This document shows, piece after piece, positions 1 to 64,000 of a stretch of 64,000 nucleotides of DNA. The notes under the pieces are model-generated. The model saw only the letters and a program-made list of their open reading frames with translations. It made no database searches and was not told the DNA's origin. The number at the start of each line of letters is the position of its first letter. Positions within the stretch are counted from its first letter, which is position 1. Origin of the DNA: Microtetraspora sp. NBRC 13810 (lineage in GTDB: Bacteria; Actinomycetota; Actinomycetes; Streptosporangiales; Streptosporangiaceae); NCBI RefSeq assembly GCF_030268685.1, contig NZ_BSRQ01000012.1, positions 186,001 to 250,000 on the forward strand, given 5' to 3'. Position numbers and translations under genes: made by a program.

Positions 1-1487
1 CCGCCCGGGGTGCGCGGGACGTCGCCGTAGATCTCGCGGACCGAGGGCAGGATCGCCTCGGCCACGTCGGGGGCGAGATCCGTGGGGCGGCCGATCGCCC
101 TGGCGAGGTCCCAGCCGTGCACCAGCATCTCGATCACGACCTGCTCGACCAGCCGCCAGCCCGGCGCCGGGCCGTACTCCCGGTCGAGCATGCCGGGCTC
201 GCGGAAGACGGCCATCGTCGCCTCCGCCGCCGAGCGGAACGCCGCCACGTGGTCGTCGCCGAGATGGTCGTCGGTGAAGACGTCGGTGCGCGGGGCCCCC
301 GCGGCCAGGCCGGTCCACATCAGGTTCTCCCACACCAGGTGGTTGAGCAGGGTGCGCACGTCCCAGCCGGCACACGGGGTGGGATCGGCCATCATGTCCG
401 GCGTGACCGCGGTCATCAGGGCCTCCACCTCGGCCAGCACCCGGGCGCAGGAGTCCGGCAGCCGGGCCTGCTCGTCGCCGGCCCGCTCGCGGAGCATCTC
501 GGCCACCCGGGCGGTGCGCATCCCCGGCTCCGGGTTGGCGCGCAGCGCGGTGATCAGCCACCGCCCCTCCGCCGCGAGGCTCGGCGGCACCGGCATCCCG
601 TTGATCACACAGGTGAGCTGCCAGTACCGCTCCACCCGGGTGTCGGCGGCCATCTCCAGCTGTTCCAGCAGCAGCCGCCTGGCCTCCGCGCCGTCGCCGC
701 CGGGCCGCCCGGCGTCCGGCTGGGTGGGCAGCCAGGCGGCGACGACATCCGCCACCACCTGGTCGGCGGTCGCCGAGTCCGCGGCGATCCCCTCGGTCAT
801 CGCGGCGGCGACCTTCGCCGTCCACAGGTCGGTGACCTCGCGCACCGAGCCGACGTCCTTCTCGTCGTGCGGGCCGGGGGCGTGCTCGTCGGCGTACTCC
901 GCCATCCGCCGCATGGCCGCGCGCAGGCCCGGGTCGCGTACCAGCTCGTGCAGCTCGATCCAGGCGTCGAGCTGCTCCCGGGTGGGCTCATCGGGCAGGT
1001 CGGGGGTGGCCGCGAGCAACTGGTCGCGGTAGGTCGGGACGTTCAGGCCGTCCACCGTCTCGTCGACCAGCTCGTGGATGATCGCTTTGCGTTCGGCGGC
1101 GGACAGTCGTGCCAGTCTCGTCATCAGGGAAAGCTCCTCGGTGGTGGACCCGCGGGCGGAGATCGCCCGCAGCACCGCCTGCCGCGTCCGCAGCAGGCGG
1201 ATCTGCCCCTCCAGGGCATCGGCATGGATCGCCGCCACCTCCGCCAGGCCGCGCCCGCGATCGACGACGTCCCGGATCGCGGTCATGCCCAGCCCGAGCT
1301 CCCGCAACGTACGGGCCAGCTCAAGCCGGGCCACGGCCTCGGGCTCGTAGAGCCGGTAACCGGCTTCGGTACGGCCGGCCGGCGGCACCACGCCGATGTC
1401 GGACCAGTGCCGGATCAGCTTCACCGACAACCCGGTCCTCCTGGCCAGCTCGCCGATGCTCAACAGCGCGGTGTCGTCGCCATGCAC
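1..1487 (-). CDS. MerR-family regulator fused to a TIGR03086/mycothiol-dependent isomerase-like domain (3' end outside window)
   Basis: The visible 495 codons begin with a MerR winged-helix domain (about residues 9-75; motifs SIGELARRTG and GYRLYEPEAV). A helical linker of unknown family follows, then from about residue 350 a DinB/TIGR03086-like domain with the hallmark motifs CAGWDVRTLLNHLVWEN and HGWDLARAIGRP, whose histidines would bind metal. MerR proteins twist an over-long promoter spacer to activate transcription; the C-terminal domain resembles mycothiol-dependent maleylpyruvate isomerases and could act as a thiol or ligand sensor, which is inference. The GTG start is chosen because it directly precedes the MerR motif; a GGAAG lies 9 nt upstream, and a MerR-type promoter with a palindromic spacer lies at 1503-1526. 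The gene runs off the left edge. Confidence 0.8.
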   Translation of the reverse strand, partial: MHGDDTALLSIGELARRTGLSVKLIRHWSDIGVVPPAGRTEAGYRLYEPEAVARLELARTLRELGLGMTAIRDVVDRGRGLAEVAAIHADALEGQIRLLRTRQAVLRAISARGSTTEELSLMTRLARLSAAERKAIIHELVDETVDGLNVPTYRDQLLAATPDLPDEPTREQLDAWIELHELVRDPGLRAAMRRMAEYADEHAPGPHDEKDVGSVREVTDLWTAKVAAAMTEGIAADSATADQVVADVVAAWLPTQPDAGRPGGDGAEARRLLLEQLEMAADTRVERYWQLTCVINGMPVPPSLAAEGRWLITALRANPEPGMRTARVAEMLRERAGDEQARLPDSCARVLAEVEALMTAVTPDMMADPTPCAGWDVRTLLNHLVWENLMWTGLAAGAPRTDVFTDDHLGDDHVAAFRSAAEATMAVFREPGMLDREYGPAPGWRLVEQVVIEMLVHGWDLARAIGRPTDLAPDVAEAILPSVREIYGDVPRTPG

Positions 1488-1495
1488 GCGACCAA

Positions 1496-1526
1496 GCTTC
1501 CGGTCTCCCACAGTGGGAGAGTCAAC
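1496..1526 (-). promoter_or_regulatory. MerR-type autoregulated promoter with palindromic spacer
   Basis: On the minus strand TTGACT is separated by 19 bp from a weak -10-like GAAGCT. The spacer contains the perfect inverted repeat TCTCCCAC-N1-GTGGGAGA (1504-1520). An over-long spacer with a dyad is the classic MerR-family operator. The GTG lies about 8 nt after the -10-like box, so the transcript may be leaderless. Confidence 0.6.
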
Positions 1527-1642
1527 CCGGGCGGGCCGCCCGGCGCGACGGCCGCCGCGGTGCGAAGGCTCCTTCGCGGCGCGGTAGAGCTGAGAGAGGA
1601 CATGCCGGGACCGGCTTCGAAGCCCGGAAGGCGGCAGTCCGG

Positions 1643-2029
1643 TCAGGGCACCGGGTCGATCTCGACGTGCGGGTCGTACCGGGCGATCTCGTCACCCCGG
1701 TCGGTCAGGATCGGCCAGCCGGTGCTCCGGGCGCACCAGATCACGTGCGCGGCCGTGACGTCCCTGGACCCGTCGAGGATCTCCCCGATGACGCTCACCT
1801 TGCCGGCCGTGAAGTCGTCCACCCTGACGCCCTCCGTGGTGGCCAGTTGGTCCAGCTCCACCTGGGTGTCCAGCGGCGCGATGGAGAAGACCTCGGCGAG
1901 CGCGGTCGAGGGGATGACGATGCCGCCCCCGCGCAGCAGGCAGAGCGTGGTGACGCTGCGGGAGTAGGAGGTCTTCCCGACCGCGATGTCGACCAGCGCG
2001 CTCACGTCGAGCACGCGCCCCGGAATCAT
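1643..2029 (-). CDS. PIN-domain ribonuclease toxin (VapC-like)
   Basis: A 128-residue PIN-domain protein beginning MIPGRVLDVSALVD. Candidate metal-binding acids are D8 in the LDVSALVD strand, E46 in the ALAEVF helix, D90 and D110 (LTDRGD), the usual VapC spacing. VapC toxins cleave tRNA or rRNA until bound by their antitoxin. The ATG overlaps the stop of the upstream gene as ATGA, so the pair is translationally coupled. An upstream in-frame extension is open but overlaps the antitoxin and lacks PIN similarity, so it is not used. The family call is good; the RNA target cannot be read from sequence. Confidence 0.8.
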   Translation of the reverse strand: MIPGRVLDVSALVDIAVGKTSYSRSVTTLCLLRGGGIVIPSTALAEVFSIAPLDTQVELDQLATTEGVRVDDFTAGKVSVIGEILDGSRDVTAAHVIWCARSTGWPILTDRGDEIARYDPHVEIDPVP

Positions 2030-2433
2030 GGCCGGCTCCTCCGCCGGGTCGGAACGCCCACCTGCTCCCACTCCAGGTCGGAGATGCGGTCCACGCCGAG
2101 CGTCTCCGCGGCGTGGTCGAGGTCTTCGCGGTTGAGGTTCCACCGCAGGATCAGCGCGATCACCTGGGACCTGTTGCCGATCTCCCGCTGCACGGCGGTC
2201 CGGACGACGTCGCCCAGCCGCACCCCTTCGGCACGGGCCTTCCGGATCAGCGCCTCGTACTCGGCCTCGTCCAGGCTGACGGTGATCTGGGTGCCGGAAC
2301 GCGACCCCTGCCCGCGGCCCACCTCGGCCAGCCGCTGGAACAACGGCACCGGAGCCGGCTCGGACGCGGGACCGTCGTGGTCGCGGTCGTCCGGCCGCCC
2401 GTCGCCATTCGTGTTCGGCAGGGGATGAGCCAC
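2026..2433 (-). CDS. Antitoxin of a VapBC-type pair, ribbon-helix-helix-like
   Basis: A 135-residue protein with a low-complexity N-terminus (about 45 residues), then a strand-helix-helix element, TQITVSLDEAEYEAL followed by a helix ending VQREIGN, that looks like a CopG/Arc ribbon-helix-helix DNA-binding unit. The acidic C-terminal tail (NREDLDHAAETLG and onward) would be the toxin-binding part. Antitoxins of this type neutralise the PIN toxin and repress their own operon. The GTG start follows a TACCGT box by 6 nt, suggesting a leaderless message. The stop overlaps the toxin ATG by 4 nt. At 135 residues it is longer than typical VapB proteins (70-90). Confidence 0.7.
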   Translation of the reverse strand: MAHPLPNTNGDGRPDDRDHDGPASEPAPVPLFQRLAEVGRGQGSRSGTQITVSLDEAEYEALIRKARAEGVRLGDVVRTAVQREIGNRSQVIALILRWNLNREDLDHAAETLGVDRISDLEWEQVGVPTRRRSRP

Positions 2434-2562
2434 GTTCCGACGGTAGACCGGGAAACGCGCACGCGATAGCCGTTTGCTGGATCTGGGATGGTCGTCCCGC
2501 GGAGGCATAGCGGCGCGGGGCCTGTGACGTCTCCAGGCGGTAACCGCAGTGTGGAGGTGATC

Positions 2563-3093
2563 GTGGACGCCGCAGACGAGCGACGGTTCCGCGAGTTCGT
2601 GTCGGCGCGCTCGCCGGCTTTGATGCGCCTGGCCTATCTGCTGACCGGTGGCGACCAGCACGCGGCGGAGGACCTCCTGCAGACCGCGCTGGCCCAGACG
2701 GCGGCGAGATGGCGGACGGTGGAGTCCGCCGAGGCGTACGTCAGGCAGGTGATGTACCGCCAGCAGATCTCCTGGTGGCGGCTCGCCAGGCGGAGGTACG
2801 AGACGGCCGTGGCCCAGCCTCCCGACCAGGCGGGACCGGACGAGAGTCAGCGGACCGACCTGAAGATCGTGGTCCGCCGCGCGCTGCGGAAGCTCACGCC
2901 CAGGCAGCGTGCCGTACTCGTGCTCAGATATTTCGAAGACCTGCCGGAGGCGGAGGTGGCGGCCGTGCTGGGGTGCTCGGTCGGCACCGTGCGCAGCACC
3001 GCCCACCGCTCACTCGCCCGGCTTCGCACCGTGGCGCCGGAACTGGAAGCGCTGCGCGAGCCCGGCACGATCTTCGGGAAGGCGACGGCGTGA
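2563..3093 (+). CDS. SigE-family ECF RNA polymerase sigma factor
   Basis: A 176-residue ECF sigma factor. Region 2 (about residues 10-75) carries LMRLAYLLTGG and the AEDLLQTAL helix that contacts core enzyme and the -10 element; region 4 (about 105-165) carries LTPRQRAVLVLRYFEDLPEAE and the HTH around LGCSVGTVRS. This is the short actinobacterial 'SigE family' layout. The GTG at 2563 is preferred because GGAGGT lies just upstream (2553-2558) and gives the normal family length; longer in-frame starts exist back to 2488. Its stop overlaps the start of the next gene (GTGA), so the sigma factor and the membrane protein form one unit. Confidence 0.85.
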   Translation: MDAADERRFREFVSARSPALMRLAYLLTGGDQHAAEDLLQTALAQTAARWRTVESAEAYVRQVMYRQQISWWRLARRRYETAVAQPPDQAGPDESQRTDLKIVVRRALRKLTPRQRAVLVLRYFEDLPEAEVAAVLGCSVGTVRSTAHRSLARLRTVAPELEALREPGTIFGKATA

Positions 3094-4331
3094 GCATCGA
3101 CAGATTGCTGGAGGAGACGATGCGCGACTGGGCGGACGAGGCCAGGGTCCCGCCCGACCTGGCCGCCAGGGCGCTCAGGCGGCGCCGGTGGCGGCGGACC
3201 CGGGGGGCGGTGCTCGCGGGGGCGATCGCGATCCTGGTGATCTCCGTGCTGCCCAGGTACGTCGTGCCGCCGCTGCTCGGGAAGGACCCCGGCCGCGCGG
3301 CGACCGTGACGACGGAGGAGAGCGGCGAGCCGACGCAGCAGCCGTCCCGGCCGCCCGCGCTCGCGGAGCCGATCACCGACCCGGAGTCCTCACCGCCGAA
3401 GAAGCTGATCGCGGCCGGGGACGTCGCCGTCTACGCCTACAACGTCTGGGACTACGTCAAGATCTCCGACGAGCGCCAGGTCAGCAGGCTCACCTGGTAC
3501 CTCTACGACGACGGGACGCGGACCTACGAGAAGACCCCGTGGGCACAGCTCGACGTGGCTCCCGGCGGGGAGCGGGTGGCGGTGCTGGAGAAGTTCCCGG
3601 CACGCCGGGTCGGGGTGCTGCGACGGTCCACCGGCCAGGTCGACTGGCTCGACCTGGACCACCAGGTGGCGTCCGTCGCCTGGTCGCCGGACGGCTCCCG
3701 GCTGCTTCTCACCGCCTACCGGTCCGACCCCGACGAGCAGGCCATCCCGGTGAACGGCACCGTGATGATGCTGCCCGGGACGCGTACCGGCTACCTGATC
3801 GCCGAGCCCGGCAGTCCCGTCGCCCCCCGCTTCGTTTCGCTGCCGGCGGATTCCGAGCAGATAGGCACCCGGGCCGACCTCGTCTGGAGCCACGACGGCA
3901 CGCTCGTGTGGGCACCCGTGGCCGAAGCCCCGGGAAAGAAGTACTTCGACCTTGAGGGCCGCCCGTCCGCCGCCCCGCCGCACGAGGCGGACACCTACCA
4001 GCACGCCGGCCTCTCCCCGGACGGCCGCCTCCTGGCGGTGGACGGCACCGGCGGGATCGTCACCGGCGTGAAGGACGTCGCCACCGGCCGGATCACGTCC
4101 CTGGCGCCGGTCGCCGGCCAGTGGATCGAACAACTCGAAGCCTGGGCCGGCCCCGACCTCCTGATCGCCTGGGCCTGCGAACTGGAAGGCACCGACGGCT
4201 GCGCCGTCAGCGAGTTCCGCAACCGCCTGGTCCTCATCACCACCGACGGCACAACCCTCACCCCCCTAACCGGCTACCGCCCCAACAGCCAAGCCCCAGG
4301 CTCCTGGACCCCCCTCATCACCCCCCGCTAA
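3090..4331 (+). CDS. Membrane-anchored WD40/TolB-like beta-propeller protein, putative partner of the SigE-family sigma
   Basis: A 413-residue protein. Residues 1-38 are cytoplasmic and Arg-rich near the membrane, residues 39-55 form one transmembrane helix, and the large exterior part has repeated WSPDG/WSHDG/LSPDG blades (SVAWSPDGSRLLLT, DLVWSHDGTLVWA, GLSPDGRLLAVDG) typical of WD40-like or TolB propellers. It is coupled to the sigma gene by a GTGA overlap. The usual inference is a surface sensor that restrains the sigma factor, but no zinc-type anti-sigma motif is visible, so the mechanism is unknown. Codons near the 3' end are unusually C-rich. Confidence 0.65.
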   Translation: MSIDRLLEETMRDWADEARVPPDLAARALRRRRWRRTRGAVLAGAIAILVISVLPRYVVPPLLGKDPGRAATVTTEESGEPTQQPSRPPALAEPITDPESSPPKKLIAAGDVAVYAYNVWDYVKISDERQVSRLTWYLYDDGTRTYEKTPWAQLDVAPGGERVAVLEKFPARRVGVLRRSTGQVDWLDLDHQVASVAWSPDGSRLLLTAYRSDPDEQAIPVNGTVMMLPGTRTGYLIAEPGSPVAPRFVSLPADSEQIGTRADLVWSHDGTLVWAPVAEAPGKKYFDLEGRPSAAPPHEADTYQHAGLSPDGRLLAVDGTGGIVTGVKDVATGRITSLAPVAGQWIEQLEAWAGPDLLIAWACELEGTDGCAVSEFRNRLVLITTDGTTLTPLTGYRPNSQAPGSWTPLITPR

Positions 4332-4504
4332 CCCACCCCACCCACCTCACCCACGCACCCCACCCACCCCCACGCCGACACACCCCGCCCCGGCCCCTCC
4401 TCCCCGGGGCGGCTATTCACGCCAGCCCCCGAGAGCCCAACGACGGGCACCGCCGTACCCCGTCTCGCCGACGCGGCGCCTCGGGGATTACCTCGGGTGA
4501 GGTG

Positions 4505-4684
4505 ACGCACTCCACGCAGGGGCGCCCCACGCAGGGGCGCCCCACGCAGGTGCGCCCCACACAGGTGCACCCCACGCAGGTGCACCCCACGCAGATGCGC
4601 CTCGCGCAGATGCGCCCCGCGTAGGAGAAGTCCTGGACCAGGCGGCTCCGCACTCCGCCGCCCTCGCGCCGCCGTCCTGTTCAA
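4505..4684 (-). pseudogene. Pentapeptide-repeat-coding relic (8 tandem repeats)
   Basis: Read on the minus strand, a 15-nt unit repeats eight times and encodes GAHLR/EAHLR/GVHLR/GAPLR blocks, matching the A(D/N)LXX pentapeptide pattern of right-handed beta-helix proteins. The frame continues to 4328 but loses the pattern, and the only upstream start is a TTG overlapping the transposase relic, with no ribosome-binding site. It is therefore more likely a fragment or replication-slippage product than a working gene. The repeat itself is certain; the coding interpretation is inference. Confidence 0.4.
4508..4624. repeat. 15-bp tandem repeat, about eight copies
   Basis: The unit is close to CCCCACGCAGGGGCG. 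The copies differ at a few bases (ACGCAGG, ACACAGG, GCGCAGA). The unit length is a multiple of three, which keeps a frame open on the minus strand. Confidence 0.85.
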
Positions 4685-4860
4685 CGCCCGCTACATGGAC
4701 GCCGCCCTGGCCAAGTTGCGCGTCCAGGGCTTCACCGTGCGCGTTGGAGACGTTGCCCGCCTTTCGCCCTTCGTCCACCCCCACGTGAGCGCTACTCGTT
4801 CTCCCTGCCCGGGGGTTATGCGACCCTTGGGTGAGTCGGCCGACACCCCTCCTGACCAGG
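4644..4860 (+). pseudogene. Tn3-family transposase (TnpA) C-terminal relic, frameshifted
   Basis: From 4662 one frame reads RAAVLFNARYMDAALAKLR and then GDVARLSPFVHPHV, closely resembling the conserved C-terminal block of Tn3-family TnpA (typically NTRYMDAAL...DEDVARLSPF...HHINMLGRYSF). At about 4790 the match shifts frame, and the next frame reads RYSFSLPGG. A further shift near 4818 gives MRPLGE, matching the usual LRPLRDP end. Only about 70 of roughly 1000 residues remain, with at least two frame changes. The Tn3 identification rests on remembered consensus and was not searched. Confidence 0.65.
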
Positions 4861-5133
4861 GTGACGGCGGTGGAGGTACCGGGGCTCCACCAGTGGCCCC
4901 ACGCCCAGCCAGAACGGTGTCTCGGCGGCGGCGGCACTCCTCCCGATCATCGGCCGGCGACCGTCGGCGCCCAGTGGACGGTCTCCGGCGCGACGTCCTC
5001 CAACGACTGGCCGCGGCGGTGGTGCTCATGGTCTTCAGCCGAGCCTGGCGGGCGGTCGGTGGCGTCCCGTGAACTCGTTTCGCCGCTCGTGTGAAAGAGG
5101 GGCGACACTGCTTCCTTGAAAAGGCCCAACCAC

Positions 5134-5709
5134 ATGCCGCTCAGTACGACCCTGTCTGACGCCGCCCTGATCGAACGGTCGTGGCGAGATCCCGAGGATT
5201 TCGCCTTGCTGTTCGACAGGCACGCAGGACACATCCACCGCTATGTGGCCCGCAGGCTCGGCGACGACACGGCCGACGACGTCGTCTCCGAGACGTTCCT
5301 CGCCGCGTTCAGGCAGCGCCGCGACTACGACATCGCGCGTCCGGAGGCCCTCCCCTGGTTGTACGGCTTCGCGACCAACTTCATCCGCCGGCATCAGCGC
5401 GCCGAGGTACACCGCTATAAGGCGTACTCGAAAGTGGGCGTGCTTCCGGACGCCGTCGACGCCGCGGAACAGGCTGTTGAGCGGGCGAGCGCGCATGCCG
5501 TACGCCGCCCTCTCGCCCAGGCGCTCGCCTCGCTGAAGGCCCGCGACCGTGACGTCCTCCTGCTCGTGGCCTGGGCCGACCTCACCTACGAGGGGGTCGC
5601 CGACGCCCTGTCGATCCCGATCGGAACAGTTCGTTCCCGCCTCAACCGCGCGCGGGCCGTGGTCCGCGACGCCCTCGGCAGCACCGACCCCATGACGGAG
5701 ATCTCATGA
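5134..5709 (+). CDS. ECF RNA polymerase sigma factor
   Basis: A 191-residue ECF sigma factor. Region 2 (about residues 15-85) has FALLFDRHAGHIHRYVARRLG and the DDVVSETFLAAF core-binding helix; region 4 (about 125-180) has LKARDRDVLLLVAWADLTYEG and the HTH SIPIGTVRSRLNRAR. The ATG at 5134 is chosen over an in-frame TTG at 5116 because AAGG lies 9 nt upstream. Its stop overlaps the ATG of the next gene (ATGA). It belongs to the sigma factors paired with CU044_5270-type membrane proteins, which are taken to be cognate regulators. Confidence 0.85.
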   Translation: MPLSTTLSDAALIERSWRDPEDFALLFDRHAGHIHRYVARRLGDDTADDVVSETFLAAFRQRRDYDIARPEALPWLYGFATNFIRRHQRAEVHRYKAYSKVGVLPDAVDAAEQAVERASAHAVRRPLAQALASLKARDRDVLLLVAWADLTYEGVADALSIPIGTVRSRLNRARAVVRDALGSTDPMTEIS

Positions 5710-6653
5710 ACGACCTGACCGAACTCCGCGACCTGTTCGCCGAGAAGGCGCACCCCACGGCGGACCGTCTCGCCTCCGCCCGTACCGCGCTCCTGGCCGA
5801 AGCCCGCGCGAAGCGGCGGCCCCGGGCGGCCGGCCTGCGGCGTCTGGTGCTGGCAGGCGGCCTGGTCGCGGCGATGACCACAGGGGTGATCGTCGTTCAG
5901 ACGTTCAACTCTGCCGCGCCCGCGAGCGGCGCCGAGGTCCTGAGGCTCGCGGCCGAGGCCGCGAGCGCCGCCCCGTGGCCGGAACCCCGCGACGACCAGT
6001 ACCTCCACTACGAGCGGATCGCGGAGTCGCGCAGCGAGAACGGGGTTCCCAACGTCGTTCCGCGCCACATCACGGGCGAGGTCTGGGAGTCCGTCGACGG
6101 CTCCCGCCCAGAACTGTGGTGGCACAAGCCGGCGAAGTCCATCCCCCGGGGCAACGAGTCCAAGGAACTCCTGCCCCGGTGTCCCAGCGGACCTGGCTCC
6201 GGGCGCCTCGCCTACGCCGACCTCCGTGGATGGCCGACCGACCAGGAGCAGCTCCGGCGCAAACTTGCCGAACGCGGTAACCAGTCGCTGCTCAACAAGG
6301 ATGTCGCGACCCAGATCTGGGGCGGCGTCGTAGGCGTCCTCGGCAGTCCGGTCCCGCCCAAGCAGCAGGCGGCCATCTTCGAGATCGCCGCGACCCTGCC
6401 GGGCATCGAGATAGAAGAGCTCAAGGACGCCACCGGCAAATCGGGCATCGCCGTGACCCGGGTGGACAACCGAGGCCCCGGGGGCGCCATCTCCCGCGAA
6501 TCCCTCATCTTCGACAAGACCTCCTACGTCCTCCTGGGCGGCCAGGAACTCGTGCCGGGGCGAGGTCGTGAACTCTGGTCCATAACCCGTCCGCAGATCA
6601 CCGACGTACTCCCGGCCTGGTCCAAGTCCCTGAAGCCGACGGAGTGCGTCTGA
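5706..6653 (+). CDS. CU044_5270-like membrane protein, sigma-factor partner
   Basis: A 315-residue protein with a cytoplasmic N-terminus (MNDLTELRDLFAEKAHPTAD), one transmembrane helix at about residues 46-66, and an extracytoplasmic domain with the family features QYLHYERIAESRSENG, GEVWESVDGSRPE and a C-terminal block containing GIAVTRVDN and LGGQELVPG. Such proteins almost always follow an ECF sigma gene and are presumed membrane anti-sigma factors or accessory sensors; the function is not proven. The gene overlaps the sigma stop by 4 nt. A strong hairpin at 6697-6730 ends the operon. Confidence 0.75.
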   Translation: MNDLTELRDLFAEKAHPTADRLASARTALLAEARAKRRPRAAGLRRLVLAGGLVAAMTTGVIVVQTFNSAAPASGAEVLRLAAEAASAAPWPEPRDDQYLHYERIAESRSENGVPNVVPRHITGEVWESVDGSRPELWWHKPAKSIPRGNESKELLPRCPSGPGSGRLAYADLRGWPTDQEQLRRKLAERGNQSLLNKDVATQIWGGVVGVLGSPVPPKQQAAIFEIAATLPGIEIEELKDATGKSGIAVTRVDNRGPGGAISRESLIFDKTSYVLLGGQELVPGRGRELWSITRPQITDVLPAWSKSLKPTECV

Positions 6654-6696
6654 GCCCGCGCTCACCGGACGGCGGGCCGACGGGGACGAGGGATAA

Positions 6697-6730
6697 GGCT
6701 TGCGCCCCTCGTGGAGGAGGGGCGCAAGCC
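6697..6730. terminator. Bidirectional hairpin between convergent genes
   Basis: A perfect 14-bp stem (GGCTTGCGCCCCTC and its complement) with a 6-nt loop, located between a plus-strand stop at 6653 and a minus-strand stop at 6750. No U-tract follows, as is common in actinomycetes. Confidence 0.8.
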
Positions 6731-6749
6731 GTACGGTCGGTTGGGGGGA

Positions 6750-7247
6750 TCAGGACGGTCTCTTGGAGGCGTCCTCGCCCTGGTGGTCGGTGTCGACCTT
6801 GTCGGAGACCGTTTCACCGGTTCGCTCGGACTTGGCGCCGGCCCACTGTGAAGCGTCGACGGCGCTGTCCTTCATGGTGTCCGTCCACTGCTGGGCGTTC
6901 TTGCGATACATCATGTAACCTGCGGCACCCACCATCAGCCCGCTCAGGAAGACCAGCATCGGCCACCTGCGGCGTTTGACGGGTGCGGGATCGACCTTCT
7001 TGGCGGCTTCGCTGAGCATCATGCTGACCCTCGGCGCGAGTTGGTCCTCCACCGTGTGGGCCGCCCGGTCCAGCCTGGGAGCCGCCCAGGTTCTGGCGTC
7101 GACGATCCTGGTCGCCGCCACGTCGCGGGCGTTGTCGGCCATGGGGCCGACCCGCTCGGCGGCGCGCGCCAGTTGGACCTTCATCTGGTTCAGCCGCGTG
7201 CGAGGAATAACGACCTCGACGCGGCGCCTTCTATTCTTTAGGGACAC
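6750..7247 (-). CDS. DUF5324-like membrane protein
   Basis: A 165-residue protein: basic N-terminus, a helical amphipathic segment (about residues 20-85: MKVQLARAAERVGPMADNAR, RAAHTVEDQLAPRVSMML), one transmembrane helix at 95-114 after the basic KRRRW, and a polar tail. The layout and its position beside a cyclophilin gene match the uncharacterised DUF5324 family of streptomycetes and relatives. The GTG start is supported by GGGGAGG 5 nt upstream; longer in-frame starts are possible. A link to envelope or division functions is inferred only from the neighbours. Confidence 0.65.
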   Translation of the reverse strand: MSLKNRRRRVEVVIPRTRLNQMKVQLARAAERVGPMADNARDVAATRIVDARTWAAPRLDRAAHTVEDQLAPRVSMMLSEAAKKVDPAPVKRRRWPMLVFLSGLMVGAAGYMMYRKNAQQWTDTMKDSAVDASQWAGAKSERTGETVSDKVDTDHQGEDASKRPS

Positions 7248-7416
7248 GACAACCTCCCCTGTCGTTGGGGCCCGAGACGTCCCCTTCCCGCTCGAAGGCG
7301 GCTCAATCACGACGCGCCGTGGGAGGATGCTGGACAGGCCGTAAGGCCGCAGAAAAGACAAGAACACTCAAACAGGTCCTTGCTGGGCCTCGACTTCGCG
7401 AAGGGGCAGCCGTTCC

Positions 7417-7953
7417 ATGGCTGACAAACTGATCGCCACACTGCGCACCAACCACGGCACCATCAAGGTGCAGCTCTTCCCCAACCAGGCGCCGAAGACC
7501 GTGCGCAACTTCGTCGAGCTGGCCCAGGGAGCCCGCGAGTGGGTGGACCCGCGCACGGGTGAGAAGACCACCGCAAAGCTGTACGACGGCACGATCTTCC
7601 ACCGGGTCATCTCCGGCTTCATGATCCAGGGTGGCGACCCGCTGGGCGAGGGCATCGGCGGCCCCGGCTACCAGTTCGACGACGAGATCAGCGTCGACCT
7701 GTACTTCAACCGCCCCTACCTGCTGGCCATGGCGAACGCCGGCGTCCGCAACGGCCGGGGGACCAACGGCTCGCAGTTCTTCATCACGGTCAACCCGACG
7801 CCGCACCTCAACGGCAAGCACACCATCTTCGGTGAGGTCGTCGAGGGCACCGAGGTCGTCGACACGATCAGCAAGGTGCAGACCGGCCGGTCGGACCGGC
7901 CCGTCCAGGACGTGGTGATCGAAGAGGTGACCGTCGAGAACGTCCCGGCCTGA
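7417..7953 (+). CDS. ppiA: Peptidyl-prolyl cis-trans isomerase, cyclophilin type
   Basis: A 178-residue single-domain cytoplasmic cyclophilin catalysing cis-trans isomerisation of Xaa-Pro bonds. Active-site motifs are FHRVISGFMIQGGDP (residues 61-75, with catalytic R63), NGSQFFIT (118-124) and HTIFGEV (135-141). There is no signal peptide. It lies upstream of crgA and the pkn operon, the same neighbourhood as ppiA in Mycobacterium. It is divergent from the DUF5324-like gene, with about 170 bp between the starts. Confidence 0.95.
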   Translation: MADKLIATLRTNHGTIKVQLFPNQAPKTVRNFVELAQGAREWVDPRTGEKTTAKLYDGTIFHRVISGFMIQGGDPLGEGIGGPGYQFDDEISVDLYFNRPYLLAMANAGVRNGRGTNGSQFFITVNPTPHLNGKHTIFGEVVEGTEVVDTISKVQTGRSDRPVQDVVIEEVTVENVPA

Positions 7954-8005
7954 TCACCCGCCGGTGGAGCGGCGGCCCGCCCCCCACGGGCCACCGCCCC
8001 CCACC

Positions 8006-8116
8006 GCCGAAGCACCCGAGGCGAAGCACCCGCCGCCGAAGCACCCGAGGCGAAGCACCCGCCGCCGAAGCACCCGAGGTGAAACACCCGCCGCCGAAGC
8101 ACCCAAGGTGAAACAC
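8006..8116. repeat. 29-bp tandem repeat, four copies, upstream of the rhomboid gene
   Basis: The copies begin at 8006, 8035, 8064 and 8093; the first two are identical, the third has two substitutions, and the fourth is partial and diverged. Each copy contains two CGAAGCACCC-like sub-repeats. A 29-bp period is not a multiple of three, so it is not a coding repeat. No spacers are present, so it is not a CRISPR array. Confidence 0.9.
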
Positions 8117-8248
8117 AGAGGGAAGCGCCGCCGCGAGCCCTCCCGCGCCGTGAGTCGCCGCGCCGCCGGCGCCACGGACACGCGCGAACCTGAATAGGCT
8201 GGCAGCGTCTGCGTCCAAGCGCACGGTCGAAAGGGCCACGAGCACGCG

Positions 8249-9142
8249 ATGAGCACTCAGCCACCCATCCCCCCCACGCGGCCCGGCGAGCCCGGCGCCG
8301 GGGCGGTGCCCACGTGCTACCGCCACCCGGAGCGCGAGACCTACGTCCGCTGCCAGCGGTGCGAGCGCCCGATCTGCCCCGACTGCATGCGCGAGGCCGC
8401 CGTCGGCCACCAGTGCGTCGAGTGCGTCCGCGACGGCAGCAGGACCGTACGGCAGGCGCAGGCCGTCTTCGGCGGCCGGGCGGTCACCGCCCCGAGGGTC
8501 ACCTGGACCCTGCTCGTGCTCAACGTGCTCGCCTACGTCGGCGAGATCCTCAATCCCAACTACGTCGTCGGCAACTTCGGGATGCACTCGCTGGCGGTCG
8601 GCGAGTTCGGCCAGTACTGGCGGCTGATCACCGGCGCGTTCCTGCACGCGCCGCCCAGCGACGGCAGCTTCGGGGTCACCCACATCCTGTTCAACATGTG
8701 GGCGCTCTTCGCCGTCGGCCCTGAGCTGGAGCGCCGGCTCGGGCATGTCCGCTTCACGGCGCTGTACCTGCTCTCCGCGCTCGGCGGGTCCGTGGCGGTG
8801 TACCTGCTCGCCTTCGGCGGCGTCGGAGCCTCCGGGGCCATCTACGGCCTCTTCGGGGCGCTCTTCGTGGTGAGCAGGCGGCTGGGCTACGACCCGCGCG
8901 GCGTGCTGTGGCTGATCGGCATCAACGTGGTCATCACGTTCGTCGTGCCGGGCATCAGCTGGCAGGCGCACCTCGGCGGGCTCGTCGTGGGCGGCATTGT
9001 GGCAGCGGCGTTCGCCTACGCACCGGTGAAGAACCGGGTCGTCTTCCAGGCGACCGCCGCCACGGTGATCCTCGCCGTGCTCCTGCTGACGGTGCTGTTC
9101 TTCCCGCCGTTCGCGGTCTACGCGGCCAACGGGATCTTCTGA
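8249..9142 (+). CDS. Rhomboid-family intramembrane serine protease with N-terminal zinc-binding domain
   Basis: A 297-residue polytopic protease that cleaves transmembrane helices within the membrane. Residues 22-60 form a B-box-like zinc domain (CYRHPERETYVRCQRCERPIC, then CMRE and HQCVEC). The rhomboid core follows, with HILFNM (H145, N149), the GASGAIYG serine box (S195) and QAHLGG with the catalytic H241. About six or seven membrane helices are visible. A likely -10 box (TAGGCT) lies near 8194, and AAAGGG occurs about 20 nt before the ATG. Substrates are unknown. Confidence 0.9.
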   Translation: MSTQPPIPPTRPGEPGAGAVPTCYRHPERETYVRCQRCERPICPDCMREAAVGHQCVECVRDGSRTVRQAQAVFGGRAVTAPRVTWTLLVLNVLAYVGEILNPNYVVGNFGMHSLAVGEFGQYWRLITGAFLHAPPSDGSFGVTHILFNMWALFAVGPELERRLGHVRFTALYLLSALGGSVAVYLLAFGGVGASGAIYGLFGALFVVSRRLGYDPRGVLWLIGINVVITFVVPGISWQAHLGGLVVGGIVAAAFAYAPVKNRVVFQATAATVILAVLLLTVLFFPPFAVYAANGIF

Positions 9143-9195
9143 TCGGACCGCTCGGTCAGGGCTTCCCCAGGGTGTGGATATTCCTGTGGAAACTT

Positions 9196-9441
9196 CTAAC
9201 GCCAGCGGGTGGACAACACCACACCGAAGATGATGAAAACGAACCCGATCAGCAGGTTCCAGTTGGTCAGGGAGCCGATGAAGGGTGCCTCGGGCGCGAC
9301 GTAGTAGATCGCGATCCACAGGATGCCGATGATCCAGGACACGACCATCGTCGGCGCGAGCCAGCGCGGGCTGACCTTGACCTGCTGGGTCTTCTGCGGC
9401 GGGGTGTAAACCGCCTTCTTGCGAACTTTGGACTTGGGCAC
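9196..9441 (-). CDS. crgA: Cell division protein CrgA
   Basis: An 81-residue protein with a basic N-terminal tail (MPKSKVRKKAVYTPP) and two transmembrane helices (about residues 29-49 and 61-79) joined by a short loop, ending TRWR. This is the full length and arrangement of CrgA, an actinobacterial septation protein that contacts FtsZ, FtsI and other divisome proteins and coordinates septation in sporulating hyphae. It is transcribed away from pabA. The neighbourhood ppiA-crgA-pabA-pknB supports the call. Confidence 0.95.
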   Translation of the reverse strand: MPKSKVRKKAVYTPPQKTQQVKVSPRWLAPTMVVSWIIGILWIAIYYVAPEAPFIGSLTNWNLLIGFVFIIFGVVLSTRWR

Positions 9442-9659
9442 GGGGTGACTCCTGGTGAACGCCTGAGGGATCCGGATCGCCCCCGAGGCTCTGTCATTAG
9501 CGTAGTCGCCGGTGAGCGAGGACCGAAGTTACCAGTCAGCGTAGCGTGGTCACGACGGTCAGGCACAGAGGCGTGATCCCCGGGCATGGTCACCGGGCGG
9601 GTCGGTTCCACTGCCGGCGGCCTCTTATCCTGAGATGTCGTCCCTCCCGGAGTGAGCCC

Positions 9660-10232
9660 ATGACCCGAGTGCTGGTCATCGACAACCACGACAGCTTCGT
9701 CCACACCATCGTGCACTACCTGCGCATGCTGGGGGCCGACTGCGACGTGCGGTCCCGCGACCAGGTGACCGTCGGCGACGCCGCGCGTGCCGACGGAGTG
9801 CTGGTCAGCCCCGGTCCCGGTACGCCGGAGGACGCCGGGGTGAGCGTGCCGGTGGTGCTGGAGTGCGAGCGGGCGCGGGTGCCGCTGCTCGGCGTCTGCC
9901 TCGGCCACCAGGCCATCGCCGTCGCCTACGGCGCCACCGTGGGCCGGGCCGCCGAGCTCATGCACGGCCGGACGAGCGCGATCGCGCACGACGGCAAGGG
10001 CGTCTTCGCGGAGTTGCCCTCGCCGGTCACCATGACGCGTTACCACTCGCTCGCCGTGCGCGCCGGGACGTTGCCGGACGTGCTGGAGGTCACCGCGACC
10101 TCGGCGGACGGCGAGATCATGGGCCTGCGGCACCGGGCGGCGGACATCGAGGGCGTGCAGTTCCACCCCGAATCCGTCCTGTCCGAGCACGGCCATCGGC
10201 TCTTCGGAAACTGGCTCGCAAAAATTCTGTAA
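9660..10232 (+). CDS. pabA: Glutamine amidotransferase, aminodeoxychorismate/anthranilate synthase component II
   Basis: A 190-residue class I glutamine amidotransferase that releases ammonia from glutamine for a chorismate-using partner (folate or tryptophan synthesis). Catalytic residues are C80 in GVCLGHQAIA, and H169 and E171 in FHPES; the oxyanion loop SPGPGTPEDAG is at 50-60. The ATG is preceded by GGAG. The equivalent gene beside pknB in mycobacteria is called trpG or pabA, and the amphibolic role cannot be resolved from sequence. No component I gene is in the window. Confidence 0.88.
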   Translation: MTRVLVIDNHDSFVHTIVHYLRMLGADCDVRSRDQVTVGDAARADGVLVSPGPGTPEDAGVSVPVVLECERARVPLLGVCLGHQAIAVAYGATVGRAAELMHGRTSAIAHDGKGVFAELPSPVTMTRYHSLAVRAGTLPDVLEVTATSADGEIMGLRHRAADIEGVQFHPESVLSEHGHRLFGNWLAKIL

Positions 10233-10259
10233 CACACGGGCCGGTCCGAACGACTACCG

Positions 10260-10304
10260 AGTGAGGGCCCCCGCCGTTGCCCCCGAGCGGCGGGGGCCCT
10301 CACT
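10260..10304. terminator. Hairpin terminator of pabA
   Basis: A perfect 17-bp inverted repeat (AGTGAGGGCCCCCGCCG and its complement) with an 11-nt loop, 28 nt after the pabA stop. Confidence 0.85.
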
Positions 10305-10397
10305 ATTTGCCGCCCCGCCCGGTTGATCGGCTTTCCCGGCCCCGCCCCGGACGATGGGCTTTCCGCACACCACCCCGGATGATCGCGCCACGAACGA

Positions 10398-10433
10398 CGG
10401 CGACCGGCCCCCGGTGGAGGGGGCCGGTCGCCG
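10398..10433. terminator. Hairpin terminator of the pkn operon
   Basis: A perfect 15-bp stem (CGGCGACCGGCCCCC and its complement) with a 6-nt loop, extended outward by pairing around a one-base bulge. It lies just beyond the pknB stop on the minus strand. Confidence 0.8.
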
Positions 10434-10448
10434 TTCGTTCGCCGATCG

Positions 10449-12371
10449 TTACTCGAAGCCGTCGCCCGGCGGGGTGTCCACGCCACCGCCGCCCAGGCCG
10501 AAGTCGCCGTCTTCGTTGTCGCCGCCGCCGCCGTCGTTGCCGAAGGGCGGCTGCTCCTCGTTCGGGAAACCGTCCGTCGGCTGGTCGGTCGGGTAGTCGG
10601 TCGGCTGGTCGGTCGGCTGGCTGGTGTCCGGGCCGGTGGACACGACGATGGTGACCGTGGTGCCGGGGCTGAGCCTGGTGCCCGCCGCCGGGCTCATGGT
10701 GATCACGGTGTCCGCGGGCACGCTGTCGCTGGCTTGGCTGTCCCGCCTGACCTTGAAGCCCGCGTCCTTCAGGGCCGCCTCCGCGTCGCTGCTCGTCAAG
10801 CCGGCGACCTCCGGCAGGGCGGCGCGCTCCGCCGGGACGAAGATGCGGACCGTGGAGCCCTTGGGAGCCTTCTCACCGGCCTTCGGGTCGGTCTGGTAGA
10901 CCTGGTCCGGGGTGCGGCCGACCGGGCGGGTCATCAGCGACACCTCGAACCCGGCCTCCTTCAGCGCCGAGGTGGCGTCTTCGGCGGACTGCCCGACGAC
11001 GCTCGGCACCTCGACCTGCTCCACACCCCGGGAGACCTTCAGCGTGACCTTGGTCTGCTTGTCGACCTGGGTGCCGGCGGGCGGGTCGGTGTCGATCACC
11101 GTGCCCTTGTCGTACTCGTCGCTGTACTCCTGGACGCGCACCACCTGCAACCCCAGGTCGGTGAGCGCCTTGGTGGCCGCCTCCTCCTCCTGGGAGGCCA
11201 GCGACGGGACGGCGACCTGCTGCTCGGCCGGGGTGTCGCCGGAGGAGAGGAAGCCGTAGCCCACGCCGATGAACGCGCCGATGATCAGCAGCGGGACCAG
11301 GATCCACGCCGCGGTCTTGGCCGCGCTGGAGCCGCCGGAGGCGGCGCGCCGCCGCCCGCCGCCGGTCCTGGGGCCGCCGCCGGTGTCGTCCGGGCCGTAC
11401 TCGTAGTCCTGGATCGCGCCGGAGCGCTGCGTCATCGGCCCGCCCTGGCCACCGGGGTGGACCATGGTGCGGGTGGCGTTGCCGTACTGGTTGCTCGCCG
11501 CCATCGTCTGGGCGTCGACCGGCATGCCGGACATGGCGCGCTGGATGTCGGCGCGCATCTCGGCGGCGCTCTGGTACCGGTGGGCCGGGTCCTTGGCCAT
11601 CGCCTTGAGCACGACCGCGTCGGCCCACTGCGGGATCTCGCGGTCGATCTGGGACGGCGGGATCGGGTCCTCGCGGACGTGCTGGTAGGCGATCGCCACC
11701 GGGGAGTCGCCGGTGAACGGCGGCTGCCCGGTGAGCAACTCGTACAGCACGCAGCCGGTGGAGTAGATGTCGCTGCGCGCGTCGACCCGCTCGCCCCTCG
11801 CCTGCTCCGGCGAGAGGTACTGGGCGGTGCCGATGACCTGGGCCGTCTGCGTCATCGTGGCCGCGGAGTCGGCCATGGCGCGGGCGATGCCGAAGTCCAT
11901 GACCTTGACGTCGCCGGCCAGGGTGAGCATGACGTTGGCCGGTTTGATGTCGCGGTGCACGATGCCGCCGCGGTGGCTGTAGTCCAGCGCCCGCAGGATG
12001 CCGTCGACCAGCTCCGCCGCGCGCTCGGGCAGCAACCGGTGGTCGGCCCGCAGGATGTCGCGAAGCGTCCGCCCGTCCACGTACTCCATCACGATGTACG
12101 GGACCGGCGTGTTGTCCATCGTGTCCTCGCCGGTGTCGTACACGGCGATGATCGACGGATGGTTCAGGGACGCAGCGGACTGCGCCTCCCGGCGGAACCG
12201 CGCCTGGAAGGTGTGATCCCTGGCAAGGTCGGAGCGAAGGGTCTTGATCGCGACTATGCGGTCCAGTCGGATGTCCCTGGCGCGATACACCTCGGCCATG
12301 CCACCGCGCCCGACGACCCCGTCGAGCTCATAGCGACCACCGAGTAGCCGAGGCTGAGTCATTTCCTGCAC
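10449..12371 (-). CDS. pknB: Transmembrane Ser/Thr protein kinase PknB with three PASTA domains
   Basis: A 640-residue kinase. The catalytic domain (about residues 13-280) has the glycine loop GRGGMAEVY, K43, HRDIKPAN with D141, DFG at 159-161 and a Thr-rich activation loop (TMTQTAQ). One transmembrane helix spans 354-374. Three extracellular PASTA repeats follow (about 385-453, 454-520 and 521-585), which in this family bind muropeptides or lipid II. A PTD-rich and Gly/Asp-rich tail ends the protein; M. tuberculosis PknB has four PASTA units and no such tail. PknB tunes peptidoglycan synthesis and division. The GTG at 12371 or the ATG three codons on could be the start. Confidence 0.95.
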   Translation of the reverse strand: MQEMTQPRLLGGRYELDGVVGRGGMAEVYRARDIRLDRIVAIKTLRSDLARDHTFQARFRREAQSAASLNHPSIIAVYDTGEDTMDNTPVPYIVMEYVDGRTLRDILRADHRLLPERAAELVDGILRALDYSHRGGIVHRDIKPANVMLTLAGDVKVMDFGIARAMADSAATMTQTAQVIGTAQYLSPEQARGERVDARSDIYSTGCVLYELLTGQPPFTGDSPVAIAYQHVREDPIPPSQIDREIPQWADAVVLKAMAKDPAHRYQSAAEMRADIQRAMSGMPVDAQTMAASNQYGNATRTMVHPGGQGGPMTQRSGAIQDYEYGPDDTGGGPRTGGGRRRAASGGSSAAKTAAWILVPLLIIGAFIGVGYGFLSSGDTPAEQQVAVPSLASQEEEAATKALTDLGLQVVRVQEYSDEYDKGTVIDTDPPAGTQVDKQTKVTLKVSRGVEQVEVPSVVGQSAEDATSALKEAGFEVSLMTRPVGRTPDQVYQTDPKAGEKAPKGSTVRIFVPAERAALPEVAGLTSSDAEAALKDAGFKVRRDSQASDSVPADTVITMSPAAGTRLSPGTTVTIVVSTGPDTSQPTDQPTDYPTDQPTDGFPNEEQPPFGNDGGGGDNEDGDFGLGGGGVDTPPGDGFE

Positions 12372-12444
12372 TGTCCCTTACCGTTCATCTTGGGTGCCGG
12401 CGAACGCTTGGGCCACCGGTGTCCATCATCAACCCCGCGCCGCA

Positions 12445-14031
12445 TCACGTCTCCCCAATCGGCGGGTTTGTTACACCTGGGTCAGGAGTGTGGCCTGGTG
12501 TCATGGTCGGCGTGGGGGTGGGCGTTGGGGTCGGGGTCAAGGTCGGGGTGGGGGTCGGCGGTGGCGCCGGCTTCCGGGTGGGCGTGGAAACCGACCTGCT
12601 TACCGTAGCCGAACGCGACGGGGACGGTCGCGTCGACTTGACGGGTGGAACGGTCGTGCGGGTCTTGCTCGGCTTGGCTTTGGGCGGGCGCGGCTGGGCC
12701 GGCCTGCTGACACGTTGCTGGGTGGGCTCCTGGACGCCGCCGCCGGCCGGCTCCTCCGGCATCTTGGCCGTGGAGAACGCCAGGGCGCCCAGCCCGAAGA
12801 CGGCGGCGCAGCCCGCCGCCGCCACCAGCGCGCCGGCCCTGCCGCGCCCGCGCGGGCGGCCGTGCCGGCCCCGGGGGAGCTGGTCGGCGGGCAGGCCGGG
12901 GATCCGGGCCGGGTCGTAGAGTCCGGGCTCGCCCGGCCGTCCCCGGGGACGGCCCACGAGCCGCGTCACCTCGGGATCGGCCGCCGGGCCGTGCCCGGAG
13001 TCGTACGCCGGGTCGTACCCCGAGTCGCGTCCCGAGTCGTGTCCCCGGGCGTCGTACCCCGGGTCGTGTCCCGGGGCGTCGTACCCCGGGTCGTGTCCCG
13101 GGGCGTCGTGCCGCTCGGGCGCGGGGCGGGGCGCCGGGGTGGCCGGGCCGGGGGCGGGGATGATGTGCCGGCCCGACGGGTCGGTCAGGTTGCTCAGGTC
13201 CACCGCGCCCGCGGTGGCGAGCGCCTCGCGCAGCACGTAGGCCCGGTCGGCGAGCTCGCGGGCGCTGCCCGGCCGGCTGCCGGGGTCCTTGGCCAGCGTG
13301 GCCATCACCAGCGCGCGCACCGGCGCGGGGACGCCCTCGGGCAGCGGCGGGGGCGGCTCGTTGAGATGCTGGAGCGCCAGCGTCACCTGGTTGTCGGCGG
13401 TGAACGGCGGCTGCCCGGCGATGCACTCGTAGGCGACGACGCCGAGGGAGTAGATGTCGGTGGCGGGCGTCAGCGGGTAGCCGGACGCCTGCTCGGGGCT
13501 GACGTACTGCGCGGTGCCGAGCACGGTGCCGGTCGCGGTGACCCGGGCCGCCTCCAGCGCCCGCGCGATGCCGAAGTCGGTGATCTTGATCACACCGGCC
13601 TGGGTGACCAGCAGGTTGCCCGGCTTGATGTCCCGGTGGATGATCCCCGAGGCGTGCGCGACGTGCAGACCGGCGGCGGCCTGGTGCAACACGTCGAGGG
13701 CGACCTCCGGGCTCAGCCGCGGATTGCGGGCCAGGATCGCCGACAGCGGCTCGCCCGGCACCAGCTCCATGACGAGATAGGCGACGTTGTCGTGCTCGCC
13801 GTAGTCGTACACCTGGGCGATGCCCGGATCGGCCAGGCCGGCCGCGATCCTCGCCTCGGTCCTGAACCGCTCGCGGAAGGCCGGGTCGGCGGCCACGTGC
13901 TGCCGCAGCAGCTTGACCGCCACCTCACGGCCGAGCAGTCCGTCCCTGGCTCGCCAGACCTCGCCCATCCCCCCGGTCGCGATGCGCGCGACCAGGTGGT
14001 AGCGGTTGCCGAGCAGGGGACCGGAGGTCAT
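12445..14031 (-). CDS. pknA: Ser/Thr protein kinase PknA
   Basis: A 528-residue kinase: catalytic domain (about 10-270) with glycine loop ATGGMGEVW, K40, HRDIKPGN (D134) and DFG (D152). A juxtamembrane segment holds imperfect repeats of PGHDPGYDA type (about residues 345-385), then a basic stretch, one transmembrane helix (about 405-425) and a Pro/Thr/Ser-rich exterior ending in TPTPT repeats (about 495-515). It lacks PASTA domains, as PknA does. The ATG overlaps the pbpA stop (ATGA). PknA and PknB phosphorylate division and wall enzymes, opposed by PstP. The repeats are likely to vary between strains. Confidence 0.92.
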   Translation of the reverse strand: MTSGPLLGNRYHLVARIATGGMGEVWRARDGLLGREVAVKLLRQHVAADPAFRERFRTEARIAAGLADPGIAQVYDYGEHDNVAYLVMELVPGEPLSAILARNPRLSPEVALDVLHQAAAGLHVAHASGIIHRDIKPGNLLVTQAGVIKITDFGIARALEAARVTATGTVLGTAQYVSPEQASGYPLTPATDIYSLGVVAYECIAGQPPFTADNQVTLALQHLNEPPPPLPEGVPAPVRALVMATLAKDPGSRPGSARELADRAYVLREALATAGAVDLSNLTDPSGRHIIPAPGPATPAPRPAPERHDAPGHDPGYDAPGHDPGYDARGHDSGRDSGYDPAYDSGHGPAADPEVTRLVGRPRGRPGEPGLYDPARIPGLPADQLPRGRHGRPRGRGRAGALVAAAGCAAVFGLGALAFSTAKMPEEPAGGGVQEPTQQRVSRPAQPRPPKAKPSKTRTTVPPVKSTRPSPSRSATVSRSVSTPTRKPAPPPTPTPTLTPTPTPTPTPTMTPGHTPDPGVTNPPIGET

Positions 14032-15485
14032 CTCAGCACCGCCTCCATGACGGCCTTCGCGATCGGCGCGGCGGTGTGGCCGCCGGAGGCGTCGGTGCCC
14101 GCGCTGCCGGACTCGACGATGACCGCGACCGCGATCTTGGGCGCTTCGGCGGGGGCGAAGGAGATGAACCACGCGTGCGGGGGACGGCCGTCGGCCGTCT
14201 CGGCGGTGCCGGTCTTGCCTCCGACGTCGATGCCGCTGATCTGCGCGGCGGTGGCGGTGCCGTTCTGCACGACGCTGACCATCATGTCTCGCAGCTTCCG
14301 GGAGGTGTCCTCACTGATCGCCTCGGACAGCTCCTCCGGATCGGCGGTCTCGATCTGCCCGTTCTCAGAGTCTACGATCTTGTTGACCAGGTAGGGCTTC
14401 ATCACCACGCCGTTGTTCGCGATCCCGGCGGCGATCATCGCCATCTGGAGCGGCGTGGTGCGGTTGCTGCGCTGGCCGATCGACGCCTGGGCGAGGGCCG
14501 CCTGGTCCTCCTGCTCGCCGAAGTTGCTCTGGGCCACGCTCATCGGCACCTGGAGCGGATCCCCGCCGACGCCGAACTTCGCGGCCTGTTCCTGCATCTT
14601 GTCGTAGCCGAGATCCATGCCGATCTTGCCGAACGGCGTGTTGCAGGACCGCTCCAGCGCGTACACCAGCGGCACCCGGCCGGTGCCGCATGCCGCGCCG
14701 CCGGAGTTGGGCAGGTCGTCGGTGGTGTTGGGCAGGTCGAGCCGCTGGGGTGCGTCGACGACGGTCTGCCCGTCCCTGCTGCTGTCGTCCTCCAGGAACG
14801 CGGCGGCGGTGACGACCTTGAAGGTCGAGCCGGGGGGATAGGTCTGGTTGAGCGCCCGGTTGAGCAGCGGCTGGTTCTCGTCCTTCTCCAGCTTGGCGGC
14901 CTCGCCGAACGCGTCGCCCTTGTTCGGCACGGACACCTTGTTGGGGTCGAAGGTCGGCAGCGACACCATGGCGAGGATCGCCCCGGTCGTCGGGTCGAGC
15001 GCCACCACCGCGCCGCGCTTGCCACTGGACCGCAGCGCGTTGTACGCGGCCTCCTGCGCCTCGGGCAGGATCGTCACCTCGACGCTGGCGCCCTTGGTCG
15101 CCTTGTTGGTGAACAGGTCGATCCCCCGGCGCAGCAGCAGCGAGGGACTGCTGCCGTCGAGCAGCGAGTCCTCGGAGCTCTCGATGGCCGACTCGCTCTC
15201 CGGGGAGAAGTAACCGGTCACCGGTGCGTAGATCGGACCCTTGGGGTATTTGCGCTGGAACCTGAACTCCGAGGTTCTGCCGGTGTCCACCGACTCGGCG
15301 AGCACCTGGTTGCCGGCGGTGATCCGGCCTCGGTCGATCGCGTAGCGCTCGTAGTAGTTGCGGATGTTGCGCGCGTCCGAACGCAGGCCCTCGGCCCGGA
15401 CGCCCTGCAGGATGTTGATGTTGACCATCAGGAGCCCGAACATCAGCAGGCAGGCGAGGGCGGTTCGCTTGATGGGACTGTTCAT
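14028..15485 (-). CDS. pbpA: Class B penicillin-binding protein (PbpA), transpeptidase
   Basis: A 485-residue D,D-transpeptidase cross-linking peptidoglycan. An N-terminal membrane anchor (about residues 7-28) is followed by the dimerisation domain and the catalytic domain with the three signature motifs: STFK (S220 nucleophile), SCN (280-282) and KTGT (424-427). Gene order rodA-pbpA, with a 4-nt overlap, indicates the class B PBP partner of the SEDS glycosyltransferase RodA, the elongation/sporulation wall synthase controlled by the downstream kinases. Confidence 0.95.
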   Translation of the reverse strand: MNSPIKRTALACLLMFGLLMVNINILQGVRAEGLRSDARNIRNYYERYAIDRGRITAGNQVLAESVDTGRTSEFRFQRKYPKGPIYAPVTGYFSPESESAIESSEDSLLDGSSPSLLLRRGIDLFTNKATKGASVEVTILPEAQEAAYNALRSSGKRGAVVALDPTTGAILAMVSLPTFDPNKVSVPNKGDAFGEAAKLEKDENQPLLNRALNQTYPPGSTFKVVTAAAFLEDDSSRDGQTVVDAPQRLDLPNTTDDLPNSGGAACGTGRVPLVYALERSCNTPFGKIGMDLGYDKMQEQAAKFGVGGDPLQVPMSVAQSNFGEQEDQAALAQASIGQRSNRTTPLQMAMIAAGIANNGVVMKPYLVNKIVDSENGQIETADPEELSEAISEDTSRKLRDMMVSVVQNGTATAAQISGIDVGGKTGTAETADGRPPHAWFISFAPAEAPKIAVAVIVESGSAGTDASGGHTAAPIAKAVMEAVLR

Positions 15486-16861
15486 CGCTGAAACACCTGC
15501 GTGAGTCCTTCGTCCTGGATGGCCTGGGGGGCCGGCCGTCTGGCCGCGTCCGACATGCGTACCAGCAGGGCGATAAGAATCCAGTTAGCCAGCAGGGCCG
15601 AGCCGCCCTGTGACATGAACGGCGTGACCAGGCCGGTCAGCGGGATCAGGTTGGTCACGCCGCCGACGATGATGAACACCTGCCAGGCGACGATGAACGA
15701 CAGCCCGCCCGCCAGTAGCTTGGAGAACGGGTCGCGAGCGGCGAGCGCGGTGCGCAGGCCGCGCTGCACGATCAGCGCGTAGACCATGAGCAGGGCCATC
15801 AGGCCGGTCAGGCCGAGTTCTTCGCCGGTGGCCGGAAAGATGAAGTCGGAGAACGACAGCGGGATCTCCCCAGGGCGGCCCTGGCCGAGGCCGGTGCCGA
15901 GGATGCCGCCGGAGGCGAGAGCCCACAGCCCCTGCATGAGCTGGGCGCTGCCGCCCACCTTGTCGAACAGCGCCGGGTCCTGCGGGTTGAGGTAGACCTC
16001 AAGGCGGTCCTGCACGTGGCCGAAGACCTGGCCGGCGAGGATGGCCCCGCCGACGAAGAGCAGGACGCCGATCAGCACCCACGAGGTGCGCTGCGTGGCG
16101 ATGTAGAGCATCGCGATGAATGTGCCGAAGAGCAGCAGCGAGGAGCCGAGGTCCTTCTGCAGGACCAGCACGCCGAGGCTGACCGCCCAGGTGATGAGCA
16201 CCGGGCCGAGGTCGCGAGCACGCGGCAGGTCGATGAAGAGCAGACGGCGCCCGGCCAGGGCCAGCACGTCCCTCTTGGCCACCAGGTATCCGGCGAAGAA
16301 GACGACCAGGGCGAGCTTCACGAACTCCGCGGGCTGGAGTGTGGCGAAGCCGAGGTCGATCCAGATCTGGGCGCCGTTGATCTCCTCGCCGATACCGGGG
16401 ACGAGCGGGGCGACCAGCAGGGCCAGGCCCACGAAACCGGCGGTGTAGGTCAGCCGCTGCAGCGCGCGATGGTCGCGCAGCACGATCAGCGTGACCGAGA
16501 ACATGACGATCCCGACCGCGGTCCACAGGAGCTGGGTGTTGACCGACGCTCCGGCGCCGCCCTTGCCCTCCTGGATGCGGTAGATCATGACCAGCCCGAT
16601 GCCGTTGACCAGCGTCACCAGCGGCAGGATCAGCGGATCGGCCCAGGGGGCGAACTTCGCGAGCACGAGGTAGGCGGCCAGGATGAGCCCGCCCAGGCCG
16701 AGGCCGTAGCCGAGCATCCCCGCGGGCACCTGGTTGGTCAGGGCCAGCCCGACGTTGGCGTAGGCGGCCATGACGATGACGACCGCGAAGGCGAGCATGC
16801 CCAGTTGTGCCATACGCCGTTTGGCCGGCATCTGAACCGGGCTGGACTCGACAGCGCTCAT
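15482..16861 (-). CDS. rodA: SEDS-family peptidoglycan polymerase RodA/FtsW
   Basis: A 459-residue polytopic membrane protein of the SEDS family, which polymerises lipid II glycan strands. Features include about 12 predicted helices, the block NGAQIWIDLGFATLQPAE, the LQKDLGSSLLLFG helix and loop, and the C-terminal FIFPATGEELGL and TPFMSQGGSAL motifs shared by RodA and FtsW. The ATG at 16861 gives the normal length; the open frame continues upstream only inside pstP. It overlaps pbpA by 4 nt and lies 20 nt downstream of pstP. Confidence 0.95.
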   Translation of the reverse strand: MSAVESSPVQMPAKRRMAQLGMLAFAVVIVMAAYANVGLALTNQVPAGMLGYGLGLGGLILAAYLVLAKFAPWADPLILPLVTLVNGIGLVMIYRIQEGKGGAGASVNTQLLWTAVGIVMFSVTLIVLRDHRALQRLTYTAGFVGLALLVAPLVPGIGEEINGAQIWIDLGFATLQPAEFVKLALVVFFAGYLVAKRDVLALAGRRLLFIDLPRARDLGPVLITWAVSLGVLVLQKDLGSSLLLFGTFIAMLYIATQRTSWVLIGVLLFVGGAILAGQVFGHVQDRLEVYLNPQDPALFDKVGGSAQLMQGLWALASGGILGTGLGQGRPGEIPLSFSDFIFPATGEELGLTGLMALLMVYALIVQRGLRTALAARDPFSKLLAGGLSFIVAWQVFIIVGGVTNLIPLTGLVTPFMSQGGSALLANWILIALLVRMSDAARRPAPQAIQDEGLTQVFQR

Positions 16862-16881
16862 ACTCTGTGTCCCGACGTCAC

Positions 16882-18228
16882 CTAGGGGGTCCTCGTCGTC
16901 TGCGGATCGGGGGTGCTCGACCGCCTGGTCGGCTTCGGCTGGCTCTGCTCCGCTTGAGTGGTCTCTGTCCGGGCCTCTGTCTGGGTCTCTGTCTGAGGCT
17001 CTTCGGTGGGCGTCGCGTCCGGCTCGGTGGGGCCCCGCAGGGACTCGATCTTCTTCAGGGCTTCGGCGAGGCTGGTCGCCATGATGTTCCCGTCGCGGAT
17101 CTGGCCCTGCTGGAGAGCGCTGAGGCCCGAGATCTTCTGGCCGGTGCCGCGCTCCACCTTGAAGAACCGCACCGGCCCCACCTCGGCGTCGACGCCGCGG
17201 AAGACGACGATCTCGTCCCCGCGGGCGCCGACGAAGAACTGGTCCTGCGTCCACTGGTAGGCGAAGTAACCTCCACCGGCCACGACGGCGGCGGTGAGCC
17301 CGAACGTGACCGCCAGTATCGGCCACATCCGGCGGCGTCTGACCGCCCCCGCCTCCGCGTACGGAGCCGGTCGCCCCTCGTCGGTGATGATCGGCTGGGG
17401 CGCCGTGATGGTGGCCCGGCCCGCCGGAGTGTCCGGCGCCGGCCGCAGCCGGTTGCTGCCGGCCGCTCCCACGACGGCGGCGTCGGCCGGTACGGCGGAG
17501 CCGTCCTCGACCTCGATGACGTCGGCGACCACACAGGTGATGTTGTCCGGCCCGCCGCCCCGGTTGGCCAGGTCGATGAGCGCTCTCACCACCTCTTCCG
17601 GCTCGTCCAGCGTCGTCAGGGTGTTGTGCAGCGTCTCGGCGCTCACCACCCCGGACAGGCCGTCGGAGCACAGCAGGTAGCGGTCGTCCACCTGCGCCTC
17701 GCGGAGCGTGAGGTCGGGATCGACCTCGCCGCTGCCGTCCAGCGCCCGGAGCAGGATCGACCGCTGGGGATGGGTCGTCGCCTCCTCCGGTGTGATCCGG
17801 CCGTCGTCCACCAGCGACTGCACGAGTGTGTGGTCGTGGGTGATCTGGTAGAGCTCGCCGCGGCGCAGCAGGTAGGCGCGCGAGTCGCCGACGTGCACCA
17901 GCGCGACCTGGGTGCCGTTCCAGAGCATGGCGGTGAGCGTGGTGCCCATGCCCTTGAGGCTCGGATCCTGCCCGACCATCTGGTGCAGCTTGCGATTGGC
18001 GTCGCGAACCGCCGACTCGATGGCGCTGAGCAGATCACCCCCGTGGGTGCCCTCTTCGAGAGAGGCCATTGCGGCGATGGCGACCGAGCTGGCCACCTCG
18101 CCGTGAGCATGCCCGCCCATGCCGTCGGCGACGGCGAGCAGGCGGCCGCTGGCGTACGCCGAGTCCTCGTTACCTTCGCGGAGGAGGCCGACGTCGGAGC
18201 GGGCGGCGTAACGGAGTGCGATGGTCAT
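16882..18228 (-). CDS. pstP: PP2C-family Ser/Thr protein phosphatase PstP
   Basis: A 448-residue metal-dependent phosphatase that reverses PknA/PknB phosphorylation. The PP2C domain (about residues 5-237) contains LREGNEDS, DGMGGH (35-40), GDSRAYL, SDGLSG and GGGPDNITC, which carry the metal-binding aspartates. One transmembrane helix (about 312-332) and an exterior domain with a Thr/Glu-rich tail follow. Its start overlaps the fhaB stop by 4 nt (ATGA). Confidence 0.95.
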   Translation of the reverse strand: MTIALRYAARSDVGLLREGNEDSAYASGRLLAVADGMGGHAHGEVASSVAIAAMASLEEGTHGGDLLSAIESAVRDANRKLHQMVGQDPSLKGMGTTLTAMLWNGTQVALVHVGDSRAYLLRRGELYQITHDHTLVQSLVDDGRITPEEATTHPQRSILLRALDGSGEVDPDLTLREAQVDDRYLLCSDGLSGVVSAETLHNTLTTLDEPEEVVRALIDLANRGGGPDNITCVVADVIEVEDGSAVPADAAVVGAAGSNRLRPAPDTPAGRATITAPQPIITDEGRPAPYAEAGAVRRRRMWPILAVTFGLTAAVVAGGGYFAYQWTQDQFFVGARGDEIVVFRGVDAEVGPVRFFKVERGTGQKISGLSALQQGQIRDGNIMATSLAEALKKIESLRGPTEPDATPTEEPQTETQTEARTETTQAEQSQPKPTRRSSTPDPQTTRTP

Positions 18229-18689
18229 TTGCGCAATTCAATGACGGTCTTGCCGATGCGGATCGGAACACCGAGTGGCACCGGGGTCGGGCGGGTGACT
18301 TTTGAGCGGTCGAGGTATGTGCCGTTGGTTGAACCAAGATCTTCCACGATCCACTGACCGTCCTGAGGGAAGAGCCGGGCGTGCCGGCTGGAAGCGTAGT
18401 CGTCGCTGAGGACCAGCGTGGCGTCATTCGCCCGGCCGATGGTGATGGGCGTCTCCGTGAGATTGATTGTGGTGCCCTGCAAGGGGCCACCGGTGACCAC
18501 CATCTGCCGTGGCTCCCCCTTCTTGGGTTTAGCGGCCGGTCTGGCAGGTTTGGGCGCTTTGCGCGCCGGAGCGGTAGCGGTGCGCGGTCCGAACGTATCT
18601 GTCCGGATCACGCCGACCGCGAAGACCACGAAAAGCCACAGCAACGCGAGGAACGCGAGCCGGATCAGCAGCAGCATGAGCTCGGACAT
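18225..18689 (-). CDS. fhaB: FHA-domain membrane protein FhaB (FipA)
   Basis: A 154-residue protein with an N-terminal transmembrane helix (about 5-27), a basic Pro/Ala linker and a C-terminal FHA domain (about 80-154) with the phosphothreonine-binding motifs IGRAND, SSRHARL and LGSTNGTYL. It is predicted to recruit PknA/PknB-phosphorylated partners to the membrane. In mycobacteria the homologue FipA links FtsZ and FtsQ. It lies between fhaA (17-nt gap) and pstP (4-nt overlap). Confidence 0.93.
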   Translation of the reverse strand: MSELMLLLIRLAFLALLWLFVVFAVGVIRTDTFGPRTATAPARKAPKPARPAAKPKKGEPRQMVVTGGPLQGTTINLTETPITIGRANDATLVLSDDYASSRHARLFPQDGQWIVEDLGSTNGTYLDRSKVTRPTPVPLGVPIRIGKTVIELRK

Positions 18690-18706
18690 GGACCGTTTGT
18701 CTACCC

Positions 18707-19447
18707 CTAATCGCGCCGGAACACCAGAGTCGTACGCCCCAACGTCACACGCGTGCCGTTCTGGAGCTCGACCCGGCGAACCGGCTGGCCATTGACGAAG
18801 GTGCCGTTCGTGGAACCGAGATCGACGAGGGCGACCAGTTGCCCCTCGACCCGCAGCTCCGCATGGTGCCGCGAGACTCCCGGATCGACGAGACGAAGAT
18901 CGCAGTCGGTGCCCCTGCCGAGCAAGGTCACCGGAGTGGTGAGCTCGAAGGAGCGCTGGCCCTGCGGGTCGTCCTGGGTGGAGACCAGCAGTCGCGGGCG
19001 GCCGTCGAAGGCGTGGGAACGGGCGGCCGGCAGGTCGCTCACCGGCTGGCGGATCTCGTCCTGCTCGACGGTCGCGCCGCGGATGACCCCGGACCGGATC
19101 CGGAACAGGCCGACCGCGAGGTCCTCGGCCTTCTCGAATCGCACCCGGACCGGACCCACGAAGGAGTAGCCCTGCTCCTTCGCGTACTCCCTGGCGAGGT
19201 TGGCCAGCTCGTGGCTGATGCTGTCCGCATAGACCTCCAGGCGCTCGTTGTCGGTCGTGGAGAGCTCCACCACGAAGTCGTTCGGCACAAGGGTGCGGCC
19301 TTGTGCGACGATCGCGGCCCGCTCGTCCATCTCCCGCTGAACCGCGCTGGCTACCTCGACCGGCTGAAGGTCAGATTTGAACGCCCGCGCAAACGCCCCC
19401 TCAACCAAGCCTTCGAGTCGGCGCTCGAAGCGCTGAAGGACTCCCAC
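18707..19447 (-). CDS. fhaA: DUF3662 and FHA-domain protein FhaA
   Basis: A 246-residue protein: N-terminal DUF3662 domain (about 1-115, VGVLQRFERRLEGLVEGAF), a linker, and an FHA domain (about 165-246) with LLGRGTDCD, VSRHHAEL and DLGSTNGTF. In M. tuberculosis FhaA binds phosphorylated PknB and the pseudokinase domain of MviN, controlling lipid II flipping. The GTG at 19447 is chosen because GGGAGG lies 6 nt upstream and the sequence matches the family N-terminus. It is the first gene of the seven-gene operon; a possible -10 box (TACGAT) lies at 19480-19485 on the minus strand. Confidence 0.93.
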   Translation of the reverse strand: MGVLQRFERRLEGLVEGAFARAFKSDLQPVEVASAVQREMDERAAIVAQGRTLVPNDFVVELSTTDNERLEVYADSISHELANLAREYAKEQGYSFVGPVRVRFEKAEDLAVGLFRIRSGVIRGATVEQDEIRQPVSDLPAARSHAFDGRPRLLVSTQDDPQGQRSFELTTPVTLLGRGTDCDLRLVDPGVSRHHAELRVEGQLVALVDLGSTNGTFVNGQPVRRVELQNGTRVTLGRTTLVFRRD

Positions 19448-19479
19448 CGGGTACCTCCCTTCCTCCATCGTCTAGAGGG

Positions 19480-19485
19480 ATCGTA
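19480..19485 (-). promoter_or_regulatory. Candidate -10 box of the fhaA-pknB operon
   Basis: TACGAT on the minus strand, 32 nt before the fhaA GTG. No convincing -35 hexamer is visible. Confidence 0.4.
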
Positions 19486-19516
19486 TCCGGGTTCCGCACC
19501 TCAGGCGGTTCCGTGC

Positions 19517-19522
19517 TACTGT
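19517..19522 (+). promoter_or_regulatory. Candidate -10 box of tRNA-Leu
   Basis: TACTGT lies 16 nt before the mature 5' end of tRNA-Leu. It is divergent from the fhaA promoter. Confidence 0.5.
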
Positions 19523-19538
19523 TTCTCAGCACCCAAGA

Positions 19539-19621
19539 GGGCGGGTGGCGGAACGGCAGACGCGCACGGTTCAGGTCCGTGTGTCCGAAAGGACGTGAGG
19601 GTTCAAATCCCTCCTCGCCCA
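19539..19621 (+). tRNA. tRNA-Leu (anticodon CAG)
   Basis: An 83-nt class II tRNA. The acceptor stem GGGCGGG pairs with CTCGCCC, the discriminator is A, and CCA is not encoded. The anticodon stem-loop is CACGG-TTCAGGT-CCGTG with anticodon CAG; a long variable arm (GTCCGAAAGGAC) and T-arm GAGGG-TTCAAAT-CCCTC follow. It reads CTG, the dominant leucine codon at this G+C content. A tRNA-Leu beside fhaA is also found in mycobacteria. No duplicated 3' end or integrase is nearby. Confidence 0.97.
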
Positions 19622-20118
19622 CTCGACTAGTCGTAGTCGGAGACTTTGTCTCCTTCCCGGTCTCCTTGTGTCTGTCCAGGGGGACGACCCCCTGGAACCC
19701 CCGGTGTGCGGGGCTTCGCCCCCCACGCACCCCGCTTGCGCCGCTTACTCGGCCCTGCGGGGTTTTGTTGTTTTGTGGGCATATGCGGTTTCGGGTGGCC
19801 GGTTGTGGACGGTTGACGGTGGCCGGCTTCCGGGGGAGCCGGGGCGGCTGGACTCGGATCAAGGTGGGGGCGTTCTCCTGGGATCGAAGGCCCCGGACCT
19901 TGGAGGTCCGGGGCCGGTTCCGCGATTCATGCCTTCGATGGCCTGTGTAACCGAGATCACTTGAGGCAGGCTTACGGTTTGCTTGCAATTCGGACCGTCT
20001 GTCTGCCTCGTTACGCTCAGAGTGAACTGTCGTCGATCTTCGGTTGTCAGGCACTTCGCGGCACGTGGGGCGCCTCAGGCGTTATGATCTTGATGTGGCG
20101 ATCTTCAGGATCCTGTCG
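19622..20118. other. Non-coding segment with hairpins after tRNA-Leu
   Basis: No gene is supported. Visible structures are an 8-bp stem with ACGA tetraloop (19676-19695), a GC-rich hairpin around 19709-19721 with a TTC loop, and the 11-bp hairpin at 19889-19915. The remainder shows nothing recognisable. Confidence 0.6.
19889..19915. terminator. Hairpin, probable terminator
   Basis: A perfect 11-bp stem (GGCCCCGGACC and its complement) with loop TTGGA, between the tRNA gene and the stop of the minus-strand CNNM gene at 20119. Confidence 0.6.
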
Positions 20119-21153
20119 TCAATGTCCGGTGGCGGCAGAGGTGTCCAGGAGCTCGCCCAGCAGGTCGGTGAGGCTGACCATGCCCACCACCACCCCGGTG
20201 GCGTCGGTCACCAGGCCGACATGGGCGCGGGCGTCCTGCAACGCGGTCACCGCCTCGGGCACCGTGACCCACGGCTGCAGCCGGGGGACCGGCCGGGCCA
20301 GGACCGCCGGGCCGCGGTCCGGCTGGGTGAGCGTGTCCCTGACGTGCAGCACGCCGAGCACGTCCTGCGGGGTGCCGGTGTTCACCAGCAGCCGCAGGTG
20401 GCCGCTCCGCCTGGCGACCTCGCGCACCTGCGCGTCGTCCGCCCCCGCGGGCACCGCGGTGGCCTCGCCGATCGGCAGCATCAACCGGCCGACCGGCTGC
20501 TGCTGGACGCGGAGGGCACGGGTGAGCAGGTCGTGCTCGTCCCGGTCGAGCAGGCCCATCCGGCCCGACTCGCCCACCAGCATGGCGAGCTGGTGCGGCG
20601 TGCGGGTGGTGGCCAGCTCGTCGCGCGGCCGTACGCCGAAGGCCCGCAGCAGCGCGTTGGTGGCGCCGTTGAGCAGGCCGATCAGCGGGCCCGTGACCGC
20701 CGTGAAGGCCCGGAAGGGCAGCGCGAGCAGCAGCACCGCCTGTTCGGGGTGGGTGAGCGCCCACGACTTGGGCGCCATCTCCCCCACCACCATGTGCAGG
20801 AACGTCACCAGGGCCAGCGCGATCGTCAGGGAGATCGGCAGGTGCAGCGACTCGGGCAGGCCGAGGGCGGCGAAGAGCGGTTCGAGCGCGTGCTCGATCG
20901 CCGGCTCGGTCACCATGCCCAGGCCCAGCGTGCACAGCGTGATGCCGAGCTGGGCCGCGGCCAGCATGAGCGAGAGCTGCCTGCCGCCGCGCACGGCCGC
21001 CCTGGCCGACGCGCGGGTCAGCCGCCCGCCGCCGCCCGCGACCTCCTCCAGGCGGTGCCTGCGGGTCGAGACGAAGGCGAACTCCGCGGCCACGAAGAAC
21101 GCGTTGCCGACCAGCAGCGCCACGCCGATCAGACTCGCGAGAAGGACGTTCAC
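20119..21153 (-). CDS. CNNM/CorC (hemolysin-C-like) membrane protein, second of a pair
   Basis: A 344-residue protein with an N-terminal CNNM (DUF21) transmembrane domain (about residues 1-190; FVAAEFAFVSTRRHRLEEV, GEMAPKSWAL) and a cytosolic CBS pair (about 205-335; GVLHVRDTL, GMVSLTDLLGELL). CNNM/CorC proteins are linked to magnesium or cobalt efflux. Unlike its partner it lacks a CorC_HlyC C-terminal domain. The GTG overlaps the upstream stop (GTGA), giving a two-gene operon, and matches the family N-terminus. Confidence 0.85.
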   Translation of the reverse strand: MNVLLASLIGVALLVGNAFFVAAEFAFVSTRRHRLEEVAGGGGRLTRASARAAVRGGRQLSLMLAAAQLGITLCTLGLGMVTEPAIEHALEPLFAALGLPESLHLPISLTIALALVTFLHMVVGEMAPKSWALTHPEQAVLLLALPFRAFTAVTGPLIGLLNGATNALLRAFGVRPRDELATTRTPHQLAMLVGESGRMGLLDRDEHDLLTRALRVQQQPVGRLMLPIGEATAVPAGADDAQVREVARRSGHLRLLVNTGTPQDVLGVLHVRDTLTQPDRGPAVLARPVPRLQPWVTVPEAVTALQDARAHVGLVTDATGVVVGMVSLTDLLGELLDTSAATGH

Positions 21154-22502
21154 CGCCGGCCTCCCACGCTGTTCGCGGGCACGGCGGTCGACAGCCGCAC
21201 CCACTCGGGGACGCGGCGTTGAACCGACAGGACGGTCAGTTCGGCCCGCAGTTCCCCGTCGCCGTCGTCCTCCAGCGGGTCGAAGTCGGGCGTGAGCGTG
21301 ACGGCCAGCGTGTCACCGGGCTCGGGGAGCCGGCCCAGCAGGGCGAGCACCAGCCCGGCGACCGTCTCGTAGTCGTCGCTCTCCGGCAGGGAAAGGCCGG
21401 TCGCCCGCTCCACCTCGTCCACCCGGAGCGTGCCGGGGACGTGCCAGGAACCGTCGGACTGGACCACCACGCCGAGCGGCTCGGGATCCGTCTCGTCGAC
21501 CAGCTCGCCGACCAGCTCCTCGGCGAGGTCCTCGACGGTGACCACGCCGGCCAGCCCGCCGTACTCGTCGATCACGCACGCCATGTCGTCGCGCGCCGTC
21601 CGCATGCGGTCGAGCACCGCGGGCAGCGGCAGCGACTCGGGGACGAGCAGCGCCGGGCGGGTGATCTCGGCGATCGTGGTCGCGCCGGACGCGGCGACGA
21701 ACTCACGCACCCCCGTCACGCCCACCACGTCGTCGTCGCGGAGCACCGGGTAGCGCGAGTGGCCGGCCGTGCGCATCGCGTCGAGCAGGTCGGACAGCGA
21801 CCGGTCGGCGCGCAGCAGCACGACCCGAGGGCGGGGCACCATGGCGTCCTCGGCGGTGAGGTCGCCGAACTCCAGCGCCCGCTCCAGCAGGTCGGACAGC
21901 CGCGGCGGCAGCTCGCCGGAGCGGCCGGAGTCGGCGATGATCCGGGAGAGCTCCTCCGGGGTGGCGCCGTGCTCGACCTCCTCCACCGGCTCGACCCCGA
22001 CCCGGCGCAGCAGCCGGGTCGCCGCGGAGTCGAACAACTTGATCACCGGACCGGCCACCATGAGGTAGACCATGGTGGAACGGGCCAGGAACTTCGCCAC
22101 CGGCTCAGGCCGGGCGATGCCGAGGTTCTTCGGGGCCAGCTCGCCGAGCACCATCTGAACGGCGGTGGCCACCACGATGCCGATGGCCAGGGCCACGCCG
22201 GTCACGGCGGTGGCGGGCAGGCCCCACGCCTCCAGCGCGGGACGGACGGCGTCGGCCACCGCGGGCTCGGCGATGAAGCTGACGAGCAACGCGGTGACGG
22301 TGATGCCGAGCTGGGCGCCGGACAGCATGAAGGACAGCCTCTCGGTGACCTTCAGGGCTCTGGCGGCGGCGGGGTCGCCCGCTTCGGCCTGCTCACGCAG
22401 GAGGCCCCGGTCGGCCGCGACGAACGCGAACTCCTGGGCGACGAAGTATCCGGTGGCGACGGTGAGCAGTATGAGGGCGGTCAGGCCGAGCGCGATGGTC
22501 AC
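21150..22502 (-). CDS. CNNM/CorC (hemolysin-C-like) protein with CBS and CorC_HlyC domains
   Basis: A 450-residue protein: CNNM domain with about four helices (1-195; YFVAQEFAFVAADRG, GELAPKNLGI), CBS pair (about 210-335; EDAMVPRPRV, IDEYGGLAGVVTVEDLAEE) and a C-terminal CorC_HlyC FAD-like fold (about 350-430; GTLRVDEVERATG). The EDAMVPR and DEYGG motifs are family hallmarks. It is probably involved in Mg2+ or Co2+ homeostasis. It starts an operon whose second gene is the shorter paralogue. Confidence 0.9.
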   Translation of the reverse strand: MTIALGLTALILLTVATGYFVAQEFAFVAADRGLLREQAEAGDPAAARALKVTERLSFMLSGAQLGITVTALLVSFIAEPAVADAVRPALEAWGLPATAVTGVALAIGIVVATAVQMVLGELAPKNLGIARPEPVAKFLARSTMVYLMVAGPVIKLFDSAATRLLRRVGVEPVEEVEHGATPEELSRIIADSGRSGELPPRLSDLLERALEFGDLTAEDAMVPRPRVVLLRADRSLSDLLDAMRTAGHSRYPVLRDDDVVGVTGVREFVAASGATTIAEITRPALLVPESLPLPAVLDRMRTARDDMACVIDEYGGLAGVVTVEDLAEELVGELVDETDPEPLGVVVQSDGSWHVPGTLRVDEVERATGLSLPESDDYETVAGLVLALLGRLPEPGDTLAVTLTPDFDPLEDDGDGELRAELTVLSVQRRVPEWVRLSTAVPANSVGGRR

Positions 22503-22847
22503 CGGTGGTGCCTCGCGGGGCGGTCGGATTCAGTGGGTCCCGTGCCTACGCACGGGCAGATACTCCACGGGTCCGGAGTGGACACTAGTGTCCTTTCACT
22601 TGAGATCGTCTCGTCGGGTCGGTTCCCTTGCCAAAGGTAACGAGCGTGAAGGCCGTGGTTGTTTCCCACCCGTGGGGAAATTCCCGTGTCGACAGACCGA
22701 CCGATGACTCTCGGTCAGCCATATGGTGACCCATTGCGTACTTTTACCTAGAAAACCTTGGTGAGAGGCGAGCGTCCAGGGCTGCCGACGGCGTAGCTTC
22801 GAAGAGCGGAATCGCCGCGACAGACGAGAGAGCAGGGCAGGAAAGAC
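22503..22847. other. Divergent intergenic region between the CNNM pair and the LCP gene
   Basis: A 345-bp segment expected to hold both promoters. It is less GC-rich between about 22640 and 22770. A short imperfect dyad (TTTCCCACCCGTGGGGAAA) lies at 22662-22680, and TTTTACCTAG occurs near 22742. No -35/-10 pair can be assigned with confidence and no gene is seen. Confidence 0.5.
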
Positions 22848-24134
22848 GTGGCTGACTGGCCGGGGACCGGGCGACGGTCCGATGACGAAGAGCGCACCAG
22901 GGTTTTGCGCTCGCCGGAGCCTCGCGGGGGTCAGCCGGTCTACCCGGCACAGGGCGCGCCGGCCGACGGCGGGCGCCGCCAAGCCCAGCCGTCGCGTGGC
23001 GGGCCCGCCGACGGCCCCCAGGCGAGCTCCCGGGTGTACGGCAAGCCGCGGTCGGGCTCGGCCCCGGTTCGCCCGCTGAACGAGGCCGCCCGCCCGGCGC
23101 CCCCCGGCCCCGGCCGGGGTGGCGGCGGCCACGGCGGGGGAGGCGGCGGAATCCGCAGGTCGGCTCCCGCGCCGGGCAGGCGGGGGCGCGGGCGGATCAT
23201 CCTGCGGGTCGTCGCCGCGCTGGTGGCGCTGCTGCTCGTCGGCGTCGTCGTGACGTACTTCTGGGTCGACTCGCGGCTGGTCACGATCCCGGGCGTGTTG
23301 GACGACTACGAGGGCAGGCCGGCCGACACCCCCGGTCAGAACTGGCTGCTCGTCGGCTCCGACAGCCGCAAGGGCCTGACCGGCGCCGAGCGCAAGCGGC
23401 TCGCCACCGGCAACGCCGCGGGCCAGCGCACCGACACCATGATGCTGCTGCACATCCCCGACGGCGGCGACCAGCCCACCCTGGTCAGCCTGCCCCGCGA
23501 CTCCTACGTCTCGATCCCCGGCAAGGGGCGCAACAAGCTCAACGCCGCCTACGCCTTCGGCGGCCCCAAGCTCCTCGTCCGGACGGTCGAGACCGTCACG
23601 GACATCCGCATCGACAACTACATGGAGATCGGCTTCGCCGGCTTCGTGGGCATCGTCGACGCGGTGGGCGGGGTCAACATCTGCGTCAAGCAGAACATCA
23701 AGGACCGCAAGGCCGGCATCAACCTCAAGAAGGGCTGCCAGGACATGGACGGCGGGACCGCGCTCGGCTACGTGCGCACCCGTGCCACCGGCGCCCTGCC
23801 CGACCTGGACCGGACCGAGCGGCAGCGGCAGTTCTTCGGCGCCGTGGTGAAGAAGGCGGCCAGCCCCGGCGTGCTGTTCAACCCCTTCACGTCCCTCCCG
23901 CTCGCCTCCGCGGCGACCGACTCGGTCAGCGTGGACGACGGCACCGGCACCTTCTCCCTGCTCTCCCTCGGCCTGGCCATGAGCGACGGCCCCGTCACCA
24001 CCAGCGTCCCCGTCGGCTCCACCCCGACCCTCCCCGGCGTCGGCTCGGTGATCCAGTGGGACAGGGCGAACGCGCTGCGCCTCTTCGGCGCCCTCGCACA
24101 GGACAAGCCCGTCCCCCAGGACCTCCTGAAGTGA
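22848..24134 (+). CDS. LytR-CpsA-Psr (LCP) family cell-wall glycopolymer ligase
   Basis: A 428-residue membrane-anchored enzyme that transfers undecaprenyl-linked glycopolymers to peptidoglycan. A disordered Pro/Gly/Arg-rich cytosolic N-terminus (1-115) precedes one transmembrane helix (117-138) and the exterior LCP domain (about 160-330) with VGSDSR, RTDTMML, SLPRDSYVSIPG, NKLNAAYAFGG and DRTERQRQF, the conserved Asp/Arg pyrophosphate-binding set. The GTG is preceded by AGGAAAG. It stands alone between the divergent CNNM operon and a terminator. Confidence 0.93.
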   Translation: MADWPGTGRRSDDEERTRVLRSPEPRGGQPVYPAQGAPADGGRRQAQPSRGGPADGPQASSRVYGKPRSGSAPVRPLNEAARPAPPGPGRGGGGHGGGGGGIRRSAPAPGRRGRGRIILRVVAALVALLLVGVVVTYFWVDSRLVTIPGVLDDYEGRPADTPGQNWLLVGSDSRKGLTGAERKRLATGNAAGQRTDTMMLLHIPDGGDQPTLVSLPRDSYVSIPGKGRNKLNAAYAFGGPKLLVRTVETVTDIRIDNYMEIGFAGFVGIVDAVGGVNICVKQNIKDRKAGINLKKGCQDMDGGTALGYVRTRATGALPDLDRTERQRQFFGAVVKKAASPGVLFNPFTSLPLASAATDSVSVDDGTGTFSLLSLGLAMSDGPVTTSVPVGSTPTLPGVGSVIQWDRANALRLFGALAQDKPVPQDLLK

Positions 24135-24141
24135 TCGCCTC

Positions 24142-24173
24142 CCGGCCGGTGCTCCCTGCGGGGCACCGGCCGG
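24142..24173. terminator. Bidirectional hairpin
   Basis: A perfect 11-bp stem (CCGGCCGGTGC and its complement) with a 10-nt loop, between the convergent LCP and GOLPH3-like genes. Confidence 0.8.
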
Positions 24174-24180
24174 ATCGCGC

Positions 24181-24828
24181 TCAGCCGGAGGCGCCGGCGA
24201 CCGCGGCGCCGGCCATGGCGGCGATCACGGCGGCGTTGACCGCGGAGATGATCTTCGCGACGGCCTGGCCGGCCCACTCGCCCTGGCTGATCTCCTTCAC
24301 GCGCTTCTTGTCTGCGCCGGGGAACGCCTTGCGGTCCAGGGAGCAGGCGTGCATGATCGCGATCAGCACGGAGATCCTGGCGTCGGGGTCGGAGCCGTCC
24401 AGCGCACTCTGCACGCGCTGCCTGACCTCCCGCTCGTAGCCGCCGTCGCGCTCGGGGTAGCGGACGGCGGGGAAGAGGCCGAGGACCTTGACGTGCTCCT
24501 CGCCGAGGACGCCCTGCGCGGCGAGGCGGCCGAGCAGGCGCTCGCGGAGCTTCGCGGACTTCAGCTTGTTGACCCACCATTCGGGCTTCTGGGCCCTGCC
24601 CCGCTCGGCGATCATCGTCAGCGCGGCGTCGAGCTCTTCGTCGCCCAGCGGCGACCGGTCCAGGACGGCCACCTGTTTGCCCGCCAGCTCGACGCGGCCC
24701 CGCACGGCCAGCTCCGCCAGAAGGGCGCCGCCCAGGGCCAGGTCGAGCCGGGTGACGTCGATCAGTCGTCTGCCGTCGGACTCGGTGTGCGCGAGCAGCA
24801 ACAGCTCTTCGGCGATATTGAGATCCAC
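24181..24828 (-). CDS. GOLPH3/VPS74 (GPP34)-family protein
   Basis: A 215-residue protein beginning MDLNIAEELLLLAH, the GPP34 family signature, with RLDLALGGALLAELAVRGRVEL, RVQSALDGSDPDARISVLIAIMHA (split by other residues) and an Ala-rich hydrophobic C-terminus. Eukaryotic homologues bind phosphatidylinositol-4-phosphate at the Golgi. Actinomycetes have many paralogues of unknown role, probably membrane-lipid-associated. It is monocistronic. Confidence 0.85.
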   Translation of the reverse strand: MDLNIAEELLLLAHTESDGRRLIDVTRLDLALGGALLAELAVRGRVELAGKQVAVLDRSPLGDEELDAALTMIAERGRAQKPEWWVNKLKSAKLRERLLGRLAAQGVLGEEHVKVLGLFPAVRYPERDGGYEREVRQRVQSALDGSDPDARISVLIAIMHACSLDRKAFPGADKKRVKEISQGEWAGQAVAKIISAVNAAVIAAMAGAAVAGASG

Positions 24829-24942
24829 ATCGCGACTCTACGCCGAGGGCCGGCGTCGTAAGGAATACGTAACCGGCGTTCGGCGGGCGGAGGGGCCGCC
24901 GGGGTGCTGTCCTTGGGGTACGCACTTTTTCTGGAGGACATC

Positions 24943-25494
24943 GTGAAAATGGGGGCCTTACTCCGCCACCCGGCCACCTGGGTCGTCGTCGCCCTCGGTG
25001 CCATCGTGTGCGCGGTCCTGCTGTACCTGTTCCAGCCCTGGCGGGTGTTCACCACGGTCGAGGTGAACGAGGCGGTGCCGGGGGCCGCCGCGCCGCGTCA
25101 GCCGGTGTCGAGGGAGGCCGCCGAGCCGGTGGAGCCCGTGGCGGCGCCGAAGACGCTGGCGGAGGGCGATTTCATCTCGCACGAGCACGAGACCTCGGGC
25201 GTGGCCAAGGTGCTGGAGCTCGAAGGCGGCGAACGGGTGCTGCGGATCGAGGACTTCCACACCTCCGACGGCCCGGACCTGCGGGTCTGGCTGAGCGACC
25301 AGCCGGTCAGGGAGGGCACCGACGGGTGGTTCAACCTCGACGACGGCAAGGTGGTGGAGCTCGGCGAGCTGAAGGGCAACAAGGGCAACGCGAACTACGC
25401 GATCCCCGCTTCGGCCGACCTCGACTCGCTGACCAGCGTGGTCATCTGGTGCCGCCGGTTCAGCGTCTCCTTCGGCGCCGCGACGCTCGCCTAG
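24943..25494 (+). CDS. DM13-domain membrane protein
   Basis: A 183-residue protein with one N-terminal transmembrane helix (about residues 10-30) and an exterior DM13 domain (about 75-180: GDFISHEHETSGVAKVLEL, FHTSDGPDLRVWLS, VVIWCRRFSVSFGAA). DM13 domains are thought to be electron-transfer or redox modules with a near-invariant cysteine, here in IWCRRF. The GTG at 24943 is chosen because GGAGG lies 5 nt upstream. Codon 6 is TTA (24958-24960), rare in this genome and potentially dependent on the bldA tRNA. Confidence 0.8.
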   Translation: MKMGALLRHPATWVVVALGAIVCAVLLYLFQPWRVFTTVEVNEAVPGAAAPRQPVSREAAEPVEPVAAPKTLAEGDFISHEHETSGVAKVLELEGGERVLRIEDFHTSDGPDLRVWLSDQPVREGTDGWFNLDDGKVVELGELKGNKGNANYAIPASADLDSLTSVVIWCRRFSVSFGAATLA

Positions 25495-25518
25495 ACCGCT
25501 TCTGGGACGCTTGGCACC

Positions 25519-26124
25519 ATGCGTCTATCGGAGGAACTGCACGCCATCGGCCGCCCGCTGCTCGATGCCCAGCTCGCCCATCCCACGGTCGCCGGCATCG
25601 GCCGCGGCGACCTGCCGGATGAGGTGTTCCGCTCCTGGCTGGAACAGGACTACCTGTTCCTCCTCGACTACGTGCGGGTCTTCAGCCGGCTGGCCTGGCA
25701 GGCGCCGGACGGGCACCTGGGCGACCTGGTCGACCTCGCGCACGCGACCTGGCACGAGGAGCTGAATCTGCATCGGTCGTTGTCGGAGGAGTTCGGCGCG
25801 GACCTGACCGGGGCGAAGAAGGGGCCCGCGTGCCAGGCGTACACGGACTTCCTGCTGGCGTCGGCCGCGAGCTACGGGGAAGGGCTGGCGGCGCTCTATC
25901 CCTGTATGTGGGGGTACTCCACGCTTGGCGGGTTGCTCCAGCAGAGCCCGCCGGATGAGCCCCGCTACCGCGCCTGGGTGCGGACCTACGCCGACCCCGG
26001 ATTCGCCGCGCTGGCCGGGAGGATCGGGGAGATGATCGACGAGGCGGCGCCGGACCGGGAGCGGGCCGTGGCGCTGTTCCGCGAGGGCATGGCCCACGAG
26101 CTGGCCTTCTGGGACGTGCCCTGA
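25519..26124 (+). CDS. tenA: TenA/thiaminase II-family protein
   Basis: A 201-residue all-helical TenA protein that hydrolyses aminopyrimidine breakdown products of thiamine to HMP for salvage. Candidate active-site residues are D44 (LEQDYLFL), C129 in LYPCMWGY and E194 in MAHELAFW. It follows the DM13 gene by 24 nt. The TPP-riboswitch-controlled HMP-type permease lies 9.5 kb away, consistent with a thiamine-salvage role. Some TenA homologues are regulators, so the enzyme role is probable rather than proven. Confidence 0.85.
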   Translation: MRLSEELHAIGRPLLDAQLAHPTVAGIGRGDLPDEVFRSWLEQDYLFLLDYVRVFSRLAWQAPDGHLGDLVDLAHATWHEELNLHRSLSEEFGADLTGAKKGPACQAYTDFLLASAASYGEGLAALYPCMWGYSTLGGLLQQSPPDEPRYRAWVRTYADPGFAALAGRIGEMIDEAAPDRERAVALFREGMAHELAFWDVP

Positions 26125-26152
26125 CCTGCGCGTGCGGGTGGGTGTCTCCGTT

Positions 26153-26158
26153 TACTGT
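26153..26158 (+). promoter_or_regulatory. -10 box of a leaderless transcript (Fpg/Nei gene)
   Basis: TACTGT lies 6 nt before the ATG at 26165. No Shine-Dalgarno sequence is present. Confidence 0.55.
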
Positions 26159-26164
26159 GGTCGT

Positions 26165-27043
26165 ATGCCTGAGTTGCCGGAAGTGGAGTCGCTCGCCGAG
26201 TTCCTACGCGAGCACGCCGTTGGCCGCACCGTCGCGTCGGTGGACGTGGTCGCCTTCCAGGCCCTGAAGACCGTCGCCCCGCCGGTGAGTTCGCTCGGCG
26301 GGGTCACGGTGACCGGCGTGCGCCGGCACGGCAAGTTCCTCGACCTGGACTGCGACGGCGTGCACTTCATCACCCATCTCGCCCGCGGCGGCTGGCTGCG
26401 CTGGCGGGCCGACCTGTCCGGGGCCAAGCCGGTGCGGCCGGGCAAGGGGCCGCTAGCGGTGCGGGTACGGCTGGCGGCGGATGAGGACGGCCGGGAGCCG
26501 GGCTTCGAGCTGACCGAGGCGGGCACCCAGAAACGTTTGGCCGTCTATATCGTGAAAAATCCGGACGAAGTGCCGGGGATCGCCGGCCTCGGGCCCGATC
26601 CGCTCGCGCCCGACTTCACCCCCGAGTCGCTCAAACGCCTGGTGGGCGGCAGCCGTACCCAGATCAAGGGGCTGCTCCGGGACCAGAAGGTGATCGCCGG
26701 CATCGGCAACGCCTACTCCGACGAGGTGCTGCACGCGGCCAGGATGTCCCCGTTCAAGATCGCTTCGAGCCTCACCGGCGAGCAGATCGCCGACCTGCAC
26801 GAGGCGATCGTCATCACCCTGCGCGACGCGGTGGACCGGTCCCGCGGCCTGGCCGCCAAGGACCTCAAGACCGAGAAGAAGTCCGGCCTGCGGGTGCACG
26901 GCAGGACCGGCCAGACCTGCGACGTGTGCGGCGACACCATCCGCGAGGTGTCCTTCGCCGACTCCTCCCTGCAGTACTGCCCCACCTGTCAGACCGGCGG
27001 CAAACCGCTGGCCGACCGCCGGCTCTCCCGCCTGCTCAAGTGA
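26165..27043 (+). CDS. Fpg/Nei-family DNA glycosylase/AP lyase
   Basis: A 292-residue bifunctional glycosylase removing oxidised bases. It starts MPELPEVESL, with the invariant P2 (nucleophile after Met removal) and E3. It has the helix-two-turn-helix region (TQIKGLLRDQKVIAGIGNAYSDE, split) with the family asparagine, and a C-terminal zinc finger with two CxxC pairs (CDVC about 255, CPTC about 277). The ATG at 26165 is fixed by the obligatory MPELPE terminus. Fpg versus Nei substrate preference is not resolvable here. Confidence 0.92.
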   Translation: MPELPEVESLAEFLREHAVGRTVASVDVVAFQALKTVAPPVSSLGGVTVTGVRRHGKFLDLDCDGVHFITHLARGGWLRWRADLSGAKPVRPGKGPLAVRVRLAADEDGREPGFELTEAGTQKRLAVYIVKNPDEVPGIAGLGPDPLAPDFTPESLKRLVGGSRTQIKGLLRDQKVIAGIGNAYSDEVLHAARMSPFKIASSLTGEQIADLHEAIVITLRDAVDRSRGLAAKDLKTEKKSGLRVHGRTGQTCDVCGDTIREVSFADSSLQYCPTCQTGGKPLADRRLSRLLK

Positions 27044-27049
27044 GCCGGA

Positions 27050-27077
27050 GAAACTCATCGCAGGACCGATGAGTTTC
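27050..27077. terminator. Hairpin after the Fpg/Nei gene
   Basis: A perfect 11-bp stem (GAAACTCATCG and its complement) with a 6-nt loop. It ends 25 nt before the SDR start codon, so an operator role cannot be excluded. Confidence 0.55.
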
Positions 27078-27102
27078 CCGCGCACCTCTCGTTCTACCGG
27101 GC

Positions 27103-27846
27103 ATGAACAACACGAACACGCTTCTCAGCGGCAAGAACGCCATCATCTACGGCGCCGGCGGCAGGATCGGCGGCGCGATCGCCCGCGCCTTCGCCCGGGA
27201 GGGCGCGGCGCTCTTCCTCGCCGGGCGCACCCGTAGGACCCTGGAGGAGACCGCCGGGGTGGTCGAGGCCGAAGGCGGCACGGCGCACGTGACCGTCCTC
27301 GACGCCCTCGACGAGCAGGCGGTGGGCGACCACGTCCGGCAGGTCGCCGAGCAGGCCGGCGGCGTGGACGTGTCGATCAACCTGGTCACCCGCGGCGACG
27401 TGCAGGGCGTCCCGCTGCTGGACATGGCGGTGGACGACTTCATGGCGCCGATCGGTACCGGCGCGCGGGCGAACTTCATCACCGCGAGGGCCGCGGCCCG
27501 GCGGATGACGGCCCAGGGGTCCGGCGTCATCATGATGCTCACGAGCGGCTCGGGCGCCGTGCCCAAGCCGTCGCCGGACTTCCGCATGGGCGGGACCGGC
27601 CCGGCCGACGCGGCCGTCGAGTCGTTCATGCGCTACCTGGCGGCCGAGGCCGGGCCGCGCGGCGTCCGGGTGCTCGGCCTGTGGACCGCCGGGATCCCCT
27701 ATCCCGAGATGATGGCCCCGCTGTCCCTGCTGGGCCGGGGACCGACCCTGGACCAGATAGCCGACGCCGCCGCCTTCCTCGCCTCCGACCGGGCGAGCGG
27801 CACGACGGCCACGATCTTCAACGCCAGCAGCGGCGTGTGCGCCTGA
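27103..27846 (+). CDS. Atypical short-chain dehydrogenase/reductase lacking catalytic Tyr/Lys
   Basis: A 247-residue Rossmann protein. The dinucleotide motif GAGGRIGGAIARAFAREG (about residues 13-30) and the active-site strand MLTSGSGA with its serine are present. Where SDRs carry YxxxK, 10-15 residues after the serine, this protein reads FRMGGTGPADAAVESF, with no Tyr or Lys. It may bind NAD(P) without normal SDR catalysis. The following sigma gene starts 44 nt after its stop, so the two may be co-transcribed. Confidence 0.8.
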   Translation: MNNTNTLLSGKNAIIYGAGGRIGGAIARAFAREGAALFLAGRTRRTLEETAGVVEAEGGTAHVTVLDALDEQAVGDHVRQVAEQAGGVDVSINLVTRGDVQGVPLLDMAVDDFMAPIGTGARANFITARAAARRMTAQGSGVIMMLTSGSGAVPKPSPDFRMGGTGPADAAVESFMRYLAAEAGPRGVRVLGLWTAGIPYPEMMAPLSLLGRGPTLDQIADAAAFLASDRASGTTATIFNASSGVCA

Positions 27847-27889
27847 CCACGGACGAACGGAACGGGACGAACGGAACGGGACGAACGAG

Positions 27890-28846
27890 ATGGACGAGAT
27901 CTTCGACGACGAGGACGCCTTCGCGGAGGCGGCCGGGCGGCACCGCAGGGAGTTGCACGTCCACTGCTACCGGATGCTCGGCAACTTCGAGGAGGCCGAG
28001 GATCTCGTCCAGGAGACGCTGCTGCGCGCCTGGCGGGGCCGTGCCGGCTTCGACCGGGCCGCCCCCTCGGCCAACCTGCGCGCCTGGCTCTACCGGATCG
28101 CCACGAACGCCTGCCTGGACGTGCTGCGCGGTTCGTCCAGGCGTCTCACCTCCTACGGCTCCTTCGCGGAGGTGCCCTGGCTCCAGCCGTACCCGGACCG
28201 GCTGCTCGGCGAGATCTCCCCGGACGAGCCCGACGCGGCCGTGGTGGCCAGGGAGACGGTCGAGCTGGCCTACATCGCGGTGATCCAGTTGCTGCCGCCC
28301 CGGCAGCGGGCCGTACTGCTGCTGCGTGACGTGCTGGGCTGGCCGGCGGCGCAGGTCGCGGACCAGCTCGGCATGACCGTCGCCTCCGCGAACAGCGCGT
28401 TGCAGCGGGCCCGCGCCACGCTGAAGGAGAACGCGCCCCGGCGGGACGAGGCCAGCGCCGCCTGGGAGCCGACCGAGGTGGAGCGCCGGCTGCTCAACGG
28501 GTTCATCGACTCGCACCAGAGCGGCGACTTCGCCGCGGCCGTCGCCCTCATGCACGAGGACATCCGGATCACCATGCCCCCGCTCCCCCTGTGCTACGAC
28601 GGCCGCGGCGCGATAACGCCGCTCCTGGAGCGGGCACGCGCGATGGGCGAATGGCGGCTGCTGCCCTCCGGCGCGAACCGCCGGCCCGCCGCCCTCAGCT
28701 ATCTGCGCCGCCCCGGGGACACGGAGTTCCGGGCGTCGAAGATCGACGTCATCCGGGTGGCCGACGGCCTGATCCGGGAGGTGACCACGTTCGACGCCCG
28801 GTTCTTCGCGGCCTTCGGCATGCCCGAGGTGCTCGCGGGGAGCTGA
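27890..28846 (+). CDS. ECF sigma factor with SnoaL-like C-terminal domain (TIGR02960-like)
   Basis: A 318-residue sigma factor: region 2 (about 15-90; HVHCYRMLGNFEEAEDLVQE), region 4 (about 135-190; LPPRQRAVLLLRDVLGWPAAQ and a VASANSALQRAR HTH) and a C-terminal SnoaL/NTF2-like domain (about 205-315). The linker WLQPYPDRLL is characteristic of the SigX5/TIGR02960 group. In such sigmas the C-terminal domain modulates activity in place of an anti-sigma factor. The ATG is 44 nt after the SDR gene, whose product could belong to the same response. Confidence 0.88.
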   Translation: MDEIFDDEDAFAEAAGRHRRELHVHCYRMLGNFEEAEDLVQETLLRAWRGRAGFDRAAPSANLRAWLYRIATNACLDVLRGSSRRLTSYGSFAEVPWLQPYPDRLLGEISPDEPDAAVVARETVELAYIAVIQLLPPRQRAVLLLRDVLGWPAAQVADQLGMTVASANSALQRARATLKENAPRRDEASAAWEPTEVERRLLNGFIDSHQSGDFAAAVALMHEDIRITMPPLPLCYDGRGAITPLLERARAMGEWRLLPSGANRRPAALSYLRRPGDTEFRASKIDVIRVADGLIREVTTFDARFFAAFGMPEVLAGS

Positions 28847-28885
28847 CCGGGGACGTGGCCCCGCCGGGGGCGGTGCCGTGACGGG

Positions 28886-29359
28886 TCAGTCCCACAGGCC
28901 GGTCAGGCACAGCGCCTCGGCGGGGGTGGCGGCGTGCCGTACGCCGGGGAGGGGGGTGCCGTCGGCGTCCTGGATCCGCCAGCCGCCGAGCTGGACGACG
29001 GGGGAGCGGCCGCGGCGCATCGCGAGGGCCAGCTCGGACAGCGTGCCCCAGGAGCCGCCGACGACGATCACGGCGTCGCCCGAGTTGACGATGATGCTGT
29101 TGCGGGCCTCCCCGACGCCGGTCGGGATCACGATCGTGAGGTCGGGGTTGGCGTGCTCCCGGTCGGCCCTGGGAAGGATGCCGACCACCGTGCCGCCGGC
29201 GGCGCGGGCCCCGGCCGCGACGGCGGCCATCACCCCGGTGTAGCCGCCGCAGATCACCACGGCTCCGCGTTCGGCCAGCAGCCTGCCGACCTCGCGGGCG
29301 TTGCTCTCGTCCGCCCCGGTGCACTCACGTGGCCCGCAGACCGCCACCTGGATCGCCAC
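28886..29359 (-). CDS. TIGR00725/LOG-like Rossmann nucleotide-binding protein
   Basis: A 157-residue protein of the SLOG superfamily. It begins with VAVCGPREC and contains VICGGYTGVMAAVAAGARAAGG (split) and GGSWGTLSELALAMRRG, equivalent to the nucleotide-binding PGGxGTxxE motif of LOG phosphoribohydrolases, although the first glycines read VVGGSWGT. TIGR00725 members are uncharacterised. It precedes the response regulator on the same strand by a short gap, and may close the regulatory operon. Confidence 0.8.
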   Translation of the reverse strand: MAIQVAVCGPRECTGADESNAREVGRLLAERGAVVICGGYTGVMAAVAAGARAAGGTVVGILPRADREHANPDLTIVIPTGVGEARNSIIVNSGDAVIVVGGSWGTLSELALAMRRGRSPVVQLGGWRIQDADGTPLPGVRHAATPAEALCLTGLWD

Positions 29360-29391
29360 GGCAGCCCCTCTCTCCCCCGGTGCGCGTGCGC

Positions 29392-30024
29392 TCAGCCGAG
29401 GATGCCCCGGTCGTAGGCGACGGCCACGGCGGCGGCGCGGTCCTTGACGCCGAGTTTGCCGTAGATGTGGGTGAGATGGCTCTTGACCGTCGCCTCGCTG
29501 ATGAACAGCACGGCGGCGATCTCGCGGTTCGGGGTGCCCTTGGCGACCAGGCGGAGGACGTCGCGCTCGCGACCGCTGAGGGCGGTGTTGCCGGGGCCGC
29601 GCACCCGGGAGACCAGGCGGGAGGCGATCGCGGGGGACAGCACGGTCCGGCCCTCGGCGGCGGCGCGTACGGCGGTGAACAGGTCCTCCCGCGGGGCGTC
29701 CTTGAGCAGGTAGCCGGTGGCGCCCGCCTCGATCGCGGGCAGCGTGTCGGAGTCGGTGTCGTAGGTGGTGAGCACGAGCACCTTGCAGCGCAGGCCGCGG
29801 CGGGACAGCTCCCTGATGGCCTCCACCCCGCCGCCGCCGGGCATCCGCAGGTCCATCAGCACCACGTCCGGGTCGAACCGCTCGGCCAGCTCGACCGCCT
29901 CCACCCCGTCGGCGGCCTCGCCGAGGACGGTGAAACCGCGGGCCGAGGCGAAGATGCCGTGCAGGCCGTGCCGGACGACCGGATGATCGTCGGCGATCAC
30001 GAGGGTGACGGGCGTCTCAGTCAT
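29392..30024 (-). CDS. NarL/LuxR-type response regulator
   Basis: A 210-residue regulator: receiver domain (1-120) with acidic pocket ADDH, phospho-acceptor D58 (LMDLRMP), T86-region LTTYD and K108 (YLLKDA), and a LuxR-type HTH (about 145-205; LSGRERDVLRLVAKG, ATVKSHLTHIYGKL). It overlaps the kinase stop by 8 nt. Together with the kinase and the upstream ABC transporter it resembles DesKR/LiaRS-type export or membrane-stress modules. Confidence 0.93.
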   Translation of the reverse strand: MTETPVTLVIADDHPVVRHGLHGIFASARGFTVLGEAADGVEAVELAERFDPDVVLMDLRMPGGGGVEAIRELSRRGLRCKVLVLTTYDTDSDTLPAIEAGATGYLLKDAPREDLFTAVRAAAEGRTVLSPAIASRLVSRVRGPGNTALSGRERDVLRLVAKGTPNREIAAVLFISEATVKSHLTHIYGKLGVKDRAAAVAVAYDRGILG

Positions 30025-31327
30025 GGCGCACCAACGGTACGCGGGCGGAGACGGCGGTGCCGAGCCCCGGTCCCGACTCGACGTCGACGACGCCCGCGAC
30101 GCGTTCCGCGCGGGCCCGCATGCCGTCGAGGCCGAACCCGCCGGTGCGGTCGCGCGGCGGCAGGGCGAGCGGGTCGAAGCCCCGGCCGTCGTCGCGCACG
30201 TCCAGGCTGACCTCGTCGTCCATGTAGGACAGGGTGACGCCGACCCGGGACGCGCGGGCGTGCCGGCCGGCGTTGGCCAGCGCCTCCTGGGCGATCCTGA
30301 GCACGGCGGCCTCGATCTCGTCGTGCAGCGGTTCGACGACCCCGGTGACGGTGAACTCGGCCCGTACGCCGGTCGAGTCCGACCACGCCGTCGCGATCTT
30401 CGCAAGCGCCTTGGGCAGGGCGTCGTACTCCAGCGGCCCCGGGCCGAGGTCCTGCACCGAGCGGCGGGCCTCGCCGAGGCTCTGCCGGGCGAGGACGGCG
30501 GCCCGGCCGATGTGGTCGCGGGCGGTGGCCGGCTCCGAGCTGTCGGCCGCCGCCGCCAACTGGGTGACGATGCCGGCGAGCCCCTGGGCGATGGTGTCGT
30601 GGATCTCGGCGGCCAGCCGGCGGCGCTCGTCGTGCACGCCGGCCTCCCTCGCCTGGACGAGGAGCTGGGCGTGCAGTCCGGCGTTCTCCTGGAGCGCCTG
30701 TTCCAGCCGGGCGTTGGTACGCCGCAGCTCGGCGATGGTCTCCGCCCTGACCCGGGCGTTCTCCGCCTCCTTGGCCGAGAAGTGGTCGAAGAGCAGGACG
30801 AACGAGCCGTTGACGCCGAAGAGCGTGGCGAAGCCCAGCCAGTGCACCAGATCGTTCAGCGGGAAACCGCCGACCTCCGAGCCCGCCATGACCACGGCCG
30901 TGGCGAGCAGCCCGGCGCGCACCCTGCTGCGCGGCAGCCACCGGTCGGCGTCGAAGTACCCGGTGAGCGCGTACAGGGCGAAGAACGGGTTCAGCCAGGT
31001 GAGCGCGAAGGCGAGGGCGTAACGGAGGACGTAGAACGCCTGGCTCGCCGTACCGCGTGCGGGCCGGTGGGCGGACGCCCCGCTCCACCACACCTGGAGG
31101 GCGAGCGCGGCAGCCGCCAGCGCCGTGGCCGCGAGCCGTTCGCCCGCGGTCATCAGCAGCAGGTCGGCGGTGACCGCCGAGATCAGCGAGGCGAGGACCA
31201 GCAGCACGTAGGGGGCCCAGCGGTAGAAGTGCTCCAGGCGGTTCTCCGTCGCGGTGGACGTCGCCGTGGACGTCGCCGTGGGCGTCGTGGTGGGCGTCGC
31301 CATGGGCACAGTCTCCGTCTCGGTCAC
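30017..31327 (-). CDS. NarL-type sensor histidine kinase (HisKA_3)
   Basis: A 436-residue kinase. After a TPT/TAT-rich leader (10-28) come about four to five transmembrane helices (37-182), a coiled-coil dimerisation segment (about 185-230), the HisKA_3 box EIHDTIAQGL (H243) and a HATPase_c domain with the N box NAGRHA and G boxes DDGRGF and GGFGLDGMRARA. It autophosphorylates and passes phosphate to the adjacent regulator. The GTG overlaps the ABC-permease stop (GTGA). Confidence 0.88.
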   Translation of the reverse strand: MTETETVPMATPTTTPTATSTATSTATENRLEHFYRWAPYVLLVLASLISAVTADLLLMTAGERLAATALAAAALALQVWWSGASAHRPARGTASQAFYVLRYALAFALTWLNPFFALYALTGYFDADRWLPRSRVRAGLLATAVVMAGSEVGGFPLNDLVHWLGFATLFGVNGSFVLLFDHFSAKEAENARVRAETIAELRRTNARLEQALQENAGLHAQLLVQAREAGVHDERRRLAAEIHDTIAQGLAGIVTQLAAAADSSEPATARDHIGRAAVLARQSLGEARRSVQDLGPGPLEYDALPKALAKIATAWSDSTGVRAEFTVTGVVEPLHDEIEAAVLRIAQEALANAGRHARASRVGVTLSYMDDEVSLDVRDDGRGFDPLALPPRDRTGGFGLDGMRARAERVAGVVDVESGPGLGTAVSARVPLVRHD

Positions 31328-32064
31328 TGCCAGCGGAACCAGCGGGCGGCGGCGCCGATCAGGACCGCGGCCCACGCCACCGTGACGCCCAGCAGCGACC
31401 AGTCCGGCCAGCCGCCGCGCATCGCCTGGTCGAGCGCCTGCGCGGCGGCCCCGAACGGGGTGAACTCGACGACCCGCCTGGCCAGTTCGGGCAGCACCTG
31501 GACCGGCCCCCAGACGCCCGCCGAGATCATCATCGGGAAGAAGATGATCGTGTCCACCGTGGTGCACACCTTGGTGTTCGGGGCGAGCGCGGCGACGGTC
31601 GCGCCGAGCGCCATCGCGGCGAGCGTCGCGAGGACCAGGGCCACCGCGTAGCCGGGCAGGTGCCCGGGCAGCGAGACGCCGAAGAAGAGGCGGCCGACGG
31701 CGATCACCAGGATGGACGAGCCGAGCGCGGCGGCGCTGTGCAGCAGGATCTGCGCCGCCAGCAGGGTCAGCGGGCGCACCGGCGTGGTGGACATGCGGCG
31801 CAGGATGCCGTGTTCCCGGTAGCTCGCGAGGACCGGCGGCATGGCCTGCGAGCCGGCCATCATCACGGCGAGGAGCGCGGCCACCGGCACGTAGAGGTCG
31901 ACCAGGCGCAGCCCGCCGAGGTCCGGGTCCGGCGCCCGGAAGCTCGGGACCAGGCCGAGCCCCGTGACCAGCAGGGTCGGGAAGGCCACGATCCAGAAGA
32001 TGCTGCCGGACTCGCGGGTGAGGAGCCGGGCTTCGGCCCGCAGGACGGCGATCGATGCGGACAT
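31324..32064 (-). CDS. ABC-2-type transporter permease
   Basis: A 246-residue integral membrane protein with six predicted helices of the DrrB/ABC-2 type (FWIVAFPTLLVTGLGL, YREHGILRRMSTTPV, FFPMMISAGVWGPV). It pairs with the ATPase encoded just upstream (one-nucleotide gap) to form an exporter, probably of drugs or lipids. GTGA overlap with the kinase gene ties the exporter to its two-component system. Confidence 0.9.
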   Translation of the reverse strand: MSASIAVLRAEARLLTRESGSIFWIVAFPTLLVTGLGLVPSFRAPDPDLGGLRLVDLYVPVAALLAVMMAGSQAMPPVLASYREHGILRRMSTTPVRPLTLLAAQILLHSAAALGSSILVIAVGRLFFGVSLPGHLPGYAVALVLATLAAMALGATVAALAPNTKVCTTVDTIIFFPMMISAGVWGPVQVLPELARRVVEFTPFGAAAQALDQAMRGGWPDWSLLGVTVAWAAVLIGAAARWFRWQ

Positions 32065-32065
32065 G

Positions 32066-32971
32066 TCACGACTCCCGATCGGTGAGGCGGAGGAAGGCGT
32101 CGTTCAGGGTGCCGCTGGTGACGCGCAGCCGGTGCGCGGTGATCTGCCGCCGCGCGAGCAGGGAGACCAGGGCCTCGACGGTCTGGTCGGTGCCGGCGAT
32201 CGTCGTCTCGCCGTTGCCCGCGTGCGTGATCGAGGCGACCGCGGGCAGCCCGGCCAGGTCGGCGGCGTCGATCGGGTGCGAGGGCAGGAAGGTGATGACC
32301 GTGGAGCCGGCCGTGTGGCCGATCAGCCCGTCCGGGGTGTCCAGCGCGACCACCCTGCCCGCGTCGATCACGGCGATGCGGTCGCACAGGCGCTGGGCCT
32401 CCTCCATGAAGTGCGTGACGAGGAGGATGGTCACGCCGGTGGCGCGGACGCCTTCGATGAGCTCCCAGGTGTCCCGCCGGGCGCGCGGGTCGAGCCCGGT
32501 GGTCAGCTCGTCGAGCACGACGACCCTGGGGCCGCCGATGAGGGCGAGCGCGATGAACAGGCGCTGCTTCTGGCCGCCGGAGAGCCTGCCGAAGCGGATG
32601 TCCAGCCGGTCGGTCAGGCCGAGCATCGCGGCGAGCGGGCGCCAGCCGGCGGGGGCCGGATAGAAGGCGCTGTACAGTTCCAGCGCCTCGCGTACGGTCA
32701 GCTTGGGCTGGAGCTCGCTCTCCTGGAGCTGGACGCCGAGGATCCGGGTGACCTCCTCGCGGTCGGCGATCGGGTCGAGCCCGGCCACCCGCACCTCACC
32801 GGCGTCCGGGACGCGCAGCCCTTCGAGGCACTCGGCCGTGGTCGTCTTGCCGGCGCCGTTCGGGCCGAGCAAGCCGAAGATCTCGCCCTCCTCGACGGTG
32901 AAGGAGACCCCGTCCACCACGGGACGGCCTCCGTAGGACTTGCGCAGTCCGCTGACTTCGATGATCGGCAT
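32066..32971 (-). CDS. ABC transporter ATP-binding protein (DrrA-like)
   Basis: A 301-residue ATPase: Walker A GPNGAGKT (36-43), Q-loop region VQLQES, signature LSGGQKQR, Walker B VVVLDELTTGLD, H-loop VTHFMEEA, and a C-terminal extension typical of DrrA-type exporters. The ATG at 32971 is the start of similarity; the frame upstream runs through the palindrome at 33022-33055 and is not used. It begins the cassette ATPase-permease-kinase-regulator. Confidence 0.93.
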   Translation of the reverse strand: MPIIEVSGLRKSYGGRPVVDGVSFTVEEGEIFGLLGPNGAGKTTTAECLEGLRVPDAGEVRVAGLDPIADREEVTRILGVQLQESELQPKLTVREALELYSAFYPAPAGWRPLAAMLGLTDRLDIRFGRLSGGQKQRLFIALALIGGPRVVVLDELTTGLDPRARRDTWELIEGVRATGVTILLVTHFMEEAQRLCDRIAVIDAGRVVALDTPDGLIGHTAGSTVITFLPSHPIDAADLAGLPAVASITHAGNGETTIAGTDQTVEALVSLLARRQITAHRLRVTSGTLNDAFLRLTDRES

Positions 32972-33021
32972 ACGTCGAGGATCCCCGCCGGGAGCCCGGC
33001 CGGGCATCGCCCATCGCGCTC

Positions 33022-33055
33022 GACCCGGCATCATCCGATCGGATGATGCCGGGTC
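33022..33055. promoter_or_regulatory. 34-bp perfect palindrome upstream of the ABC ATPase gene
   Basis: Two 17-bp arms (GACCCGGCATCATCCGA and its complement) meet without a spacer. It starts 51 bp before the ATPase ATG and ends 7 bp from the stop of the upstream minus-strand SRPBCC gene. It could be a factor-independent terminator of that gene, an operator for the exporter, or both. Confidence 0.75.
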
Positions 33056-33062
33056 CGTTCCG

Positions 33063-33902
33063 CTAGGACGCGTCGACCCAGATCGGCCGCCAGTCCGCGA
33101 CCTCGTGGAACCTGCGCAGCTCGGCGATGCCGCTCAGCCACCCCGCCCAGGCCGCGTACGGCGGGCGCGACCCGTCGAAGCCGCTCTGCGAGAAGGCGAG
33201 CCGCGTCCGGCCGCCGGACTCGGCCAGCTCCCAGGTGGTGACGCCGGAGGATCCCCAGTCGACCGACATCGTGCGGCCCGGCGTGATGTCGATGATCTTG
33301 GCGGGGTCGGGGTTGTCCAGGCCGCCCATGGCGTACCGGCCGCCGACGTGCGGCTCGATCGCGATCGGGTAGCCGAACCAGCGGCTCACCTTCTCACCGT
33401 CGGCCAGCGAGTCGAACACCTCGCTCGCCGGGGCCTCGATCGTCACCTCGTTGCGCAGCTCTCCCGAGGTGAAGTCGGCCATGGGGGTCGGCTCGCGGCC
33501 TTCGAGGTGGTCGACCAGGTTGGCGATGGCCAGCGACCAGAAGGTCTGCAGCACGCCCCGGATGCTGGCCCCGGTGATGACGTCGTTGTAGTCGAAGTGC
33601 GACTGGGAGAGCGTGATGACGGTGGCGCCCCCGGCTTCCTCGTCGAGGCCGATCTCTGTGGTGGTCTCCACGCCGTCCAGCAGCCAGGCGAAGCTCAGCG
33701 AGCGGTCGTCGGCGTGCAGCAGGCGCTGGTGCGGGGCGTCGCCCTCGGGCGTGTGGCGGCCCCAGAACGCGTAGCGGTCCGGCAGGTCGACCTCGGCGTG
33801 CTCGGTCAGCCACCGGCGCATCGACTCTGCGTCGGTCAGAGCGTGATGGACCTCCTTGAGCGGCGCCTGCGCCCTGGCTCGGAGGATCATCGGCTCAGTC
33901 AC
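33063..33902 (-). CDS. Tandem SRPBCC/AHSA1-domain protein
   Basis: A 279-residue protein with two START/Bet v1-like domains. The first (about 5-140: ILRARAQAPLKEVHHALTD, MRRWLTEHAEVDLP) and the second (about 148-270: EVTIEAPASEVFDSLADGE, WFGYPIAIEPHVGGRY) each show the AHSA1 start pattern. Such proteins bind hydrophobic ligands and often follow an ArsR gene, as here. The GTG at 33902 follows AAGGGAGA and overlaps the ArsR stop by 8 nt. Confidence 0.85.
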   Translation of the reverse strand: MTEPMILRARAQAPLKEVHHALTDAESMRRWLTEHAEVDLPDRYAFWGRHTPEGDAPHQRLLHADDRSLSFAWLLDGVETTTEIGLDEEAGGATVITLSQSHFDYNDVITGASIRGVLQTFWSLAIANLVDHLEGREPTPMADFTSGELRNEVTIEAPASEVFDSLADGEKVSRWFGYPIAIEPHVGGRYAMGGLDNPDPAKIIDITPGRTMSVDWGSSGVTTWELAESGGRTRLAFSQSGFDGSRPPYAAWAGWLSGIAELRRFHEVADWRPIWVDAS

Positions 33903-34452
33903 GGTCGTCTCCCTTGGGGTAACAAGCCACGGCGAGCTTGAAGGCGTCACCTTCCGTGCCGCCGTAACGAGTGAACAGGTTCTGCAACGTGGTCTGCAGG
34001 TCGCTCAGGAACTCCTGGCGCCGCTCCGGCGGGACGTGGATCTCGCCGGACACGCCGATCGAGGGCAGTTCGGGGGCGGTCCTGTCGAGTGCCGCGATGT
34101 CGGCCTGGACCTCTTCGACCAGGTCCAGCAGGTAGCCGAGGTTCAGCTCGTCCTGCGCCCGGTGCAGCCCGATGCGGCCGACCAGCCGGGGCGAGAGCCA
34201 GTAGGAGCGCGCGCCGGCCTGGTAGATCCCCTCGTGGATCCCGCGGACCTTGCGCTCGGACACCTGCTGCACCAAACCCGCCTCGACCAGGCGTTTGACG
34301 TGGTAATAGACACGTTGCGGGGTCTGGCCGAGCAGTGCCGCCACCTCGGTGCAGGTGCGCGGCTCGGCCAGGTGCCGCAGCACCTCTATGCGCTGCGGTT
34401 TGAGCAGTGCCTCGGCCTGCTCGATCTGCTCCAGGTACAGGACTTCTTTCAT
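33895..34452 (-). CDS. ArsR-like winged-helix transcriptional regulator
   Basis: A 185-residue regulator with an N-terminal wHTH (about 10-75; LLKPQRIEVLRHLAEPRTCTEVA split, TPQRVYYHVKRLVEAGLVQ) and a helical C-terminal half without the metal-binding CxC motif. It is probably a repressor of its own operon with the SRPBCC gene. The ATG lies at the edge of an AT-rich promoter stretch (34442-34491) whose TTGACA is at 34486-34491 on the minus strand. It is divergent from the rhodanese gene. Confidence 0.88.
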   Translation of the reverse strand: MKEVLYLEQIEQAEALLKPQRIEVLRHLAEPRTCTEVAALLGQTPQRVYYHVKRLVEAGLVQQVSERKVRGIHEGIYQAGARSYWLSPRLVGRIGLHRAQDELNLGYLLDLVEEVQADIAALDRTAPELPSIGVSGEIHVPPERRQEFLSDLQTTLQNLFTRYGGTEGDAFKLAVACYPKGDDRD

Positions 34453-34491
34453 AGCAAAAACAATCGTGTACATAAAATGCAATTTTGTCAA
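34442..34491 (-). promoter_or_regulatory. AT-rich promoter/operator region of the ArsR-SRPBCC operon
   Basis: A roughly 50-bp island of low G+C in a high-G+C context. On the minus strand it holds a consensus -35 (TTGACA, 34486-34491) and short dyad-like AT blocks (GCATTTTATG, GATTGTTTTT). The -10 is not clear. Confidence 0.55.
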
Positions 34492-34548
34492 TGGGTGGTC
34501 CCGGGGGATCGGGTGGCCGGGGCCCGGGGCGGCTGGGAGTATGGGGAG

Positions 34549-34872
34549 ATGAACATTCCTGAGGTTGGCGTGCGGGCGGTGCCCGAAGGGGCGTTTCTGC
34601 TGGACGTGCGGGAGGACGACGAGTGGCAGGCCGGGCGGGCGCCCGGTGCGACGCACATCCCGCTCGGCCAGTTGCAGCAGAGGGTGGACGAGGTGCCCAA
34701 GGACGGGCCGGTTTACGTGGTGTGCCGGGCCGGCGGCCGTTCCGCGCAGGCCACGAGGTGGCTGAACCACGTCGGCTGGGAGGCGTTCAACGTCGAGGGC
34801 GGCATGCAGTCCTGGGCCGCCTCCGGGCTGGACATGGTCGGCGACGGCCCGGGCGACCCCTTCGTCGCCTGA
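34549..34872 (+). CDS. Single-domain rhodanese-like sulfurtransferase
   Basis: A 107-residue protein covering one rhodanese domain: LLDVREDDEWQAGRAPGATHIPLG and the active-site loop VCRAGGRS with C59. It would carry persulfide sulfur to an acceptor. The ATG at 34549 is preceded by GGGAG at 9 nt. It is divergent from the ArsR operon and upstream of the TPP riboswitch; a role in thiamine sulfur supply is only a positional guess. Confidence 0.9.
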   Translation: MNIPEVGVRAVPEGAFLLDVREDDEWQAGRAPGATHIPLGQLQQRVDEVPKDGPVYVVCRAGGRSAQATRWLNHVGWEAFNVEGGMQSWAASGLDMVGDGPGDPFVA

Positions 34873-35000
34873 GCGTCGCGAACACGTTCACCGTGCCGCC
34901 CCTGCCCGTCATGCGGCCGGGGGCGCCCGGATTGATCGGGATCACCTGTGGTCAGACGGCCCTCGATGAGGCAAGATGAGGGCACCAACTGAATGACCCC

Positions 35001-35090
35001 CGCGGGAGCTCGGAGTAACCGGGCTGAGAGGGCAGCTGCGATCGCTGCCGACCGCCTGAACCTGTCCCGATAATGCGGGCGTAGGGAGCG
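35001..35090 (+). promoter_or_regulatory. TPP riboswitch (THI box)
   Basis: The aptamer core is directly readable: GGGCTGAGAGGGC, a short P3 arm GGCAGCTGCGATCGCTGCC, then CCTGAACCTGTCCC, GATAATGC and GCGTAGGGAG, in the canonical thi-box order. The last element, AGGGAG (35083-35088), is also the ribosome-binding site for the gene starting 8 nt later. TPP binding should therefore hide the Shine-Dalgarno and block translation. Confidence 0.93.
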
Positions 35091-35096
35091 TGTGCG

Positions 35097-36458
35097 ATGT
35101 CGTCGGCGATCGTCCCCCCGAAAGACCTCGGCGATTCCCCGGGTGCCCCGGGCGAAGCTCCGCTCACCCTCGACCAGGCGCCGCCCAAGACCCTCGGCGT
35201 GCTCGACCAGGGGGCGTTCTGGGCCAACCTCGGGGTCAGCCTGCTGGGCTTCTCCGGCGCGATCACCCTGCTCAACCCGCTCGGCGACCGGCCGCTCAGC
35301 GTGGTGGCCGCGCTGACCGCGGCCGTCGTGGGCAGCCTGATCGGCACCGCGATGGTCGGCCTCGCGGCCGTGCCCGGCGCGCAGACCGGCGCCCCGGCGA
35401 TGGTGCTGCTGCGCGGCCTGTTCGGCGCCCGGCTGTCCTACGTGCCGACCGTGCTGAACATCGTCCAGATGCTCGGCTGGGGCGCCTTCGAGCTGTGGGT
35501 GATCGCCACCGGCGCCCAGGCCATCTTCGGCGACGGCGTGCCGTACGCGGTCTGGGTGGTCGCGGCGGGGCTGGTCACGGTGGTGCTGGCGATCTGGCCG
35601 CTCGGCGCGGTGCGGGTGATCCGCCGTTTCGTCACGGTCGGCGTGGTCATCTCCATGATCTGGCTGACGGTGGCGCTGATCCGGATGGGGCCGCCGCTGG
35701 CGGAGGGGTCGTGGCAGGCGTTCGCGCCCGCGGTGGACTACGTCATCGCGCTGTCGGTGTCGTGGGTGCCGATGGCGGCCGACTTCGCCCGGCACTCCCG
35801 ATCCAGCCGGGCGGCCTTCGGCGGCGTCGTCGGCGGTTACACGATCGCCCAGGTGGCCTGCCTGGGACTCGGCATCGTCGCGCTCTCCCTGGTCGGCAAC
35901 GACGTGAACCAGGTGTGGAGCGCGTTCGTGGCGGCACCGCTCGGCGCGCTGTTCTTCGGCATCCTGGTGATCAGGGAGACCGACCAGTCGTTCGCGAACG
36001 TCTACTCCACCACGATGTCGCTGCAGAACCTGATGCCCAGGGTGGACCGCCGGATCATCTCCTCCGGCATCGGCGTGCTGACCATCGTGATCGCGCTCGG
36101 CATCGACGTGAACTCCTACGCCGCGTTCCTCGGCCTGATCGGCGCCGTCTTCGTGCCGATGTTCGGCGTGCTGGTGGTGGACTACTTCCTGCTCGGCGGC
36201 CGGGCCAGGTGGAACACCGCGCAGGACGCGCCGTCCCGCTGGTCGATGATCCTGCCGTGGGTGCTGGGCTTCGCGGCCTGGTGGCTGCTGGCGGCGCCGT
36301 CCAGCGTGTCGTGGTGGGCGGCGATCTGGAACGGCGCACGGGAGGCGATCGGCTTCGCCCCGGCCCCGTGGATGAGCGCGGCCCTCGGCGCCTTCCTCGT
36401 GTCCGGCCTGGTCACGCTGCTGCTCGGCCGGCTCAGGCGCCCGGTGCGGGACCGCTAG
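35097..36458 (+). CDS. cytX: CytX-type hydroxymethylpyrimidine permease (NCS1 family)
   Basis: A 453-residue NCS1 transporter with about 12 helices: FWANLGVSLLGFSGAI, GAQTGAPAMVLLRGLFG, WVPMAADFARHSRSSRAAFGG and the aromatic C-terminal part. The substrate is inferred from the upstream TPP riboswitch: thiamine-regulated NCS1 members (CytX) take up the HMP moiety of thiamine. Its TAG stop overlaps the stop of ogt on the other strand within CTAG (36455-36458). Confidence 0.9.
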   Translation: MSSAIVPPKDLGDSPGAPGEAPLTLDQAPPKTLGVLDQGAFWANLGVSLLGFSGAITLLNPLGDRPLSVVAALTAAVVGSLIGTAMVGLAAVPGAQTGAPAMVLLRGLFGARLSYVPTVLNIVQMLGWGAFELWVIATGAQAIFGDGVPYAVWVVAAGLVTVVLAIWPLGAVRVIRRFVTVGVVISMIWLTVALIRMGPPLAEGSWQAFAPAVDYVIALSVSWVPMAADFARHSRSSRAAFGGVVGGYTIAQVACLGLGIVALSLVGNDVNQVWSAFVAAPLGALFFGILVIRETDQSFANVYSTTMSLQNLMPRVDRRIISSGIGVLTIVIALGIDVNSYAAFLGLIGAVFVPMFGVLVVDYFLLGGRARWNTAQDAPSRWSMILPWVLGFAAWWLLAAPSSVSWWAAIWNGAREAIGFAPAPWMSAALGAFLVSGLVTLLLGRLRRPVRDR

Positions 36459-37012
36459 CCGACGCCCTCCAGCCGCAGCAGGTACTCCTTGGCGGCGACG
36501 CCCCCCGCGTAGCCGCCGAGTGCCTCCGCCCCCTCGACCGCCCGGTGACAGGGCACGATCACGCACACCGGGTTGACCACCAGCGCGTTCCCTACCGCGC
36601 GCAACGCCCGCGGCCGGCCGATCCGCTCGGCGATCTCGCCATGGGTCGTGGTCGTCCGGTACGGCACGGCGGTCAGCATCTGGAGCACCGTGCGCGCGAA
36701 CGGGGTGGCCAGTTGCAGGTCCACCGGCGTGGTGAAGGCGCGCAGCCGCCCGGCGAAATACGCGTCGATCTCCCGCCGGACCGGGTCGAGCCGGCGCGGG
36801 TCGGGGCCGATGTAGGTGCCGACGTTACGGGAGATCCGCTCGAAGACGGCGTGCTCGTCGTCGAAGCTGCACGACAGCACCCCGCGGCCGGTGACGGCGA
36901 CCACCAGCGGGCCGATCGGGCTCTCGGTGATGCCGAAGGCGATGTCCGGTGGCCCGTCCCCGCGGTAGGTGGGCGACGTCACCCTCAGCAGGGCGTCGAT
37001 GTCGCCGGACAT
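36455..37012 (-). CDS. ogt: Methylated-DNA-[protein]-cysteine S-methyltransferase
   Basis: A 185-residue suicide repair protein that takes alkyl groups from O6-alkylguanine. The active site is VPCHR with C155, preceded by the DNA-binding helix ERIGRPRALRAVGNAL and the conserved NPVCVIVPCHR block; it ends GGYAGGVAAKEYLLRLEG. It has a full-length N-terminal domain and no AraC-type Ada domain. It is convergent with cytX, with a 4-bp stop-codon overlap. Confidence 0.95.
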   Translation of the reverse strand: MSGDIDALLRVTSPTYRGDGPPDIAFGITESPIGPLVVAVTGRGVLSCSFDDEHAVFERISRNVGTYIGPDPRRLDPVRREIDAYFAGRLRAFTTPVDLQLATPFARTVLQMLTAVPYRTTTTHGEIAERIGRPRALRAVGNALVVNPVCVIVPCHRAVEGAEALGGYAGGVAAKEYLLRLEGVG

Positions 37013-37188
37013 GGGCTCACCCTTTCACATGCAAGATTGCGCTGACCGCAGCGTATCGGACGGATCGGAACATCGCGGTGGTGCGGCGTTCCCCGGCGAG
37101 GCGCGCGTGTCCGCACGGTTGCAAAGGCGTGACTACAGCGCGGACGAAAGTGCCAAGATCGGGCTGTTGAAACGGGCACTATGGGAGG

Positions 37189-39072
37189 GTGGGTGACGAG
37201 AGGGCCGAGAGTGACGAGGGGATCGCCCTCGCCGTGCTGGCCGGTTCACCCAACGCCATCGTCGCCCTGGACCGCGACCAGACCGTGCTCATGTGGAACC
37301 CCGCGGCCGAGAAGCTCTTCGGCTGGCCGGCGGAGCTGATGGTCGGCCGGCGTTCCCCGATCGTGCCCGACGAGCTGACGGCCGAGCACAACGCGGTGCT
37401 GGAGCGGGTGCGCACCGGCGGCCAGGTGTCGCTGCGGACCAGGCGGTTCCGCAGGGACGGCAGCCTGGTGGACGTCCGGGTGGACACCAGCGCCCTGCGC
37501 TGCGGCACGGACGGCGGCGGCGCGGTCATCGGCTACATCTGCGTGCACCACCTCCCGCAGGACGACGAGGACGCCAGGGACCGCGGCGAGCACCGCGCCC
37601 GGCTGGTCCGCAGGCTCACCGACGTGGTCGGCGACATCAACGCCGAGCTGGAGCTGCCCGCCGTGCTCGACCGGATCGCGGCCAGCCTCACCGAGCTGAC
37701 CGGCGCCGACGCGGGCGGCTTCGTGCTCATCGAGGGCGACCGGCTGCGCCTGGTGAGCGCCCACCAGTTGCCCACCTCGATCCGCGGCGCCACCGCCGAC
37801 CTGCGCACCAGCCTGGTGGGGAAGCTGATGCGCACCGGCAAGACCGTGATGCTGGAGACCAGCGAGCTGGACGACCTGATCTGGTCTGAACTGCCCGGCC
37901 TGCACTCCATCGCGCTCGGCCTGGCCACCGCGGGCGGCCGGCCGTACGGGGCGCTTTATGCGCTTTTCGCCAAGCGGCGGGCCGGGCATGTGGAGCTGGA
38001 GCTGCTGGAACTGCTCGCCGGGCATGCCGGGATCGCGGTCGGCAACGCCATGGCGTACCAGGACGCGGTGCGGCAGCGGGCGCACGAGCGGGCGGTCTTC
38101 GACGCGAGCGCCGACGGCATCGCGGTGCTCGACGGGCGGGGCCGGGTCATCCAGTGGAACCCGGCGGCGGGGGAGCTGACCGGATTCCACGCGGACGAGG
38201 TGATCGGCGAGCCGCCGCCGTTCCCGCTGCCCGCCCCGGGGGAGAAGCTGACCTTCCAGCTCGACTCCGGCGCCTGGCTGGACGTGGTCAGCGCGGCGAT
38301 CCCGGAGACCGGCGAGATCGTGGTCGACTTCCGCGACGTGACCCGGGCCAAGGAACTGGAGGAGGCCAAGGACCTCTTCCTCGCCACCACCAGCCACGAG
38401 CTGCGCACGCCCATCACGGTGGTGCGCGGGTTCGCCGGCACGCTGGACTCGCGGTGGGACAAGCTCAGCGACGTGGAGCGCCGGTCTGCCGTGCACACGA
38501 TCGCGGAGCGGGCCCGCTCGCTCGGCGCGCTCATGGACCACCTGCTGCTCGGCGCGCGGGCGGGGGCGGAGGAGATCCCCGTGCGCGCCGAGCCGTTCGA
38601 CCTCGCGGCCCTCGTCCGCGGGGCGACCCTCGGCCTGCCGGTGTTCTCCGACCGGCACCGCATCGAGGTGCTCGTGCCCGACGACCTGCCCCCGGTGATG
38701 GGCGACGCGCTCGCGACCGACATCATGCTCGGGCAGTTGCTGGAGAACGCGTTCAAGTACTCCCCGGACGGAGGTCTGATCCGGGTCGAGGTGTGGCGAG
38801 AAGGCGACGAGGTGGTCGTGGTCGTCGACGACGAAGGCGTGGGCATCGCCGCGTCCGACCGCGACCGGGTCTTCGAGCGGTTCATCCAGGTGGACAGCGG
38901 CGATCGGCGCCGGTTCGGCGGTGTGGGACTCGGGCTCTACATCGTGCGGAACCTGGCCAGGGCACAGGGTGGAGAGGTCAGCGCGCACCCCCGTCCGGGC
39001 GGCGGGACGCGGATGCGACTGGTGCTCGGAGTGGCGTGTTCTCCTACCGGATGCGACACACCGGCGCAGTAA
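37189..39072 (+). CDS. Soluble sensor histidine kinase with PAS-GAF-PAS input
   Basis: A 627-residue cytosolic kinase: PAS 1 (about 10-125; AIVALDRDQTVLMWNPAAEKLFGW), GAF (about 145-300), PAS 2 (about 305-390; IAVLDGRGRVIQWNPAAGELTGF), HisKA with SHELRTP (H about 403) and HATPase_c (about 500-620; ENAFKYS, DDEGVGI, GVGLGLYIV). No transmembrane segment is present, so it senses internal or diffusible signals. No response regulator is adjacent. The GTG start sits directly after GGGAGG, an unusually tight spacing. Confidence 0.9.
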   Translation: MGDERAESDEGIALAVLAGSPNAIVALDRDQTVLMWNPAAEKLFGWPAELMVGRRSPIVPDELTAEHNAVLERVRTGGQVSLRTRRFRRDGSLVDVRVDTSALRCGTDGGGAVIGYICVHHLPQDDEDARDRGEHRARLVRRLTDVVGDINAELELPAVLDRIAASLTELTGADAGGFVLIEGDRLRLVSAHQLPTSIRGATADLRTSLVGKLMRTGKTVMLETSELDDLIWSELPGLHSIALGLATAGGRPYGALYALFAKRRAGHVELELLELLAGHAGIAVGNAMAYQDAVRQRAHERAVFDASADGIAVLDGRGRVIQWNPAAGELTGFHADEVIGEPPPFPLPAPGEKLTFQLDSGAWLDVVSAAIPETGEIVVDFRDVTRAKELEEAKDLFLATTSHELRTPITVVRGFAGTLDSRWDKLSDVERRSAVHTIAERARSLGALMDHLLLGARAGAEEIPVRAEPFDLAALVRGATLGLPVFSDRHRIEVLVPDDLPPVMGDALATDIMLGQLLENAFKYSPDGGLIRVEVWREGDEVVVVVDDEGVGIAASDRDRVFERFIQVDSGDRRRFGGVGLGLYIVRNLARAQGGEVSAHPRPGGGTRMRLVLGVACSPTGCDTPAQ

Positions 39073-39207
39073 CGAAGCAGTAACAGAAAAGCTGATCTAT
39101 TGTCGAATGTGCACAAGCCGTAATCGTGGCGCGGTTTCCTTGACCGCCGAACGGGGCATTTCGGTCGTACTGGGGTTGCTCCTCAGGGGGCCAGGAGTTA
39201 GGGGGAG

Positions 39208-39678
39208 GTGAGTGCGACGAGCGCCGTGCTGCTGCCTTACGCGTTGTCGAGCGTTGCCGTCGCACGCCAGCGCCTCTACTCCGATCTGCAGAAATGGGGC
39301 GTCTTCGAGGGTTCGATCGACGACGCCGTCCTCGTCGTGAGCGAGCTTCTGAGCAACGCGCTGCGCCACGCGCACCCCCTTCCCTCGGGCAAGGTGGAGG
39401 TCGCCTGGCGCCGGGTCGAGGGCCGGGTGGAGGTCGCGGTGAGTGACGGCGGCGCCGCCACCGAACCGCGCGCCGGACGTCCCGCGCTCTCCTCGCTGGG
39501 CGGCCGGGGGCTCGGCATCGTCGAGTTCCTGGCGGAACAGTGGGGCGTGCGGCACGAAGGAGAGGTCACCACCGTCTGGGCGGTGCTGTCCTGTGACGGT
39601 TCCATGAACGACACGAACGGTCACAGCAAAATGACCTCTCCCGACATCTCGGCCGCACTACGCGAGTGCGGCTGCTGA
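39208..39678 (+). CDS. Anti-sigma/RsbW-like ATP-binding protein
   Basis: A 156-residue GHKL ATPase without a histidine box: N box VSELLSNALRHAHP, G1 AVSDGG, G2 GGRGLGIVE. Actinomycetes use such proteins as serine kinases acting on STAS anti-anti-sigma factors or as anti-sigma factors. A STAS protein is encoded 4.1 kb downstream but need not be its partner. GTG at 39208 lies within GGGGGAGGTG, a spacing too tight for a standard SD, so the exact start is uncertain. Confidence 0.85.
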   Translation: MSATSAVLLPYALSSVAVARQRLYSDLQKWGVFEGSIDDAVLVVSELLSNALRHAHPLPSGKVEVAWRRVEGRVEVAVSDGGAATEPRAGRPALSSLGGRGLGIVEFLAEQWGVRHEGEVTTVWAVLSCDGSMNDTNGHSKMTSPDISAALRECGC

Positions 39679-39682
39679 TCGT

Positions 39683-40384
39683 CTAGGCGGTCGCCGCACC
39701 CGGCTTCGGGTAGAGCGTGGCCCGCTCGACCATGGTCCACGTGGTGCTCGCCAGCAAGTAGAGTCCGGTCGCCACCGGCAGCACCAGCGCGGCCAGCACC
39801 GTCCCGTACGGCATCAGCGGCATGATCCTGCGTACCGCGTCGACGGGGGCCGGACCGGCGGGCTGGGCGGCGGCCGTGAGCCGGATGCGCCTCGACGTCG
39901 CCCACGCCACCGCGAACAGCAGCGCGAGCAGCACGGCCATGGCCAGCGTGGGCACGCTGAACAGCCCGAACCCGCCGATCACCGAGGCCACCTGCTGACC
40001 CAGCGGAGCGCCGAAGAGGGTGTGCGTGCTCGGCGCGGCGGCCACCTGGTAGATGAGCATGAAGAACGGGACCTGGGCCAGCGACGGCAGGCAGCCGGCC
40101 AGCGGCGAGCTCTTCTCCCGCGCGTAGAGGGCGGCCACCTCCCGCTGGAGCCGTTCCCGGTTGCGGGCGTATCGCTTGTTCAGCCGGGCCAGCTCGGGCG
40201 CGAGCCGCAGCCGGCTCCGCTCGCCGCGCGCGGCGAGCACGCTCAGCGGGAGCAGCGACAGGCGCACCGCCAGGGTGAGCAGGATGATCGCCACGGCCTG
40301 GGCGTTGCCGCCGGCCAGTGGCGTGACGAGGTCGGCGATCGCGGCCAGCAGGCCGGTGGTGAAGTCGATGACGGGGTCGAACAC
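39683..40384 (-). CDS. yidC: YidC/Oxa1-family membrane protein insertase (accessory copy)
   Basis: A 233-residue protein with the five-helix Oxa1 core: the first helix with the groove residue in LLTLAVRLSLLPLS (Arg in the groove), the cytosolic coiled region RLAPELARLNKRYARNRERLQREVAAL (split), and CLPSLAQVPFFMLIYQVA. It inserts or folds membrane proteins. It is not in the usual rnpA-yidC-jag context, so it is likely a second YidC. It is followed upstream by small membrane-protein genes on the same strand. Confidence 0.9.
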   Translation of the reverse strand: MFDPVIDFTTGLLAAIADLVTPLAGGNAQAVAIILLTLAVRLSLLPLSVLAARGERSRLRLAPELARLNKRYARNRERLQREVAALYAREKSSPLAGCLPSLAQVPFFMLIYQVAAAPSTHTLFGAPLGQQVASVIGGFGLFSVPTLAMAVLLALLFAVAWATSRRIRLTAAAQPAGPAPVDAVRRIMPLMPYGTVLAALVLPVATGLYLLASTTWTMVERATLYPKPGAATA

Positions 40385-40471
40385 GGCTGGGGAGCCCTTC
40401 TGTCACAGGACATGGGAAACACCCGGCCTGCCGGGCCAGGTGGTGACAGATGGCGCGCGCGTGCCTGCCGG

Positions 40472-40756
40472 CTACGCGGGCGCCGGGCTCGCCGATGGAG
40501 CTCGGGGACGCGGCCTCCCGGCCGCGTCAGGATCACGCTGACGGACGAAGGTCGTACGGCGGGCGCGGTCGCGGACGCCGACAGGCGACCACGTGTCCAG
40601 ACGGGGCCCTCCGCGCAACGCCCGGACGGCCCACAGCACCAGCAGCGCGCTCAGGCCCGCGACGGCGATCCCCGCGAGCACGCGGGAGTCGGCACCCGCC
40701 CCCAAGACCACGAAGGCCAGGAAGAACAGGTGCAGCCGGAGCGCGAAGGAATGCAC
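40472..40756 (-). CDS. DUF6412-like small membrane protein
   Basis: A 94-residue protein with two hydrophobic helices (about 5-25 and 29-47) and a polar Arg/Pro-rich tail containing LDTWSPVGVRDRARRT, a block seen in the actinobacterial DUF6412 family next to accessory yidC genes. Function unknown. It precedes yidC by about 90 nt on the same strand. Confidence 0.65.
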   Translation of the reverse strand: MHSFALRLHLFFLAFVVLGAGADSRVLAGIAVAGLSALLVLWAVRALRGGPRLDTWSPVGVRDRARRTTFVRQRDPDAAGRPRPRAPSASPAPA

Positions 40757-40765
40757 GGAATCGGG

Positions 40766-40975
40766 CTACTTCGTGAGCTTCCCGTAGAGCGTGACACCCG
40801 CGAACAGCAGCACGCCGATCACGCCGACGATGAGCACGAGCTTGAGCAGCCCGAGCACCGCGGGGATGATGACCCCGAAGACGAGGAAGAGGGCGAGCAG
40901 AACGCCCACGACGGCGAGAACGATACGACCCATGGCTTCACCGTACGTCGTCCGGCGGCGGGCCGCGACGGACAT
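40766..40975 (-). CDS. Small two-helix membrane protein
   Basis: A 69-residue hydrophobic protein with helices around residues 16-36 and 40-60 (VLLALFLVFGVIIPAVLG, LVLIVGVIGVLLFAGVTLYG). The ATG at 40975 is favoured by a strong AAGGAGG 10 nt upstream; an internal ATG at 40933 would give 55 residues. Unknown function; it ends 9 nt before the DUF6412-like gene and probably belongs to the yidC operon. Confidence 0.65.
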   Translation of the reverse strand: MSVAARRRTTYGEAMGRIVLAVVGVLLALFLVFGVIIPAVLGLLKLVLIVGVIGVLLFAGVTLYGKLTK

Positions 40976-41115
40976 ACGCCACGATCCTCCTTTGTGATCG
41001 GAAAGACGCCCGGCGAACGATCATGTTTCACGTGAATCAACGGCCACCCGCATCGGCCCGGCGAAACGGACCTTACGGATCGATGACGGTTTGTGGCTGG
41101 GACGCGACTCAGCCG

Positions 41116-41121
41116 TACCGT
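41116..41121 (+). promoter_or_regulatory. Candidate -10 box of the two-component operon
   Basis: TACCGT lies 6 nt before the GTG that opens the leader ORF, consistent with a leaderless message. Confidence 0.5.
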
Positions 41122-41127
41122 GGAGGG

Positions 41128-41163
41128 GTGATGGAGCGCGAGCGCGAGGGCGGGGACCGGTGA
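41128..41163 (+). CDS. Short leader ORF overlapping the response-regulator start
   Basis: An 11-codon frame (GTG-ATG-GAG, then Arg/Glu codons, ending GDR-stop) opens 6 nt after TACCGT and has GGAGGG just before it. Its TGA overlaps the GTG of the regulator gene as GTGA. It may recruit ribosomes and couple translation to the regulator; it could also be chance, since only the spacing supports it. Confidence 0.4.
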   Translation: MMEREREGGDR

Positions 41164-41870
41164 GCGCGGGAGCGGCGGCACGCATTCTCGTGGTGGACGA
41201 CGACCCCACGGTCGCGGAGGTGGTGGCCCGCTATCTCGAACGCGACGGCCACGAGGTCCGGTGCGTGGGCGACGGCGCGGAGGCGCTGCGCCAGGCGCTG
41301 GCCGAGCCGCCCGACCTACTGGTGCTCGACCTGATGCTGCCCAAGATGGACGGCCTCCAGGTGTGCAAGAAGCTGCGCGAGCGCTGGCCGGTGCCGGTGA
41401 TCATGCTGACCGCGCTCGGCGACGAGATGGACCGGGTGGTCGGCCTGGAGACCGGTGCCGACGACTACGTGACCAAGCCGTTCAGCCCGCGCGAACTGGC
41501 CCTGCGGGTGCAGTCGGTGCTCCGCCGGGCGCGCGGCGCACCGGTCATGACCGGTACCGGCATCCTGCGTGACGCCGGCCTGGTGGTGGACGTGGGTGCG
41601 CACGAGGTACGGCTCGCCGGCCGGGAGATCCTGCTGACCGCCCGCGAGTTCGACCTGCTGGCCTACCTCATGCGCAACCCGCGCCAGGCGTTCAGCCGTT
41701 CGGCGCTGCTCGACCAGGTGTGGGGCTGGTCGTTCGGCGACTCCTCCACGGTGACCGTGCACGTGCGGCGGCTCAGGGAGAAGATCGAGGCCGATCCGAC
41801 CGCGCCGCGCCGCATCGTCACGGTCTGGGGCGTGGGCTACCGGTACGAGCCGACGGACCCGGCCGCATGA
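41160..41870 (+). CDS. OmpR/PhoB-type response regulator
   Basis: A 236-residue regulator: receiver domain (8-122) with DDDP acidic pocket, phospho-acceptor D57 (LVLDLMLPKMDG), LTALGD and K106-region TKPFSPREL, and a winged helix (about 140-232; LTAREFDLLAYLMRNPRQ, TVTVHVRRLREKIE, VWGVGYRY). GTG at 41160 overlaps the leader ORF stop and GGGG lies a few bases upstream. It is coupled to the kinase gene by ATGA. Confidence 0.93.
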   Translation: MSAGAAARILVVDDDPTVAEVVARYLERDGHEVRCVGDGAEALRQALAEPPDLLVLDLMLPKMDGLQVCKKLRERWPVPVIMLTALGDEMDRVVGLETGADDYVTKPFSPRELALRVQSVLRRARGAPVMTGTGILRDAGLVVDVGAHEVRLAGREILLTAREFDLLAYLMRNPRQAFSRSALLDQVWGWSFGDSSTVTVHVRRLREKIEADPTAPRRIVTVWGVGYRYEPTDPAA

Positions 41871-42985
41871 TCTGGGAGATCATCGCCGTCTCCGCGGGCT
41901 GCGGGATCGTCACCGTGGTCATCGGCCTGCTGGTCATGCGGCTGCTGCGGGAGCGTTCGATCGGCGTGATGCTCGCGGTGGTCGCGGTGGTCACCGTGTT
42001 CGCGACCTTGGCCGGAGTGGTGGGGATCACCATGCGGATGCTCATCGCGAGTCACTCGCGGGACATCGTGCTCAGCGTGGTCGCCGTGGGCGGCATGGTC
42101 GGCCTCGGGGTGGCGCTGGTGCTGGCCCGCCGGGTGGTGGCGGCCAGCCGCCGCCTGGTCTCCGCCGTGCAGGAGGTGCCGGAGGACAGCGGTTTCACCC
42201 CGCCGGACGGGCTGCCGGCCGAGCTGCGCACGATCGCCAGCACGCTGGACGAGGCGTATGACCGGTTGCGCACCGGACGGGAGCGCGAGCGCGCGCTGGA
42301 GAGCGCCAGGCGGGAGCTGGTCGCCTGGGTCAGCCACGACCTGCGCACGCCGCTGGCCGGGATGCGGGCGATGGCGGAGGCGCTGGAGGACGGCGTCGTC
42401 GCCGACGAGCCGACCATGCGGCGCTACCACACGCAGATCCGGCTGGAGGTGGACCGCCTCTCCGGCATGGTGGACGACCTCTTCGAGCTGTCCAGGATCC
42501 ACGCGGGCGCCCTGCGGCTGTCCCGGCGCAGGGTGGGTCTCGGCGATCTGATGGCCGACGCGCTGGCCGGGGTGGAGCCGCTGGCCCGGGCCAAGGGGGT
42601 GCGGCTGGACGGCGAGGCCGAGATCGTGGTCCCGGTAGAGGTGGACGCCGACGAACTGGGCCGGGCGCTGCGCAACCTGGTGGTGAACGCGATCAGGCAC
42701 ACGCCCGCCGACGGCTCGGTGCTGGTCCGGGCCAGGATCGACGACGGGGCCGCGTGCCTGTCGGTCACCGACTGCTGCGGCGGGATCCCGGCGGAGGATC
42801 TGCCGAGGGTCTTCGAGATCGCGTTCCGCGGCGAAGCGGCCCGCACCCCGACCCCCGGGGGCGGCGGAGCCGGTCTGGGACTGGCCATCGCGCGGGGCAT
42901 CGTCGAGGCCCATCACGGGGCGATCGGCGTGGTCAACGAGGGACCGGGCTGCCGGTTCGAGATCCGGCTGCCGCTCACCGTCTGA
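41867..42985 (+). CDS. Transmembrane sensor histidine kinase, partner of the OmpR-type regulator
   Basis: A 372-residue kinase with about three transmembrane helices in the first 90 residues and almost no exterior sensor loop, a short HAMP-like linker, HisKA box VSHDLRTPLAGM (H157) and HATPase_c with NAIRHTPADGS, TDCCGGIP and GGGGAGLGLAIARG. The near absence of an extracellular domain suggests intramembrane sensing. The G1 box DCCGG has Cys-Cys where DxG is usual. Confidence 0.92.
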   Translation: MIWEIIAVSAGCGIVTVVIGLLVMRLLRERSIGVMLAVVAVVTVFATLAGVVGITMRMLIASHSRDIVLSVVAVGGMVGLGVALVLARRVVAASRRLVSAVQEVPEDSGFTPPDGLPAELRTIASTLDEAYDRLRTGRERERALESARRELVAWVSHDLRTPLAGMRAMAEALEDGVVADEPTMRRYHTQIRLEVDRLSGMVDDLFELSRIHAGALRLSRRRVGLGDLMADALAGVEPLARAKGVRLDGEAEIVVPVEVDADELGRALRNLVVNAIRHTPADGSVLVRARIDDGAACLSVTDCCGGIPAEDLPRVFEIAFRGEAARTPTPGGGGAGLGLAIARGIVEAHHGAIGVVNEGPGCRFEIRLPLTV

Positions 42986-43007
42986 GCCGCCGCCCGATGC
43001 CGAATCT

Positions 43008-43154
43008 TTATCCACAAGCGTCTGTGGATAAGCGGCGTGCCGCCTGCCGAGCTGTGGTACGACGACGCCGTCCACAGCCGCGGGAACAGGGAGTTATAGC
43101 ACGCCGGCCGGGTGAGCCGACACATGTCGTTATCCACAGACACTCTGGGGATAA
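43008..43154. promoter_or_regulatory. Cluster of DnaA boxes arranged as two palindromes
   Basis: TTATCCACA occurs perfectly at 43008-43016 (plus), 43023-43031 (minus) and 43130-43138 (plus), with a one-mismatch copy at 43146-43154 (minus, TTATCCCCA). Each pair is inverted around a 6-7 nt spacer. The cluster lies between convergent genes, so it is not a promoter for either. It is a candidate DnaA-binding, titration or reactivation site; there is no dnaA, dnaN or AT-rich unwinding region to make it oriC. Confidence 0.7.
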
Positions 43155-43183
43155 CATCACCGGCCGGGGCGTAGCGGCCTGGA

Positions 43184-43618
43184 TCAGGCGGTTTCCGGCA
43201 CCCAGGACACCACGCTCGGCCCGGCGTCGTCCCGCCGGTCCCACCATGGGCTGTCCACCGACTCCGAGATCGCCCGGAAGGTCGGGCACGGCCACCGCCA
43301 CATGCAACTCCGGCAACGCAGGATGGGCCGGGCGGCGTCGCTGGTGATCCCGCCCGCGTCACGCGCCTGGTGCAGGTCGAGCAGGCGCAGCCCGAGCTCG
43401 GCCAGGCCGAGCAGCTCCTCCCGGGCGAGCGCGAGGAATTCGAGGTCCGGCCCGGCCAGGCCGGGCGGCCTCGGCGCGGGCGCCTCGCCGTCCGCCGGAT
43501 CCGGCGGAGGGCGCAGGGGCTCCCGCCACGCGGTGGCCTTCGTGGCGAGATTGTGCAGATCTTCGAGGCGCTGCCGCAGCCGGTCTCGTTGCGGGTCCTC
43601 TGATAGCTCACTGTTCAT
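43184..43618 (-). CDS. Uncharacterised actinobacterial protein with CxxC motif
   Basis: A 144-residue hydrophilic protein: helical N-terminal part (SEDPQRDRLRQRLEDLHNL), Pro-rich middle, a second helix (EFLALAREELLGLAELGLRLLDL) and a C-terminal cysteine cluster CRSCMWRWPCPTF that could bind a metal. No family is recognised. The ATG at 43618 is the most plausible start; the frame is open further upstream. It is convergent with the kinase gene. Confidence 0.55.
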   Translation of the reverse strand: MNSELSEDPQRDRLRQRLEDLHNLATKATAWREPLRPPPDPADGEAPAPRPPGLAGPDLEFLALAREELLGLAELGLRLLDLHQARDAGGITSDAARPILRCRSCMWRWPCPTFRAISESVDSPWWDRRDDAGPSVVSWVPETA

Positions 43619-43837
43619 CGGTGTCGTTGGGCCCGCGCCGGCCGGTGCCCGCCCCTCCCTGGTGAAGTGACGGCACGGAACCGCCGGGCCTTCCCCCTTT
43701 CCGGCCACGCCGGTATCGCATACGGTAAAGTTTCGCGCACTCGGAGTTAGCGTGGGGCCGAAACCGGGGACAAAGCGCAGACGACTCCCTGACCCGCTGG
43801 ATCGGCGGAGAGCGTGACCCGGAGCGTTCGCGGCGCT

Positions 43838-43843
43838 AGTGTG
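43838..43843 (+). promoter_or_regulatory. -10 box of a leaderless transcript (STAS gene)
   Basis: TAGTGT lies 6 nt before the GTG at 43850. Confidence 0.45.
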
Positions 43844-43849
43844 CCCGCT

Positions 43850-44200
43850 GTGGAGCTCAAGGTCTCGACTCGATCACACGCCGGCCACGCCATAGTGGCG
43901 GTCGCCGGTGAAATCGACCTTTATACCGCGCCCCGCCTCCAGGCCGAGTTCACTCGGTTGCTGGAGGACGGGCCCGCGCGGGTGGTCATAGATATGTCCG
44001 GCGTCGACTTCTGCGATTCGACCGGCATGAACGTGCTGCTGTCCGCGCTCAAGCGGCTCAAGGAGCGCGGCGGCGCATTGGAGGTGGCGGCACCGCGCCC
44101 GGCTGTGCGGAAGATTCTCCAGGTCACCGGGCTCGACTCGGTGTTCATCGTGCACGAAACCGTGCCCGAGGAGTTGTTCATCGCCGAGTCGCAGGGGTAG
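43850..44200 (+). CDS. STAS-domain anti-sigma factor antagonist
   Basis: A 116-residue single STAS domain: HAIVAVAGEIDLYTAPRL and the phosphorylation loop DFCDSTGMNVL with candidate phospho-serine S57, then RPAVRKILQVTGLD. It would release a sigma factor by binding its anti-sigma kinase when unphosphorylated. The GTG at 43850 gives the usual length and follows a TAGTGT box; in-frame GTGs at 43814 and 43841 are alternatives. Confidence 0.9.
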   Translation: MELKVSTRSHAGHAIVAVAGEIDLYTAPRLQAEFTRLLEDGPARVVIDMSGVDFCDSTGMNVLLSALKRLKERGGALEVAAPRPAVRKILQVTGLDSVFIVHETVPEELFIAESQG

Positions 44201-44208
44201 CCGGCGGC

Positions 44209-44214
44209 TACGAT
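44209..44214 (+). promoter_or_regulatory. -10 box of a leaderless transcript (GT2 gene)
   Basis: TACGAT lies 8 nt before the ATG at 44223; no Shine-Dalgarno sequence is present. Confidence 0.5.
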
Positions 44215-44222
44215 CGATCACC

Positions 44223-44972
44223 ATGGACACAGCGGTGATCATCCCGGCGAAGGACGAGGCCGATCGCATCGGCCCGACCGTCGCCGCCGCCCTCTCGCTG
44301 CCGGGCGTGGATCTCGTGGTCGTCGTCGACGACGGTTCGACGGACACCACGGGCCGGGTGGCGAGGGCGGCGGGCGCCCGCGTCGTACGGCACAGCCGCA
44401 ACCGCGGCAAGGCCGCCGCCATGGAGAGCGGCGCCGAGGCCGTCCGGCTGCTGGACCCCGCCTTCGGCGCCGAGTCGCAGGGCGCGCCCGCCCCCGGCGA
44501 CCCCGAACGCACGCCCAGGCACCTGCTCTTCCTCGACGCCGACCTGGGGGAGACCGCCGCCGCCGCGGCACGGCTCGTGGAGCCGGTCCGCGCGGGCGAG
44601 GCCGACATGGCGATCGCCGTGTTCGCCACCCGGGTCAAACTCGCCGGGCACGGTTTCGTCGTCGGGCTGGCCCGTGACGGCATCACCAGGGCCACCGGTT
44701 GGACCCCCGTCCAGCCCCTGAACGGCCAGCGCTGCCTGACCAGGGCCGCCTATGAGGCCGCCCGCCCGCTCGCGCACGGGTTCGGGGTGGAGGTGGGGCT
44801 CACCATCGACCTGCTGCGCAGGGGATTCCGGGTCACCGAGGTCGAGGTGGAGATGGCCCACCGCGCCACCGGCGGCGACTGGCGGGCCCAGTTGCACCGC
44901 GGCCGCCAGTTCCGTGACGTCGCCCGTGCCCTGCTGGCCAGGCACGCCCTGACGCCGATAGACGGCATCTGA
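44223..44972 (+). CDS. Family 2 glycosyltransferase
   Basis: A 249-residue GT-A fold enzyme: IIPAKDEADRIGPTV, VVDDGSTDTT, a Gly/Lys loop RNRGKAAAME and the metal-binding FLDADLG, with the acceptor region LNGQRCLTR and GFGVEVGLTIDLLRRG. The pattern resembles glucosyl-3-phosphoglycerate synthase and polyprenyl-phosphate transferases, but substrates are not determinable. It is monocistronic. Confidence 0.88.
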   Translation: MDTAVIIPAKDEADRIGPTVAAALSLPGVDLVVVVDDGSTDTTGRVARAAGARVVRHSRNRGKAAAMESGAEAVRLLDPAFGAESQGAPAPGDPERTPRHLLFLDADLGETAAAAARLVEPVRAGEADMAIAVFATRVKLAGHGFVVGLARDGITRATGWTPVQPLNGQRCLTRAAYEAARPLAHGFGVEVGLTIDLLRRGFRVTEVEVEMAHRATGGDWRAQLHRGRQFRDVARALLARHALTPIDGI

Positions 44973-45032
44973 CCTGACACCGTCGGTACCCCGTCGGTGG
45001 CGGTCTCCTGCGGGCGGGATCGGCCGGGAGCG

Positions 45033-45482
45033 TCAGCCGCAGTAGCGGATGGGCGCGATGCGGTCCATCACGCTGCCGAAACGGGCGAAATACGAAGCCG
45101 AGTAGTCGCCGGTGTTCGCCCGGCGGATCGCGTGGTAGTTGCCGTTGGCGTCGCCGGCGGTGTCGATGAAACAGGCGGTCGCGCTGGCCACGAACGAACC
45201 GACGTGGTCCACCAGCGCGCGGTTCGCCGAGCCGAGATACCGGTTGCCGTGGCTCGCGTTCCACACGTAGCGCACCCCGCGATAGCCCGGCTCGGACCAC
45301 AGGCAGACGCTGCCGGTCGGGCAGGAGGCGGTGGCGCTCCCGGTGGCGCTCCCGGTGGCGCTCCCGGTGGTGGTGGTCGTCGTGGTCGTCGGGGTCGTCG
45401 TGGCGGAGGCGCCGGTGGAGGCGGGGGCGACGACGGTCGCCGCGGCCAGCGCGCAGAGGGCGATCGTCCTTGGGGTGCGCAT
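45033..45482 (-). CDS. Secreted peptidase-inhibitor (I36)-like protein
   Basis: A 149-residue secreted protein: signal peptide (about 1-27; ALCALAAATVVAPAS), a Thr-rich and GSAT-repeat linker (28-52) and a small domain with CPTGSVCLWSEPGYRG, typical of streptomycete I36 metalloprotease inhibitors and beta/gamma-crystallin-like proteins. Four cysteines could form two disulfides. GGGAGAG precedes the ATG by 9 nt. Confidence 0.75.
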   Translation of the reverse strand: MRTPRTIALCALAAATVVAPASTGASATTTPTTTTTTTTGSATGSATGSATASCPTGSVCLWSEPGYRGVRYVWNASHGNRYLGSANRALVDHVGSFVASATACFIDTAGDANGNYHAIRRANTGDYSASYFARFGSVMDRIAPIRYCG

Positions 45483-45682
45483 GAGGCTGCTCTCCCTACG
45501 ATGGGTCGGATGACAGTCACCGAACGTAACGGTGATGAAACTCATTGTCGCTAGCCCGGTGGCGAGGGTTACCTGACGTGCAGGCGAGGCGGCTGTGACA
45601 GCGGTGGCGTGATCGGATCCCCGGCCGGGCGGGGTATGTGCTGGAATTCCCTGGTGACGTTCGAGCGGGTGGGGAAGCGCCG

Positions 45683-47167
45683 ATGACCGGCCGGGCCGAC
45701 GGCCCCGGAGCACGCCGGCCGGCCTGGGCCGCCGGTGTCTGCGCCGGGACGAGCGTGCTGCTCACCGTCCTGATCGGGCTGCTGGGGACGTCCGCGATGG
45801 TGCCGCGGCTGCCGGGGCCGGGGTGGCAGCCGCCCTACTCGCTGGAGGCGCATCCCGACGGGCGTCTCGTGATCGCGCTGGCGGCGGCGGCCCTCGTGCT
45901 GGGCGCCGCCGGGCTCGGCGCGGGCCTGCTCGCCGCCCACCGGAGCGCCGGGACGCCCGGAGCGAGCGCCGCGGCGAGACGGCTGCTGGTGGCGGGCTGC
46001 GTGACAGCGGGGGTGCTCGCCTTCCTGCCGCCGTCCGGGTCGTCGGACCACCTGAACTACGCGGCGTACGGCAGGCTCGGCGCGCTCGGGCACGACCCCT
46101 ACGCGACCACCGCCGCCATGCTGCCCGGCGACCCGGTCACCGGGGCCGTGCAGGAGTGGGTGAACACGCCCAGCGTCTACGGGCCGGTGGCGACCGCCGT
46201 ACAGGTGCTCGCCGGGCTGGCCGGTGGGGGGTCGGTGCGGCTGACCGTCTTCGTGCTGGCGCTGGCCAACGCCGCCGCCTTCGCCGGCACCGCGCTGCTG
46301 CTCTACCGGTTCACCCGGGGCGACCTGCGGGCCATGCTGCTGTGGACGGCCAACCCGCTGGTGATCTACCAGCTCGCCGCCGGGATGCACGTGGACACCC
46401 TGGCCGTGGTCGCGCTGGTCGCGGCCCTGGTCGTCGGGACCGGCACGGCGGGCAGGGGGGCGGGCGCGGGGGTGCTGCTCGGGGTCGGCATCGCCGTGAA
46501 GATCAACGCCGGGCTGGTCGCGCTCGGCCCCGCCTGGGAGCTGCGCCGCTCACCCGGCAGGCTGCTGCTGGTCGCCGGTACGGCTGCCGCCACCCTGCTG
46601 GGCGCCTACGCGCTCGCCGGGCCCGACTCGCTGGACCAGGTGGGCCGGGCCAGCAGGTCGCTCTCCCTGGCCACCCCGTGGAACCTCCTGAAGAGCGCGC
46701 TGCAGACGATCGCCGGCCCGGGCGCCTACACGATCTGGATCCAGTGCGGCTCGCTGCTCGTCCTGGCGCTGCTGGCCTGGGCGCTGCTGCGGGTCATGCC
46801 CGAGCATCCCGCCCCGGCCGTGGCCGCGGCCATCGTGATCGCCTACCTTTTCGCCGCGCCGTACGCGCTGCCCTGGTACGACGGGCTGGCGTTCGCGTTG
46901 CTGGCGATGATCCCGGCCTCGGCGCTGGACGGGTTCATGGTCGCCAGGATGGCCGCGCTGGGGCTCGCCTACCTGCCCGCCAGGGTGGTGGACCAGCCGG
47001 CGGAGCTGCTGTGGCTGCGCGAGGTGGTCAGGGAGCGTGTGGCGCCTTGGATCCTGCTCGCGCTGACGATCGCGCTGGCGGGATGGGCGCTGCGCCGGGC
47101 TCGTCGCGGGCGGAGAGCCGCAGCGCCTGCACCGACGCGGCCAGTGTCAGCGGCACCGCGATCGTGA
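45683..47167 (+). CDS. MptB-like polyprenol-phosphate-mannose-dependent mannosyltransferase
   Basis: A 494-residue membrane glycosyltransferase (GT-C, about 12-13 helices) with exterior loop SGSSDHLNYAAYGRLGALGHDPY, which contains the acidic motif of this family, followed by NTPSVYGPVATAVQ and GMHVDTLAVVAL. MptB/MptA enzymes extend the alpha-1,6-mannan of lipoglycans. The ATG at 45683 is the best start; the last 140 bp overlap the next gene on the opposite strand. Confidence 0.8.
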   Translation: MTGRADGPGARRPAWAAGVCAGTSVLLTVLIGLLGTSAMVPRLPGPGWQPPYSLEAHPDGRLVIALAAAALVLGAAGLGAGLLAAHRSAGTPGASAAARRLLVAGCVTAGVLAFLPPSGSSDHLNYAAYGRLGALGHDPYATTAAMLPGDPVTGAVQEWVNTPSVYGPVATAVQVLAGLAGGGSVRLTVFVLALANAAAFAGTALLLYRFTRGDLRAMLLWTANPLVIYQLAAGMHVDTLAVVALVAALVVGTGTAGRGAGAGVLLGVGIAVKINAGLVALGPAWELRRSPGRLLLVAGTAAATLLGAYALAGPDSLDQVGRASRSLSLATPWNLLKSALQTIAGPGAYTIWIQCGSLLVLALLAWALLRVMPEHPAPAVAAAIVIAYLFAAPYALPWYDGLAFALLAMIPASALDGFMVARMAALGLAYLPARVVDQPAELLWLREVVRERVAPWILLALTIALAGWALRRARRGRRAAAPAPTRPVSAAPRS

Positions 47168-49244
47168 GCGCCATCGCGGGGATCGCGATGCCCGAGTCGT
47201 TCACCAGGAAGCCCACCAGCGCGCAGGTCAGCGCCCCGAAGAGGCCGGCCCGCAGGCTCGGCGCCCGCTGGTAGGCCAGCGACAGCGCCGACGCGCCCCA
47301 CCGGGACGGCCTGGCCAGCACCAGGAAGAGGAAGGCGAGCGCGACCAGCGACAGGATCGTCAGGGGCAGGTTGCCCAGGGTGCCGATCATCGCCTCCAGT
47401 TTCCTGCCGACCACCGGCAGCGCGTCGCCGTCGAGCACCTGCTGGAAGAAGTCCCCGAGGTGGGTGCGCTGGTCCACCGGCCGGGTCCAGTCGGCGAAGG
47501 TGATCAGGCCGATGATCACGACCGCCCCGACGCCGACGAGGAACAGCCGGAACGCCGACACCTTCTTGCCCGACAGCAGCAGCAGGAACACCGCCACGCC
47601 CGGTACGAAGGCGAGCACGCCGCCGAAGTCGGCCCCCCACAGCGGCCAGCCGTTCGCGAACACCGCGAAGGCGCCGTACGCCGCGCAGATCGCGACGGCG
47701 AGCACCTTCCGCCCCCGCTCCAGCAGCGGCTGGGCGACGCCGGACAGGAACATGACCGTGCCGGTGGCGAAGACGGCGAAGGCGATGTTGCCGAAGCCGT
47801 AGAAGCGCCCCCCGGTGACCGGCTCGTAGCCGCCGACGGCGTTGACCTGGAGCCGGGAGCCGGTCATCACGTCCAGCAGCATCGCGATGGAGGTGACCGC
47901 GGCGACCACGGTCAGCGGCCCGTAGACCGTCCTGCGCCACGGCCCGGCGAAGGCCGCCGCGGTGATCAGCCCGGCGAACCCGAGGATGGTGAGCAGCAGC
48001 GTGACCATCGCCGACCCGGTGCTCCACCACGGGACGAGCTGGGCGAGGAAGGTGGAGACCGCGATGGCGCCGCTGCCCACGGCCACCACCTCCGTGGCGA
48101 ACAGCACCCGGGAGCCGCCCCACCGCCGCCGCACGGCCACCGCGGCCAGCAGGTAGAACACCACCTGGACGATCACCAGCATGCTGAAGAACGGCGCCCG
48201 CACCTCGCGCAGCACCTGGCTCGCGAGGTCCGCGTCGGCGAGGTCGGCCACCGCGCCCGCGGTGGCGGGGGCCGGCCCGGCGTACTCCCAGGTGCGGCCG
48301 ACGACCCCGGCCGGCTGCGGCAGGCCGAGCAGGCTGATCGCGGTGGAGGTGAGGTCGGGCAGGGTGACCAGGGCGTTCTGCCTGGTGGAGGTGGAGGTGA
48401 GGTAGCCGCGCGGGTACGGCCGGCCGCTGGGGGACTTGCCGGTGGCGAGGGCGACGTGCAGGTGGGGGTCGGTGGAGCCGTCGGAGAGGCCGGCGACGAG
48501 GACCGTGGTGTCCGGGGGGAGCTGGCGGAGCAGGGTGCCCACCCGGCGGTCGCTGTCGGCCGCGGCCCGCTGCCTGACCCGGGTGCTCGGCGGGATGGGC
48601 GCGCCCGTCGCGTCCACGCCCGCGCCGATCCACGCCTTGGCGAGGTTGTCGATCTCCATCACGATGAGGTTGTAGGGCGTGAGGTCGCCCAGGGCCTCCG
48701 TCGTGCCCGCATATTTAGCGATTTTTCCGGACTTGTCGGCTGCGCCGAGGGCTGCGCCGGGGCCGATCGCGGCCACCTTGCCGCCGGACGCGGTCACCAG
48801 GTCGCCCAGGGAGCCGATGGCCGTGCCGTACGACTGGGCGTCGTTGAAGGTCATGAGGTTGTCCCAGCCCGGCACGACGGCGCCCTCGGCCGCCCGCTCG
48901 GGCAGCGGCGGCAGGCCGCAGCCGGCGCCCGGCGCGCCCGCCCGCTGCCCCGCCGAGACCGTCAGCCATCCGGCCACCGGGCAGGTGATGGCCCGCTCGG
49001 GCGGCGGGATGGTCCTGGTGGACATCGCCGCGGAACCGCCCTGGTCCACCATCCGCCACAGGTTGGGGGTGCGCGTCCGGTTGACATCGGACCACTCCAG
49101 CCCGGGCACGCCGATCAACGCCACCCGCACCGGCTTCACATCCGCGCCCCCGGGCGCCGCCGTGGCGGCCGTGGCCGGGGCACCGGCCAGAAGGAAAGTG
49201 CCGAGCAGTGTCGTGAGAACCGACAGCCACCACCATCGGCTCAT
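47028..49244 (-). CDS. Secreted-domain/polytopic membrane protein with alkaline-phosphatase-like fold
   Basis: A 738-residue protein: signal peptide or first helix (5-28), an exterior domain (about 35-350) with features of the alkaline-phosphatase/sulfatase superfamily (VALIGVPGLEWSDV, TPNLWRMVDQGG, YNLIVMEIDNL, LVAGLSDGS), then about ten membrane helices (365-690). Homologues occur beside mannosyltransferase genes in actinomycetes and are uncharacterised. ATG at 49244 follows GAGGAG. The 3' end overlaps the mannosyltransferase gene by 140 bp. Confidence 0.7.
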   Translation of the reverse strand: MSRWWWLSVLTTLLGTFLLAGAPATAATAAPGGADVKPVRVALIGVPGLEWSDVNRTRTPNLWRMVDQGGSAAMSTRTIPPPERAITCPVAGWLTVSAGQRAGAPGAGCGLPPLPERAAEGAVVPGWDNLMTFNDAQSYGTAIGSLGDLVTASGGKVAAIGPGAALGAADKSGKIAKYAGTTEALGDLTPYNLIVMEIDNLAKAWIGAGVDATGAPIPPSTRVRQRAAADSDRRVGTLLRQLPPDTTVLVAGLSDGSTDPHLHVALATGKSPSGRPYPRGYLTSTSTRQNALVTLPDLTSTAISLLGLPQPAGVVGRTWEYAGPAPATAGAVADLADADLASQVLREVRAPFFSMLVIVQVVFYLLAAVAVRRRWGGSRVLFATEVVAVGSGAIAVSTFLAQLVPWWSTGSAMVTLLLTILGFAGLITAAAFAGPWRRTVYGPLTVVAAVTSIAMLLDVMTGSRLQVNAVGGYEPVTGGRFYGFGNIAFAVFATGTVMFLSGVAQPLLERGRKVLAVAICAAYGAFAVFANGWPLWGADFGGVLAFVPGVAVFLLLLSGKKVSAFRLFLVGVGAVVIIGLITFADWTRPVDQRTHLGDFFQQVLDGDALPVVGRKLEAMIGTLGNLPLTILSLVALAFLFLVLARPSRWGASALSLAYQRAPSLRAGLFGALTCALVGFLVNDSGIAIPAMALTIAVPLTLAASVQALRLSARDEPGAAPIPPARSSARAGSKAPHAP

Positions 49245-49313
49245 CTGCCCGTGCTCCTCGTCGTGTCCTGGGGCGCGTTTCCGCGCTCCCGCCATGGGTC
49301 CCTTGCTCCAAGG

Positions 49314-49319
49314 TAACCT
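49314..49319 (+). promoter_or_regulatory. -10 box of a leaderless transcript (GT87 gene)
   Basis: TAACCT lies 8 nt before the GTG at 49328. Confidence 0.5.
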
Positions 49320-49327
49320 GCCACGTC

Positions 49328-50605
49328 GTGAGGACTCGCGACGGACTTTTTGCGATCAAGCGGTACGCGTGGACGTGGTGGCCCGCGGCGTTGCTCGTCG
49401 CCGCCGCCGTGGCGCCCCTGGTCGGCTATTGGTTGAACAACCCCGACGACCAGCGTCTGGTCGATCTCGATGTGTACCGTACCGGTGGCGAAGCAGTCCT
49501 CGCGGGACGTCCCGTCTACGACTTCGTCACACCCGCCCCGCAACTGCTGCCGTTCACCTATCCGCCGATCGCCGCGCTGCTGGCCGCCCCGCTGGCGAAG
49601 ATGTCGTGGCCGGTCGCCCAATGGGTGTGGACGATCGGGATCTTCGCCGCCCTCGCCGTCGCGGCGGGCCACGCGTTCCGCCCGCTGCTCGCCCGCGCCG
49701 GCCGGCTCTGGACGCCGCTGCTCTTCGCCGCCCTCATGATCGCCTGCACCTACATGATGCCGATCAGGGACCAGGTGCGCTTCGGGCAGGTGGACATCCT
49801 GCTGGTCGCCCTGTGCGTGGCGGACTGCCTCGCCCGGCGGCCCTGGTGGCCCAGGGGGCTGCTGATCGGCCTGGCCACCGCGGTCAAGCTCACCCCCGGC
49901 GTCTTCCTGATCTACCTGCTGATCACCGGCTTCGGCCGGGACGGGCGGCCTGAGCAGCGCCGTACCCTGTCCATGGCGGTGTTCACCGCGGCGCTCCTGA
50001 CCGTCCTGCCCTTCCTGGTGATCCCACGGGACTCCACGCAGTTCTGGTTCTCCGCGCTCCTCGACTCCGGCCGGGTGGGCGCGAACAACGCCACCACCAA
50101 CCAGTCGATGCGCGGCATGCTGCTGCGGCTCTACCTCCCCGACTGGCTCACCACCGCCCTGTGGCTGGCCCTGCTCGCGGTCGTCGCCTGGTACGGCTTC
50201 CGCTGGGCGCGCCGCGCCTTCGCCACCGGCGACCCGCTGACCGGGGTGGCCCTCACCGGCCTGATGGCCGTGCTGCTCTCACCGGTGGCCTGGATCCACC
50301 ACCTGGCCTGGATGGTCGTCGTCCTCGGGGCGCTCGTGGCGGCCGCGGGGGACACCCGCAGGCTGTGGGTGGCGGCCGGGGTGTGGCTCTACTATGTGCT
50401 GCCCATCCCGTGGTGGGGGGTGACGCTCCGGGCCGCCGAGATCCCGGTGCTCAGCCCGGTCCTCGGCCGCGTCGTGCAGAACGCGTACGGCCTCGGCGCG
50501 CTCGCCCTGGTCTGGCTGCTCGGCCACTGGCTGCCCCGCCGCGCGCGGGCCGCGGAACGCGCCGCCGCCCCGCCCGGCCACCGGGACCACCCGGCCCGCG
50601 CCTGA
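49328..50605 (+). CDS. GT87-family (PimE-like) membrane glycosyltransferase
   Basis: A 425-residue GT-C enzyme with about ten helices. The family-typical exterior motif is VDLDVYRTGGEAVLAGRPVYDF, containing the catalytic acid, followed by PFTYPPIAALLAAPLA and ATAVKLTPGVFLIYLL. GT87 members use polyprenyl-phosphate mannose to build phosphatidylinositol mannosides or arabinogalactan. It is divergent from the alkaline-phosphatase-like gene. Confidence 0.85.
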   Translation: MRTRDGLFAIKRYAWTWWPAALLVAAAVAPLVGYWLNNPDDQRLVDLDVYRTGGEAVLAGRPVYDFVTPAPQLLPFTYPPIAALLAAPLAKMSWPVAQWVWTIGIFAALAVAAGHAFRPLLARAGRLWTPLLFAALMIACTYMMPIRDQVRFGQVDILLVALCVADCLARRPWWPRGLLIGLATAVKLTPGVFLIYLLITGFGRDGRPEQRRTLSMAVFTAALLTVLPFLVIPRDSTQFWFSALLDSGRVGANNATTNQSMRGMLLRLYLPDWLTTALWLALLAVVAWYGFRWARRAFATGDPLTGVALTGLMAVLLSPVAWIHHLAWMVVVLGALVAAAGDTRRLWVAAGVWLYYVLPIPWWGVTLRAAEIPVLSPVLGRVVQNAYGLGALALVWLLGHWLPRRARAAERAAAPPGHRDHPARA

Positions 50606-50669
50606 CCCGTTCCGCCGAAGGACCGCATCTGACCTGCCCGTCTTCGTGCACGAGCGGCATTTGGTGCCC

Positions 50670-50675
50670 TAACCT
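50670..50675 (+). promoter_or_regulatory. -10 box of a leaderless transcript (pheA)
   Basis: TAACCT lies 6 nt before the pheA ATG at 50682. Confidence 0.6.
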
Positions 50676-50681
50676 GGGTTC

Positions 50682-51602
50682 ATGTCGAAACTCGCCTATC
50701 TGGGCCCGGAGGGCACCTTCACCGAAGAGGCCCTGCGGATCCTGGCGCCCGAGGCCGAGCGCCTGTCCTGCCCCACCGTCGGGGCCGCGCTCGAAGCCGT
50801 GCGCCGTGGCGTGGCCGACGGAGCGGTCGTCCCGCTGGAGAACTCGCTGGAGGGCGGCATCAGCTCCACCCTCGACGAGCTCGCCTGGGGAGAGCAGCTC
50901 ATGATCACCGGGGAGCTGCTGCTGCCGGTGCGCTTCTCCCTGCTCGCCCGGGAGGGCACCGAGCTGGGGCACATCAAGCGCGTCATCACCCACCAGGCGG
51001 CCCACACCCAGTGCCGCGGTTACCTGGCCAGGGAGCTGCCCGACGCCGTGGTGGTGGCCGCCGCTTCCACCGCCGCCGCCGCCCAGGAGGTCTCGCTGCC
51101 CGGCTCGCCGTACGACGCGGCCATCGGCGCGCCGATCGCGGGTGAGCACTACGGGCTGGTGCAGGTGGCGGGCGGGATCGGCGACCGGGACGACACGGTG
51201 ACCCGTTTCGTGCTCGTCCGCAGGCCCGGACAGCTTCCCGAGCCCACCGGGGCCGACCGCACGTCCGTGGTCGCCTTCCTCGGCGACGACCACGCGGGCG
51301 CGCTGCTGGAGATGCTCACCGAGTTCTCCGTCCGGGGGGTCAACCTGACCCGCATCGAGTCCCGTCCCACCGGCAACGGCATCGGCAGCTACTTCTTCCA
51401 CTTCGACTGCGAGGGCCACATCGCCGACGCCCGGGTGGGCGAGGCGGTCTCCGGCCTGCACCGCATCCTGGCCGAGGTCCGCTTCCTCGGCAGCTACCCC
51501 CGCGCCGACGGCCTGCCCCCGGAGATCTCCAAGGGCACCGGAGAGCCCGACTTCACCGAGGCGGCCGACTGGCTGACCAGGATCCGCTCCGGCCGCTTCT
51601 GA
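50682..51602 (+). CDS. pheA: Prephenate dehydratase
   Basis: A 306-residue monofunctional enzyme converting prephenate to phenylpyruvate in phenylalanine synthesis. The catalytic domain (1-185) begins LAYLGPEGTFTEEAL and has VVPLENSLEGGIS and the DTVTRFVLV segment with the catalytic T-R-F. An ACT domain (about 200-280) with GALLEMLTEFSVRGVNL and ESRPT mediates phenylalanine feedback. It lies two genes before serS, a pairing also seen in mycobacteria. Confidence 0.95.
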   Translation: MSKLAYLGPEGTFTEEALRILAPEAERLSCPTVGAALEAVRRGVADGAVVPLENSLEGGISSTLDELAWGEQLMITGELLLPVRFSLLAREGTELGHIKRVITHQAAHTQCRGYLARELPDAVVVAAASTAAAAQEVSLPGSPYDAAIGAPIAGEHYGLVQVAGGIGDRDDTVTRFVLVRRPGQLPEPTGADRTSVVAFLGDDHAGALLEMLTEFSVRGVNLTRIESRPTGNGIGSYFFHFDCEGHIADARVGEAVSGLHRILAEVRFLGSYPRADGLPPEISKGTGEPDFTEAADWLTRIRSGRF

Positions 51603-51650
51603 GCCAGGCCCCGGCGCGCCGAGCGCGGCGGGCCGCACGGACCTGCCCGC

Positions 51651-51700
51651 CTGGTTCGGCCTGGCTCGGCCTGGCTCGGCCTGGCTCGGCCTGGCTCGGC
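51651..51700. repeat. 10-bp tandem repeat, five copies
   Basis: CTGGCTCGGC is repeated four times exactly (51661-51700) after one copy with a single substitution. It lies in the 286-bp intergenic space after pheA. Confidence 0.95.
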
Positions 51701-51888
51701 GAGCAGCCGACCGGCGGCGATCCTGGTCGCATCCGACGCCCACCATGACAGGCGATGACATTTTGTGCTCCTCAATGGCCGGAAAGAAGCGGGCCGAATT
51801 GCCGGCCGCGCCATTCTGTTAGCCTTGACCCGGGTTAAACTCCCGGCCTGAATGCCATACATCCGGAGATTCAGGCCATGATCAGGCC

Positions 51889-52854
51889 ATGCACCGAATT
51901 GCCGTCATCGCGGTTCCTCCCGTCACCCTCTTCGACCTGTCCATCCCCGAGCTGGTCTTCGGCGGCGCACTGGTGAACGGCCGCCCCGGCTACGAGGTGG
52001 TCGTCTGCACGGCGGAGCCGGGAGTGGTGGCCGGGGCAGGCAGCCTGTCGGTCAACGTGCCGCACGGGCTGGAGGCGGTCGAGCGCGCCGACACCGTCAT
52101 GGTCACCGGCACCGGCGACAGCGAGGACACCGACCCGCGGGTGCTCGCCGCGCTGCGGGCGGCGGCGCGGGAGGGGCGCCGGGTGGCGTCGATCTGCAGC
52201 GGCGCCTTCGTGCTGGCCCAGGCGGGTCTCCTCGACGGGCGCAGCGCCACCACCTACTGGGCGAGGTCCACGGAGCTGAGCCGGCGCTTCCCCGGCGTGG
52301 ACCTGCGGCCCGGCGTGCTCTACGTCGAGGACGGGCCGGTGCTGACCTCCGCCGGGCTCGCCGCCGGCATCGACCTGTGCCTGCACATGGTCCGCACCGA
52401 CTACGGCGCCGCGGTGGCCAACGCGGTGGCCAGGCACACCGTCGTCGCCCCGGTACGGCCCGGCGGCCAGGCGCAGTTCATCGACTCCCCGCTGCCCCCG
52501 GAGAACGGCGTCTCGCTCGCCGGGACCCGGGCCTGGGCGCTGGACCGGCTGGCGGAGCCGCTCACCCTCGCCGACCTCGCCGCGCACGCGCGCAGCAGCG
52601 TCAGGAACCTCACCCGCCGCTTCCGCGCCGAGACCGGGCTGAGCCCGTTGCAGTGGCTGCTGCACCGGCGGATCGAGCGGGCCAGGAAGTTACTGGAGTC
52701 GACGGAGCTGTCCGTCGAGCAGGTGGCCAGGCTCACCGGCCTCGGCACGGCCGACTCGCTGAGGCAGCATTTCGCCCGCCGGATCGGGGTGACCCCGAGC
52801 GCCTACCGCGCGACCTGGCGGCATGAGCGCGATCGCGGGGTGTCGCCCGAATAG
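51889..52854 (+). CDS. GlxA-family regulator (DJ-1/PfpI plus AraC HTH)
   Basis: A 321-residue transcription factor. The N-terminal DJ-1/PfpI-like domain (1-190) includes the nucleophile-elbow sequence [18 protein letters not shown] with a cysteine, and the C-terminal AraC HTH (about 215-312) has [20 protein letters not shown] and GVTPSAYR. Such regulators sense small metabolites. Codon 268 is TTA (52690-52692), unusual at this G+C content and potentially bldA-dependent. A short direct repeat (TCAGGCCATG) lies just before the ATG. Confidence 0.92.
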
Positions 52855-52880
52855 AGGCGCGAGGGGTTCGTGGGCACGGG

Positions 52881-52886
52881 TAACCT
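52881..52886 (+). promoter_or_regulatory. -10 box of a leaderless transcript (serS)
   Basis: TAACCT lies 8 nt before the serS GTG at 52895. The same hexamer precedes pheA and the GT87 gene. Confidence 0.6.
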
Positions 52887-52894
52887 TTCGACCT

Positions 52895-54166
52895 GTGATT
52901 GACCTGCGTACCCTTCGTGAGGACCCGGACCGGCTACGGGCGTCGCAGCGTGCCCGCGGTGAGGACGACGCCGTCGTCGACACGCTGCTCGACCTCGACG
53001 AGCGCCGTCGCAGCGCGCTGAGCGGCTTCGAGTCGCTGCGCGCCGAGCAGAAGAGCGTCGGCAAGTCGGTGTCCCGGGCGTCCGGCGAGGAGCGGGCCGG
53101 GCTGCTGGAGCGGGCCAAGGAGCTCGCCGCGCAGGTGAAGAGCGCCGAGGCCGAGGCCGACCGCCTCGCCAGAGAGCTGGACGAGACCGTGATGGGCGTG
53201 CCCAACCTCGTGGAGGAGGGCGCCCCGGCCGGCGGCGAGGACGACTACGTCGTGTTGGAGGAGGTCGGCGAGAAGCCGGTCTTCGACTTCGAGCCGCGCG
53301 ACCACCTGGAGCTCGGCGAGCGGCTCGGCGCGATCGACACCGAGCGCGGCGCCAAGGTCTCCGGCGCGCGGTTCTTCTACCTGACCGGCGCGGGCGCCCG
53401 GCTCCAGCTCGGGCTGCTCAACATGGCGATCCAGCAGGCCATCGAGGCGGGCTTCGTGCCGATGATCCCGCCGGTGCTGGTGAAGCCGGAGTCCATGCAG
53501 GGCACCGGGTACCTCGGCGCGCACGCCAGCGAGGTCTACCACCTGGAGGCCGACGACCTCTTCCTCGTCGGCACCTCCGAGGTCCCGCTCGCGGCCTACC
53601 ACGCCGAGGAGATCCTCGACTCGGCCGCCCTCCCGATGCGCTACGCGGGCTGGTCGTCCTGCTTCCGCCGCGAGGCCGGCTCCTACGGCAAGGACACCCG
53701 CGGCATCATCCGGGTCCACCAGTTCGACAAGGTGGAGATGTTCTCCTACTGCCGCCCGGAGGACGCGCACGAGGAGCACCTGCGGCTGCTCGCCTGGGAG
53801 AAGGAGATGCTGGCCAAGGTCGAGCTGCCCTACCGGGTGATCGACGTCGCCGGCGGCGACCTGGGCTCCAGCGCGGCCCGCAAGTACGACTGCGAGGCGT
53901 GGGTGCCCAGCCAGGGCCGCTACCGCGAGCTGACCTCCACCTCCAACTGCACCGACTACCAGGCCCGCCGGCTGCGCGTGCGCTACCGCGACGCGAACGG
54001 CAAGCCGCAGCACGTGGCCACGCTGAACGGCACGCTCGCCACCACCCGCTGGATCGTCGCCATCCTGGAGAACCACCAGCAGGAGGACGGCTCGGTCGTG
54101 CTGCCCAAGGCCCTGCGCCCCTACGTCGGCCTCGACGTCCTGGAGCCGGTCAAGACCGCGAGGTGA
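52895..54166 (+). CDS. serS: Seryl-tRNA synthetase
   Basis: A 423-residue class II aminoacyl-tRNA synthetase. The N-terminal coiled-coil arm (about 25-100) that grips the long variable arm of tRNA-Ser precedes the catalytic core with motif 2 ([17 protein letters not shown]), [13 protein letters not shown] and motif 3 ([15 protein letters not shown]), plus [13 protein letters not shown]. It starts [12 protein letters not shown], fixing the GTG at 52895. A hairpin follows the stop. Confidence 0.97.
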
Positions 54167-54182
54167 CCACCGGGTGAAACAC

Positions 54183-54217
54183 GAAGGCGAGGTTCGCGCT
54201 GAGCGAACCCCGCCTTC
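54183..54217. terminator. Bidirectional hairpin between serS and the cold-shock gene
   Basis: A stem of 7 bp, one mismatch and 7 bp (GAAGGCG-A-GGTTCGC against its complement) with a 5-nt loop, followed by TGTGTGTC. Confidence 0.75.
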
Positions 54218-54238
54218 TGTGTGTCAGTGGCCTAGCTG

Positions 54239-54442
54239 TCAGACCGCGCGAACCTGGGAGGCCTGCGGCCCCTTCTGACCCTGCGTGATCTCGAACTCCA
54301 CTCGCTGGCCGTCCTCGAGGCTGCGGTAGCCGCTGCCGACGATCTCAGAGAAGTGCACGAAGACGTCCGGCGCGCCGCCGTCCGGTGCGATGAAGCCGAA
54401 GCCCTTCTCAGCGTTGAACCACTTGACGGTTCCCTGAGCCAT
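54239..54442 (-). CDS. cspA: Cold-shock-domain protein
   Basis: A 67-residue single OB-fold RNA/DNA-binding protein: [15 protein letters not shown] (RNP1 KGFGFI), VFVHFSEI (RNP2) and [14 protein letters not shown]. It acts as an RNA chaperone. GGGAGAG is placed 7-8 nt before the ATG. The upstream leader contains a hairpin (54472-54494). Confidence 0.97.
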
Positions 54443-54471
54443 TAAAGCTCTCCCTCAGGATTTGAATCTTT

Positions 54472-54494
54472 GGGATTCACACCTCGTGAATCCC
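54472..54494 (-). promoter_or_regulatory. Hairpin in the cold-shock leader
   Basis: A 9-bp perfect stem (GGGATTCAC and its complement) with a 5-nt loop, 30 nt before the cspA ATG. cspA leaders in other bacteria act as thermosensors; that role here is inference. Confidence 0.5.
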
Positions 54495-54661
54495 GGTGTG
54501 TCGTACAGCGGGGCCCCGGGGTGGCTCAGACAGTCAAGCTGGTTTTCACATCGGGATCAGCTAATACAACGCCATCACATCTAACACTATCTTGCCCCCC
54601 CGGTGTTCCCCGATGGGGAAGATTCCTTGGGAGCGGCATCACAGTGCACACTGGACCCGTT

Positions 54662-55468
54662 ATGGCAACACCCCGCATCGTCGCCACCGACCTCGACGGC
54701 ACCGCTTTGCGATCCGACGGCACGGTCTCCGAGCGCACCGCCGCCGCCTTCGCCCGAGTCGAGCACGCGGGGGCGCTGCTCGTGTTCGTCACGGGCCGCC
54801 CGCCGCGCTGGATGGGCCAGGTGGCCCGCGCCGTCCGCCACCACGGCGTCGCGATCTGCGCCAACGGCGCCCTCGTCTACGACCTGCACGCCGAGGCGAT
54901 CGTGGAGTCCCACCTGATCGAGGCGGTGGTCGTGGAGGAGGTCGTCGGACGGCTCCGCGACGCCGTGCCGGATCTGGCCTTCTCCGTCGAGTACGAGGGC
55001 GGGTTCGCGCGTGAGCCGGGTTTCCGGCCGGGCGGGCTGGACGCCGCCTCCGCCACCGCCCTGCTGGCCGGGAGTGCCCTCGTCTCGCGTCCCTGCGCCA
55101 AGCTGCTGGCCCTGCACCCCCGGATGGACCCCGACGTACTCCAGGCCGCCGTACACGAGCTTGTGGGGCATCTGGTGACCGCCACGCACTCCAGCGGGCG
55201 GGCGCTGATCGAGATGAGCGCGCAGGGGGTCACGAAGGCGACGGCGCTGGCCGCGCTGGCCGCCGCCAACCAGGCCGGCCCCGAGGAGGTGGTCGCATTC
55301 GGGGACATGCCGAACGACCTGCCCATGCTCGCCTGGGCAGGCACGTCCTACGCCGTCGCCAACGCGCACCCGGCCGTGCTGGCCGTCGTCGATCACGTGA
55401 CGACGGCCAACGACGAGGACGGCGTGGCCGCGGTGCTCGAAGAGCTTTATATGCCGGACTACAGGTAA
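54662..55468 (+). CDS. HAD-superfamily (Cof-type) phosphatase
   Basis: A 268-residue phosphatase: motif I TDLDGTAL (D10 nucleophile, D12), motif II VFVTGRP, Lys-containing motif III in QGVTKATAL and motif IV FGDMPNDLPML, with a C2-type cap (about 85-190). These enzymes dephosphorylate sugar phosphates or nucleotides. It is placed after the cold-shock gene; its 3' end overlaps bpa by 10 bp on the opposite strand. Confidence 0.9.
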   Translation: MATPRIVATDLDGTALRSDGTVSERTAAAFARVEHAGALLVFVTGRPPRWMGQVARAVRHHGVAICANGALVYDLHAEAIVESHLIEAVVVEEVVGRLRDAVPDLAFSVEYEGGFAREPGFRPGGLDAASATALLAGSALVSRPCAKLLALHPRMDPDVLQAAVHELVGHLVTATHSSGRALIEMSAQGVTKATALAALAAANQAGPEEVVAFGDMPNDLPMLAWAGTSYAVANAHPAVLAVVDHVTTANDEDGVAAVLEELYMPDYR

Positions 55469-55983
55469 GGGCCCGAGGCGCGCGGCCCCTGGTGCTCCTC
55501 GCCGCCCTGGGACATCCCGCCGGGAAGGGCCCGGCGCATCTGCTCCAGCTGGGCGCGGGCCGCCATCTGCTGGGCGAAGAGCGTCGTCTGGATGCCGTGG
55601 AACAGGCCCTCCAGCCAGCCCACGAGCTGCGCGTGCGCGACGCGGAGCTCCGCCTCGCTCGGCGGGGTGCCGTCCTCGTCGCCGGTGAAGGGCAGGGAAA
55701 GCCGCTCCAGCTCGTCCACCAGCTCGGGGGCGAGGCCGTCCTCCAGCTCCTTGATGGAGCTCTGGTGGATGTCCTTGAGCCGCTTGCGGCTCGCCTCGTC
55801 CAGAGGAGCCGCCCTGACCTCTTCGAGAAGCTGGCGGATCATGCTGCCGATCCGCATCACCTTGGCGGGCTGCTCGACGAGCTCGGCGACGGAGCGCTCC
55901 TCGTGCTCCCCCTTCTCGCCGTCCACCGCTATACCTTCCGGGCCCACGACCACGATCTGCGGGGTGGTCTCCTCAGCATTCAT
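55459..55983 (-). CDS. bpa: Bacterial proteasome activator Bpa (PafE), DUF2587
   Basis: A 174-residue ring-forming activator of the 20S proteasome: VVVGPEGIAV near the N-terminus, the helical core SVAELVEQPAKVMRIGSMI, LVGWLEGLFHGIQTTLFAQQ and the C-terminal gate-opening tail. The tail here is GPYL where M. tuberculosis has GQYL, so the penultimate Tyr is kept but Gln is Pro. ATG at 55983 follows TAGGTT by 7 nt (leaderless). The proteasome genes are not in the window. Confidence 0.9.
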   Translation of the reverse strand: MNAEETTPQIVVVGPEGIAVDGEKGEHEERSVAELVEQPAKVMRIGSMIRQLLEEVRAAPLDEASRKRLKDIHQSSIKELEDGLAPELVDELERLSLPFTGDEDGTPPSEAELRVAHAQLVGWLEGLFHGIQTTLFAQQMAARAQLEQMRRALPGGMSQGGEEHQGPRASGPYL

Positions 55984-55990
55984 GAATCTC

Positions 55991-55996
55991 AACCTA
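55991..55996 (-). promoter_or_regulatory. -10 box of a leaderless transcript (bpa)
   Basis: TAGGTT on the minus strand lies 7 nt before the bpa ATG at 55983. Confidence 0.55.
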
Positions 55997-55998
55997 AC

Positions 55999-56955
55999 TC
56001 ACCGAACCAGCAGGATCTTTCCGAAGTGCTCGCCGGATTCGAGCACCTGATGAGCCCGGGCGGCCTCGGCCATCGGGACGGTCGAGTGCACGACCGGGCG
56101 GATCGCGCCGGCCGCCACGAGGGGCCACACGTTCTCGACGACACCGCGCACGATCACGCCCTTCTCGTCGACCGGCCGGGCGCGCAGGGTGGTGCCGTGC
56201 ACCGCGGCGCGCTTGGCGAGGAGCGCCCCGAGGTTCAGCTCGCCCTTGGTGCCCCCCTGGAGGCCGATCACGACCAGCCGTCCGCCCGTATTAAGAGCTT
56301 TGATGTTATTTGCGAGGTATTTGCCGCCGATGATATCGAGGATGACGTCGGCTCGAACCTTGTCCGAAAAATCCTCTGTGCGGTAGTTGACACCTTCATC
56401 GGCGCCCAGTTCGAGGCAACGGGCCAGCTTCTCGTCAGAACCCGCTGTCACGATCACCCGCGAGCCGAACGCCTTGGCGAGCTGGATCGCCATCGTCCCG
56501 ATGCCGCTCGCGCCGCCGTGCACCAGCAGCGTCTCGGCGCGGCGCAGCCTGGCCAGCATGAACACGTTCGACCACACCGTGCTCGCCACCTCGGGCAACG
56601 CCGCCGCGTCGGTCAGCGACACCCCCTCGGGCACCGGCATCACCTGCTGCCAGGGCACCGCCACCCGCTCGGCGTAACCGCCGCCGGCCAGCAGCGCGCA
56701 CACCTCGTCCCCGGCCTTGAACCCCTCCACGTCCGAGCCGACCTCGGCGATCACTCCCGAACATTCCAGTCCCGGATGCGGCGACGCGCCGGGCGGCGGA
56801 TTGTAGAAGCCCTGGCGTTGCAGCAGATCGGCCCGGTTGACCGCGGAGGCGGCCACATCGATGACGACCTCGCCCGGCGCCGGGCGCGGATCTGGCGCTT
56901 CTTCCCAGGTGAGGACCTCGGGACCGCCTGGTTCTCGGATCACGATGGCATGCAT
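55999..56955 (-). CDS. NAD(P)H:quinone oxidoreductase, zinc-independent MDR family
   Basis: A 318-residue medium-chain reductase: GroES-like N-terminus (MHAIVIREPGGPEVLTW, VNRADLLQRQGFY) and a Rossmann domain with HGGASGIGTMAIQLAKAFG. The structural and catalytic cysteines of zinc enzymes are absent, so it is of the QOR/crotonyl-reductase type (TIGR02824-like). The C-terminus LLVR is normal. A cluster of low-G+C codons occurs at 56285-56400. ATG at 56955 follows TAGCGT by 7 nt. Confidence 0.9.
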   Translation of the reverse strand: MHAIVIREPGGPEVLTWEEAPDPRPAPGEVVIDVAASAVNRADLLQRQGFYNPPPGASPHPGLECSGVIAEVGSDVEGFKAGDEVCALLAGGGYAERVAVPWQQVMPVPEGVSLTDAAALPEVASTVWSNVFMLARLRRAETLLVHGGASGIGTMAIQLAKAFGSRVIVTAGSDEKLARCLELGADEGVNYRTEDFSDKVRADVILDIIGGKYLANNIKALNTGGRLVVIGLQGGTKGELNLGALLAKRAAVHGTTLRARPVDEKGVIVRGVVENVWPLVAAGAIRPVVHSTVPMAEAARAHQVLESGEHFGKILLVR

Positions 56956-56962
56956 GCGGGCA

Positions 56963-56968
56963 ACGCTA
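56963..56968 (-). promoter_or_regulatory. -10 box of a leaderless transcript (quinone reductase)
   Basis: TAGCGT on the minus strand lies 7 nt before the ATG at 56955. Confidence 0.5.
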
Positions 56969-57149
56969 TCCCCAGGGCCCCCAGGGCCGGTGCGGGCGTA
57001 GAGTTCTCCCGGCACGGGTCTTTCCGGTGACGGTCTTTGCACCGACCGTGGACGGCAAGTCGATGGTTGGCTGCTTTGCTGGGAAGCCGGGACGATAATC
57101 TGCATTGTGTTTGCTGCACCTTTTATGCCCGACCCTTAGGGGGAGCACG

Positions 57150-60100
57150 GTGGCAAGACACGATCGTGAAGATCCCCACTCGCTCGAGGAACAGCTCGCC
57201 TGGCTCGACGCGATCAAGGAGACCGAGGAGGCGCCGATCGGCGCGGCGAGCACCGCCCTGGACGAGACCGTCGTCTCGCCCTACCCGAAGGACCCTTGGC
57301 GCTCGGTGCCCGCCGAGCCCGAGCCCGCGCCGCCGCTCTTCCGCGCGGCCGTCGACTCCGTCTACGGCGCCGGCCTCCCCGAGCAGGCGCCCGCGGACCC
57401 GGAGGCCGCCGACGCGGCCGGCTGGCGGGAGGCGTCCGGCCCGACGGGCGTCTTCTCCGTGCCCTCCTTCGCGCCGCCGGCCGCCCCGGGCGGTGACAAC
57501 GAGGCGTTCCTCGCCCCGCTCAAGCCGCTCCCCGCCCAGGACGAGGGCGACACCAGCGGCTACCGCCTCGGCACCTTCACCTTCAGCGAGCCGAACCAGG
57601 GCTCTTTCGACGAGCCGGGCACGGGCTCCTTGAACGAGCAGGGCACGGGCTCCTTCAGCGAGTCGGACCAGGGCTCAGCGAGCGACCGGGGCCTGTTCGA
57701 GCTCCCCGCCGACCAGGCCACCACCGCCGACCGCGGCCCCACCGAGGCCGACCCGCCCGCCGCCACCCAGTCCGGGACCACGCCGTCTGGGGCCACGCAC
57801 TCCGGGGCCACGCACTCCGGGGCCACACGCTCCGGGGCCACACGCTCCGGGGCCACGCGCTCCGGGACCGCTGACGCGCCCGCGAGCGCTCCGGCGTCAT
57901 CCGGGACCGCGTCGTCTGGCACCGTGTCGCCTGGCACCGCGTCGTACGGCGTGCCGGACCAGCCCGCCACGGCCCCGTCGTCCTTCGGCGGCCCGTCGAG
58001 CGGCTCCACGGGCGTCTTCGGGGCCCCCGAGGGATCTTCCGGCGCGGAGGGCTCCCCGGGGTCCGAGCAGCCCTCTCAGGGCGATCCAGGCGGTGCCTCC
58101 AGGGGCGCCTTCGGTGCCGGCGACTACGGCACGGACAGGGAGGCGGTCTCCGAGGAGACCCCGTCCGAGGGCTCCTCCGGCGCCGGGTCACAGCGCGAGG
58201 ACAGGGCCAAGGGCGAGAGCGGGCTCCGCGGCGACAGCGGACCCGACGGCCAGAGCGGACCCGGTGGCGACAGCGGGTTCAGTGGCGACGGGTTCGGCGA
58301 CAGCGGGTTCGGTGGCGACGGCGGGTTCAGTGGCGACGGGTTCGGCGGCGAGCGTGCCGCCTTCGCCGGAGGCGCCGGCCAGGACGCCACCCGCGAGGAC
58401 CTCGGCCACGAGCTCCTCGCCGCCCTGAGGTCCCCCGCCGACCCCCACCACGCCGACCCCCAGAGCCACGCCGACCCCCAGGAGCACGCGTACGGCACCG
58501 AGGCGCAGACGTACGGCGGCGGCGAGGGGCGCCCCTACGGCGATGCCGAGGGACGCGGCTACGGCGGCGGCGAGGAGCGCGGCCACGTGGAGCAGTGGGC
58601 GTACGGCGACGTGCGGGGGCGTGGGGACGAGGAAGCCGCGAGTACCGGCGAGCACGCCGCCACCCAGGCCGGTCCCGCCGCGGCGTCCGAGCCGACCGTC
58701 GAGAAGGCCAAGCCGGCCACCTTCCACTGGGAGCCGGCCCCCGAGCTCGCCGCGCACGACTGGACCAGGCCCGAGTCCGCCCAGGGCACCGTTCCCGGCG
58801 GCCTCGGCCTTTCTCCCCGGCCCGCCGACTCCGACCCGGCCACGAGAGCCGCGCAGTCCGCGCAGTCCGGGCAGGGCCGCCGGGGCGACGGCTCCACGGC
58901 CCACGGCGACGCGGCGGGTGGCACGGGCGCCGGGGCCGAGCAGGGCAGGCGCGCCACTCACGAGAACCGGACCGCCGGCACCGCGACGACAGGCGCTTCG
59001 AACACCCGTCCCGACGCCGCGTCAACAGGACCGGCTGCCCGTGGCGGCCCCACGTCAGGCTCGGGCGCGCCCGGTGGCGCCGTGTCGGGTTCGGGCGCGC
59101 AAGGTGGCCCCACGTCAGGCTCGGGCGCGCATGGTGGCGCCGCGTCCGGTGCGGGTGGCGGTGCCGTACCGGGGGAGGAGCCTTATCAGGCTCGGCGGCG
59201 GCAGCCGGCGTTCTCGGCGGCGGCGCGGCAGCATGCGCCGGTGAAGCCGCCGGTGGGCGGGACGCCCACCGCGGACAGCCTCGACCCCGACTCGTTGCTG
59301 CGCGGGCGGCGCGGCGGGCCCTCGCGGGGCTGGCGCAGGCTGGTCTACCGGGCGTCGGCGGGCCTGATCCAGCCGGGGGAGTCCCCGGAGGTGCGCAGGC
59401 GGCGTGAGCTGATCTCGCGCGCCCGCACGCCCGTCTCCACGGGGCACCACCGGGTCGCCGTGCTCAGCCTCAAGGGCGGGGTCGGCAAGACGACCACGAC
59501 CGTCGGGCTGGGCGCGATGCTCGCGCAGGTCAGAGGCGACCGGGTGATCGCGGTGGACGCCAATCCGGATCGCGGCACCCTGTCGGACAAGGTGGAGCTG
59601 GAGACCGCGGCCACCGTGCGCGACCTGCTCAACGAGCGCGGGCAGATCAAGCGCTACGTCGATGTGCGGGCGTTCACCTCGCAGGGGCCTTCGCGGCTGG
59701 AGATCCTCGCCTCCGACCGTGACCCTTCGGTGTCGGAGGCGTTCAGCGCCACCGACTACCAGGCCGTCTCGCAGGTGCTGGAGAACTTCTACTCCATCTG
59801 CATCACCGACTGCGGCACCGGTCTGCTGCACTCGGCGATGAGCGGCGTCCTCGGCCTGGCCGACCAGCTCGTCCTGGTCAGCTCCCCGTCGGTGGACGGC
59901 GCCCGCGCCGCCTCGGCCACCCTGGACTGGCTGGAGGCCCACCATTACGGCGAGCTGGTCAGGGCGGCGACCGTGGTGCTGTGCAGCGTACGGCCGCGCT
60001 CGAAGTCGGCGGTGGACCTGGACCGGCTGGAGGCGCACTTCGCGGCCCGCTGCCGCGCGGTGATCAGGGTGCCCTACGACCCGCACCTGGAGGAGGGCGC

Positions 60101-60200
60101 CGAGATCGACCTCGAACGCCTCCAGGCCGCGACCCGCGACTCCTACCTCAAGCTGGCCGCCTCCGTGGGCGACGGTTTCGCGGCGCTGCAGACGGTGTGA
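57150..60200 (+). CDS. EspI-like protein: long disordered N-terminus and MinD/ParA ATPase
   Basis: A 1016-residue protein. The first 40 residues are an ordered acidic helix (LEEQLAWLDAIKETEEAP); residues about 60-710 are a disordered Gly/Ser/Pro/Thr-rich region with repeats (SGATHSGATRSG about 205-240, DSGFGGDGGFSGDG about 375-395, SGSGAPGGAV about 635-670); a basic linker and the ATPase follow with the deviant Walker A KGGVGKTTTT (about 774-784), DANPDRGTL and DCGTGLLHSAM. It resembles EspI of mycobacterial ESX-1 and related streptomycete MinD-like proteins. No ESX genes are near. Start GTG follows GGGGGAG. Confidence 0.8.
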   Translation: MARHDREDPHSLEEQLAWLDAIKETEEAPIGAASTALDETVVSPYPKDPWRSVPAEPEPAPPLFRAAVDSVYGAGLPEQAPADPEAADAAGWREASGPTGVFSVPSFAPPAAPGGDNEAFLAPLKPLPAQDEGDTSGYRLGTFTFSEPNQGSFDEPGTGSLNEQGTGSFSESDQGSASDRGLFELPADQATTADRGPTEADPPAATQSGTTPSGATHSGATHSGATRSGATRSGATRSGTADAPASAPASSGTASSGTVSPGTASYGVPDQPATAPSSFGGPSSGSTGVFGAPEGSSGAEGSPGSEQPSQGDPGGASRGAFGAGDYGTDREAVSEETPSEGSSGAGSQREDRAKGESGLRGDSGPDGQSGPGGDSGFSGDGFGDSGFGGDGGFSGDGFGGERAAFAGGAGQDATREDLGHELLAALRSPADPHHADPQSHADPQEHAYGTEAQTYGGGEGRPYGDAEGRGYGGGEERGHVEQWAYGDVRGRGDEEAASTGEHAATQAGPAAASEPTVEKAKPATFHWEPAPELAAHDWTRPESAQGTVPGGLGLSPRPADSDPATRAAQSAQSGQGRRGDGSTAHGDAAGGTGAGAEQGRRATHENRTAGTATTGASNTRPDAASTGPAARGGPTSGSGAPGGAVSGSGAQGGPTSGSGAHGGAASGAGGGAVPGEEPYQARRRQPAFSAAARQHAPVKPPVGGTPTADSLDPDSLLRGRRGGPSRGWRRLVYRASAGLIQPGESPEVRRRRELISRARTPVSTGHHRVAVLSLKGGVGKTTTTVGLGAMLAQVRGDRVIAVDANPDRGTLSDKVELETAATVRDLLNERGQIKRYVDVRAFTSQGPSRLEILASDRDPSVSEAFSATDYQAVSQVLENFYSICITDCGTGLLHSAMSGVLGLADQLVLVSSPSVDGARAASATLDWLEAHHYGELVRAATVVLCSVRPRSKSAVDLDRLEAHFAARCRAVIRVPYDPHLEEGAEIDLERLQAATRDSYLKLAASVGDGFAALQTV

Positions 60201-60203
60201 GAT

Positions 60204-60234
60204 CCGCCGCGCCGGGGAGCCCCCGGCGCGGCGG
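60204..60234. terminator. Bidirectional GC-rich hairpin
   Basis: A perfect 14-bp stem (CCGCCGCGCCGGGG and its complement) with a 3-nt loop, just after the ATPase stop and beyond the 3' end of tRNA-Ser. Confidence 0.85.
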
Positions 60235-60254
60235 TGCGGTGCCCGGGGCTGAGG

Positions 60255-60341
60255 CGGAGGGTGTGGGATTCGAACCCACGAGACCATCGCTGGCCTGGCC
60301 GCTTTCAAGGCGGCTGCACTAGTCCACTATGCGAACCCTCC
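60255..60341 (-). tRNA. tRNA-Ser (anticodon TGA)
   Basis: An 87-nt class II tRNA. The acceptor stem GGAGGGT pairs with ACCCTCC, the discriminator is G as expected for serine, and no CCA is encoded. The anticodon stem-loop is GCCGC-CTTGAAA-GCGGC with anticodon TGA, a long variable arm follows, and the T-arm is GTGGG-TTCGAAT-CCCAC. It reads UCA/UCG-type serine codons. Confidence 0.97.
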
Positions 60342-60391
60342 CGGTGTGAGATCCACGATAGCGCCGTCTGGAAGCGGCCGGGCGCGGTATT

Positions 60392-61342
60392 TCAGCCCAC
60401 CGGCCGGCGGGCGACGTGAACGGTGTCGGCGGACAGGTAGTAGGCATCCGTCCGGGACAGGATGCCGGCGGGGTCGCCGGGGTCGAGCAGCCGGTCGAGG
60501 GTCGCCAGGTCGCCGGGGGACAACCGGCCCTCGCTCAGCCCGCGCATCCTGGCGAGGTGGTCGTGCAGGTAGTGCAGGTGCTCCTCGGCGAGCGGCGCGG
60601 GCCGGTCGATCAGGAACGTACGGCTGGCGACCCGGGTCAGGCCGGCCCGCTCCAGCATGCCCGGCCAGTCCTCCACCGCCGGGACGCTTCCCGGCAGGGC
60701 GGAGCGCATGTCGTCGAACCATTCGGCGTTCGCCACGTCGAGGCGGGCCTGCAGACCGGGGCGGCCCAGCCCGATGTCACGCGGCAGGAACCGCGGGGGC
60801 AGGCCGCCCTCGGCGAGCGCGACGAGCCCGCCGGGCCGGAGCAGCCCGGCGATCGAGGCGAGCGCCGCCTGCTGGTCGCCGAGATGGTGCACCACGTGGC
60901 TGACCCAGACGAGGTCGGGCTCCTCCTCGGCCAGCAGCCCGAACTCCTCGGGAAGGCCGGCCAGCCTGGTGCCGACCCGCTTGCCCACCCCGGCCTCGGA
61001 CGCCCGCCCGGCCACCCGTTCGAGCAGGGCCGGCGTGCCGTCCACGGCGACCACCTCGGCCTCGGGGAACTCCTGGGCCAGCATGCAGGCCACCACACCG
61101 GGCCCGCTCCCGACGTCGAGGATCCGGTACGGCCGGCCGGTCGCGGGCAGCGTCGACACCGGCCCGGCGCCCTCGGCGGCGCGGTGTCCCCGGGCGGCCG
61201 GACGGCTCGGGGCGTCCTCCTGCGTCAGCTCGCGCAGCCAGGCGACGGCCTGGCGGAGCATGGGGGCGCGCAGGTCGGCGCCGCGCTCCAGCTGTGAGCT
61301 GAAGTCGTCCCAATCGATCTCTGCGTCGTCATGCTGGTGCAC
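60392..61342 (-). CDS. SAM-dependent class I methyltransferase
   Basis: A 316-residue methyltransferase: motif I ILDVGSGPGVVACMLAQEFP, VVAVDGTPALL, LVWVSHVVHHLGD and LRPGGLVALAEGG. The C-terminal half has TRTDAYYLSADTVHVA. The acceptor is unknown. The GTG at 61342 follows AGGA by 6 nt; longer in-frame starts lack ribosome sites. It is transcribed away from the operator region at 61429-61483. Confidence 0.85.
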   Translation of the reverse strand: MHQHDDAEIDWDDFSSQLERGADLRAPMLRQAVAWLRELTQEDAPSRPAARGHRAAEGAGPVSTLPATGRPYRILDVGSGPGVVACMLAQEFPEAEVVAVDGTPALLERVAGRASEAGVGKRVGTRLAGLPEEFGLLAEEEPDLVWVSHVVHHLGDQQAALASIAGLLRPGGLVALAEGGLPPRFLPRDIGLGRPGLQARLDVANAEWFDDMRSALPGSVPAVEDWPGMLERAGLTRVASRTFLIDRPAPLAEEHLHYLHDHLARMRGLSEGRLSPGDLATLDRLLDPGDPAGILSRTDAYYLSADTVHVARRPVG

Positions 61343-61428
61343 TGGGGATCCTGATCTTCCGTTGCAGCTCCTGACCACACGGTAGCCCGTGGGAGCGACC
61401 ATGCTCTGTGACAGATGTGTGACCGTTT

Positions 61429-61483
61429 TGACGGCTTCCGTCACAACGCCTTGACGGTCGCGGGCTGTCAAGGTTGCCTTGAC
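61429..61483. promoter_or_regulatory. Nested palindromes/operator region before the HTH gene
   Basis: Two perfect dyads lie in 55 bp: TGACGG-CTT-CCGTCA (61429-61443) and GTCAAGG-TTG-CCTTGAC (61467-61483), with a further CCTTGAC half-site at 61449-61455. TTGACG (61451-61456) plus a 17-bp spacer and TTGCCT (61474-61479) make a possible promoter whose spacer and -10 are covered by the second dyad; the ATG at 61486 follows within 6 nt. Confidence 0.65.
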
Positions 61484-61485
61484 GG

Positions 61486-62235
61486 ATGGCCGACCCCGCG
61501 TACTCCCGGGCCGCGCTCGCCCGCCTGGGACTGTCCGAGCACGCTTCCATGCTGGCCGATCAGGCCCGCCATCTGGTGCCCTTCCCGCAACAAGGACGCC
61601 ATGAGCGGCTGACCGGCCCCGTCGGCGCCCTCGTCGAGCGGGCGACGCGGCTGCTGGAGAGCGCGGTGATCTGCGAGCGGGCCCAGGGGGCCACCTGGGC
61701 GGAGATCGGTCACGCGCTCGGCAGCAGCCGCCAGGCGGCCCACGAGCGGTTCGGCGAGGCCGACCGCGACTTCCGCCGCCGGTACCTGCTCGCCTGGCTG
61801 CTGCCCGACCGCGCCGCCGAGTGGACGGCCTCGCCCGAACGCCTCGCCGGCCTCGCCGACCGCCTGGCCGCCTGGCTGGCCTCCCACCGCCACCTGGAGG
61901 AGGAGACCGACCCCGGCGGGCGGCCGATCGCCGACGGCCTGCCGCCGATGACCGTCCTCGAACGCTCCGTCGTGATCACCGAGGCGGCCCACCTGATCAA
62001 GGGCCTGCCCGACGACGACCCGCTGCGCCGCGACCTGGAGATCGGCCTGTGCCGGCGCAGGATCGAGCTGTACGAGGAGCAGGCCGCCGCGAACCCCGGC
62101 GACGCCGGCCTCCACCAGGCGCTGGCCACCGCCCGCACCCGGCTGGCCGGACTCGGCGGCACGGTCCCCCACGTCACCGACGGCCCCGGCCGCGGCGCGA
62201 GGGGCGTCGCCGGAGACGATGAAGCATGCGGTTGA
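61486..62235 (+). CDS. Uncharacterised HTH protein
   Basis: A 249-residue protein with an HTH-like segment (about residues 60-90; GATWAEIGHALGSSRQAAHERFG) of the sigma-like type found in small actinobacterial DNA-binding proteins, and an Ala/Leu-rich helical remainder. No named family is recognised. Its promoter region contains two palindromes and half-sites directly before the ATG, suggesting autoregulation. The stop overlaps the next gene by 10 nt. Confidence 0.7.
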   Translation: MADPAYSRAALARLGLSEHASMLADQARHLVPFPQQGRHERLTGPVGALVERATRLLESAVICERAQGATWAEIGHALGSSRQAAHERFGEADRDFRRRYLLAWLLPDRAAEWTASPERLAGLADRLAAWLASHRHLEEETDPGGRPIADGLPPMTVLERSVVITEAAHLIKGLPDDDPLRRDLEIGLCRRRIELYEEQAAANPGDAGLHQALATARTRLAGLGGTVPHVTDGPGRGARGVAGDDEACG

Positions 62236-62855
62236 CTCTGGATCACCTTGTCTACGCGACCCCCCACCTGGCGGAGACGGTCGCGGAACTCACGGAGGCG
62301 CTCGGCCTGCGCGCCGCCGAGGGCGGCCGGCACCTCGGCTTCGGTACCCGGAACCACCTGCTCGGGCTGGGCGGCGCGAGCTACCTGGAGATCGTCGGGC
62401 CCGACCCCGAGCAGGAGGCGCCGGCGGAGCCGCGGCCGTTCGGCATCGACGGGCTCACCGCGGCCGCGCTGGTGACCTGGGCGGTCGCCTGCCCCGGCAT
62501 CGATGAGGCGGTGGCCCGCGCGCGGCGGCACGGCCACGATCCGGGCGAGCCGCGCACGATGACGCGGCGCACCCCGGAGGGCGACCTGTTGCGCTGGCGG
62601 CTGACCATGCCCGACCTGCTCCGGCACGACGGCTTGGTGCCGTTCCTGATCGACTGGGGGACCACCCGGCACCCCGCCGCGGCCGGCCTGCCCTCGGCGG
62701 CCCTGCTGTCCCTGGGCGGCGTCCATCCCGAACCCGCGCGCGTCAGGCACGACCTGGCGGCCCTCGGCGCGGAGCTCGACCTCGCCGAGGGCCCGCGCCC
62801 CCGGCTGACAGCCGTCCTGGAAGGCCCGGCCGGCCGGGTCACCCTGACCGGCTGA
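62226..62855 (+). CDS. VOC-superfamily glyoxalase-like protein
   Basis: A 209-residue protein of the Glyoxalase_3-like type: LDHLVYATPHLAETVAELTEALG, HLGFGTRNHLLGLG, YLEIVGPDPEQ and LVPFLIDWG. It has one or two beta-alpha-beta-beta-beta modules; the metal ligand set is not complete enough to name a substrate. The ATG lies 10 nt inside the preceding gene, indicating translational coupling. Confidence 0.85.
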   Translation: MRLTLDHLVYATPHLAETVAELTEALGLRAAEGGRHLGFGTRNHLLGLGGASYLEIVGPDPEQEAPAEPRPFGIDGLTAAALVTWAVACPGIDEAVARARRHGHDPGEPRTMTRRTPEGDLLRWRLTMPDLLRHDGLVPFLIDWGTTRHPAAAGLPSAALLSLGGVHPEPARVRHDLAALGAELDLAEGPRPRLTAVLEGPAGRVTLTG

Positions 62856-62960
62856 ACTTCTCCCCGAAGTTTTCGTTATCCCCCGGTCCGCCCACGGGTC
62901 TCCTGTGCAGGAGCGGAAACGGCTCCGCTCCTTTTCCCCTGACGAAGGACCCCATTCCTC

Positions 62961-64000
62961 ATGAGTGAGACTGTTCCGAGGGACACCGCAGCAGGTCGCA
63001 GAGCCGCCCGGCAGGTTCGCCGCGCCGCGCTCGTAGGCGCCTTCGCGGCCATCCTGGGCGCCTCCCTGGTGAACGGCACCGTCCCGGCCGGCGCGGCGGC
63101 GGTCCCGCTGTCGCAGGACCGTCCGGCCACCGCCTCCTCGGCCGAGCGGGGCGACCTGTCCGCGTCGGCGGCGGTGGACGGTGACGCGGCCACCCGCTGG
63201 TCGAGCAAGTTCGCCGACCCGCAGTGGCTCCAGGTGGACCTGGGCAGGGCCACCGCGATCAAGCGGATCACGCTCAACTGGGAACGCTCGTACGCCAAGG
63301 CGTTCCGGATCCAGGCGTCCAAGGACGGCGTCCAGTGGAAGACCCTGTACTCGACCACGGCCGGCAAGGGCGGGGTGCAGACGGTCAACGTGTCGGGCAA
63401 CGGGCGTTTCGTCCGGCTGTACGCGACGAAGCGGGCCGGGCAGTACGGCGTGTCCCTGTGGGAGTTCCAGGTGTTCGGCAGGGCGGGCGCGGTGACGCCG
63501 CCGACCTCGCCCACCACCCCGACGCCGACCCCCACCAAGCCGCAGCCGAGCACCACCCCCAAGCCGAGCACCACCCCCAAGCCGAGCACCACCCCGACGG
63601 CGCCCAAGCCGAGCACCACCCCGACCGCCCCGAAGCCGAGCACCACGCCGACCAAGCCGGCCGAGCAGGCCGCGGGTAAGAAGGGCGTGGGCGTCTGGCA
63701 GATGAAGAACGTCAGCACCGCGCTCGCCAACTCCGGCGCACACTGGTACTACAACTGGTCGCCCAACCACAACGGCATCACCACGCCCAAGTCGTCGGAG
63801 TTCGTTCCGATGATCTGGGGCGCCAACAGTGTCACCGACGCCAACCTCGCCCAGGCCAAGGCCGCCGGGCCGTACCTGCTCGGCTTCAACGAGCCGGACA
63901 TGGCCGAGCAGTCCAACATGACCGTGGACAGGGCGCTGTCCCTGTGGCCGAAGCTGATGTCCGCCGGGAAGATCCTGGGCAGCCCGGCCGTCGCCTACGG
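62961..64000 (+). CDS. Secreted F5/8C (CBM32)-GH128 glycoside hydrolase, partial
   Basis: The first 346 codons of a secreted enzyme cut by the window edge: twin-Arg-like signal peptide (RRAARQVRRAALVGAF, cleaved near 46), an F5/8 type C carbohydrate-binding domain (about 50-172; VDGDAATRWSS, WLQVDLG, FQVFG), a Thr/Pro/Lys linker with near-identical KPSTTP repeats (188-230) and a GH128-type catalytic domain whose acid/base motif GFNEPD has E311. It is probably a beta-1,3-glucanase acting on fungal or plant glucan. AAGGA is 13 nt upstream of the ATG. Confidence 0.88.
   Translation, partial: MSETVPRDTAAGRRAARQVRRAALVGAFAAILGASLVNGTVPAGAAAVPLSQDRPATASSAERGDLSASAAVDGDAATRWSSKFADPQWLQVDLGRATAIKRITLNWERSYAKAFRIQASKDGVQWKTLYSTTAGKGGVQTVNVSGNGRFVRLYATKRAGQYGVSLWEFQVFGRAGAVTPPTSPTTPTPTPTKPQPSTTPKPSTTPKPSTTPTAPKPSTTPTAPKPSTTPTKPAEQAAGKKGVGVWQMKNVSTALANSGAHWYYNWSPNHNGITTPKSSEFVPMIWGANSVTDANLAQAKAAGPYLLGFNEPDMAEQSNMTVDRALSLWPKLMSAGKILGSPAVAY

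Follow-up and report, generated by a model that had tools for sequence, protein, structure and literature searches.

The locus and its DnaA boxes

The stretch of DNA that was analyzed, in the following called the window, comprises 64,000 nucleotides of a contig from Microtetraspora sp. NBRC 13810 (family Streptosporangiaceae). Between two convergent genes it harbors a short intergenic gap, in which four DnaA boxes are arranged as two head-to-head pairs. The genes and features of this region are listed with their window coordinates:

41091-41870, plus strand: flanking gene for an OmpR-type response regulator (Response_reg and Trans_reg_C domains)
41720-42985, plus strand: histidine kinase gene (HisKA and HATPase_c; HAMP under the cut-off), given as the longest open reading frame, with the true start probably later
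43008-43154, no strand: whole element of two head-to-head DnaA-box pairs, 122 bp apart from start to start
43008-43016, plus strand: DnaA box 1, TTATCCACA, left box of pair 1
43023-43031, minus strand: DnaA box 2, TTATCCACA, right box of pair 1, after a 6-nt centre
43032-43129, no strand: spacer of 98 nt that separates pair 1 from pair 2
43130-43138, plus strand: DnaA box 3, TTATCCACA, left box of pair 2
43146-43154, minus strand: DnaA box 4, TTATCCCCA, right box of pair 2, after a 7-nt centre
43184-43708, minus strand: convergent gene for a 174-aa protein, used as synteny anchor
43814-44200, plus strand: gene for a STAS-domain anti-sigma-factor antagonist, member of the conserved neighborhood

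All four boxes that a preliminary description of the sequence had reported, namely three perfect TTATCCACA and one TTATCCCCA in two inverted pairs, could be located, with 98 nt between the pairs and the box directions + - + - along the element. Likewise, the gap is convergent as described, since the kinase open reading frame ends at 42985 on the plus strand and that of the 174-aa protein at 43184 on the minus strand. The observation of paired DnaA boxes is thus confirmed. Beyond the gene for the 174-aa protein the order is a STAS-domain gene followed by a glycosyltransferase (GT2) gene. The 174-aa protein itself gave no match in Pfam or NCBIfam and contains a Cys-bearing CRSCMWRWPCPTF stretch. 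An Rfam scan of the window yielded three RNAs, none of them at the DnaA-box site; a TPP riboswitch (Rfam RF00059) is located at 34992-35104 on the plus strand. A phage origin of the locus was rejected, as none of 50,697 phage records was matched in a blastn search with window positions 42700-43700.

With at most one mismatch allowed, the window contains five box matches compared to 1.48 expected, a number that was reached by 2 of 100 shuffles, and four of the five fall inside the 147 bp of the element. A count over the whole genome (8,966,475 bases in 114 contigs), which had been proposed as a check, yielded 20 occurrences of TTATCCACA versus seven of the reversed control, and 71 versus 42 for the degenerate motif TTRTCCMCA. 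The element is the only place in the genome where four TTRTCCMCA occur inside 150 bp. A Poisson estimate from the density of this motif gave about 2e-8 fourfold groups and 9e-7 for three perfect boxes, in agreement with the earlier view that a chance origin is unlikely. Approximately 30 kb downstream on the same contig (C12:259634-259741), six looser boxes with one mismatch allowed lie within 108 bp, between the genes for a MarR-type regulator and a phage integrase. Because of this cluster, the element is outstanding by the quality of its boxes and not by their number, and it can be called the densest group with regard to strong boxes only. Three DnaA boxes of the same direction were also seen right after a nuoH-type NADH dehydrogenase gene, not far from a nuoJ-type gene (C9:42185-42287).

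Distribution in the family and position relative to oriC

All 341 genomes of the family were searched with the pattern TTATCCMCA-N6/7-TGKGGAYAA. The pattern was found in nine genomes, and in seven of these it is located at the junction described above (the window's genome, G000, as well as G067, G098, G316, G063, G027, and G011). The carriers include Spongiactinospora rosea LHW63015 (G098), S. gelatinilytica 7K107 (G067), and Streptosporangium sp. KLBMP 9127 (G063). Both pairs are present in six of the seven junction carriers; G027 has a single pair, with TTGTCCACA 31 bp ahead of it. In G124 and G170 the pairs lie at other places, and no replication gene was seen in their 3-kb stretches. Conservation in close relatives, on which the preliminary description had made its reading depend, was therefore found, the pair being kept at the same junction in seven genomes with a spacing of 122-149 bp in six of them. 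The remaining 334 of the 341 family genomes are without the site, so that it is no general necessity.

In a tree that was calculated from three neighboring proteins, the seven carriers make up one clade exactly, which comprises five genera (g1, g12, g28, g64, and g68) and has a support of 0.991. The tree has 71 tips, namely 70 of the genomes with a junction-gene match plus G316, with the other 21, weak matches left out. All seven sampled genomes of these genera are carriers, and the simplest history would be a single gain with retention afterwards. A sample of 120 family genomes contained 91 with a match to the 174-aa junction gene, and the junction was scanned in 73 genomes (7 carriers and 66 others) as well as in the 19 remaining ones. 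The 21 weak junction-gene matches do not represent the same junction, since none of them has a STAS or GT2 neighbor. No head-to-head pair was found beside the neighboring gene in the 85 non-carrier genomes (66 plus 19). In 64 of the 66 there is also no box with at most one mismatch within 700 bp of the stop of the junction gene, whereby the contig of G093 ends sooner. Unpaired boxes occur near the junction gene in G064 and G090 from the set of 66, and somewhere in the stretch in 4 of the 19.

Among the 120 family genomes, 35 perfect pairs with centres of 2-12 nt were counted, and all eight with a 6-7-nt centre are located at this junction. The other 27 perfect TTATCCACA palindromes lie elsewhere and mostly have centres of 3-4 nt; six of them are on the contig of dnaA, at distances of 0.5, 26, 31, 127, 173, and 479 kb from this gene. 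A repeat or mobile element was rejected as well, because the 6-7-nt pair was found solely at this junction in the seven carriers. A pattern scan of a wider contig collection gave 74 stretches, of which three belong to carriers, and no further actinomycete is named in the titles of the remaining 71 (some read just “bacterium”). In a viral collection there were two pattern matches.

The presence in only 7 of 341 genomes would suit a functionless site, which arose by chance or persists as a drifting remnant in a short intergenic gap. However, the site is kept in all seven sampled genomes of five genera although its spacer has largely diverged (see below), and we consider such an origin hardly conceivable.

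In line with the earlier remark that no dnaA gene is near, the sole match to the DnaA C-terminal domain in the window's genome is on contig C28, whereas the site is on contig C12. The DnaA open frame of this genome has 681 codons, with a long Pro/Gln-rich stretch ahead of the ATPase part. Two of the seven carriers share a contig between site and dnaA, and here the distance amounts to 162 kb (G011) and 245 kb (G027). Altogether, the junction gene and dnaA are on one contig in 31 genomes. In 25 of them the junction has its STAS and GT2 neighbors and is 43-245 kb away from dnaA (median 108 kb; in G030 the contig was treated as circular and the distance taken across its ends). In the other six there is a weak junction-gene match without STAS/GT2 neighbors, 1.1-1.8 Mb from dnaA. 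Since all 25 conserved junctions are 43-245 kb from dnaA, the conserved junction represents an oriC-side neighborhood; the gene for the 174-aa protein with its STAS/GT2 neighbors can serve as a marker of the oriC side. The element does not look like oriC itself, as it has a G+C content of 61% in place of an AT-rich unwinding region and dnaA, which would adjoin an origin, is on another contig. With four boxes in 147 bp away from dnaA, it has the box content and the location of a DnaA-box cluster outside oriC.

Pattern of variation in the element

Of the 26 boxes in the aligned pairs of the clade, 23 are perfect. The left box is the same throughout the 13 pairs, where the pattern permits one variable base. 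As the search patterns demanded near-perfect left boxes, part of this invariance is built in. The pair-to-pair spacing from start to start is 122, 122, 122, 123, 123, and 149 bp in the six genomes with two pairs. The spacer is 97-98 nt long in five genomes and 124 nt in G011, whose 149-bp spacing implies that the helical phase is not strictly kept. Between genera the spacer identity is 0.52-0.66 compared to shuffled means of 0.50-0.60, and within genus g68 it is 0.77-0.94. Two of the twelve between-genus comparisons top every shuffle (G000-G063 with 0.66 against a maximum of 0.65, and G063-G011 with 0.59 against 0.56), and thus the divergence of the spacer is not fully saturated.

Three boxes are imperfect in all, TTATCCCCA occurring twice and TTGTCCACA once. 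Both variants and TTATCCACA are also found near dnaA in 7 of 7 carriers, and none of the three 9-mer mismatches is compensated on the opposite arm. Judged by their sequence, the imperfect boxes are DnaA-box variants and not compensated stem changes, and the pattern of variation fits a DNA-binding protein with the tolerance of DnaA.

These data also bear on a bidirectional transcription terminator, in which one hairpin would serve the 3' end of each convergent gene. In most carriers the pairs are found at the two stop codons or shortly past them, and the convergent open frame of G063 and of G027 takes its stop codon from the left box of a pair. The pairs fold to about -10 to -18 kcal/mol, and the 199-nt stretch around them folds better than 200 of 200 shuffles (z -3.9). 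That actinomycete terminators often have no U tract counts for this explanation, too. However, when positions 42900-43300 were scored for promoter-like or terminator-like consensus sequences, none was detected. An intrinsic terminator would have a G+C-rich stem followed by a T run and would keep the stem by compensatory change, but the three mismatches in 13 pairs are uncompensated. Furthermore, 7 of 10 stem pairs are invariant, the single two-sided change concerns the outermost pair outside the 9-mer, and the stem covariation is not clearly above that of shuffled alignments (76 of 500 reach it). The 85 other genomes with the neighboring gene show no such pair there, in a comparison that covered head-to-head pairs only. 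Moreover, the same A+T-rich 9-mer is present in both pairs and in every carrier, which a terminator does not need. Terminator function is thus unlikely.

It might also be that the pairs serve as an operator or a structural site of a different dimeric protein, for instance the adjoining OmpR-type regulator, with a half-site that coincides with the DnaA box. Dyad symmetry reaches to GTTATCCACA...TGTGGATAAC in 10 of 13 pairs, right-box mismatches aside, and a response-regulator match precedes the site in 7 of 7 carriers. Nevertheless, both flanking genes end at the site, where no promoter-like sequence was scored, the tolerated variants equal the boxes near dnaA, and a second family shows the half-site, likewise paired and spaced, at dnaB and dnaA (see the next section). 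We therefore regard an operator of this kind as very unlikely. A role linked to the kinase was dropped, because G316 and G011 have the site without an orthologous kinase adjoining it, as seen at the locus next to the site.

Comparison with other DnaA-box sites and possible role in initiation control

The pattern was also searched for in a class sample of 394 genomes, 353 of them from outside the family. It is present in 12 of the 394, that is, in the window's genome and in 11 genomes which all belong to one other family, here designated f17. Nine of the 11 f17 pairs are located at one homologous place upstream of the DnaB-helicase gene (dnaB), with rplI on the other side in seven of the nine loci, whereas the stretches of the remaining two are short. 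The other two f17 pairs lie upstream of dnaA, with roughly 1.8 kb between them and the DnaA C-terminal domain. Six genomes have the dnaB-side pair on the contig of dnaA, 43-63 kb away from this gene, one of these distances being counted round the circle. All nine dnaB loci contain a third box (0-2 mismatches) that lies at a distance of 26 bp from the first and points the same way as the second, which results in a layout of boxes at 0, 15, and 26 bp with the directions + - -. A third box with at most two mismatches occurs at 0.5% of random window places scored alike, and the longer triple pattern is matched by 9 of 35 f17 genomes.

In E. coli, the boxes at the sites of DARS1 and DARS2, which we take to be the cores of these sites from their place together with the geometry in PMC5742627, were measured at 0, 14, and 26 bp with the directions + - -. 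Since the third box of f17 has the same 26-bp distance as in E. coli, the f17 triple is a DARS-core-like site at dnaB. The element of the window shares with the f17 triple a TTATCCACA-N6-TGTGGATAA-type pair near dnaA, but f17 has a third box, a single pair, and a place 5' of dnaB, whereas the window's clade has two pairs at another locus. With the E. coli core the element shares the head-to-head boxes I and II (14 bp from start to start there, 15-16 bp here), while box III, which in E. coli comes 12 bp further on and has the orientation of box II, is absent and two pairs about 122 bp apart replace one core. At +10 to +13, none of the 13 clade pairs has a box III with at most two mismatches (25 of 26 readings scored). 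The best candidates have three mismatches and belong to the first pairs of G067, G098, and G316 and to one pair of G011.

Owing to its head-to-head layout, the main rival reading of the element is a DARS-like rejuvenation site, at which head-to-head DnaA would promote ADP release and raise active DnaA, i.e., exert positive control. In addition to the pair orientation, which equals that of boxes I and II in E. coli, the complete + - - layout in f17 with box III at the E. coli distance speaks for recharging, as does the head-to-head contact, which is a prominent feature of DARS sites according to the sections of PMC5742627 drawn on here. On the other hand, box III is lacking from all pairs of the clade, and the oriC-side place resembles datA rather than DARS, as far as these are described in the same sections of PMC5742627. 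Altogether, recharging appears rather unlikely for the element. The preliminary description had proposed a titration, DARS-like, or replication-control site outside oriC. This proposal is borne out in part. Replication control is supported by the synteny in the clade, the proximity to oriC in relatives, the DnaA-box tolerance, and the same boxes round the dnaA genes of the carriers. The DARS-like half of the proposal holds for the geometry of boxes I and II and fails for box III.

The element resembles datA of E. coli in that its DnaA boxes do not belong to oriC, lie in the oriC-side part of the chromosome, and include a long gap. However, the essential datA boxes all point in one direction, according to the relevant part of PMC5742627, whereas the boxes face each other here (+ - + -), and the present layout is thus no pointer to the datA mechanism. 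In B. subtilis and S. coelicolor, DnaA-box clusters near oriC are reported to repress untimely initiation (portions of PMC5742627 and PMC4585315). These clusters (Smulczyk-Krawczyszyn 2006; Okumura 2012), likened here by what review excerpts say of them, resemble the element in having boxes outside but near oriC, but here a fixed two-pair head-to-head layout is confined to one clade. The high-affinity DnaA box of S. coelicolor is given as TTGTCCACA in the part of PMC4285127 considered, which counts against our preferred explanation. The head-to-head dimer of DnaA domain I is said to be conserved across actinomycetes, and the long domain II of Streptomyces has been proposed to link distant boxes (both from passages of PMC13270200). 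In the literature on DnaA boxes and DnaA-reactivating sequences of actinomycetes, from which the key paper on the Streptomyces cluster is excepted, we found no earlier account of the two-pair site.

Overall, we interpret the element as a candidate chromosomal DnaA-binding site outside oriC that controls initiation and is most likely a sink for DnaA, with a probability of roughly 0.6 for this reading. For its parts, DnaA very probably binds the element, and a role in initiation control is probable as well, while a sink is the somewhat favored form of that role. On each TTATCCACA-N6/7-TGTGGATAA pair, two DnaA molecules would sit head to head, and DnaA domain I with its long linker might bridge the two pairs, which are about 122 bp apart, into one four-DnaA complex. 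The junction near oriC would be doubled soon after initiation, and the element would then take up or inactivate DnaA. A negative effect is the most likely one because the junction is near oriC in the relatives and hence would be duplicated early. An uptake of DnaA after initiation has been argued for datA (PMC5742627) and for the clusters of B. subtilis and S. coelicolor (PMC5742627, PMC4585315), in the portions of these sources referred to here.

DnaA-box clusters outside oriC are already a known kind of site; new here is a conserved, clade-specific, oriC-side candidate site of two DnaA-box pairs. It is possible, though on balance doubtful, that head-to-head pairs with 6-7-nt centres are a distinct replication-control module of actinomycetes. 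Such a module would have arisen at least two times on the oriC side, as the two-pair looping site of the Spongiactinospora clade and as the DARS-core-like triple at dnaB in f17, and would control the level or the nucleotide state of DnaA by means of the domain I dimer. To our knowledge, the limits on initiation in actinomycetes are poorly understood. The element offers a small conserved target of 147 bp, whose two pairs keep almost the same spacing, in named strains that include Spongiactinospora rosea. Together with the independent case at dnaB, it allows a direct test of whether DnaA in this phylum is removed or recharged by head-to-head boxes outside oriC.
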